Shown here: one piece after another, positions 1 through 35,438 of the stretch | Layout of the letters: every line of letters starts with the position of its first letter | How positions within the stretch are numbered: position 1 is the first letter of the stretch | Assembly (NCBI GenBank): GCA_026983515.1 | Contig: JALWHT010000164.1 | Location: 1 to 35,438, forward strand | Origin: Sulfurovum sp. | GTDB taxonomy: Bacteria; Campylobacterota; Campylobacteria; Campylobacterales; Sulfurovaceae | DNA: 35,438 bases | Direction of reading: 5' to 3' | The notes under the pieces: model-generated | Told to the model about the DNA's origin: nothing | Seen by the model: the letters and a program-made list of their open reading frames with translations, nothing else | The model's database searches: none | Translations under genes and position numbers: made by a program

Positions 1-1094
1 TGGTATCGACTGATGCGATGGCAGCCGCCTATGAGAACATTGACAGTAAACTCAGAGAGGCACTCAAACTGGCGTATGACCGCATTGAAGCGTATCATCA
101 GAAGCTGATGCCAAAAACATGGATGGAGAGTGAAGAGAGCGGTACGGTATTGGGACAGAAGGTTACGCCTGTAGACAGAGCAGGGCTCTATATTCCCGGC
201 GGCAAGGCTGCCTATCCCTCTTCACTGCTGATGAATGTCATCCCTGCGCAGGTAGCGGGTGTCGAGGAGATCGTAGTTTGTACACCAGCTCCGGACAATG
301 AACTCAATGAACTTTTACTTGCAGCATGTCACCTCTGTGGCGTAAAGAAAGTCTTCAAAGTAGGTGGTGCGTCAGCGATCGGTGCAATGGCGTACGGTAC
401 AGAAACTATTCCAAAAGTCGATGTGATCACAGGACCGGGAAATATCTTTGTTGCGACTGCCAAAAAGCTGGTTTATGGTGAAGTCAATATCGATATGATT
501 GCAGGGCCGAGCGAGATCGGCATTTTGGCAGACAGTACGGCAAGAGAGGACTACCTTGCTATCGACCTGCTCTCTCAGGCGGAGCATGACGAGATGGCAA
601 GTTCCATCCTCATTACGACTGACTCCGAACTTGCCAACAGAGTCAGTGACAAGGTAGAAGCATTCCTTGGCACACTCAGTCGTGAGGAGATAGCCAGAAA
701 GTCTATTGAAGAGCGTGGTGCCATCATTGTAACACAGGATATGGATGAAGCGATCGACCTGATGAATGAGATCGCTCCTGAGCACCTTGAAGTGATAACG
801 GAAGATCCGATGGCACTGCTGGAGAAGATCAAGCATGCCGGCGCGATTTTCCTTGGCGAGAACACCCCAGAGCCTATCGGTGACTACATTGCAGGACCAA
901 ACCATACACTTCCTACCGGCGGTACAGCGAAGTTCTATTCACCCTTAAGTGTGGAGAACTTCCTTAAGAAATCATCTATTATCTCCATGTCCAAGCAGGG
1001 GATACAGGAGATAGGTGAACAATGTGCGATGATTGCCCATACTGAAGGGTTGACGGCACATGAGGAGAGCGTGAGGATACGATTGAAACAATAA
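1..1094 (+). CDS. hisD: Histidinol dehydrogenase, 5'-truncated by the window edge
   Basis: Catalyses the last two oxidations of histidine biosynthesis (L-histidinol to L-histidine, NAD+-dependent, Zn-dependent, cytoplasmic). The reading frame is open from base 3 through an internal ATG at 18, and the visible part is about 363 residues against a family length near 430, so roughly 70 N-terminal residues lie outside the window. Visible family motifs are GPGNIFVATAKKLVYG and AGPSEIGIL in the NAD-binding half, LLSQAEHDE (Gln and His zinc ligands), APEHLE (the catalytic Glu-His pair), GDYIAGPNHTLPTGG (Asp ligand) and TEGLTAHEESV (the last His ligand). All key residues are present, so the enzyme looks functional. 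A small membrane protein gene begins one base after the stop codon. Confidence 0.95.
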   Translation, partial: VSTDAMAAAYENIDSKLREALKLAYDRIEAYHQKLMPKTWMESEESGTVLGQKVTPVDRAGLYIPGGKAAYPSSLLMNVIPAQVAGVEEIVVCTPAPDNELNELLLAACHLCGVKKVFKVGGASAIGAMAYGTETIPKVDVITGPGNIFVATAKKLVYGEVNIDMIAGPSEIGILADSTAREDYLAIDLLSQAEHDEMASSILITTDSELANRVSDKVEAFLGTLSREEIARKSIEERGAIIVTQDMDEAIDLMNEIAPEHLEVITEDPMALLEKIKHAGAIFLGENTPEPIGDYIAGPNHTLPTGGTAKFYSPLSVENFLKKSSIISMSKQGIQEIGEQCAMIAHTEGLTAHEESVRIRLKQ

Positions 1095-1095
1095 G

Positions 1096-1290
1096 ATGAA
1101 CTTTTTCGAAAAATTAGTCGTAGATATTGCTAAAAGTTCTGTTAAAGGCATTGCCAAAAAGACGATGAGTGAAAAAGCATATAAAAGAACTTCTATGGTT
1201 TTGACGTTCATATCTTCAATTCTCGCTATTGTAGTAATAGGATATTTTGTTTTTTTGCTTATGGTGTTTAGTGGTTATCATGGAGGATAG
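1096..1290 (+). CDS. Small single-span membrane protein of unknown function
   Basis: A 64-residue protein that begins one base after the hisD stop and is probably cotranscribed with it. Residues 1-32 are basic and amphipathic (many Lys), and residues about 33-58 form one hydrophobic membrane helix ending in GYHGG. I do not recognise a family. The basic N-terminus suggests an N-in orientation. It is followed within 20 bases by a strong hairpin that would end the transcript. No obvious Shine-Dalgarno sequence precedes it; AACAATAAG is the only purine stretch, so it may depend on translational coupling to hisD. The call rests on position, composition and the clean membrane segment. Confidence 0.6.
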   Translation: MNFFEKLVVDIAKSSVKGIAKKTMSEKAYKRTSMVLTFISSILAIVVIGYFVFLLMVFSGYHGG

Positions 1291-1309
1291 ATAGCTTCCA
1301 AGTATAGTC

Positions 1310-1345
1310 GTAGGGTGCTGTCCCCATACAGCACCCTACATTTTG
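1310..1345 (+). terminator. Hairpin terminator after the hisD unit
   Basis: A perfect 12-bp stem (1310-1321 GTAGGGTGCTGT with 1328-1339 ACAGCACCCTAC) closes a 6-base loop and is followed by ATTTTGT on the plus strand. It sits between the plus-strand hisD unit and the minus-strand tRNA operon and may stop transcription from both sides, although only the plus-strand side has a T-rich tail. Its GCACCCTAC arm recurs in the hairpin at 10483-10507. Confidence 0.7.
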
Positions 1346-1456
1346 TGATACAATAAATATTGGCTTCAAAACCAGATGGTTGTAAAAAAACAGATGTAAA
1401 CTTGGATGATATGGAACCTCGTAAAGGTATTGACTGGTGAGTTGTGGTTGAAAATG

Positions 1457-1543
1457 TGGTGCGGATGAGAGGACTCGAACCTCCACGGGATTGCTCCCAC
1501 TAGAACCTGAATCTAGCGCGTCTACCAATTCCGCCACATCCGC
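1457..1543 (-). tRNA. tRNA-Leu (anticodon CAG)
   Basis: Minus-strand cloverleaf with acceptor GCGGATG/CATCCGC, discriminator A and encoded CCA (1457-1459). The anticodon stem CTAGA/TCTAG encloses loop TTCAGGT, giving CAG, which reads CUG leucine codons. The long variable arm (about 87 nt in total) is typical of tRNA-Leu. It is the last gene of the tRNA operon. Confidence 0.95.
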
Positions 1544-1566
1544 ATAACAGGTGAAAAAGAGAGTAG

Positions 1567-1643
1567 TGGCGCGGCGGACGAGACTCGAACTCGCGACCCC
1601 CTGCGTGACAGGCAGGTATTCTAACCAACTGAACTACCGCCGC
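1567..1643 (-). tRNA. tRNA-Asp (anticodon GTC), copy 1
   Basis: Acceptor GCGGCGG/CCGCCGC, discriminator G and encoded CCA. The anticodon stem CCTGC/GCAGG encloses CTGTCAC, giving GTC. 77 nt. Its sequence is the same as the copy at 2080-2156. Confidence 0.95.
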
Positions 1644-1697
1644 ACCGTAACCTTGAAAGGTTGAAAAGAATTGTATCTAAAAAAAATTAAGATACGA

Positions 1698-1773
1698 TGG
1701 TGGTCGCTACAAGACTCGAACTTGTGACATCTACCTTGTAAGGGTAGCGCTCTACCAACTGAGCTAAGCGACC
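1698..1773 (-). tRNA. tRNA-Val (anticodon TAC), copy 1
   Basis: Acceptor GGTCGCT/AGCGACC, discriminator A and encoded CCA. The anticodon stem CTACC/GGTAG encloses CTTACAA, giving TAC. 76 nt. Identical to the copy at 1885-1960. Confidence 0.95.
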
Positions 1774-1780
1774 ATAAAAA

Positions 1781-1856
1781 TGGCGACCCCTAGAGGATTT
1801 GAACCTCTGTGACTACGATGAAAACGTAGCATCCTTGGCCACTAGATGAAAGGGTC
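1781..1856 (-). tRNA. tRNA-Glu (anticodon TTC)
   Basis: Acceptor GACCCTT/AGGGGTC with one G-T pair, discriminator G and encoded CCA. The anticodon stem CTACG/CGTAG encloses TTTTCAT, giving TTC. 76 nt. It lies only 7 bases from the neighbouring tRNA-Val. No second copy is seen, unlike the Val, Lys and Asp genes around it. Confidence 0.93.
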
Positions 1857-1884
1857 ATCTAGATCCAAACAGTCACATTGTATA

Positions 1885-1960
1885 TGGTGGTCGCTACAAG
1901 ACTCGAACTTGTGACATCTACCTTGTAAGGGTAGCGCTCTACCAACTGAGCTAAGCGACC
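1885..1960 (-). tRNA. tRNA-Val (anticodon TAC), copy 2
   Basis: Same sequence as 1698-1773: acceptor GGTCGCT/AGCGACC, anticodon loop CTTACAA, encoded CCA. The two Val genes flank the single tRNA-Glu. Confidence 0.95.
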
Positions 1961-1979
1961 AACGGAGTGAGTGTTTTGG

Positions 1980-2055
1980 TGGTGACCCGTCTAGGATTCG
2001 AACCTAGGGCCCACTCCTTAAAAGGGAGTTGCTCTACCGACTGAGCTAACGGGTC
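1980..2055 (-). tRNA. tRNA-Lys (anticodon TTT), copy 1
   Basis: Acceptor GACCCGT/ACGGGTC, discriminator A and encoded CCA. The anticodon stem ACTCC/GGAGT encloses CTTTTAA, giving TTT. 76 nt. Same sequence as 2171-2246. Confidence 0.95.
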
Positions 2056-2079
2056 ACAGTAAAATATAAAGTGTTGTAA

Positions 2080-2156
2080 TGGCGCGGCGGACGAGACTCG
2101 AACTCGCGACCCCCTGCGTGACAGGCAGGTATTCTAACCAACTGAACTACCGCCGC
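2080..2156 (-). tRNA. tRNA-Asp (anticodon GTC), copy 2
   Basis: Second copy of the tRNA-Asp at 1567-1643: acceptor GCGGCGG/CCGCCGC, anticodon loop CTGTCAC, encoded CCA, 77 nt. Confidence 0.95.
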
Positions 2157-2170
2157 ACATTACGAAATGG

Positions 2171-2246
2171 TGGTGACCCGTCTAGGATTCGAACCTAGGG
2201 CCCACTCCTTAAAAGGGAGTTGCTCTACCGACTGAGCTAACGGGTC
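2171..2246 (-). tRNA. tRNA-Lys (anticodon TTT), copy 2, first gene of the operon
   Basis: Acceptor GACCCGT/ACGGGTC, anticodon loop CTTTTAA, encoded CCA. It is promoter-proximal: the consensus promoter at 2284-2312 lies about 40 bases upstream on the minus strand. Confidence 0.95.
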
Positions 2247-2283
2247 ACACGTCTTATGCAGGTTTTCTGAATAAGTGGACGGA

Positions 2284-2312
2284 ATTATAGCCAAGAGTCC
2301 CTTTGTTGTCAA
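2284..2312 (-). promoter_or_regulatory. Perfect consensus sigma-70 promoter of the tRNA operon
   Basis: On the minus strand a perfect -35 TTGACA (plus-strand TGTCAA, 2307-2312) is separated by exactly 17 bases from a perfect -10 TATAAT (plus-strand ATTATA, 2284-2289). Immediately upstream on the minus strand is an A/T-rich tract (plus 2313-2345) that could act as an UP element. Such strength suits a stable-RNA operon. It is the only promoter in the window where both boxes match consensus fully. Confidence 0.88.
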
Positions 2313-2340
2313 GTGAAAAACTGAAAAATAAAAAAAAATT

Positions 2341-2823
2341 TTAAATTTTTAGTTTTAAAGCAAGTTTTTCAATGGCAAAAGCAACTGACTGCTGTTGTAC
2401 TGCTTCACGGTCTCCTTTAAAGAGACAGTGGTATATTTCTTTGTCTTCCGGTGTCAACACACCGATGTAGACAGTACCTACAGGTTTGAGGAGGGTACCG
2501 CCGGTAGGCCCTGCAATACCTGAGACGGCAAGGGCGTAGTCCGCTTCTGCCATTTTGACAATACCGTCAAGCATTTGCGAAACACACTCCTCGCTTACCG
2601 CACCGTAAGTATCCAAAACCTCTTTCTCCACACCGAGCCAGCGGTGTTTAATTTCGTTGGAATAGGTAACACACGAGCCGCCCAGTATGGCAGATGCCCC
2701 TGAGATGGAGGTAAATGCGGCAGCGATACGCCCGCCTGTGCAGCTTTCTGCAAAAGTGATACTGTTGCCTTTTTCCGATAGATGCTTAATAATTTTTTCT
2801 GTTAAGTATTTTATATTTTCCAT
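2341..2823 (-). CDS. CinA C-terminal-domain family protein (nicotinamide-nucleotide amidohydrolase PncC-like)
   Basis: About 160 residues. This matches the stand-alone CinA C-terminal domain, which deamidates nicotinamide mononucleotide to nicotinate mononucleotide in pyridine-nucleotide salvage. Family motifs visible are TFAESCTGGRIAAAFT near residue 25, a GGSCVTYSNEIKHRWLGV segment, GAVSEE, and AVSGIAGPTGGTLLKPVGTV toward the C-terminus. I chose the ATG at 2823 because the protein then begins as the family does (MENIKYLTE). An in-frame upstream ATG at 2859 would add twelve unlikely residues, and neither start has a clear Shine-Dalgarno sequence. The gene is divergent from ileS and shares its short promoter region; AATATA at 2879-2884 could be its -10 on the minus strand. 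Confidence 0.88.
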   Translation of the reverse strand: MENIKYLTEKIIKHLSEKGNSITFAESCTGGRIAAAFTSISGASAILGGSCVTYSNEIKHRWLGVEKEVLDTYGAVSEECVSQMLDGIVKMAEADYALAVSGIAGPTGGTLLKPVGTVYIGVLTPEDKEIYHCLFKGDREAVQQQSVAFAIEKLALKLKI

Positions 2824-2864
2824 AAGGAAATTGTACCGAAAGTAGCCTCTAATGGACATTTGGA

Positions 2865-2870
2865 TATAAT
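2865..2870 (+). promoter_or_regulatory. Putative -10 element for ileS
   Basis: TATAAT in TGGATATAATCC, with no good -35 at 17 bases. It lies 39 bases before the preferred ileS start at 2909. The same T-G-G-A-TATAAT context recurs before obgE, which supports it as a real promoter in this genome. Confidence 0.5.
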
Positions 2871-2908
2871 CCCCCGATAATATACACGCTATGAAGGTAT
2901 TATCAATT

Positions 2909-5662
2909 ATGGATTACAAAGAGACTCTCCTCCTGCCCAAAACAGACTTCCCGATGCGCGGAAATCTTCCCTCAAACGAACCAAAACGGTATAAAGCATG
3001 GTTTGATGCCGATATTTACACTCAAATGAAGACTAAACGTGAAGATGCCGAGCTCTTCACCTTGCACGATGGCCCACCATATGCCAACGGTGATATCCAT
3101 ATCGGACATGCACTCAATAAGATCCTTAAAGATATCATTCTGAAATATAACTATTTTCAGGGCAAAGCGGTACGTATGACCCCGGGCTGGGACTGTCACG
3201 GTCTGCCTATTGAACAGAAAGTCGAAGAGAAACTCGGAAAGGCAAAGAAAGAGGCGATGCCTACTGAGCAGTTCCGTGCACTCTGCCGTGAGCATGCTGC
3301 GAAGTTCATTGATATTCAGCGTGACGGTTTCAAGTCACTTGGTGTCATTGCCGACTGGGAGAATCCTTATGTGACGATGGATTTCAAGTTCGAAGCGAAT
3401 ATTTACCGTACGTTGTGCGCAGTAGCCAAGAAAGGACTTTTGGTGGAGCGTCACAAGCCTATTTTCTGGTCATGGGCGGCTCAGACGGCACTGGCGGATG
3501 CGGAGGTGGAGTATGAGGACAAAGAGGACTACTCTATCTATGTCCATTTCGAACTCTCCGATGCGGCAAAAGAGAAACTTGACATTCATGGCAAGGCAGG
3601 GCTTGTTATCTGGACGACGACACCGTGGACACTGCCTGCCAACAGCGGTATCTCTATCAACCCCGATGAGATGTATGTATTGACCGGTGACGGGCATATT
3701 GTCGCAGAAGCACGTTACGATGCGATGATCGAAGAGGGTGTCGTAAGCGGACACGCTTCACGCAAGATTGCTGCAACAGAGCTTGAAGGGCTGCTGGCGA
3801 TCAACCCGCTCAACGGCCGCCCTTCCAAAGTGGTGCTTGGCGACCATGTCCTGATGGACGGCGGTACAGGGTGTGTCCATACCGCACCGGGGCACGGTGA
3901 AGATGACTACAAGGTAGGGCTCAAGTATGGACTTGAAGTGATTATGCCGGTTAATGAAAAAGGACTCTATGATGAGTCGGTTGTCGGACTGAATCTGCTG
4001 CCGGAACCTGAAAAGTTTGTCGGTATGCACATCTTCAAAGCAAACGAGCCGATTTTGGAGCTGCTGGGTGAAAACCTGCTCAAGGTTAGCAAATTCACCC
4101 ACTCCTACCCGCACTGCTGGAGAACGAAGAAGCCGCTTATCTACAGAGCAACCAACCAGTGGTTCATCTCTATCGATGATAAGCCGGAAGGTTCGGATGA
4201 TACGCTTAGAGAGAGTGCCCTCAAAGCGATAGAAACGGTCAAGTTCTACCCTGAAACAGCGAAAAACCGTCTCAAGCCGATGATTGAAGGAAGACCTGAC
4301 TGGTGTATCTCCCGTCAGCGAAGCTGGGGTGTGCCTATCGCTTTCTTCAGAAGCAAAAGCACCAAAACGGTTATTCTTGATGATGAGGTACTGGAACATA
4401 TTGCAGCACTTTTTGACGAGCATGGTGCGGATGCGTGGTATTCGATGAGCATTGCGGAGCTTCTGCCAGAAGGCAGCAAGTACGATCCGGATGATCTGGA
4501 GAAGATCGAAGATATCCTCGATGTCTGGTTCGACAGCGGTTCGACGTGGAACTCCGTACTGCTCTCAGGCAACTATGATGCAGGCAACTACCCCGCGTCA
4601 CTCTATCTTGAGGGAAGCGACCAGCACAGAGGATGGTTCCAGTCTTCACTGCTGCTTAGCAGTGCGATCAACCACATCTCTCCATACAAGACGCTCATTA
4701 CCCATGGCTTTACGGTCGATGAGAAGGGTGAGAAGATGTCCAAGTCCAAAGGAAATGTCGTAGCACCCGACAAGGTCATCAAGCAGTACGGCTCGGAAAT
4801 TCTGCGTTTGTGGGTAGCACTGAGCGACTACCAGAGCGATTTGAAGATCAGTGACGGCATTTTGAAGCAGACAGCCGAGCAGTACAGAAAAATACGAAAT
4901 ACTTTCCGCTTCCTGCTGGCAAATGTCAATGACCTGGAGAGACCGGTTTCAGAAGAGGCGTACGGTGAACTTGAGAAGTGGATTTTAAAGAAGGCGGGTG
5001 AGGTATTTGCTTCGGTCAAAGCAAGCTACGATGCCAATGATTTCCTCAAAGGTTTTGCAACGCTGAACCACTTCATCACCAATGAATTGAGTGGTATTTA
5101 TATGGATATTACCAAAGACAGGCTCTATTGTGAAGCAAAAGACTCTGAAGTAAGACGTGCAACACAGACGGCGATGCTGCATATTGCCAAGGCAATGTTG
5201 GGGTTGGTTGCGCCGGTACTTACCTATACCAGTGATGAGATTCTCGATTATGCACCGGCAGTGTTCAAGGGCGAGATGGAGAATGTCTTCGATCTGATCT
5301 ATGAATCTGTACCTGAAGTTGCCGGTAGTTTTGATGACACGCTTCTGATGGAGGCACGTGAGAAGTTTTCCGAAGCGATCGATTCACTGAAAAAAGAGAA
5401 AGTCATTAAAGCTACACTGGAGCTTGAGATCGCAGGAGACAGAACACTCTTCGCTATCAGTGATGACAAAGACCTTGAAGACTGGTTTGTTGTCTCTGCG
5501 GTAAAAGCCCAGAGCGAAGGGGAACAGCTTGCCTCTTTTGAGGTTGAGGGAAAAACCTTTAGTGTACACAAGGCAACTGCACACAAGTGCCCGAGATGCT
5601 GGCGTTATACAGCACCGGCGGAAGAGACACTGTGTGAACGCTGTAGCGGGGTTGTAGCATAA
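2909..5662 (+). CDS. ileS: Isoleucyl-tRNA synthetase
   Basis: Class I aminoacyl-tRNA synthetase that charges tRNA-Ile in the cytoplasm; 917 residues from the preferred start, normal for the bacterial enzyme. The HIGH signature is in GDIHIGHALNK (residues about 64-67). The large editing (CP1) insertion carries WTTTPWTLPAN and HTAPGHGEDDY. KMSKS lies at about 609-613 in GEKMSKSKGNV. The C-terminal zinc finger shows CPRCWRY followed by CERC. An in-frame ATG at 2891 lies only about 14 bases from the likely transcription start. The ATG at 2909 gives MDYKETLLLPKTDFPMRGNL, the usual beginning of the family, with AAGG 11 bases upstream. The stop overlaps the start of a small membrane peptide gene. 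Confidence 0.97.
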   Translation: MDYKETLLLPKTDFPMRGNLPSNEPKRYKAWFDADIYTQMKTKREDAELFTLHDGPPYANGDIHIGHALNKILKDIILKYNYFQGKAVRMTPGWDCHGLPIEQKVEEKLGKAKKEAMPTEQFRALCREHAAKFIDIQRDGFKSLGVIADWENPYVTMDFKFEANIYRTLCAVAKKGLLVERHKPIFWSWAAQTALADAEVEYEDKEDYSIYVHFELSDAAKEKLDIHGKAGLVIWTTTPWTLPANSGISINPDEMYVLTGDGHIVAEARYDAMIEEGVVSGHASRKIAATELEGLLAINPLNGRPSKVVLGDHVLMDGGTGCVHTAPGHGEDDYKVGLKYGLEVIMPVNEKGLYDESVVGLNLLPEPEKFVGMHIFKANEPILELLGENLLKVSKFTHSYPHCWRTKKPLIYRATNQWFISIDDKPEGSDDTLRESALKAIETVKFYPETAKNRLKPMIEGRPDWCISRQRSWGVPIAFFRSKSTKTVILDDEVLEHIAALFDEHGADAWYSMSIAELLPEGSKYDPDDLEKIEDILDVWFDSGSTWNSVLLSGNYDAGNYPASLYLEGSDQHRGWFQSSLLLSSAINHISPYKTLITHGFTVDEKGEKMSKSKGNVVAPDKVIKQYGSEILRLWVALSDYQSDLKISDGILKQTAEQYRKIRNTFRFLLANVNDLERPVSEEAYGELEKWILKKAGEVFASVKASYDANDFLKGFATLNHFITNELSGIYMDITKDRLYCEAKDSEVRRATQTAMLHIAKAMLGLVAPVLTYTSDEILDYAPAVFKGEMENVFDLIYESVPEVAGSFDDTLLMEAREKFSEAIDSLKKEKVIKATLELEIAGDRTLFAISDDKDLEDWFVVSAVKAQSEGEQLASFEVEGKTFSVHKATAHKCPRCWRYTAPAEETLCERCSGVVA

Positions 5663-5787
5663 TGTTTGACCTCAGTCAGCCTATTTCGATGAGTGTTATT
5701 GTCGGATCGATCGTCTTTATTTTGGGATTGGTCGGTATCGGGCTGGCAGTTGTGGCATACTATAAAAAAAAGTTCGATATCAAGTAA
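5662..5787 (+). CDS. 41-residue single-span membrane peptide between ileS and gatA
   Basis: A small open frame whose ATG overlaps the last base of the ileS stop (TAATG). It encodes about 41 residues: a short polar start (MFDLSQPIS), one hydrophobic helix at about residues 11-33 rich in Val, Ile, Leu and Gly, and a basic tail YYKKKFDIK. This is the layout of a real small membrane protein with its C-terminus in the cytoplasm. The start is coupled to ileS translation and the stop (5785-5787) overlaps the AAGGA that serves gatA, so the three genes look like one unit. I do not recognise the family. It resembles single-helix accessory subunits in general, but nothing ties it to a particular complex. 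Confidence 0.6.
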
Positions 5788-5797
5788 GGAAACATAC

Positions 5798-8603
<2,806 letters not shown>

Positions 8604-8619
8604 ATCTTTTTCTTCCTTC

Positions 8620-8646
8620 ATGTTACCACGGTTTACGTGGTAACAT
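8620..8646 (+). terminator. Perfect hairpin after guaB (possible terminator)
   Basis: Arms ATGTTACCACG (8620-8630) and CGTGGTAACAT (8636-8646) pair perfectly over 11 bp around a 5-base loop. There is no T-run after either arm, so it is not a textbook intrinsic terminator. It could instead stabilise the guaB 3' end or act as an operator for the toxin-antitoxin genes whose -10 lies 43 bases downstream. Confidence 0.45.
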
Positions 8647-8688
8647 ATACTCCAACGAAATGATATAAAACACCTTTATAAAGTATGT

Positions 8689-8694
8689 TATAAT
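8689..8694 (+). promoter_or_regulatory. Putative -10 of the toxin-antitoxin module
   Basis: TATAAT in GTTATAATATT, 27 bases before the antitoxin ATG, inside an AT-rich stretch with no convincing -35. It is the only promoter-like sequence between guaB and the antitoxin gene. Confidence 0.45.
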
Positions 8695-8721
8695 ATTTCA
8701 AATGCAATAGAAGGACATACT

Positions 8722-8925
8722 ATGAGGATAAATGAGATTAGTGAGGAGGCGCTTGCGTTGTCGCCGAAAGACCGATATCTGATAATTGTGAAGCTTAATG
8801 ACAGTCTCAATGTTTCAAATTCCGAAGTAGAGAAAGCTTGGATTGAAGAAAGTATAGATCGTTCCAGGGCTTATGAAAGAGGTAAACTGGAAACGGTAGC
8901 ATACGAAGAAGTTTTTGGGAAATGA
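8722..8925 (+). CDS. Addiction-module antitoxin, RelB-like small family
   Basis: 67 residues. The pattern of SEEALALSPKDRYLIIVKLNDSL followed by a conserved Trp (VEKAWIEESIDRS) and a tail ending YEEVFGK resembles the short antitoxins annotated as putative addiction module component, which pair with RelE/ParE-fold toxins. In the usual scheme the antitoxin wraps the toxin with its C-terminal half. There is no separate DNA-binding domain visible, which fits this short family. AGAAGGA is the ribosome site, and the stop overlaps the toxin start by 4 bases (ATGA), the normal coupling. The gene itself is intact although its partner is frameshifted. Confidence 0.8.
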   Translation: MRINEISEEALALSPKDRYLIIVKLNDSLNVSNSEVEKAWIEESIDRSRAYERGKLETVAYEEVFGK

Positions 8926-9217
8926 AACATCTCCTTTCGACACTGGCTTTAAAAGAGCTGGAAGAAGGAAAAGCATACTATAACCTCCAAAAGGTTACAT
9001 GGGGAGATGAGTTTGAAGAGACTATCCGAAACAGCATAGAAGAGATTTTTAAAGTGCCATACCTTTATCCGGTTATTGCTGCACCCGTTTATCGTAAAGT
9101 TATAAGCAGATTCCCTTATAATGTTTTTATCGCGTAGATGATGATGCAATAGTGATACTCTCCATAGCCCACCAGTACAGAAAACCATTCTACAAAATTG
9201 AAAAAAAGGAAGAATAA
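8922..9217 (+). pseudogene. RelE/ParE-family toxin, frameshifted
   Basis: The reading frame from the ATG at 8922 is RelE/ParE-like (LALKELEEGKAYYNLQ, then VYRKVISRFPYNVF), but it stops at the TAG at 9135-9137 after 71 residues. Moving to another frame right after the five-T run at 9124-9128 gives YRVDDDAIVILSIAHQYRKP and a stop at 9215-9217. This is exactly the conserved C-terminal strand block of the family and restores a normal 98-residue toxin whose stop overlaps the metY ATG. One missing T therefore explains everything. Whether it is a true mutation, a slippage site or a sequencing error cannot be told here. As read, the toxin lacks its catalytic C-terminal part and should be inactive. 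Confidence 0.82.
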
Positions 9218-10485
9218 TGCACGAACAGACCATAGCGATACATGCAGGATATGAAAAAGATGCACAGGGTACGATGGCGGTACCAATCTACCAGAGTACG
9301 GCGTATGAGTTTCGAGATACCGAGCATGCAGCCAACCTCTTTGCGCTCAAAGAGCTTGGCAACATCTATACCCGTCTGATGAACCCCACTACCGATGTCT
9401 TCGAAAAGCGTTTTGCTGCACTTGAAGGTGGTGTAGCAGCCATTGGTACGGCTTCGGGAATGGCAGCGATCTTCTATGCCATCGCCAATGTGGCCGAAGC
9501 AGGAGACAATGTAGTTGTCGCCAAACAGGTGTACGGAGGAACAACAACGCTGACGGGACATACCATCAAACGTTTTGGCATCGAGACACGTTATTTTGAC
9601 GTGACAAATCCGGGTGAGATAGAAGCACTTATTGATGAGAAGACAAAACTGATCATTTTCGAGAGCATCACCAACCCGAGTATCGATGTGGCGGACATCG
9701 AAGCTATCGTTGCCATTGCTGACAGTCACGGTGTACTTACCTGTGTGGACAATACTGTGGCAACACCGGTGCTGTGCAAGCCGCTCTCTTATGGTGTTGA
9801 CTTGACAGTGCACTCGACAAGCAAGTACACGACAGGGCAGGGGCTCGCACTTGGAGGCATCATTGTCGAGCGTGAAAATCTTGTTGAAAAGATCAAAAGC
9901 AATGCACGCTACTACCACTTCAACGAGCCTGATGCAAGCTACCACGGTCTTGTCTACAGCGACCTGCCGCTGCCGCTCTTTACACTGCGTGTGCGTCTGG
10001 CATTGCTGCGTGACCTTGGTGGTGCACCGAGTCCGTTCAATTCCTGGCTGCATATTCAGGGGCTTGAAACCCTGCCACTTAGGATGAAGCAGCACTCGGC
10101 TTCGGCACTGGCCATTGCCCAGTTCCTTGAAGCGCATCCTAAGGTTAAACGTGTTAACTACCCCGGTCTCAAGAGTTCACCGCAGCATGGACTCATAGAG
10201 AAGTATTTCAAAGACGGTATGGCAAGCGGTCTGCTTTCATTTGAAGTCGAAAACAAAGAGATGGCGCAAAAGATTGCCGACTCGACTGAAATATTCTCAG
10301 TAGTCGTCAACATTGGTGACAGCAAATCGATCATTACCCACCCTGCAAGTACGACGCATCAGCAACTTTCTGCGCAGGAGCTCATCGATGCAGGTGTTCC
10401 GGGAGGGTTGATCCGATTAAGTGTCGGGTTAGAGGATACGCAGGATTTAATTGAGGATCTCAAAAAAGCATTGAATAATGTATAG
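9217..10485 (+). CDS. metY: O-acetylhomoserine sulfhydrylase (homocysteine synthase)
   Basis: PLP enzyme of the Cys/Met metabolism family that makes homocysteine from O-acetylhomoserine and sulfide; 422 residues, typical of MetY rather than the shorter MetB/MetC (about 380-390). Visible features are an N-terminal ETIAIHAG-like TIAIHAGYEKD, the YTRLMNPTTDVFEKRFAALEGG block, the phosphate-binding GTASGMAAI, and the PLP lysine in VHSTSKYTTGQG. The C-terminal SIGLE-like motif reads RLSVGLED. The ribosome site (AAGGA) lies in the end of the broken toxin gene. With metX directly downstream it forms the direct-sulfhydrylation route to methionine, fitting an organism living with reduced sulfur. Confidence 0.94.
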   Translation: MHEQTIAIHAGYEKDAQGTMAVPIYQSTAYEFRDTEHAANLFALKELGNIYTRLMNPTTDVFEKRFAALEGGVAAIGTASGMAAIFYAIANVAEAGDNVVVAKQVYGGTTTLTGHTIKRFGIETRYFDVTNPGEIEALIDEKTKLIIFESITNPSIDVADIEAIVAIADSHGVLTCVDNTVATPVLCKPLSYGVDLTVHSTSKYTTGQGLALGGIIVERENLVEKIKSNARYYHFNEPDASYHGLVYSDLPLPLFTLRVRLALLRDLGGAPSPFNSWLHIQGLETLPLRMKQHSASALAIAQFLEAHPKVKRVNYPGLKSSPQHGLIEKYFKDGMASGLLSFEVENKEMAQKIADSTEIFSVVVNIGDSKSIITHPASTTHQQLSAQELIDAGVPGGLIRLSVGLEDTQDLIEDLKKALNNV

Positions 10486-10507
10486 GATGTGTAAACCCGC
10501 ACCCTAC
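10483..10507 (+). terminator. Imperfect hairpin overlapping the metY stop
   Basis: TAGGATGTG (10483-10491) pairs with CGCACCCTA (10498-10506) with one A-C mismatch and a G-T pair around a 6-base loop. The right arm GCACCCTAC matches that of the hairpin at 1310-1339. No T-run follows, so termination is uncertain. Confidence 0.35.
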
Positions 10508-10529
10508 GAAAACAAAAGTCCAAATTAGA

Positions 10530-10535
10530 TAAAAT
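10530..10535 (+). promoter_or_regulatory. Putative -10 for metX
   Basis: TAAAAT in TTAGATAAAATAC. Its spacing fits translation from the ATG at 10570 better than from the TTG at 10546, which would leave only a few leader bases. Confidence 0.35.
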
Positions 10536-10569
10536 ACAGCATTAATTGAATCCGATACCAAAGCAGCAT

Positions 10570-11685
10570 ATGAAAATAGAGACCAAAACCGCACATTTCA
10601 GCTCACCGCTCTATCTTGAGAGTGGACGTATTATTGAGCCGTATGAGATCGCCTACGAAACGTACGGTGAACTTAACGAAGACAAAAGCAATGTTATTCT
10701 GGTCTGTCATGCACTCAGTGGTTCACATCATGCAGCCGGGCTTTATGAAGGTGAGAGAAAACCCGGATGGTGGGATGGGCTTATCGGTGACGGCAGGGCG
10801 ATCGATACGACGAAGTATTTTGTCATCTGTACCAATGTCATAGGCTCCTGCTTTGGCAGTACAGGACCGATGAGTGAAAGCTACCCCTCGCTTGAACCCT
10901 ACCGTCTGAAATTTCCGGTCGTGACCATCAAAGATATGATACGCGCGCAGATGCACCTGCTCTCTGACCTTGGTATCTACCATGTGCGTGCCGTTGTCGG
11001 CGGTTCGATGGGCGGTATGCAGGCCTTGCAGTTTGCCGTAGATTATCCAAACTTTGCCGATGATATTATCTCTCTTGCGGCTACCTATGCGACACGTCCA
11101 TGGACAATTGCCTTTAACAAGGTGGCCGTCGAAGCGATTCGTCGTGATCCGCGTTTTAAGCATGGTAACTATGAAAAAGATGATTTTAAGGAAGAGGGAC
11201 TTGATGGGCTTGCTATTGGGCGGATTGCGGGGCATATCTCCTATCTTTCACCTGAGTCTATGGACAGGAAATTTGGGCGAAACTATGTCAGTAACGATGG
11301 TCTCTTTGAACTTTTCGGGCGCTATGAAGTTGAGCGCTATATGGAGTACAACACCAATAACTTTGCACGTATTTTCGATCCACTGAGCTATCTTTATATT
11401 GTCAAGGCAATCAATACGTTCAATCTGAGTCGCGGTTACGATTCTTTGCATGAAGCGATCAGTCGTATCAAGGCACATGTGCATTTGATCAGTTTTTCAT
11501 CGGATTACCTCTTCTTCCCTTCAGAAATGGCGCACATTGCCAAGATGCTTGAGCGTAACGGTCAGCCATACACTTATCTTGAGGTAGACAGTGACTATGG
11601 GCATGATGCCTTTTTGGTAGAGTTGGACAAGTTTGATTATCATATCAGAGACGTGTTGAGTGAAAAATTAAAAATTAAAAATTAA
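10570..11685 (+). CDS. metX: Homoserine O-acetyltransferase
   Basis: Alpha/beta-hydrolase-fold enzyme that acetylates L-homoserine with acetyl-CoA, supplying MetY next to it. From the ATG at 10570 there are 371 residues, normal for the family; the open frame also extends to a TTG at 10546, and neither start has a good ribosome site. The nucleophile elbow is GGSMGGMQALQFAVDYP, the oxyanion region is VCHALSGSHHAAG, the catalytic Asp lies in SFSSDYLFFPSEM and the catalytic His in DSDYGHDAFLVE. The family could also include succinyltransferases, but the pairing with metY favours acetylation. The last codons run into a 7-base tandem repeat (11663-11690). Confidence 0.94.
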   Translation: MKIETKTAHFSSPLYLESGRIIEPYEIAYETYGELNEDKSNVILVCHALSGSHHAAGLYEGERKPGWWDGLIGDGRAIDTTKYFVICTNVIGSCFGSTGPMSESYPSLEPYRLKFPVVTIKDMIRAQMHLLSDLGIYHVRAVVGGSMGGMQALQFAVDYPNFADDIISLAATYATRPWTIAFNKVAVEAIRRDPRFKHGNYEKDDFKEEGLDGLAIGRIAGHISYLSPESMDRKFGRNYVSNDGLFELFGRYEVERYMEYNTNNFARIFDPLSYLYIVKAINTFNLSRGYDSLHEAISRIKAHVHLISFSSDYLFFPSEMAHIAKMLERNGQPYTYLEVDSDYGHDAFLVELDKFDYHIRDVLSEKLKIKN

Positions 11686-11690
11686 AAATT
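11663..11690 (+). repeat. Heptanucleotide tandem repeat (AAAAATT)x4 at the metX 3' end
   Basis: Four exact, contiguous copies of AAAAATT spanning the last codons and stop of metX. Since 7 is not a multiple of 3, gain or loss of a unit would shift the frame and change the final few residues (KLKIKN) and the stop position. Confidence 0.9.
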
Positions 11691-11697
11691 GTGGTAT

Positions 11698-11718
11698 GCT
11701 TTCTTTCAGAAAGCTTTT
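11698..11718 (+). terminator. Small intrinsic-terminator-like hairpin after metX
   Basis: GCTTTC (11698-11703) pairs with GAAAGC (11709-11714) around TTTCA and is followed by TTTT. It is short, so it may only attenuate transcription into xseB, which starts 19 bases later. Confidence 0.45.
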
Positions 11719-11736
11719 ATGTGATGAAAGGGTGGC

Positions 11737-11943
11737 ATGAAAACAGAGACATTTGAAGAAAAACTGGCGTACTCGAAAGAGCTGCTTGAAAAGCTGATGA
11801 AGCCGGAGATTACGTTGGAAGAATCAGTGAAGCTTTACGAAGAAGGGCTTAAAACCATTAAAGAAGCCCAAAAACTTATTGAAGAAGCGAAGCTGAAGGT
11901 TTCCGTTATTGACCAGCAGAATCAAACCATGGATGAAGTCTGA
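11737..11943 (+). CDS. xseB: Exodeoxyribonuclease VII small subunit
   Basis: 68 residues, all helical. The family pattern is clear: TFEEKLAYSKELLEKLMKPEITLEESVKLYEEGLKTIKEAQ. Several XseB subunits wrap the large XseA subunit to make the single-strand exonuclease VII used in mismatch repair and DNA damage processing. xseA is not in the window. AAAGGGTGGC precedes the ATG. The stop overlaps the start of the nitrilase-fold gene (TGATG), so the two are translationally coupled. Confidence 0.92.
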   Translation: MKTETFEEKLAYSKELLEKLMKPEITLEESVKLYEEGLKTIKEAQKLIEEAKLKVSVIDQQNQTMDEV

Positions 11944-12764
11944 TGGCCAAGCAGCTTGTTGTTGCCGCATTGCAGCTGCCCACATTGGGGATGAATGCAA
12001 CCCGTCTGGAATTTTACCTCAAAAAGGCAACCGAGCGGGGTGCACAGGTGATGCTGCTTGGGGAGTATGTACTCAACCACTTTTTCAAAGAGCTTGCGAC
12101 CATGTCCCGGGGAATGGTGAAGGCGCAGACAAAGAAACATCTTGAACTTCTCAAGGCATTTTCTGTCCGTTACGATATGGTATTTGTCGCTCCTATTGTG
12201 CTGGCAAAAAAGGATGGCTACTACAAAACCATCGTTAAAATCACACCGAAAAATACGCGCTACTATGAACAGCAGATATTGATTCCATACGAACACTGGA
12301 ATGAAAAATCCTTTTTCTCCAATAAGATCAAACCGCTTAAAGATCCGATGGTGTTTAAACTCAAAGGTTTCAAAATCATGGTTATGGCAGGCTATGAGAT
12401 GCATTTTGATCCTTTTTGGCAGAAAGTAATGGAAAAGAAGATTGACCTTGTACTGCTTCCTACTGCTTCTACGTTCGGATCACACAACCGATGGCGTGAG
12501 ATCATCAAAACCAAAGCTTTTTTACATGGCTGTTTCATTTTACGTGCCAACCGACTGGGAGAGTACAGTGACAATGAGGTAAAGTGGAAATTCTACGGTG
12601 ATACGATGCTTGTTTCGCCTGAAGGAGAAGTAGAGATGATGCTTGAAGACAAAGAGTCGATGCTGGTGGAGGTCATTGATAAAAAAGAGATAAGTGAACA
12701 CCGCAAAGCATGGCAGTTTGAAAAAGCACTGAAAGAACATGAAGCGGCCAAGGATGAAAAATGA
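11943..12764 (+). CDS. Nitrilase-fold (carbon-nitrogen hydrolase) protein lacking the usual Lys and Cys
   Basis: 273 residues with the carbon-nitrogen hydrolase fold. The opening VVAALQLPTLGMN, the Glu of the triad in LLGEYVLN (residue 41), and the late HNRWREIIKTKAFLHGCFIL plus RANRLGEYSD match the family. The other triad positions do not: the Lys block normally reading like K-x-H-L is YYEQQILIPYEHW (residues about 108-119), and the nucleophile block normally reading I-C-Y-D/E is MAGYEMHFD (149-156), with Gly150 where Cys is expected. It may be a non-catalytic or altered-chemistry member. It lies between xseB and a ThiF-like gene with 1- and 4-base overlaps, so the three are one unit. Substrate unknown. 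Confidence 0.85.
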   Translation: MAKQLVVAALQLPTLGMNATRLEFYLKKATERGAQVMLLGEYVLNHFFKELATMSRGMVKAQTKKHLELLKAFSVRYDMVFVAPIVLAKKDGYYKTIVKITPKNTRYYEQQILIPYEHWNEKSFFSNKIKPLKDPMVFKLKGFKIMVMAGYEMHFDPFWQKVMEKKIDLVLLPTASTFGSHNRWREIIKTKAFLHGCFILRANRLGEYSDNEVKWKFYGDTMLVSPEGEVEMMLEDKESMLVEVIDKKEISEHRKAWQFEKALKEHEAAKDEK

Positions 12765-13450
12765 CACCAGAAGAGTACTTTAACCGACAAATTCAGTTAT
12801 GGGGTGAGGCAACACAAAAGAGCCTTCAACATAAAAAGATTGCTATTATCGGTTCCGGCGGACTTGGCTCTACACTTGCCATGGCACTGGGTACTTCCGG
12901 TATCGGCGTGATCCATCTAGTTGATTTTGATATTGTCTCCAATCACAACATTCACCGTCAGATCGCTTTTACACTTGAGGATGAAGGGAAGAACAAAGCT
13001 AAAACTGTTGCAGCACTGCTGGAGCGGAAGAATCCTTTTGTCAAAGCGGTGGCGTTCGATATGCGTTTTGAGGAATTTAGGGAACTTGGCAACGCTTACG
13101 ACCTGATTCTTGATGCAACGGACAATCTGCCGATACGGGGTGAGATTGACAGATATGCCAAAGAGCAGGGGATGCCGTGGGTGTATGCAAGTGTAGAAGA
13201 GTTCAATGGACAGGTCTGTTTTTTTGACAAGGCAGACTTTCAGATATTCAACATTTCCGACCACAAGCCGGGCGGTATAGCCGCGCCTATCGTCATGCAT
13301 ATCGGTTCGCTTCAGGCAAATCTGGCACTGCGCTATCTGGCGGGGTTGCCTGTTGCAAAAGACAAACTCTACTATCTGTACTTTGATAAAGACGGTGAAT
13401 TGGTGACACAAAAGTTCGGCATGCCCCAAAAAAAGCCTGAAGCTTTATAA
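12761..13450 (+). CDS. ThiF/MoeB-family E1-like adenylyltransferase
   Basis: 229 residues of a single Rossmann-type adenylation domain. Residues about 26-40 (KIAIIGSGGLGSTLA) form the ATP-binding loop. DFDIVSNHNIHRQIAF contains the conserved Asp, Asn and Arg that position ATP, and DATDNLPIR holds the second Asp-Asn-Arg set. MoeB and ThiF activate the C-terminal Gly of a ubiquitin-like sulfur carrier. Here the two zinc-binding Cys pairs and the MoeB Cys-rich segment are absent, with FNISDHKPGGIAAPIV in their place, so it is probably neither true MoeB nor ThiF. It overlaps the nitrilase-fold gene by 4 bases (ATGA). No sulfur-carrier gene is next to it. Substrate unknown. Confidence 0.85.
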   Translation: MTPEEYFNRQIQLWGEATQKSLQHKKIAIIGSGGLGSTLAMALGTSGIGVIHLVDFDIVSNHNIHRQIAFTLEDEGKNKAKTVAALLERKNPFVKAVAFDMRFEEFRELGNAYDLILDATDNLPIRGEIDRYAKEQGMPWVYASVEEFNGQVCFFDKADFQIFNISDHKPGGIAAPIVMHIGSLQANLALRYLAGLPVAKDKLYYLYFDKDGELVTQKFGMPQKKPEAL

Positions 13451-13488
13451 AAACATGTTCTTCAATCTACCGCTAAAAGGTTTTGAGG

Positions 13489-13494
13489 TATAAT
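13489..13494 (+). promoter_or_regulatory. Putative -10 for the lipoprotein gene
   Basis: TATAAT in GAGGTATAATTTT, 29 bases before the GTG start at 13524, with no clear -35. It is the only promoter-like sequence in the 73-base gap. Confidence 0.45.
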
Positions 13495-13523
13495 TTTTAC
13501 ATTCCAACAATAGGAGAGTGTAA

Positions 13524-13871
13524 GTGAAACAAAAATGGATGATTCCTATAGCTATTTCAGCTCTTTTTCTGATGACTGCCTGTACACAGGAGACACAGAA
13601 CTCTTTAAGCCGTTCACTGCAAAATTGGACAGGTACCAACGGTGTACTCGATGTCTATGCGGGAGACAAACTCGTGCATCGTTTTATTAAAATTGATAAA
13701 ATTTCGACTGCATACGGTACCAATGATGGGAAAGCAAGACCCTACCGTTACGGATATGGTATTGATGACGAAAATTTCAATTATAAAAAAGATCCGGGTG
13801 AAAAGAAAGTTTACTTTGAATTTTCAGATTACTCCACCTCCTATATTTTCTATGAAAGAAATACAAATTAA
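13524..13871 (+). CDS. Small lipoprotein of unknown function
   Basis: 115 residues beginning with GTG, preceded by TAGGAGAG. The N-terminus is a lipoprotein signal: basic MKQK, a hydrophobic stretch, and the lipobox LMTAC with Cys20 as the lipidation site. The mature part is polar, with ENFNYKKDPGEKKVYFEFSD and a Tyr-rich end (YSTSYIFYERN) suggestive of a small beta-rich domain. I do not recognise the family. It is probably in the same transcript as ridA, which starts 17 bases downstream. Confidence 0.8.
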   Translation: MKQKWMIPIAISALFLMTACTQETQNSLSRSLQNWTGTNGVLDVYAGDKLVHRFIKIDKISTAYGTNDGKARPYRYGYGIDDENFNYKKDPGEKKVYFEFSDYSTSYIFYERNTN

Positions 13872-13888
13872 TTTAAAAGGATAAATCA

Positions 13889-14281
13889 ATGAGATTTGTA
13901 AGCACAAAAGATGCCCCAGCGGCAATCGGACCCTATTCTCAGGCAATTATTGCCAACGGCCTTGTCTATACCTCAGGGCAGATCGCACTGATGCCTGATG
14001 GCAAGATGGAAACACGAGGAATTGAATATCAGACAAAGCAGGTACTCAAGAACCTTTACTATGTTCTCAAAGAAGCTGGAGCAGGGTTTGAACATGTCAT
14101 CAAGACAACCATTTATTTGGCGGATATGAATGATTTTGAAAAGGTCAATGAGATCTATGCGCACTACTTTGGTGACCACAAACCCGCACGCAGTACCATA
14201 GCAGTAAAGACACTCCCCAAAAATGCATTGGTAGAAATAGAGTGTATTGCTTTTGCAGATCAGCTGGTTGATTTCGGATAA
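13889..14281 (+). CDS. ridA: RidA-family enamine/imine deaminase
   Basis: 130 residues, the usual length of the trimeric RidA/YjgF/UK114 family, which hydrolyses reactive 2-aminoacrylate and related imines released by PLP enzymes. Motifs: DAPAAIGPYSQAI near the N-terminus, VYTSGQIAL, and the C-terminal PARSTIAVKTLPKNALVEIE with the conserved Arg and Glu of the active site. The ribosome site AAAAGGA is well placed. The genes upstream include PLP-dependent metY, but any functional link is only suggestive. Confidence 0.93.
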   Translation: MRFVSTKDAPAAIGPYSQAIIANGLVYTSGQIALMPDGKMETRGIEYQTKQVLKNLYYVLKEAGAGFEHVIKTTIYLADMNDFEKVNEIYAHYFGDHKPARSTIAVKTLPKNALVEIECIAFADQLVDFG

Positions 14282-14319
14282 TCTTTTCCGTTTTCAAAAA
14301 ATATTAAACATTGATTGGG

Positions 14320-14325
14320 TATAAT
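14320..14325 (+). promoter_or_regulatory. Putative -10 for rplU-rpmA
   Basis: TATAAT in TGGGTATAATCAC, 41 bases before the rplU ATG; TTGATT at 14311 is too close to be its -35. The context resembles the other TATAAT promoters of the window. Confidence 0.5.
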
Positions 14326-14366
14326 CACGAACTTTTTTAAAATACACAGATAGTAAAGGGTTTGCA

Positions 14367-14672
14367 ATGTACGCAATCATTAAAGCGAGCGGTCAGCAGT
14401 TTAAGGTTCAAGAGGGTGATATCATCTGTTTTGACAAGATGGGTCTCGAGCCAAAAGCAGCGGTCGAGTTCAAAGAGGTTCTTGCGCTTGATAACGGAGA
14501 ATTGACAGTAGGGACACCTTTTGTAGAAGGTGCTGTTGTCAAAGGTGAAGTGATCAACGAAGGTAGAGACAAAAAAGTTATTACCTACAAGAAAAGAAGA
14601 AGAAAAGATTCAAAGCTCAAAAGAGGTTTCAGAAGAGACTTTACCAGAGTTAGAATTACAAAAATCGCATAA
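14367..14672 (+). CDS. rplU: 50S ribosomal protein L21
   Basis: 101 residues, normal for bacterial L21, a 23S rRNA-binding protein of the large subunit. It starts [18 protein letters not shown], has the [16 protein letters not shown] strand pair, and ends with the basic [19 protein letters not shown] segment that contacts rRNA. It is followed 18 bases later by rpmA, the conserved L21-L27 pair. Confidence 0.98.
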
Positions 14673-14690
14673 TCAAGGTAAGGAGATAAG

Positions 14691-14945
14691 ATGGCACACA
14701 AGAAAGGTCAAGGGTCTACCCAGAACAACCGTGACTCCGCTGGACGACGTCTCGGCGTTAAAAAATTTGGTGGTGAAAAAGTTATTCCAGGTAACATCAT
14801 CATTAGACAAAGAGGAACAAAAGTCAAGCCCGGCAATGGTGTAGGTATGGGAAAAGATCATACAATCTTTGCACTCGTAGAGGGTGTTGTAAAGTTTGAA
14901 AACCACAGCAGAACACAGAAAAAAGTTTCTGTTATCCCTGCATAA
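14691..14945 (+). CDS. rpmA: 50S ribosomal protein L27
   Basis: 84 residues. It starts [20 protein letters not shown], the flexible N-terminal tail that reaches the peptidyl-transferase centre, followed by [20 protein letters not shown]. No N-terminal cleavage extension of the kind found in Firmicutes is present. AAGGAGAT is the ribosome site. A strong hairpin follows (14962-14982). obgE lies 0.5 kb downstream, separated by a minus-strand lipoprotein gene. Confidence 0.98.
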
Positions 14946-14961
14946 GTTTCATACTTTCTTC

Positions 14962-14982
14962 TGTTCCGGCTTTGCCGGAACA
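14962..14982 (+). terminator. Hairpin terminator after rpmA
   Basis: TGTTCCGGC (14962-14970) pairs perfectly with GCCGGAACA (14974-14982) around TTT: a 9-bp GC-rich stem 17 bases after the rpmA stop. The downstream ACTTCACTT is only moderately T-rich. It may also end the minus-strand lipoprotein transcript. Confidence 0.6.
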
Positions 14983-15041
14983 ACTTCACTTAACATTTCA
15001 TCACTTCATTTAATATTTATCTATTTTGACAAACACACTTA

Positions 15042-15353
15042 TCAGTCAGTTTCGATAATGAGTAAATCTCTGCATCGCCGCCTACCGGCAAACCATCCAC
15101 GATAGTAATCAACATCATCATTGAAAAGTCTGTGTGACTTGGTATAATAGCCTTTGGCTGTTTGGCAGCCGTCACGAACGCCTCTTTTGTAAAGCGGGGA
15201 AAGGTTTTTACCAAAGCTAATACCGCTGCAGGTATATCCGCCAAGGTATTTAAGTTGTGCAGAGTGTGTAGATGTAGAAGCGCATCCTGCAAGTAAAAGG
15301 GCAAAAATTGCTATCATAGATTTATTCTGTATGCTGTTTGTTTCTTTTCCCAT
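15042..15353 (-). CDS. Small lipoprotein of unknown function
   Basis: 103 residues on the minus strand, divergent from obgE. After a polar start (MGKETNSIQNKS) comes a hydrophobic stretch and the lipobox LLLAGC, with Cys24 the lipidation site. A shorter start at Met13 is possible, but the longer form supplies the basic N-region. The mature part contains GGYTCSGISFGKNLSPLY, GVRDGCQTAKGYY and a basic FAGRRRCRDLL end. Its three Cys (TCSG, DGCQ, RRCR) could allow a disulphide in the periplasm. I do not recognise the family. A TATAAT lies 28 bases upstream on the minus strand. Confidence 0.75.
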   Translation of the reverse strand: MGKETNSIQNKSMIAIFALLLAGCASTSTHSAQLKYLGGYTCSGISFGKNLSPLYKRGVRDGCQTAKGYYTKSHRLFNDDVDYYRGWFAGRRRCRDLLIIETD

Positions 15354-15380
15354 TTTCTTCTCTTATATTTCTTTTAAATG

Positions 15381-15413
15381 ATTATATCAAAAGTGTACGA
15401 ATTTGGATATAAT
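15381..15413. promoter_or_regulatory. Divergent promoter pair (minus-strand lipoprotein / obgE)
   Basis: A minus-strand TATAAT (plus-strand ATTATA, 15381-15386) points toward the lipoprotein gene, and a plus-strand TATAAT (15408-15413, in TTTGGATATAATTG) points toward obgE. The two -10 boxes are only 21 bases apart, so the two polymerases would compete. The obgE leader is about 70 bases. Confidence 0.5.
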
Positions 15414-15488
15414 TGCAGCAATCTTTCTACTGTCCGATATATCGTGGCAGTATTTTTTGAAAATTTTTATAAGAAGTAAGGCATAGAA

Positions 15489-16616
15489 ATGTTTGTAGAC
15501 AGTGTAGAACTGACCATCAGTTCAGGAAAAGGCGGTGCCGGAGCAATTTCGTTTTGGACGGAAAAGTTTGTCATTAAAGGCGGACCGGACGGCGGTGACG
15601 GAGGACGTGGAGGTTCGGTATTTTTCAAAGTTGACAACAATACCGATACGCTTTCCGGGTTACGAGGGCGAAATCATATTAAAGCTGAAAACGGCCGTCC
15701 GGGAGAAGGGCGCAAAAAGTATGGACGCAAGGGTAAGGATGTGACCATTACTGTACCTCCCGGAACGGTGGTTATCGATGCTGAAACGGGTGAGGAGCTG
15801 CTTGATCTTGTAGAAGAGGGACAGGTAGTCAAGTTTCTTGAAGGCGGCAAAGGCGGTCTTGGAAATATGCATTTCAAGAGTTCAACCAATCAGAGACCTA
15901 CCTATGCGCAGCCGGGACTGCCCGGGATTACCAAGCATGTACGTCTGGAAATGAAACTCATTGCCGACGTAGGACTTGTAGGCTACCCCAATGTCGGTAA
16001 ATCAACACTCATTGCTACGCTTTCCAATGCCAAACCGGAAGTAGCCAATTATGAGTTTACGACACTCACACCCAAACTTGGTGTCGTCCATGTGGGTGAC
16101 TACGATTCCTTTATGATGGCAGATATTCCCGGTATTATTGAAGGAGCCAGCGATGGACGAGGGCTTGGGCTGGAGTTTCTGCGCCATATTGAACGTACCA
16201 AAACCCTGCTCTTGATGATCGATGCTTCAAATTACCGTGAGATGAAATATCAGTACGAGACCTTGCTGGTCGAGCTAAAACGTTACTCTGAAACACTGGC
16301 GACACGAAAACATGCCATAGCAATTACAAAGATCGATGCTCTCTCTTCTGATGAAGTGAATGAAAAAACAGCGCAGTTTCTTTCCGATATCGGATTGGAG
16401 TCAAACAAGACACTTGCCAAATACAAGGCCGACAGCAACTACCTGAATTATGGTTTTCAAACGGATTTTGGTGTTGATTTACCCGCAAAAGCGCCGTTGT
16501 TTGTGCTGCCTATCTCCTCTGTTGCACATCTCAATACCGAAGCACTGCGGTACGCACTGGCAGATTTTGTTAAAAGTGTTGAAGCCGAGGAGAAAGCGGC
16601 AAATGAGGAGGCATAG
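15489..16616 (+). CDS. obgE: Obg-family GTPase
   Basis: 375 residues. The glycine-rich OBG fold fills residues 1-158 ([51 protein letters not shown]). The GTPase domain follows with P-loop [11 protein letters not shown], switch [19 protein letters not shown] and the specificity motif TKID. No C-terminal OCT extension is apparent. Obg binds the 50S subunit and links ribosome assembly to growth and the stringent response. It starts a tightly packed run obgE-proB-fmt-birA-parA-parB, with gaps of at most a few bases or 4-base overlaps. Confidence 0.97.
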
Positions 16617-17390
16617 ATGCGTCTGGTGATAAAAGTAGGCTCTCATGTCCTGACAGAGAATGGTAGTGTCGCCAAAGAGCGTATGCTTGCACTGGTCTCT
16701 TTGATTGCCAAACTCAAAGAGGCTGAACATGATGTAATTCTTGTCAGTTCCGGTGCGGTAGCGGCAGGGTACAGCCAGTTGAAACTCGACAGAAGTTCTG
16801 TCTCCAACCGTCAGGCACTTGCAGCAATAGGGCAACCTCTGTTGATGAAGATGTATCAGGAGAAGTTTGCACGTTACAGGATGCTCTGCTCACAGATACT
16901 GCTCAGTGCAGATGTATTTGACTCCAGAAGGGCGACGGCACATGCCAAAGAGGCGGTCGATGCCCTGCTTAAAAACCATGTTGTCCCTATTATCAACGAA
17001 AATGATACGGTCAGTATCGATGAGCTTGTTTTTGGTGACAATGACAGACTCTCGGCACATGTGACACACTATTTTGATGCATCGCTTTTGGTGATCCTCT
17101 CAGATATTGATGCCTTCTATGACAAAGATCCCAACTGCCATACTGATGCAAAATCGAGGAAAGTGGTTACACACATCAGTGATGCCGAGCTTTGTGCGGA
17201 GCATACGCCCAACAATGAGTTTGCAACCGGAGGCATTGTGACCAAGTTGCAGGCGGCTGACTTTTTGATGCAGCACGGCAGAGAGATGTTCCTTGCCAGC
17301 GGGTTCGACCTTGATGATGTATCTGCTTTTCTGCTTGAGAAAATGCATAGAGGGGGTACACTCTTTACTTCAAAACAGCAGGAGAAGTGA
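16617..17390 (+). CDS. proB: Glutamate 5-kinase, PUA-less form
   Basis: Phosphorylates L-glutamate at the gamma position, the first step of proline synthesis. It has 257 residues, consisting of the amino-acid-kinase domain only, without the C-terminal PUA domain of the about 370-residue E. coli enzyme; the short form is common in this phylum. Motifs: [13 protein letters not shown] at the N-terminus, [37 protein letters not shown] and the ATP-site [16 protein letters not shown], then GTGGI-like [14 protein letters not shown]. The ATG follows the obgE stop without a gap, and its ribosome site AGGAGG lies in the obgE end. Confidence 0.95.
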
Positions 17391-18301
17391 TGAAAAAGAT
17401 TGTTTATATGGGGACACCCCATTATGCTGAAGCGATTTTGCAAACACTTATTGAAGCCGAAGATATGGATGTGACGCTTGTGCTTACACAGCCTGACCGT
17501 CCGGTAGGGCGCAAAAGGATGCTTACGCCGCCGCCTGTGAAGGTGCTGGCTCAAGAACATGGTATTGAAGTGCTGCAGCCAAACAGACTGAGTGATGAAG
17601 GTGTGGTAGACGCAATAGAAGCACAGCATCCCGACTTTATTGTTGTGGCAGCCTTTGGGCAGCTATTGCCCAAAAGTGTGCTGGATATCGCCCCTTGTAT
17701 CAATCTGCATGCATCACTGTTGCCGCAGTACCGTGGTGCTTCACCGGTGCAGCAGTCGCTGCTTAACGGTGACAAAGTGACCGGTGTGACATCGATGCTG
17801 ATGGAGGAGGGGCTTGACACGGGGCCGATCCTTGAAAAAATTCCCTTTGAGATCCCCGAAGATATGCGGTTACATGCCCTAATGGCACAGCTGACAGAAG
17901 ATGCCTGCAAATTGACATTATCGACACTGCGAAACTTTGAGAATATCACCCCTCAGCCTCAGGATGAAAGTAAAGCAACACTTTGCAAGAAGATACGCAA
18001 AAGTGACGGGGAGGTGGACTTTTCAGATGCAAGGGAAGTCTACAACAAATATCGTGCATTCGAGGGATGGCCGGGCATCTTTGCCGTCAACGGTACGAAG
18101 TTTGATGATGTATCACTGCTTGAAGAGGCTAAATCCCATGCGCCCTTTATGATTCTTGATTTCAAGGATGAAAGTGTCGATGTAGGATGTGCCACAGGCA
18201 GTCTGCGTATCGGAAGCATCCAGCCGCCGTCAAAAAAAGCAATGAGTGCCAAAGCATACTGTGTAGGACGTGGACTTAAAAAGGGTGATTCTCTGCTATG
18301 A
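17390..18301 (+). CDS. fmt: Methionyl-tRNA formyltransferase
   Basis: Formylates the initiator Met-tRNA using 10-formyl-THF; 303 residues, close to the usual 310. It begins KKIVYMGTPHYAEAIL. The active site lies in CINLHASLLPQYRGASPVQQ (Asn and His) and the catalytic Asp in EEGLDTGPILEK. The C-terminal domain contains NKYRAFEGWPGIF. I prefer the ATG at 17390, which overlaps the proB stop (TGATG) with AGGAGAA upstream; a GTG one codon earlier is also open. The stop overlaps birA by 4 bases. Confidence 0.96.
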   Translation: MKKIVYMGTPHYAEAILQTLIEAEDMDVTLVLTQPDRPVGRKRMLTPPPVKVLAQEHGIEVLQPNRLSDEGVVDAIEAQHPDFIVVAAFGQLLPKSVLDIAPCINLHASLLPQYRGASPVQQSLLNGDKVTGVTSMLMEEGLDTGPILEKIPFEIPEDMRLHALMAQLTEDACKLTLSTLRNFENITPQPQDESKATLCKKIRKSDGEVDFSDAREVYNKYRAFEGWPGIFAVNGTKFDDVSLLEEAKSHAPFMILDFKDESVDVGCATGSLRIGSIQPPSKKAMSAKAYCVGRGLKKGDSLL

Positions 18302-18954
18302 GGCAACGTGTCGGTGCTTTTGACATATATGTGTTTGACAAACTTCCCTCGACACAGCGCTATCTTGTCGATGCGTTGAAAAAAAACAAAATTACAGCAC
18401 CCGCAGCGGTGATCTGCAAAGAGCAGGCAGATGGTATAGGCAGTCGGGAAAATCAATGGGAAGGGATGGAGGGAAACTTCTTTGCCTCTATTGCTGTTCC
18501 GCTGTCATTACTCCCTGAAGACCTTCCGCTGGCTTCGGCTTCTATCTACTTCTCCTTTTTGATGAAACAAGTGTTACAAAAAGAGGCAGAGTCAGTGTGG
18601 CTGAAGTGGCCAAACGACTTCTACACCGAATCAAAAAAAGCAGGCGGTACGATGACACAAAAAGTTGGAGATATACTGGTGTGTGGGATGGGGATCAACC
18701 TTAAAACGGCACGAGAACCCTATGGTACGCTTTCTCTGAAAACGGATGCCCGGAAGGTTCTTGAATGCTATCTTAAAGCACTTGAAAAGTTCCCGGAATG
18801 GAAGCAGGTTTTTAGTGAGTATCGGGTAGAATTTGAAAAGAGCAAAGGGTATTCGGTGCACATTGAAAACCATAGAAAGAGCCTTGAGAATGCGCAGTTG
18901 TGTGAAGACGGCTCTTTACTTATCGAGGGGAAAAAGGTATATAGTTTAAGATGA
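18298..18954 (+). CDS. birA: Biotin--[acetyl-CoA-carboxylase] ligase
   Basis: 218 residues, a monofunctional class I biotin protein ligase without an N-terminal winged-helix repressor domain. The start FDKLPSTQRYLVDAL has the Ser/Thr biotin contact. The adenylate loop is divergent: GIGSRENQWEGMEGN takes the place of the typical GRGRxGRxW. LKWPNDFY follows, then MGINL. It activates biotin to biotinyl-AMP and attaches it to the carrier protein of acetyl-CoA carboxylase. Four-base overlaps on both sides (with fmt and parA) place it firmly in the operon. Confidence 0.93.
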   Translation: MRQRVGAFDIYVFDKLPSTQRYLVDALKKNKITAPAAVICKEQADGIGSRENQWEGMEGNFFASIAVPLSLLPEDLPLASASIYFSFLMKQVLQKEAESVWLKWPNDFYTESKKAGGTMTQKVGDILVCGMGINLKTAREPYGTLSLKTDARKVLECYLKALEKFPEWKQVFSEYRVEFEKSKGYSVHIENHRKSLENAQLCEDGSLLIEGKKVYSLR

Positions 18955-19739
18955 GTGAAATAATCAGTATAGCCAACCAGAAAGGCGGCGTAGGAAAGAC
19001 AACGACAGCAGTGAATCTTGCCGCATCACTGGCAGAAAGAGGCAAGAAGGTACTGCTGCTCGATATCGATCCGCAGTCTAACGCCACTACCAGTCTCGGC
19101 TTCAGCAGAAATGACTACGAGTACAATATCTATCATGTACTGATCGGCAGCAAGAAACTCTCTGAAGTGATTCTAAAGACCCAGATCAAAAAACTCGATC
19201 TCGCCCCATCCAATATCGGTTTGGTGGGTATTGAAAAAGAGTTTTACAACCCGAAAAAGAAAAACCGGGAATTGGTACTGAAAGAGAAGATCAAAGAAGT
19301 ATCCAAAAAGTATGACTTTATCATTATCGACTCGCCACCGGCTTTGGGTCCTATTACCATCAACGCACTTAGTGCTTCCGATTCAGTCATTATTCCGATA
19401 CAGTGTGAATTTTTTGCACTTGAAGGTCTCGCGCAGCTGCTCAATACGGTCAGTCTGCTGAAAAAGACTATCAACCCGAAACTGAAGATCAAAGGTTTTT
19501 TGCCGACTATGTACTCCAAACAGAACAACCTTTCCAAGCAGGTATTGGCAGATCTGTCACACCATTTTAAAGATAAACTCTTCCACATGAAGAAGAACTC
19601 TAAAGAGTGTATTGTTGTACCGAGAAATGTCAAGATCGCCGAGAGTCCCAGCTTTGGAAAACCTGTTACCGAGTATGCCTCCGGTTCCAAAGGCTCGCTT
19701 GCTTATCGTGATCTTGCAACTGTGATTGCCAGAGGATAA
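18951..19739 (+). CDS. parA: Chromosome-partitioning ATPase Soj/ParA
   Basis: 262 residues, without the N-terminal helix-turn-helix of plasmid ParA, so of the chromosomal Soj type. The deviant Walker A is NQKGGVGKTTTAVNLA with both Lys, Walker A' is VLLLDIDPQSNATTSLG and Walker B is DFIIIDSPPALG. It forms ATP-dependent DNA-bound dimers that position ParB-parS complexes and thereby the replication origin. It is followed 3 bases later by parB. The pair is usually close to oriC, but no dnaA or origin sequence is visible in this window. Confidence 0.97.
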   Translation: MSEIISIANQKGGVGKTTTAVNLAASLAERGKKVLLLDIDPQSNATTSLGFSRNDYEYNIYHVLIGSKKLSEVILKTQIKKLDLAPSNIGLVGIEKEFYNPKKKNRELVLKEKIKEVSKKYDFIIIDSPPALGPITINALSASDSVIIPIQCEFFALEGLAQLLNTVSLLKKTINPKLKIKGFLPTMYSKQNNLSKQVLADLSHHFKDKLFHMKKNSKECIVVPRNVKIAESPSFGKPVTEYASGSKGSLAYRDLATVIARG

Positions 19740-19742
19740 GAG

Positions 19743-20606
19743 ATGGCACTGGGAAGAGGATTGGGAGATATACTCTCCGAGGTTGAAGAGGCGTATGAAA
19801 AGGATCTCAGCGGCATAGACAGTTTTGAACTGGAAGCACAGGGTGCAAAGGTTGAAGAACTTCCCATTGAAAAAATCACCCCCAATCCCTTTCAGCCGCG
19901 TAAGCATTTTGATGAAGCTGCACTTAAAGAGCTTAGTGCCTCAATCAAGGCACATGGGCTTCTACAGCCAATTGTCGTCATTGAAAAAGAAGATGGCTAC
20001 CTGCTGATAGCGGGAGAACGGCGTTTACGTGCCCATAAACTGGCAAAACTTCCTGTCATAAAAGCGATTGTAGCCAATGTTGAAATTGATGAATTCCGGC
20101 TGCGTGAACTTGCACTGATTGAAAATATCCAAAGAGAGAATCTCAATGCAATCGAATTGGCAAACTCTTATGCCGAGTTGATCGAAGTTCATAAGATTAC
20201 GCATGATGAACTGGCTGAAATTGTGCATAAAAGCCGTTCACAGATTACCAATACGATGCGTCTTCTCTCCCTTGGTGACTATGCGAAAAAACAGCTTTCT
20301 GAAGGCAAGATCAGCCAGGGACATGCAAAAGTACTTGTAGGCCTGGATGAGAAGCGTCAGAAGATCATCATCGATTCTATTATCGGACAGAAATTGAGTG
20401 TACGTGATGTAGAGAAGATGGTCAAACAGAATAAAAACATACCTTTTAAAAGCAAGCCAAAAAACGAAAATATCCTCAAAGCGTATGCAGATGAAATTGA
20501 TGAAATGCTGCCGTTCCCACACAAAATAAAGTCTAAAAGTATAGAGATCTCTTTCGAAAATACACAGGATGTTGAAAAGTTCCTTTCTTTCCTCAAAAAT
20601 CATTAA
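19743..20606 (+). CDS. parB: Chromosome-partitioning protein ParB/Spo0J
   Basis: 287 residues. The N-terminal start ALGRGLGDIL is a Soj-contact type segment, the CTPase/ParB box is in PIEKITPNPFQPRKHF and AGERRLRAHKLAKLP, and the central helix-turn-helix region includes HDELAEIVHKSRSQITNTMRL. The Lys-rich C-terminus is the dimerisation domain. ParB binds parS sites and spreads as a CTP-dependent clamp. I found no full 16-bp parS palindrome in the window. The ribosome site GAGGATAAG lies in the end of parA. Confidence 0.96.
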   Translation: MALGRGLGDILSEVEEAYEKDLSGIDSFELEAQGAKVEELPIEKITPNPFQPRKHFDEAALKELSASIKAHGLLQPIVVIEKEDGYLLIAGERRLRAHKLAKLPVIKAIVANVEIDEFRLRELALIENIQRENLNAIELANSYAELIEVHKITHDELAEIVHKSRSQITNTMRLLSLGDYAKKQLSEGKISQGHAKVLVGLDEKRQKIIIDSIIGQKLSVRDVEKMVKQNKNIPFKSKPKNENILKAYADEIDEMLPFPHKIKSKSIEISFENTQDVEKFLSFLKNH

Positions 20607-20639
20607 AAATTAACCCTTATCTCATCTATAAGATGCTAA

Positions 20640-20645
20640 TATAAT
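20640..20645 (+). promoter_or_regulatory. Putative -10 of the ATP synthase operon
   Basis: TATAAT in GCTAATATAATGCG, with TTATCT (3 of 6 match to TTGACA) 17 bases upstream. It lies 23 bases before the first atp start codon and shows that the atp genes can be transcribed separately from parAB. Confidence 0.5.
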
Positions 20646-20668
20646 GCGAAATTACTAGAGGAGTTTGA

Positions 20669-21091
20669 ATGCTTGACATACACGTAGGGCTGATGGTTTT
20701 CGTGTTGGCGCTCTTTCTGACCCTTCTTGTCGTTTTGAATCGAATGCTGTTTCAACCACTGTTGAAATTTATGGACGATCGTGATCGTACCATTGCAAAA
20801 GATTTGGAAGCGGCAAAGGGTCTGAGCGGCAACAGCGAAGAGCTTAAGGCCAAAGCAGAAGAGAATCTTAGCAGAGCTAAGAGCGAAGCTGCCGCGATTA
20901 GACAGAAAGCCGTCGAAGAAGCAAAAGCTTCGGCAGCTCAGAAAGTCGAAGCCAAACAGGCAGAACTGGACAAAGCCTATGCAGAGTTCGCTGAAAAGCT
21001 GGCAGAAGAGAAAGAGAATCTTAAAAATGAGCTTCTTTCACAGATGCCTCTTTTCAAAGAGAGCCTCAAAGCCAAGTTCAGCAAGCTATAG
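20669..21091 (+). CDS. atpF': ATP synthase F0 subunit b' (second b-type subunit)
   Basis: 140 residues: one N-terminal membrane helix (GLMVFVLALFLTLLVVLNRM, residues about 7-28) followed by FQPLLKFMDDRD and a long charged Ala/Glu/Lys-rich coiled coil. With the b subunit gene next door, this gives the b/b' heterodimeric peripheral stalk known in Campylobacterota, cyanobacteria and some alphaproteobacteria. The stalk holds F1 to the a subunit. The ribosome site AGAGGAG is good. The gene opens the atp cluster. Confidence 0.92.
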   Translation: MLDIHVGLMVFVLALFLTLLVVLNRMLFQPLLKFMDDRDRTIAKDLEAAKGLSGNSEELKAKAEENLSRAKSEAAAIRQKAVEEAKASAAQKVEAKQAELDKAYAEFAEKLAEEKENLKNELLSQMPLFKESLKAKFSKL

Positions 21092-21102
21092 GAAGGATGG
21101 AT

Positions 21103-21654
21103 ATGAAGAAAAAACTGTTACTTGTATCTTTGCTTGTCCTGCCTGCGGTGCTTTTGGCAAGCAGCGGACACGGAGAGGAAGCAAGCCGTTACTTTGCACA
21201 AACTGGTAGAGAGAGTGACTACTGGCCGAGGGTGATCAACTTCACGATCTTTGCCGCACTGCTCTGGTACCTTTTGGCCAACCCCATCAAATCTTTTTTC
21301 AAAGAAAGAAGTGAAGGGATCAAATCGAAACTGACTGAGATCGAAGAGAGACTCAAAGCAGCCAAAGAAGAACAGCAGGAAGCACAGGCGCGTCTTGATG
21401 AAAGCATCAAGAAAGCCGAGCAGATTGTTGAAGATGCGAAAAAAGAAGCTGTAATACTGGCTGAAAAAATCGCAGCAGCCAATGCACAGGAAGTTGCGGC
21501 ACTTGAGAAACAGTACGATGAAAAAATCGAACTCGAAGAGCGTAAAGCGACACGTGAGGCGATCGATGAAGTATTGAGTGAAAACATTACTACTGAGGAT
21601 ATTCTGCTTGACAGTGCCAAAGTGGTCGATATCATTTCAAAGAAGGTGGCGTAA
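21103..21654 (+). CDS. atpF: ATP synthase F0 subunit b
   Basis: 183 residues from the ATG at 21103, chosen because GGAAGG ends six bases before it; the ATG at 21097 would abut that site. It has an unusual N-terminal hydrophobic stretch (MKKKLLLVSLLVLPAVLLASS) that looks like a cleavable signal peptide, then GHGEEASRYFAQTGRESDYW and the real membrane helix at about residues 44-63 (NFTIFAALLWYLLANPIKSFF). The remainder is a coiled coil rich in Glu, Lys and Ala. It abuts atpH with no gap. Confidence 0.94.
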   Translation: MKKKLLLVSLLVLPAVLLASSGHGEEASRYFAQTGRESDYWPRVINFTIFAALLWYLLANPIKSFFKERSEGIKSKLTEIEERLKAAKEEQQEAQARLDESIKKAEQIVEDAKKEAVILAEKIAAANAQEVAALEKQYDEKIELEERKATREAIDEVLSENITTEDILLDSAKVVDIISKKVA

Positions 21655-22182
21655 ATGGAAGAGCTAATCGCAAAACGATACGCAACGGCACTCTCTTCTG
21701 CAACAAAAGATGTCAGTGCAGCAACAAAGGCGTTGACAGTACTGAGTGAAGCGATTGACAATGAAGAGATTATGTCGGTACTCGCATCTCCGATCATTGA
21801 TGCGGAGGAGAAGACAGAAATGATTATTGCGGCTCTCGGCAAAGCAGCAGATGATACACTGAAAAACTTTATCCGTATTCTCAGTGAGCATAAGAGACTG
21901 ACACTGATCCCCGTGGTCGCAAAGGTACTCAATGCAGAATTACAGAAGGCGGCCAACAAGTATGAAGGTGTGGTAACCAGCAGTGACCAGCTTGAAAAAG
22001 AGCAGCTTGACAAACTGGAAGATACGCTTGAAAAGTATACTGGTGCACAGATCAAACTGAAACAGAAGAAGGGTGACCTTGACGGTCTGCGCGTTTCTGT
22101 GGAAGATCTTGGTATTGAGGTGAACTTCTCTAAGCAGAGAGTCAAAGAACAACTAATCGATTTCATCAAGAAATCATTATAA
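21655..22182 (+). CDS. atpH: ATP synthase F1 subunit delta
   Basis: 175 residues, normal for delta, which caps the F1 alpha3beta3 head and joins it to the b/b' stalk. It begins [19 protein letters not shown] (the family's A-K-R-Y-A-x-A-L motif), has [13 protein letters not shown] and ENHRL-like [13 protein letters not shown], and the C-terminal [15 protein letters not shown] (in place of the typical I-G-G-x-x-I/V). It starts right after the atpF stop; the ribosome site is AAGGTGG in the atpF end. Confidence 0.95.
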
Positions 22183-22195
22183 GAAAGGAGTAGCA

Positions 22196-23710
22196 GTGGC
22201 AGTAAAATTGCAAGCGGACGAGATCAGTTCCATCATCAAAGAGAGAATCGAGAATTTCGAGATTGATGTCGACATCAATGAGGTAGGAAAAGTAGTAGGT
22301 ATCGCAGACGGTATTACTACTGTATACGGACTTAACAGCGTAATGGCTGGTGAAGTCGTTGAGTTTGAAAACGGTGCGAAAGGACTCGTACTGAACCTCG
22401 AAGAGGCAAATGTCGGTGTTGTTGTACTTGGTACAAGCGCAGGGATTAAAGAGGGAATGAGTGTCAAAAGACTTGGCCAGCTCCTTAAAACTCCTGTTGG
22501 TGACAGTCTGATGGGAAGAGTGGTCAACCCACTGGGTGAACCACTTGACGGAAAAGGTGCTGTTGAAGCGACTGAAGAACGTTTCATTGAAGAGAAAGCA
22601 CCAGGAATCATGGCACGTAAATCTGTCCATGAACCGCTTCAGACAGGTATCAAAGCAATTGATGCACTGGTTCCGGTAGGCCGTGGACAGAGAGAGCTGA
22701 TCATTGGTGATAGACAGACAGGTAAAACAACTTTGGCAATTGACACCATCCTCAACCAGAAAGGTCAAGATGTAGTATGTATCTATGTTGCGATCGGTCA
22801 GAAGCAGTCAACTGTTGCAGCAACAGTGAAAAAACTTGAAGAGCACGGTGCAATGGATTATACAATTGTTGTGAATGCCGGTGCAGCAGATTCTTCAGCA
22901 CTTCAGTTCCTTGCGCCATATGCAGGTGTTACAATGGCGGAGTACTTCAGAGACAACGGCCGACATGCTGTCATTTTCTATGATGACCTTTCCAAGCATG
23001 CGGTAGCGTATCGTGAAATGTCATTGATCCTCAGACGTCCTCCGGGTCGTGAGGCATACCCTGGTGATGTTTTCTATCTTCACTCAAGACTGCTTGAGCG
23101 TGCAGCGAAACTCAATGACGAACTGGGTGCAGGTTCAATTACTGCATTCCCTATCATTGAAACACAGGCGGGAGATGTTGCGGCGTATATTCCGACAAAC
23201 GTTATTTCCATTACTGATGGTCAGATCTTCCTTGAGACAGATCTCTTCAACTCCGGTATCAGACCGGCGATTAACGTTGGACTTTCTGTTTCACGTGTCG
23301 GTGGTGCTGCACAGATCAAAGCAACCAAGCAGGTTTCCGGTACACTGAGACTTGACCTTGCTTCCTTCCGTGAACTGCAGGCATTCGCACAGTTTGCATC
23401 TGATCTTGATGATCACACAAGAGCACAGCTCGAGCGTGGTCAGAGAATGGTTGAAGTACTGAAACAGGGGCCATACTCTCCAGTACCGATCGAGAAGCAG
23501 GTAGTTATTATCTTTGCCGGTGCAAACGGTTACCTTGATGACATTCCTGTCAGTGCGGTAACAAAGTTTGAAGCTGAATTGATGCCATTTATGGAAGCAA
23601 AATATATGAATATCCTCGATGCGATCAGAAATGATAAAAAGATCACAGACGAGACAGAAGCAGCACTGAGAAAAGCGATCGAAGATTTCAAAGCTTCTTT
23701 TGAAGCGTAA
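22196..23710 (+). CDS. atpA: ATP synthase F1 subunit alpha
   Basis: 504 residues with a GTG start after AGAAAGGAG. N-terminal [19 protein letters not shown]-loop [14 protein letters not shown] at about residues 169-182, the ALPHA/BETA signature region around [17 protein letters not shown], and the conserved Arg finger in that segment (SVSRVGG). It forms the non-catalytic nucleotide sites of F1. It is part of the conserved order delta-alpha-gamma-beta-epsilon. Confidence 0.98.
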
Positions 23711-23722
23711 GAAAGGCTTGTT

Positions 23723-26025
<2,303 letters not shown>

Positions 26026-26054
26026 GCTTAGTTCTTGTCTGATAAAGGATATTT

Positions 26055-26441
26055 ATGGAACTAATGAAGCTTGAAATCGTCACACCCAACGGTGTGATCT
26101 TTGATGACGAAGTCCGACAGGTCACGCTTCCCGGTTCTGAGGGTGAGTTCGGCGTGCTTCCAAAGCATGCGACACTTGTCTCTCTGCTCCAGGCAGGTGT
26201 GATCGAGATTGTCAAGGCTGACGGATCGAAAGTGGCTGTGGCGATCAACTCCGGCTATGTCAAAGTAGACGAAGAGAAGACAACCTGTATCGTGGATGGT
26301 GCCGTAGCGCTTTCCGGTGAAGATACAGACTTGGCTCAGGCACTCAGCGAAGCGAAAGAACTGCTTAAAAAAGCAGAATCTTCGAGTACAGTGATTGCTG
26401 CAGCGGTAAGCAAAGTCGAAAATATAGGGAAATCTCTCTAA
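26055..26441 (+). CDS. atpC: ATP synthase F1 subunit epsilon
   Basis: 128 residues: the N-terminal beta-sandwich (KLEIVTPNGVIFDDEV, LPGSEGEFGVLPKHATL) and the C-terminal helical hairpin rich in Ala, Glu and Lys. It couples gamma rotation to the c-ring and can inhibit hydrolysis. AAAGGAT precedes the ATG. This is the last atp gene of the cluster. atpB (a) and atpE (c) are absent here, as usual for the phylum, and must be elsewhere. Confidence 0.96.
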   Translation: MELMKLEIVTPNGVIFDDEVRQVTLPGSEGEFGVLPKHATLVSLLQAGVIEIVKADGSKVAVAINSGYVKVDEEKTTCIVDGAVALSGEDTDLAQALSEAKELLKKAESSSTVIAAAVSKVENIGKSL

Positions 26442-26442
26442 T

Positions 26443-27015
26443 TTGGGCACACTTCTTCACTACTTCACAGGCAGCAGTGCGATCACGATCTTCGTGCTGC
26501 TTGTGCTTTCACTCTATTTTATTGCAACGTTTTGGATTTTTCTTGATCGTTATTTTCTTTTAAAATCACGTATCGCTGCAGAGGCACGTTCTCTCAAATC
26601 ACTCTATACAGGTCAGTCAAAATCAGTGGCTATCAATTCACTTATTTTTACTTATCTGGCACGCGTGAACAAACCGAACAAGGCAATTTTGGAAGCAGCA
26701 GTTTCCGATGCCATCCGTGTTTCTACCAAAGGTTTGACATGGCTTTCCATTATTGCATCAACTTCTCCGTTCATTGGTCTTTTCGGAACGGTTATCGGAA
26801 TTCTTGAAACATTTTCAGAACTCGGCGGTCAGTCTTCAGCATCACTCAATGTTGTTGCACCGGCCATTTCGGAAGCGCTGATCGCTACGGCGGCGGGTAT
26901 CGCTGTAGCAATCTTTGCCTACACCTTCCATTTGATCTTGAAGCGAAAGGCGTATGAACTCTCTTCTTTGCTGAACTCGCAGTCGGAAGTCATTCTTTCC
27001 CAAACCGAGGCGTAG
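26443..27015 (+). CDS. tolQ: TolQ (MotA/TolQ/ExbB proton-channel family)
   Basis: 190 residues from a TTG that begins one base after the atpC stop; no better start is near. Three membrane helices are visible at about residues 10-30, 105-125 and 140-165. The family core reads LTWLSIIASTSPFIGLFGTVIGILETF followed by APAISEALIATAAGIAVAIFAY. TolQ and TolR form the inner-membrane proton-driven motor that energises TolA. The tolR and tolA-like genes follow immediately, favouring TolQ over ExbB. Confidence 0.92.
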   Translation: MGTLLHYFTGSSAITIFVLLVLSLYFIATFWIFLDRYFLLKSRIAAEARSLKSLYTGQSKSVAINSLIFTYLARVNKPNKAILEAAVSDAIRVSTKGLTWLSIIASTSPFIGLFGTVIGILETFSELGGQSSASLNVVAPAISEALIATAAGIAVAIFAYTFHLILKRKAYELSSLLNSQSEVILSQTEA

Positions 27016-27016
27016 C

Positions 27017-27403
27017 GTGTTTTCCTGGGATGACAATCCGGATTTGAACATTACACCGCTGGTCGATGTGATGTTGGTACTTATGGCTATTTTGATGATC
27101 ACTGCCCCTACCATTACATATCAGGAGCAAATCAATCTGCCAGAAGGCTCCAAGACAGTGAAGGTGGTCAAACCTAAAACACTGACGATTCGTATGGACA
27201 AGAACCAAAAAATTTATCTCAATAAAGAGACATATACTCTGGCAACTTTTGCGGATGATTTTGTCAACCAGTCTTCCAGGCTTGACAAAAACAGTGAAGT
27301 CTATATTCGTGCTGACGAGCGACTCCAATATAGAGATGTAATGTATCTGCTCAAGACAGTCAAAGCAGCCGGTTTTCAGAAGGTTTCTCTTATTACCCTA
27401 TGA
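27017..27403 (+). CDS. tolR: TolR (ExbD/TolR family)
   Basis: 128 residues from a GTG start one base after the tolQ stop. One membrane helix follows DNPDLNITPLVDVMLVLMAIL, whose Asp in PLVDVMLVL is the proton-carrying residue essential for the motor. The periplasmic part has VYIRADERLQYRDVMYLL, the conserved fold of the family. The stop overlaps the next start by 4 bases. Confidence 0.93.
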   Translation: MFSWDDNPDLNITPLVDVMLVLMAILMITAPTITYQEQINLPEGSKTVKVVKPKTLTIRMDKNQKIYLNKETYTLATFADDFVNQSSRLDKNSEVYIRADERLQYRDVMYLLKTVKAAGFQKVSLITL

Positions 27404-28194
27404 AAGAGAAAAACTTGAGGTTTATCTGGGGAGTGGTTGCTGTAGGCATCTATCTCTTTGTGGTTTCTTTGCTGTTGCTATACTTCAACTATCATGAATC
27501 GGAAACAAAAAAGCATTATGTCAAGAAAGATGAACATCGTATACAGGTAGGCTTGAGCGCATACCGAAAGAAAGTGCTTCCTAAAATGCATAAAAAGAAA
27601 GAGAGTAGAAAAAAGCAGGTAAGCAAGCCGAAAAAAACGCACATGAAACGGGCAAAAAAAGTGCAGAGTCATAAAAAAGTGATCAAAGAGCAACTGGTTA
27701 AAAAGCGTATCAAACGAAAAGATATCAATGCAACCAAGCTGAAGCGACGAAACACAAAAGATCTTTTTGCTTCCATCAAAACACCCAAAAAGAAGCCAGT
27801 CATCAAAACTACCGATAAGCCGATCAAAAGCAAACCCAAGAAGCAGCTTTTTGAGATGAAAGATGTACCGATGTCAGCTTCAGAGAGAATTAAATATTCA
27901 CTCAAGAAACAAAAATCCTATGACAGCGGTGTGGAGGAGAGTTATCTCGCCAAAGTACAGGAGATGCTTGAAGCATGGCCGGCACAAAGTGATTTTGCTG
28001 GAGAGAAGGTGAAAGTACACTTAAAAATCGATCCGACCGGACACTTTGAATTTGAGATCAAGAGACGTTCACAAAATCCGGCATTTAACCGGGCATTGAC
28101 GGAATTTCTTGAACAACTGCAGGAGTTTGGTTTTGGCCCGCACAGAGGATCACGTACCTATCTTTTTGAAGCTGAGTTTATAGCAAAAGATTGA
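27400..28194 (+). CDS. tolA: TolA-like (TonB/TolA C-terminal domain) periplasm-spanning protein
   Basis: 264 residues: an N-terminal membrane helix (about residues 8-27), a very Lys-rich middle (residues about 45-150, with repeated KKK, KPK and KRK clusters) that should extend across the periplasm, and a C-terminal domain from about 185 with VQEMLEAWPAQSD, VHLKIDPTGHFEFEI and NRALTEFLEQL, the usual TolA/TonB pattern. By gene order it is TolA, linking the TolQR motor to TolB-Pal. In most relatives tolB should follow directly; here a 4.3-kb insert intervenes. Confidence 0.85.
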   Translation: MKEKNLRFIWGVVAVGIYLFVVSLLLLYFNYHESETKKHYVKKDEHRIQVGLSAYRKKVLPKMHKKKESRKKQVSKPKKTHMKRAKKVQSHKKVIKEQLVKKRIKRKDINATKLKRRNTKDLFASIKTPKKKPVIKTTDKPIKSKPKKQLFEMKDVPMSASERIKYSLKKQKSYDSGVEESYLAKVQEMLEAWPAQSDFAGEKVKVHLKIDPTGHFEFEIKRRSQNPAFNRALTEFLEQLQEFGFGPHRGSRTYLFEAEFIAKD

Positions 28195-28220
28195 TTGTCT
28201 CTGAGTGTGATGTAGTGAGA

Positions 28221-28248
28221 AAAGAGATGCTCCCGCAGATGCGGAAGC
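28221..28248 (-). terminator. Intrinsic terminator of the carbonic anhydrase gene
   Basis: On the minus strand GCTTCCGC pairs with GCGGGAGC (8 bp, one G-T) around ATCT and is followed by ATCTCTTTTCTC. It starts 12 bases after the carbonic anhydrase stop. It would also lie between tolA and the inserted genes for plus-strand transcription, but has no T-run on that strand. Confidence 0.65.
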
Positions 28249-28260
28249 CGAAAAAGAAGA

Positions 28261-28989
28261 TTACTCTGCTTCGATGGTTCTGTCGTAGAGTTCCTGAACC
28301 GGTCTTTCGTTGTCGACATAGTATTTTCTAAAGGCTTCAATCTGCGCTTTGGAAGCTTCGACAGGCTGCTTGAGCAGGTACCACTGTACATTCTCAGAAC
28401 ATGGCGGTGTTGTCAGCGAACCAATGTAGTGATAATAGTGCTGCGTATCTTTTGGCAGCAGGCTTTGCGGATCGATCTTGATCTCTTTGCCTACGTTGTT
28501 GATGATCTTGTCAAGCATAGAATTTTTCTTGCCTTCTTTGAAGAAAACAGCAATGACAGCCAGCTGCTTCGTTTTTGGGTTTTGGTGTACAAAGTGTGCA
28601 ACCATGTCATAGCGCTTTCCGTTGACGGTATGTTCACTTTTTCCGTGAAAGTGGAACTGTAGGAGTCTGAATTTTTCGCCGTTGAGTTCGACAGTACCGC
28701 CAACTTTCGGTGTGACTTTAATGGAGTGACCATTGTCGATGACTTTCGCCATTGTATGGACATCTTCATTAAGATGCAGTTTATAGGTAGGTTTGAGGTT
28801 GACAGTTTTCCCCGGTACGATATTGATGGGTGACTGTGCATGGCCTCTTGCGCATGTTTTGCTGAATTCACCCCAGTGGGTCGGTCCGTTCTGGTTGTAG
28901 TCCCAGTATTTTTTGCCTTCGTGTTCATGTGCTATTGCAAACGTTGCCAATAGTGATGCCGCTGTAAGTGCCAAAGTGATTTTTTTCAT
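28261..28989 (-). CDS. Periplasmic alpha-carbonic anhydrase
   Basis: 242 residues from the ATG at 28989, which has AAGGA upstream and gives a clean Sec signal peptide (MKKITLALTAASLLATFAIA); the longer frame to 29022 adds an implausible leader. The alpha-class zinc site is intact: LLQFHFHGKSEH supplies two His and MVAHFVHQN the third. ARGHAQSPINI near the N-terminus and SLTTPPCSENVQWYLL near the C-terminus are further class hallmarks. It interconverts CO2 and bicarbonate in the periplasm, useful for an autotroph fixing CO2. It sits on the minus strand inside the split tol-pal operon, divergent from the riboswitch-led cassette, with a TATAAT at 29014-29019. Confidence 0.95.
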   Translation of the reverse strand: MKKITLALTAASLLATFAIAHEHEGKKYWDYNQNGPTHWGEFSKTCARGHAQSPINIVPGKTVNLKPTYKLHLNEDVHTMAKVIDNGHSIKVTPKVGGTVELNGEKFRLLQFHFHGKSEHTVNGKRYDMVAHFVHQNPKTKQLAVIAVFFKEGKKNSMLDKIINNVGKEIKIDPQSLLPKDTQHYYHYIGSLTTPPCSENVQWYLLKQPVEASKAQIEAFRKYYVDNERPVQELYDRTIEAE

Positions 28990-29013
28990 GGGTTTTTCCT
29001 TATGGTGGATTGT

Positions 29014-29019
29014 ATTATA
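29014..29019 (-). promoter_or_regulatory. Putative -10 of the carbonic anhydrase gene
   Basis: Minus-strand TATAAT (plus-strand ATTATA), 25 bases upstream of the ATG at 28989. The surroundings are very AT-rich and no good -35 is seen. Confidence 0.45.
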
Positions 29020-29066
29020 CATAATAATTATAGGTGAAACAGATTGAAGATAGTGTAAGATTGTTT

Positions 29067-29104
29067 AAATAACCGGTCTCAAATGCAAAAAAAAAGGTTA
29101 TTTA
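29067..29104. repeat. 9-bp inverted repeat in the divergent intergenic region
   Basis: TAAATAACC (29067-29075) and GGTTATTTA (29096-29104) are perfect inverted copies separated by 20 bases including an A-run. It lies in the 345-base gap between the carbonic anhydrase and the outer-membrane protein genes, upstream of both -10 candidates. It may be a regulator-binding site; unproven. Confidence 0.4.
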
Positions 29105-29118
29105 TAAAAAAAGGCAAA

Positions 29119-29145
29119 TTTATTCAATTATTCTAATTGAATAAA
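29119..29145. promoter_or_regulatory. Perfect 12-bp AT-rich palindrome, candidate operator
   Basis: TTTATTCAATTA (29119-29130) and TAATTGAATAAA (29134-29145) are exact inverted copies around TTC. The site covers the expected -35 position of the promoter candidate at 29160-29165, so a dimeric repressor bound here could block the cassette. It is too AT-rich for a good terminator. Confidence 0.55.
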
Positions 29146-29159
29146 ACAGTTTAGTTAAA

Positions 29160-29165
29160 TATAAA
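29160..29165 (+). promoter_or_regulatory. Putative -10 for the riboswitch-led cassette
   Basis: TATAAA, placing a start near 29172 and leaving the full aptamer (29199-29280) in the leader. TACTGTAAAAT just downstream is an alternative. Assigned by position; the sequence alone is weak. Confidence 0.3.
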
Positions 29166-29198
29166 GTTTCATACTGTAAAATTTGAATGTTTAAACAT

Positions 29199-29280
29199 TT
29201 CTGCACAAAGCTAAACTGTCTGTGAGGGCAGGACGGAAAGTTATGGGTCTTCTCTCCGAAGATCGCCAGACTACTCAGAA
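29199..29280 (+). promoter_or_regulatory. Class I cyclic-di-GMP (GEMM-I) riboswitch aptamer
   Basis: The leader matches the class I layout in sequence and folding. P1: TTCTG (29199-29203) with CAGAA (29276-29280). The conserved GCACA follows (29203-29207). P2: CTGTCT (29216-29221) with GGGCAG (29226-29231), capped by GTGA, a GNRA tetraloop where the class has GAAA. Below P2, C29211-G29236 and T29212-G29235 pair around the AAA/GAC internal loop. GGACG (29231-29235) and AAAG (29237-29240) match the conserved GGGACGCAAAG block, and A29237 matches the adenine that stacks between the ligand bases. P3: AGTT/GACT (29239-29242/29269-29272), TGG/CCA and GTCTTC/GAAGAT (29247-29252/29258-29263). Many pairs differ from the Vibrio Vc2 example yet still pair. 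It lies about 55 bases before the outer-membrane protein start. The P1 side and exact ligand remain uncertain. Confidence 0.75.
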
Positions 29281-29334
29281 CATCATACAAAATAATTGCA
29301 TTGTTACGTAATAGATATTTTAAGGAGGAGTATT

Positions 29335-29952
29335 TTGAGTAAAGTAATGGCCGTATTGGCATTTGGAGCATTGAGCGTAGAGTCTGTTTATGCGGGAGGT
29401 AATGTTGCCCCGACAGAAGATCTTGTCCCGGTTCCTGTAATTGTAGAAGATTGCGGGTTTTATGTAGGGGGTGGTGCTTCGTTTCTGAACTATAATGAAG
29501 AGTACAGTGATGGTGTAACTGCTAATGTTGATATGAATGGTATTACATTGATCGCGGGTTATCAATTTAATGAATATATCGCAATAGAGGGTCGATATAT
29601 TACAGATATAGGAGGCTCCGATGAGGACTGGAGCGACGGTAGAACAAGGACAGATACAAACAATGATCTGTCCAACCTTGCCCTGTACGTCAAACCAAGC
29701 TATCAGTTTGGAGACTTTAAATTGTATGCGTTACTTGGATATGGACAATTTTCATATCAATACAAAGATACAGAAAAACAGAGTGAGAGTGGTTTTCAGT
29801 GGGGATTGGGAACAGGGTATAAACTCAATGATAACTGGTTGGTATTTGTGGACTATACAAAGCTGTATGATAATAGAGGTTTTGATAACTATCTTTCAGA
29901 TGCCGACTATAATGCTGATGCTTGGACAGTAGGTGTCACCTATTTGTTCTGA
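29335..29952 (+). CDS. Outer-membrane beta-barrel protein (OmpA/OMP_b-brl-like)
   Basis: 205 residues from a TTG at 29335, chosen because AGGAGGAG stands 4 bases before it and because it gives a proper signal peptide (SKVMAVLAFGALSVESVYA, cleaved before GGN). The ATG at 29296 would precede this with an unrelated basic leader. The mature protein is acidic, with alternating aromatic strands: FYVGGGASFLNYNEEY, GITLIAGYQFNEYIAIEGRY, LALYVKPSYQFGDFKLYALLGYG, QWGLGTGYKLNDNWLVF, and the C-terminal AWTVGVTYLF ending in Phe, the BAM signal. This fits an eight-strand porin-like barrel. Function unknown: adhesion, or a partner of the sorted protein encoded next. It is the first gene after the riboswitch. 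Confidence 0.85.
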   Translation: MSKVMAVLAFGALSVESVYAGGNVAPTEDLVPVPVIVEDCGFYVGGGASFLNYNEEYSDGVTANVDMNGITLIAGYQFNEYIAIEGRYITDIGGSDEDWSDGRTRTDTNNDLSNLALYVKPSYQFGDFKLYALLGYGQFSYQYKDTEKQSESGFQWGLGTGYKLNDNWLVFVDYTKLYDNRGFDNYLSDADYNADAWTVGVTYLF

Positions 29953-30020
29953 TATATGTCGAGGTTTGAAATTTGATGTTTTTAAAAGTTTTTAGAAAAT
30001 GAATAAAAGGGTGTTAAGAA

Positions 30021-31022
30021 ATGAAAAAAATAGTTAGTATAATCTTGTTGATAAGTAGTTTTACAGTGGTTGCAACGGCAAGTTCGATCATTATGGAGAG
30101 TGGATATATACAGGTGGGAGTGAGTGATGACGGTACGTTTGGTGTGGGAGGTACTAACCCGCCAGGTATATTGTTTGATGAGAATGGTACAGGGAATTAT
30201 GGTGTGGATGACTATCTGACACCAGGTAGTCCATGGGAATTTTTTACACTTGAAATCACAGCTGACACTAATGTGACATATACGAATAATAATGCTTCGG
30301 AGACATCCCCTGAAATGCCAACCTCTATTACAGGAGATACACACCAAGTAACTGCTACATCTGAAACACCTGATGGTCTCTTAAGAATGGTGCAGACATA
30401 TACTTTGGAAGAGGGTTCTAAAGTACTTAAGGTCGATGTAACTATTGAAAATATCTCTGATGCAATATTGGAAAATGTAAAGTATGCTCGGGGAATTGAT
30501 CCAGATGTTGATTTTATTAATTATGATATATTTGAGACAAACAATACACGAGGATATGACGGAAGTGCAGATGGTTTGCCTGTTTTCCCTGTTACAGATG
30601 TTGTAATTGCGGAAGGAGTAATGACAAAAAAAGTAATTTCACTACTCTATACCGGTGAGTTCTCTCATAATACAAATATTGATTCTAGTTGGGGTGTATT
30701 GCCAAGTAAGATTCTTGAAGGGCAAGATGATGGCTATGGAGATTATACAATTAATCTTGCTATAGACTTGGGAGCAATGGAACCTGGAGATGTCAAAGAG
30801 TTTAGTTTTGACTATGTTCTAGGTAATGACCTGCCGGATCTTTCAGGAATTTTGCCTCCACCAATAGAGCCCGTGACTCTTGCAAATGCAACATCATATA
30901 ATGACAACTCTCTGACATCGCAAAATGGTTCAGCTCCAGCTTTCAATATGGGAAGTATATTGGTAATATGCTTTATGTTTGTTCTTCTGTTCTACAGGAA
31001 GAGGGTAAGTAGAAGGAGTTGA
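30021..31022 (+). CDS. Secreted surface protein with exosortase-type C-terminal sorting tail
   Basis: 333 residues. The N-terminal signal peptide is MKKIVSIILLISSFTVVATA. The mature region is rich in Asn, Thr, Asp and Gly, low in Lys and free of Cys until the tail, with beta-rich blocks such as PPGILFDENGTGNYGVDDYL and YTLEEGSKVLKVDVTIENIS, typical of an extracellular protein. After a Pro-rich linker (ILPPPIEPVTL) and an Asn/Ser stretch, the last 30 residues form a tripartite tail: SAPAFNMGS (304-312), a hydrophobic helix (about 313-325) and RKRVSRRS. This is the architecture of PEP-CTERM and IPTL-CTERM substrates, but the motif is not a standard one. An exosortase gene follows with a 4-base overlap. 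Ribosome site AAAGGGTGTTAAGAA. I do not recognise the mature domain. Confidence 0.8.
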   Translation: MKKIVSIILLISSFTVVATASSIIMESGYIQVGVSDDGTFGVGGTNPPGILFDENGTGNYGVDDYLTPGSPWEFFTLEITADTNVTYTNNNASETSPEMPTSITGDTHQVTATSETPDGLLRMVQTYTLEEGSKVLKVDVTIENISDAILENVKYARGIDPDVDFINYDIFETNNTRGYDGSADGLPVFPVTDVVIAEGVMTKKVISLLYTGEFSHNTNIDSSWGVLPSKILEGQDDGYGDYTINLAIDLGAMEPGDVKEFSFDYVLGNDLPDLSGILPPPIEPVTLANATSYNDNSLTSQNGSAPAFNMGSILVICFMFVLLFYRKRVSRRS

Positions 31023-31531
31023 AAAAGAGTCAATTTAGCAGTTCTATACCGTCACTTATGATATTTTTGATGAAATATGTGGCGGTCTTGGCTACACTTC
31101 TTTTTATTTTTTATCTGCCTATTTCTTATAACTTCTCTTTTCTTCTTGATTTCCACACATCGTTGATTTATGATACTGTTGTAAAAATTTTGCAAGTGTT
31201 TGATGAACCGTTTGCGTTTTACCGCCACAGTATTGGACTACCGAATGGTTTTGTTATCGATATCGTCGATGACTGTAATGCGTTTTTACCATTTTTGATC
31301 TTTGTGGGCGGTATAACAGTCTTGCCTCTGAAAATGCTACAGAAAAGCATTTTTATCGTTACAGGATGGATTTTAATGATGTTTTTAAATATCATTAGAA
31401 TCGTGGTTATTGTATGGATTACATCATTTGATAAGCATCTTTTCTCCACAGTACATGATATTGTATCTTTTATTTTTATTGTGATTTTTACAATACTGAT
31501 ATATGGGATTTTTATAAAATTTGAATATTAA
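31019..31531 (+). CDS. Exosortase/archaeosortase-family transpeptidase, minimal form
   Basis: 170 residues with four to five membrane helices (about 20-45, 86-103, 111-134, 147-168). The exosortase catalytic set is present: Cys86 in VDDCNAFLPFLIF, Arg127 in FLNIIRIVVIVWI, and His146 in TVHDIVSFIF, each in the expected place at a helix start or end. These enzymes cut substrates next to the C-terminal membrane helix and transfer them, often onto a polysaccharide or lipid. At 170 residues it lacks the extra N-terminal helices and EpsI domain of the large XrtA type and resembles the short dedicated forms such as XrtH. The TTG at 31019 overlaps the substrate stop (TTGA) with AGAAGGAG directly before it; the ATG at 31058 is an alternative start. 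The gene ends 35 bases before the convergent amrB stop. Confidence 0.85.
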   Translation: MKKSQFSSSIPSLMIFLMKYVAVLATLLFIFYLPISYNFSFLLDFHTSLIYDTVVKILQVFDEPFAFYRHSIGLPNGFVIDIVDDCNAFLPFLIFVGGITVLPLKMLQKSIFIVTGWILMMFLNIIRIVVIVWITSFDKHLFSTVHDIVSFIFIVIFTILIYGIFIKFEY

Positions 31532-31567
31532 GAACTTTTAAAAAATATATACTATAAAGTATAGTTC
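31532..31567. terminator. AT-rich inverted repeats between convergent exosortase and amrB genes
   Basis: GAACT (31532-31536) pairs with AGTTC (31563-31567), and inside it ACTATA (31551-31556) pairs with TATAGT (31560-31565). The two pairings overlap and exclude each other. Being between convergent genes it may help end both transcripts, but the stems are weak. Confidence 0.3.
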
Positions 31568-32375
31568 AAATGTTAGCATACAGTATTGCACCCATATACC
31601 CCACAACTGAGTGTCTATTGCCAGTTGCCGCGGCACTGGTTCGATAGTCAAGCAGCTTGCTGTGCAGCTTGAGAGCCTTGGCGGCAAGTACCATGGCTTT
31701 AATACCGATCTCTCCGCATGCTTCACACTTTTGCAGTCTGTTGTAGTCAAAGTCTCGAACACCCAGAAGACAGTTTCTGTCGATGGCTTCAGCCTCTTTG
31801 AGAGGGTGGAAGTGGCTGAGGTCGGAGCTGATGATGACAGCATTGTCTTTGTCCTGTAGCAGGGCTGTGATAATGTTCATCAGGCTTTTTACGGGAATAT
31901 CGCTGTAAATGAGTTCGATGACCTTGCGGTGGGGGAAGTAGTGCTGTAAAAAGGGCATCTGTACTTCGGTGGAGTGCTCTTTGGCGTGTGCTGGTGGTAT
32001 GAAGCCGATGTTGAAGCGTTTTGCCAGAGCGAAAAGGTAGGGGATGTCGATGTCAAGGTTGCCGCAGGGGGTTTGGTAGTGTTCAAAAAAACTGCCCGAT
32101 ATCCCTTTAAAATAGACATGGTGGCTTGGACCTATGACGATGAATCGTTTGGCTTTGCTGGGTGCCAGAAAACGGTAGGCGAAGTTGGCAGTATATCCGC
32201 TAAAGATGTAACCTGCATGCGGAACGATGACAGCCCTTGGTATGATTTTTCTGGTTTTGGGTGCAATGTCAAGCGTATCGAACTTTTGGTTGAATGTCCG
32301 AAACATCGCTTTGAGCTTTTGGCAAGAAGCCGGATAGAAAGTACCTGCCACCGCCATTTTGCGAAGTGCTTCCAC
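31566..32375 (-). CDS. amrB: AmmeMemoRadiSam system protein B (MEMO1 family)
   Basis: 269 residues from a GTG with AAAAGGAG upstream on the minus strand. MEMO-fold signatures: AVAGTFYPAS at the start, VPHAGYIFSG (His-Ala-Gly), FIVIGPSHHVYF, HAKEHSTEVQMPFLQHYFP and IISSDLSHFHP. These His residues sit where extradiol dioxygenases bind metal. AmrB commonly occurs with an AMMECR1-domain protein and a radical SAM enzyme; neither partner is in the window. The biochemical role of this system is not established. It is convergent with the exosortase cassette and divergent from tolB. Confidence 0.92.
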   Translation of the reverse strand: MEALRKMAVAGTFYPASCQKLKAMFRTFNQKFDTLDIAPKTRKIIPRAVIVPHAGYIFSGYTANFAYRFLAPSKAKRFIVIGPSHHVYFKGISGSFFEHYQTPCGNLDIDIPYLFALAKRFNIGFIPPAHAKEHSTEVQMPFLQHYFPHRKVIELIYSDIPVKSLMNIITALLQDKDNAVIISSDLSHFHPLKEAEAIDRNCLLGVRDFDYNRLQKCEACGEIGIKAMVLAAKALKLHSKLLDYRTSAAATGNRHSVVGYMGAILYANI

Positions 32376-32528
32376 GATTGACTCCTTTTGAATGTATTTG
32401 TTATAATTTTACCACAATTGTATGCTATGATAACGGTATTTCATTGTATGACTTAATAGAGTGTTAATGCCATACTGATACAATGTACAAAGTTTTATAA
32501 AAGCAGCCTCTTGAGTTGCTGAAAAGGA
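32376..32528. promoter_or_regulatory. Divergent control region between amrB and tolB
   Basis: 153 AT-rich bases. Candidates are TACAAT (32479-32484) and TATAAA (near 32495) toward tolB, and an AAATTATAAC-type element near 32400-32412 toward amrB. None has a good -35. Because the insert separates tolB from tolA, tolB needs its own promoter, and it most likely lies here. Confidence 0.35.
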
Positions 32529-33773
32529 TTGTTGTTGCGTTTTCTCTTACTGTTTCTGCTGACCCTTAATCTCTTTGCCGTCGATGCGACGCTGACTATT
32601 GAAAAAGACGTTGAACAGCGTACCAAAATTGCGGTAGAAGACGACTCTCCGCTTCCAAACGAGCGTGCATTTAAGATTTTCCTTTCAGACTTGAAGATCT
32701 CGGGGCATTTCCTGGCAGACGATACGCACCGTCAGGGAGATTTTACGACAACGGTGATAGATCCGGCGCTGAAGTCCAGAGAATATCTGCTGAAATTTTC
32801 AATGTCCAGGGCACAGGGAACGAAACTCTCTGTCAAACTCTTCAAAACGGCAAACGGTACGATGCTCTTTAAAAAGAGTTACGCCATTGGCTCTTCTGCA
32901 AAAATGCCTTTTCTCATTCACAAAGCAGTCTATGACATCAATGCCGTACTCAAGTATCCCTCCATTGACTGGATCAACCGTTATGTGGTCTTTGCACGCT
33001 ATACGACACCCAAACACAGTGAGATTGCACTTGCAGACTACACCTTTACCTATCAGAAAACGATTATCAGAGGTGGTTTGAATCTCTTTCCAAAATGGGC
33101 TGACAGTCATCAGCGCAGCTTTTACTATACCTCTTTTAACGGTGTGGTGCCTACACTGTACCGTCTGAACATTTATAGTGGTACCAAAAGCAGGGTAGCT
33201 TCTTCGGAAGGGATGATGGTTTGTTCTGATGTCAGTAAAGACGGCAAAAAAGTGCTTTTGACGATGGCACCAAACGGGCAGCCTGATATATATGAACTGA
33301 ACCTCTCAACAGGTGAAAAGACACGTGTGACACGTTTCAACGGTATCGATGTAGGCGGAAAGTATGCAGAGAGTGAAAACAGTGTCGTATTTGTCTCCAA
33401 CCGTCTGGGGTACGCCAACATTTTCAAAAAGCCTGTTCACGGTTCGGCCGTTTCACAGGTAGTGTATCGCGGGCGTAACAACAATGCCTGTGATGCCTTC
33501 AACAATAAAGTTGTTTACGCAAGCCGCGAGAGCAGCAGTGCATTTGGCAACAACACATTCAACATCTATTTGACATCAACTGATGATCCTGCTTCACGGC
33601 CACTGACAACAACCGGCAGTAATCAGTTTCCGACCTTCTCTTCCGATGGTTCGGTTGTGCTGTATCTCAAGCAGCTTGGCGGCCGTACTTCGGCAGGCTA
33701 CATCAACCTCTACTCAAAACAGAGTCAGCTCTTCCCGGTGAACGGGAACAGAATTCAAGCAATAGACTGGTAA
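32529..33773 (+). CDS. tolB: TolB, periplasmic beta-propeller of the Tol-Pal system
   Basis: 414 residues, the normal length. It starts at one of three consecutive TTG codons (32529, 32532, 32535) after AAAAGGA; the result is a signal peptide RFLLLFLLTLNLFAVDA. The N-terminal domain (residues about 20-155) is followed by the propeller with TolB blades such as MVCSDVSKDGKKVLLTMAPNG, PDIYELNLSTGEKTRVTRF, SVVFVSNRLGYANIFKK and FPTFSSDGSVVLYLKQLGG. TolB shuttles between Pal and TolA during envelope constriction at division. pal and cpoB follow at short spacing. Confidence 0.94.
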   Translation: MLLRFLLLFLLTLNLFAVDATLTIEKDVEQRTKIAVEDDSPLPNERAFKIFLSDLKISGHFLADDTHRQGDFTTTVIDPALKSREYLLKFSMSRAQGTKLSVKLFKTANGTMLFKKSYAIGSSAKMPFLIHKAVYDINAVLKYPSIDWINRYVVFARYTTPKHSEIALADYTFTYQKTIIRGGLNLFPKWADSHQRSFYYTSFNGVVPTLYRLNIYSGTKSRVASSEGMMVCSDVSKDGKKVLLTMAPNGQPDIYELNLSTGEKTRVTRFNGIDVGGKYAESENSVVFVSNRLGYANIFKKPVHGSAVSQVVYRGRNNNACDAFNNKVVYASRESSSAFGNNTFNIYLTSTDDPASRPLTTTGSNQFPTFSSDGSVVLYLKQLGGRTSAGYINLYSKQSQLFPVNGNRIQAIDW

Positions 33774-33785
33774 AAGGAAAATACA

Positions 33786-34280
33786 ATGAACAAAACGCTT
33801 TTGACACTCTCTACACTGGCACTGCTGATGCTCAGCGGCTGTGGACAGCCTGCTCCAGGCGGCATTGGCGGCAGCAACATTTCCGATGCGGATACGGTCA
33901 GTATTGACGAGGGGCGCTACGGCAACAACGGTACCTACAACAGCAGCAGCGACGGTTTTCAGTCAGTCTACTTCAATTTTGATGACTATACCGTTCCCGG
34001 AAGCCAGGAAGGAGCCATTTCCAAAGATGCAGCCAATGCGCAGCGTGTAGGAGGAAAGATAAAAGTTGAAGGGAACTGTGATGAGTTCGGTACCGATGAG
34101 TACAACTATGCGTTGGGTCTCAAACGTGCCAAAGCGGTTAAAGATTCACTGGTGATGCAGGGTATTCCTGCCTCACGTATGGTACTTGTCAGTTACGGTG
34201 AAAGCAACCCTGCTTGTACGGCACAGACAGATGCGTGCTATGCACAGAACCGAAGGGTAGACCTTCGTCTGGTGAAGTAA
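33786..34280 (+). CDS. pal: Peptidoglycan-associated lipoprotein Pal
   Basis: 164 residues. The lipobox LMLSGC puts the lipidated Cys at about residue 20, followed by a Gly/Asn/Ser linker. The OmpA-like peptidoglycan-binding domain has VYFNFDDYTV, GGKIKVEGNCDEFGTDEYNYALG, LGLKRAKAVKDSL and the late NRRVDLRLVK, with the Asp and Arg that bind diaminopimelate. It anchors the outer membrane to peptidoglycan and binds TolB. Ribosome site AAAAGGAAAA. Confidence 0.97.
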   Translation: MNKTLLTLSTLALLMLSGCGQPAPGGIGGSNISDADTVSIDEGRYGNNGTYNSSSDGFQSVYFNFDDYTVPGSQEGAISKDAANAQRVGGKIKVEGNCDEFGTDEYNYALGLKRAKAVKDSLVMQGIPASRMVLVSYGESNPACTAQTDACYAQNRRVDLRLVK

Positions 34281-35033
34281 ATGCGTAAGCTGATGGTAGC
34301 CATGCTGCTGACTGTAGGTGCACTGATGCCGCTTACCGCAAGCAGTGACCTGGCGATGCAGAACCGTCACACCCTGATGCGTTTGCAGCAGATCGTCATG
34401 GAACAGAATGAGCGCATTGATGGGCTTACGTCACTGATAGAGGGGCTCAATGTACAGATGGCACAGCTCAAAGAGGCGCAACGGCATCCTGCGTCTTCCT
34501 CAGATAATAATGAAACAGTTGCATTGATCAAAGAACTTGGTACGATGATCGACAAGATCAACAGTACCTATGTCAGCAAGGCTGAGTTGAAAAGAATATT
34601 GGGTTCGAAGATGCCTGAAACAGTGAAAGCGGCTTCCAGAGTTTCGGCAAAGCAGCCCTCTTTAAGTCAAACGGCACCTGCCAAGCTCTACAGTGAAGGG
34701 GTACGTTTCTTTGTCAAAAAACGCTATGACAAAGCGCAGGAACGTTTTGCCATCACTGCAAAAAAGGGCTACAAACCTGCGGCTTCCAATTATTATCTTG
34801 GTGAAATCGCCTACTATACAAAAAGATATGGTGATGCCCTTTTTTACTATAAAAAGAGTGCGAGTCTTTACGATCAGGCAAGCTATATGGATGTACTGAT
34901 CCTGCATACGGCGATTTCTCTGGAGAAGACTGGGCAAAAAGAAAAGGCAAAGGTCTTCTTTCAGAATGTGATCGATAGTTATCCTGATACTAAAGCGGCG
35001 TCTATTGCCAAAAAGAGATTGAAGGTTCTCTGA
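34281..35033 (+). CDS. cpoB: CpoB/YbgF-like Tol-Pal accessory protein with TPR repeats
   Basis: 250 residues starting immediately after the pal stop. Signal peptide (KLMVAMLLTVGALMPLTASS), then a coiled-coil segment (RLQQIVMEQNERIDGLTSLI to about residue 70) for trimerisation, a Ser/Pro linker, and from about residue 140 TPR units: KLYSEGVRFFVKKRYDKAQ, AASNYYLGEIAYYTKRYGDAL, LHTAISLEKTGQKEKAKVFF and VIDSYPDTKAASIAKKRL. CpoB links Tol action to septal peptidoglycan synthesis in E. coli; the same role is inferred here from order and fold. Confidence 0.88.
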   Translation: MRKLMVAMLLTVGALMPLTASSDLAMQNRHTLMRLQQIVMEQNERIDGLTSLIEGLNVQMAQLKEAQRHPASSSDNNETVALIKELGTMIDKINSTYVSKAELKRILGSKMPETVKAASRVSAKQPSLSQTAPAKLYSEGVRFFVKKRYDKAQERFAITAKKGYKPAASNYYLGEIAYYTKRYGDALFYYKKSASLYDQASYMDVLILHTAISLEKTGQKEKAKVFFQNVIDSYPDTKAASIAKKRLKVL

Positions 35034-35438
35034 TGCGTATATTTTTCAGGTTCCCGCTTTGGCTGCTGCTGCCGATGACGCTGCTGGCAGATGTAGAGTA
35101 TGACCCGAATGCGCCGATGGTACCGCTCACGTATGAGCTGGTACCCATTGAGAAAACAGTATTTGAAGTGGTGAATCTGAAAAACGGAGAGAGCCGTATT
35201 GTTGACTTGACAGGAAAAGATTTTATTTTGGTTTCTGTCAGAGAGCCGGGCAGTGACGGCCGTTTTTATGCAGTAGACCGTGACGGCACGGTATGGTGGA
35301 GTGGCCCGGTGACTTCCGGAGCACCGCAGTTTCGGAGTCCGTCAGGTGTTTTCCATATTATTCAGAAAAAGCGCCATCATATGTCGACACTCTATCCTGA
35401 AGACAACGGGGTAAACAATATGGATTTTATGATGAAAT
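35033..35438 (+). CDS. Probable L,D-transpeptidase-like protein, 3'-truncated by the window edge
   Basis: The frame starts at the ATG at 35033, overlapping the cpoB stop (TGATG), and stays open to the end (135 codons). An N-terminal signal peptide (MRIFFRFPLWLLLPMTLLADV) precedes a periplasmic region with KTVFEVVNLKNGESRIVDL, TSGAPQFRSPSGVFHIIQKK and MSTLYPEDNGVNNMDFMM. The SPSGVFHI and MDFMM pieces resemble the start of an ErfK/YkuD L,D-transpeptidase domain, in which a T-P-x-G-x-F/Y strand and a meso-DAP-peptide site precede the catalytic Cys. The Cys itself would lie beyond the window, so activity cannot be judged. Confidence 0.65.
   Translation, partial: MRIFFRFPLWLLLPMTLLADVEYDPNAPMVPLTYELVPIEKTVFEVVNLKNGESRIVDLTGKDFILVSVREPGSDGRFYAVDRDGTVWWSGPVTSGAPQFRSPSGVFHIIQKKRHHMSTLYPEDNGVNNMDFMMK

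Follow-up and report, generated by a model that had tools for sequence, protein, structure and literature searches.

Does one second messenger decide when a Sulfurovum cell makes a surface protein and the enzyme that sorts it? The question is raised by part of contig JALWHT010000164.1 (assembly GCA_026983515.1), whose 35,438 nucleotides are called the window here. The initial annotation proposed that a class I c-di-GMP riboswitch heads genes for an outer-membrane barrel, a secreted protein that bears a sorting tail at its C-terminus, and an exosortase, and that c-di-GMP would time the production and sorting of a single dedicated surface protein. Judged by checks that can be computed, this interpretation is supported. 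We put at about 0.7 the probability that these genes form a surface-display operon under the control of c-di-GMP, and our best view is of a dedicated exosortase cassette, controlled by c-di-GMP, that would have been swapped in under a resident riboswitch.

Control of this kind would lie in the leader. Model RF01051 matches positions 29200-29278 on the + strand at 45.9 bits, its gathering score being 35 (E 4.9e-06 in a search of the window), which confirms a class I c-di-GMP (GEMM-I) aptamer. The genus covariance model R1 gives 69.2 bits, the window's aptamer being one of the 33 genus aptamers on which R1 was trained. A G that we take to correspond to G20 of Vc2 is present, and it is invariant in the 33-row alignment. 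The linker that follows (29279-29334, +) carries AAGGAGG at 29322-29328 and runs to the start codon of the barrel gene; a scan of 28900-31700 found no terminator in it. One candidate expression platform, a helix between the 3′ strand of the aptamer and the TTG start that would make an "on" switch acting by translation, was rejected, as 997 of 2000 shuffled sequences reach its energy. In a set of 38 GEMM leaders from the genus, the native pairings had no advantage over swapped ones (p 0.098).

The first gene behind the leader, on the same strand, encodes a small outer-membrane beta-barrel protein (29335-29952, +), as had been proposed: PF13505 (OMP_b-brl) matches with 77.2 bits against a cut-off of 28.7. 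Its start codon is TTG, with AAGGAGG 6 nt upstream. Next on the strand comes the secreted protein with the sorting tail (30021-31022, +), a claim that also holds. Its 333 residues comprise a signal peptide, a beta-supersandwich domain (about 30084-30866), a linker and the tail. In the structure model the beta domain is followed by a linker modelled with low confidence and then by a helix at the C-terminus (residues 310-332), and Foldseek candidates for the fold were inspected via VIA-align. No Pfam family matches the protein at E up to 1, nor did any PDB chain match its sequence significantly (best E 0.11). Relatives were absent from the 77 other genomes of the genus, from genome_contigs and from viral_contigs, and the domain was found in 9 other genomes among 398 of the order. 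Three of these nine carriers were opened by annotation or Pfam, and there the domain is part of larger proteins; the carrier in L253 is a two-partner-secretion exoprotein.

The tail (30885-31019, +) is tripartite, with an NGSAPAF motif, a hydrophobic helix and a basic end, and its motif is kept in 11 proteins, the window's included, behind a variable linker. It is not a PEP-CTERM tail, since no CTERM model matches it and its motif is GSAPA rather than PEP. In its own genome, which is 92.5% complete, it is the sole match to its kind at E up to 10. The tail family common in the genus (profile A7, 36 tails) has no match in this genome at E up to 0.01 and misses the window's tail.

The last gene (31019-31531, +) encodes an exosortase. 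Model TIGR04178 matches with 39.2 bits against a curated cut-off of 23, and Cys86, Arg127 and His146 are invariant in an alignment of 8 sequences. Cys, Arg and His are the catalytic residues of exosortases, so the enzyme resembles its family in both score and active site. At E values up to 1 the enzyme matched no Pfam family, the family model PF09721 (Exosortase_EpsH) included; the protein database lists PF09721 for the enzyme's own entry, P0001, and the relatives P0002 (27.0) and P0003 (29.7) pass its gathering score of 25.7. The best-scoring named subfamily is XrtX (NF046081), at 43 bits against a cut-off of 170; the enzyme thus falls outside XrtX, and the window's tail differs in lacking a PEP motif. 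The initial annotation had described 170 residues overlapping the preceding gene by 4 bases. The enzyme stands, and the overlap hinges on a TTG start at 31019, which AAGGAG directly abuts; P0001 starts instead at ATG 31058, which would give 157 residues and a gap of 35 bases.

The genome contains one exosortase match. With one enzyme and one matching tail in adjacent genes, the annotated single substrate is borne out, and the pair would count as a dedicated sorting system within a genome that is 92.5% complete. A common genus-type exosortase was rejected as the source: BLASTP matches show 22-31% identity, and in a tree the window's enzyme branches apart from the 41 exosortases of the genus, at a fork with moderate support (86/89). 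It forms a supported group (100/93) with P0002 and P0003. This group joins the enzymes of G204, G245 and G152 weakly and over long branches, and the proteins adjoining those three exosortases end in GSAPL or GGAPL tails. A tblastn check found no relatives of the enzyme in genome_contigs.

How the parts are combined elsewhere in the genus bears on what their adjacency means. GEMM-I elements number 531, in 72 of 78 genus genomes, and an exosortase is present in 42 of the 78 (broken in G022). Besides the window's, we opened 42 exosortase loci (41 in the genus, one in G077); by our reading, 29 of them adjoin pseudopilin genes. A barrel profile, A4, built from the window's barrel and four relatives, has 40 matches above 220 bits spread over 32 genomes, and 44 barrel loci were opened, namely 38 of those 40 plus six that score lower. 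Where there was room upstream, a protein with a shared tail lies directly before the barrel in 36 of 37 loci; the exception, L210, failed our tail criterion, and the tail profile does match there. This tail consists of SD-GDAL or SPAL, a hydrophobic helix and then RREE or RKEE. For two of the large proteins, annotation shows adhesin repeats (DUF11, CshA and others), and the two scanned with NCBIfam gave no CTERM match. The tail profile matches 38 of the 78 genomes at E up to 1e-10. An exosortase occurs in 35 of these 38 genomes versus 7 of the 40 others (Fisher 7.4e-12, or 2.3e-11 once the seed genomes and the window's own genome are left out, relatedness being ignored in both). The exceptions are three genomes with a tail and no exosortase match (G012, G057, G058) and seven with an exosortase and no tail match (G000, G006, G018, G022, G023, G037, G051).

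Riboswitches recur in the same surroundings. A GEMM element stands directly before the large adhesin gene in 10 of the 21 loci judged complete, where at most 0.09 would be expected (one locus each in G050, G107, G012, G020, G014 and G059 and two each in G029 and G049, one of the two elements of G029 being weak at 32.4 bits); the other 11 have none before the large gene. Outside this count, a GEMM heads three large genes in a row in G039, and one lies directly before the barrel in G018, with no large gene between. The 20 lower-scoring barrel loci meant as a negative control set for linkage to GEMM elements proved not to be clean. Two of them have a GEMM; the one in L231 is far from the barrel and on the other strand, and that in L243 (G030) stands immediately before a barrel that shares 42% identity with the window's.

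Linkage to exosortase genes is rarer. Within the stretches fetched, a GEMM lies near 2 of the 42 other exosortase loci, pointing away from the enzyme in G004 and lying downstream of it in G107. The expectation that the parts would be linked in relatives is nonetheless confirmed. The order is giant protein, barrel, exosortase in G235; exosortase, GEMM, giant, barrel in G107; and barrel, exosortase, GEMM, giant in G158, G171 and G320, where the end of the giant gene was not seen. We opened 20 exosortase regions in the wider family; the contiguous assemblies of G235, G158, G171 and G320 come from another genus of it. From these rows of genes, riboswitch, barrel, exosortase and giant protein appear to have been brought together repeatedly, in varying orders, yet among the loci examined the exosortase itself stands behind a GEMM in the window alone. 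The GEMM-led adhesin loci of the genus resemble the window's in having a riboswitch, a tail-bearing surface protein and a barrel of the same broad family. They differ in gene order, in the tail and in the repeat-rich adhesins themselves, and their exosortase lies mostly elsewhere and belongs to another branch.

A sister genome, G103, with DNA about 90% identical, suggests where the cassette came from. The locus is common to both genomes and is 89-92% identical on both sides. Homology by blastn (against L290) ends at 29412, within the signal-peptide region of the barrel gene, and picks up again at 31593, in the last part of the Memo gene, so that the segment 29413-31592 has no blastn counterpart in G103. 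The left junction falls within about 29369-29412; the right junction lies inside the Memo gene, at its 3′ end. Identity steps down across the left junction, from 0.85 over the first codons to 0.66 at 29369-29412 and 0.45 beyond; the barrel protein shares its signal peptide with G103 and differs in its mature part. G+C makes up 36.1% of the segment and 44.3% of the left flank. The segment that G103 has in its place is at 39.6%, and a low G+C content is therefore not peculiar to the window.

Between the same junctions, and under the same leader and signal peptide, G103 has a barrel of its own and a 389-residue lipoprotein, and this genome (89% complete) has no exosortase match. The arrangement is like the window's in leader and locus and unlike it in its lipoprotein cargo. 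Among the 29 other genomes opened at their best relative of the window's barrel, four have a GEMM directly before it (G103, G101, G057 and G056). The G103 barrel is 45-50% identical to the barrels of this GEMM-barrel-lipoprotein arrangement in G101, G056, G057 and G030, and 38% identical to the window's; its lipoprotein is 42.5% identical to that of G101 over 348 residues. On these grounds the lipoprotein module is likely the ancestral cargo. We infer that in the window this cargo would have given way to the present barrel, together with the sorted protein and the exosortase. It is possible, if somewhat short of an even bet, that leader, start codon and signal-peptide codons form a fixed display slot under c-di-GMP control, in which whole surface modules are exchanged by recombination within the signal-peptide sequence; the proteins displayed and their anchoring would then vary between lineages while control was kept.

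An exchanged cargo invites other readings of the control. The riboswitch might govern the barrel gene alone, with the sorted protein, the exosortase or both served by promoters of their own and made neighbours by recombination. This would suit a cargo unlike the sister's and a gap of 68 bases before the second gene, where G103 has 11, and a promoter-like site at 30873-30902, within the sorted-protein gene and upstream of the exosortase, could in principle serve the enzyme. Such sites are no commoner than chance, however (15 in total against a shuffled mean of 11.6, sd 2.9). The 68-base gap holds no usable promoter-like site, as the -10 box of the sole + strand candidate in 29900-30060 already falls within the gene of the sorted protein. 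Nor does the gap hold a terminator; the two terminator-like sites in 28900-31700 (1.7 expected) both lie within genes. Both checks favour the proposed single transcript. All the genes share one strand, and in G103, G101, G057 and G056 the next gene follows the GEMM-barrel pair by 9-15 bases. We therefore regard control of the barrel alone as unlikely. We give a little less credence still to a leader that has decayed or altered, and is blind to c-di-GMP or senses another dinucleotide. The cassette's aptamer does score lowest of the genome's four GEMM-I elements, and it passes RF01051 while remaining, at 53.2 bits, below the threshold of 59 of the variant model RF03167 (c-di-GMP-I-GGC). Against decay, it carries every invariant column of the 33-row genus alignment, in which it is itself one row, and it is better conserved than the DNA before it, being 94% identical to G103 (96% in the stretch on to the start codon), as opposed to 89% in the preceding intergenic DNA.

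Doubt may also be directed at the sorting itself or at the assembly. If the tail were an ordinary membrane anchor, the exosortase would leave its neighbour unprocessed; processing is a deduction here, and the lack of a CTERM match would fit such an anchor. That the genome's only exosortase and only such tail should then adjoin, that the motif should persist after a variable linker, and that GSAPL or GGAPL should recur beside the exosortases nearest in the tree (weakly joined and on long branches as they are) makes this improbable. Misassembly of segment 29413-31592 would be an easy worry in a draft of 207 contigs, all the more with the right junction in the end of a conserved gene, and yet the barrel frame is intact across the left junction and both new genes have relatives, at 82% and 77%. 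The database also has both proteins on two contigs each, possibly copies of one assembly. We consider an artefact very improbable.

The surface-display operon that we favour would work as follows. The GEMM-I aptamer in the 5′ leader would sense c-di-GMP and set translation of the operon, or the stability of its RNA. Action on translation is suggested because no terminator was found and because in some relatives just 19-33 bases separate the aptamer from the start codon. The operon would yield the small outer-membrane barrel, the secreted supersandwich protein and the exosortase. The supersandwich protein would be exported and would stay anchored in the inner membrane through its C-terminal tail, which the exosortase may cut near the GSAPA motif, releasing the protein or handing it on for surface attachment. 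The barrel would be its outer-membrane partner, a likely part for it since barrels recur beside tail-bearing proteins.

The elements of this model have precedents. The nearest published parallel that we found is the control of adhesins in Clostridioides difficile, where, according to PMC6366702, the sortase-dependent adhesins CD630_28310 and CD630_32460 are under c-di-GMP riboswitches of class II. The likeness is a c-di-GMP riboswitch over surface proteins anchored by a sorting enzyme. The riboswitches of C. difficile are of class II, however, its Gram-positive sortase is unrelated to exosortase (PMC3237569, in part), and the portions available describe neither a sortase gene nor an outer-membrane barrel in the operon. 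The first of these sources also reports that V. cholerae has two class I riboswitches whose responses are opposite to each other (PMC6366702). That a sorting enzyme may be dedicated to a single target encoded next to it is an established idea, and such systems were so named for rhombosortase and GlyGly-CTERM, as excerpts of PMC3237569 set out. There too one enzyme and one target with a tripartite tail have adjacent genes, although the enzyme family and the tail motif are different, and those excerpts describe no riboswitch.

The combination itself appears to be new. Open-access full texts, as far as they were retrieved, did not describe an exosortase or PEP-CTERM system together with a c-di-GMP riboswitch (GEMM), and those on exosortases in Sulfurovum or Epsilonproteobacteria, or on riboswitches in Sulfurovum or Campylobacterota, held no such combination. 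In Geobacter, the GEMM-I genes gsu1945 and gsu1948 and the PEP proteins GSU1943 and GSU1944 have neighbouring locus numbers, and the accessible part of PMC10599522 draws no link between them.

If our reading is correct, a second messenger controls a surface protein and its sorting enzyme in one transcript. The targets of exosortases, and what triggers these enzymes, are poorly known outside PEP-CTERM systems. A cassette of one riboswitch, one target, one enzyme and one barrel would be a tractable test of exosortase action and of the barrel's part in the last step, and many independent targets are offered by the tail family that goes together with exosortases across the genus. Finally, the comparison with G103 suggests that the riboswitch may stay in place as a stable head while the surface modules behind it are exchanged.

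Across the genus, exosortases co-occur with a family of C-terminal tails in which SD-GDAL or SPAL is followed by a hydrophobic helix and then by RREE. The carriers of this tail are large proteins whose genes stand immediately 5′ of a barrel gene, an arrangement found at loci L159, L140, L191, L212, L220, L221 and 30 further loci. NCBIfam CTERM models gave no match to the two tail-family proteins scanned. By our reading, the common genus exosortase has a set of genes for pseudopilin and type II secretion next to it in 29 of the 42 exosortase loci.

The supersandwich domain of the window's sorted protein also has matches in large proteins that belong to other families within the order (L253:82-2730, L252 and L256). 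The L253 protein contains a TPS secretion domain, and the gene after it encodes a ShlB-type transporter.

Elsewhere in the window, a row of eight tRNA genes occupies positions 1460-2246 on the minus strand. The row contains pairs of equal score, two of them with identical scores, and one pair is displayed with the same sequence. This pairing suggests that the row arose by tandem duplication.

The genome holding the window has three other GEMM-I elements (class I c-di-GMP riboswitches), at L136, L137 and L138. One precedes a gene for an NlpC/P60-like LysM protein, one a gene for a 1525-residue protein and then pseudopilins, and one a gene for an 807-residue secreted protein, with the functions assigned by eye. 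In genome G039, a single GEMM is followed by a row of three large surface-type genes (L227:4847-14155); the third encodes a tail-bearing protein, and a barrel gene comes next.

In Geobacter sulfurreducens, the locus numbers of GEMM-I genes neighbor those of PEP-motif exosortase substrates (PMC10599522), which may be an independent link between dinucleotide riboswitches and exosortase targets.
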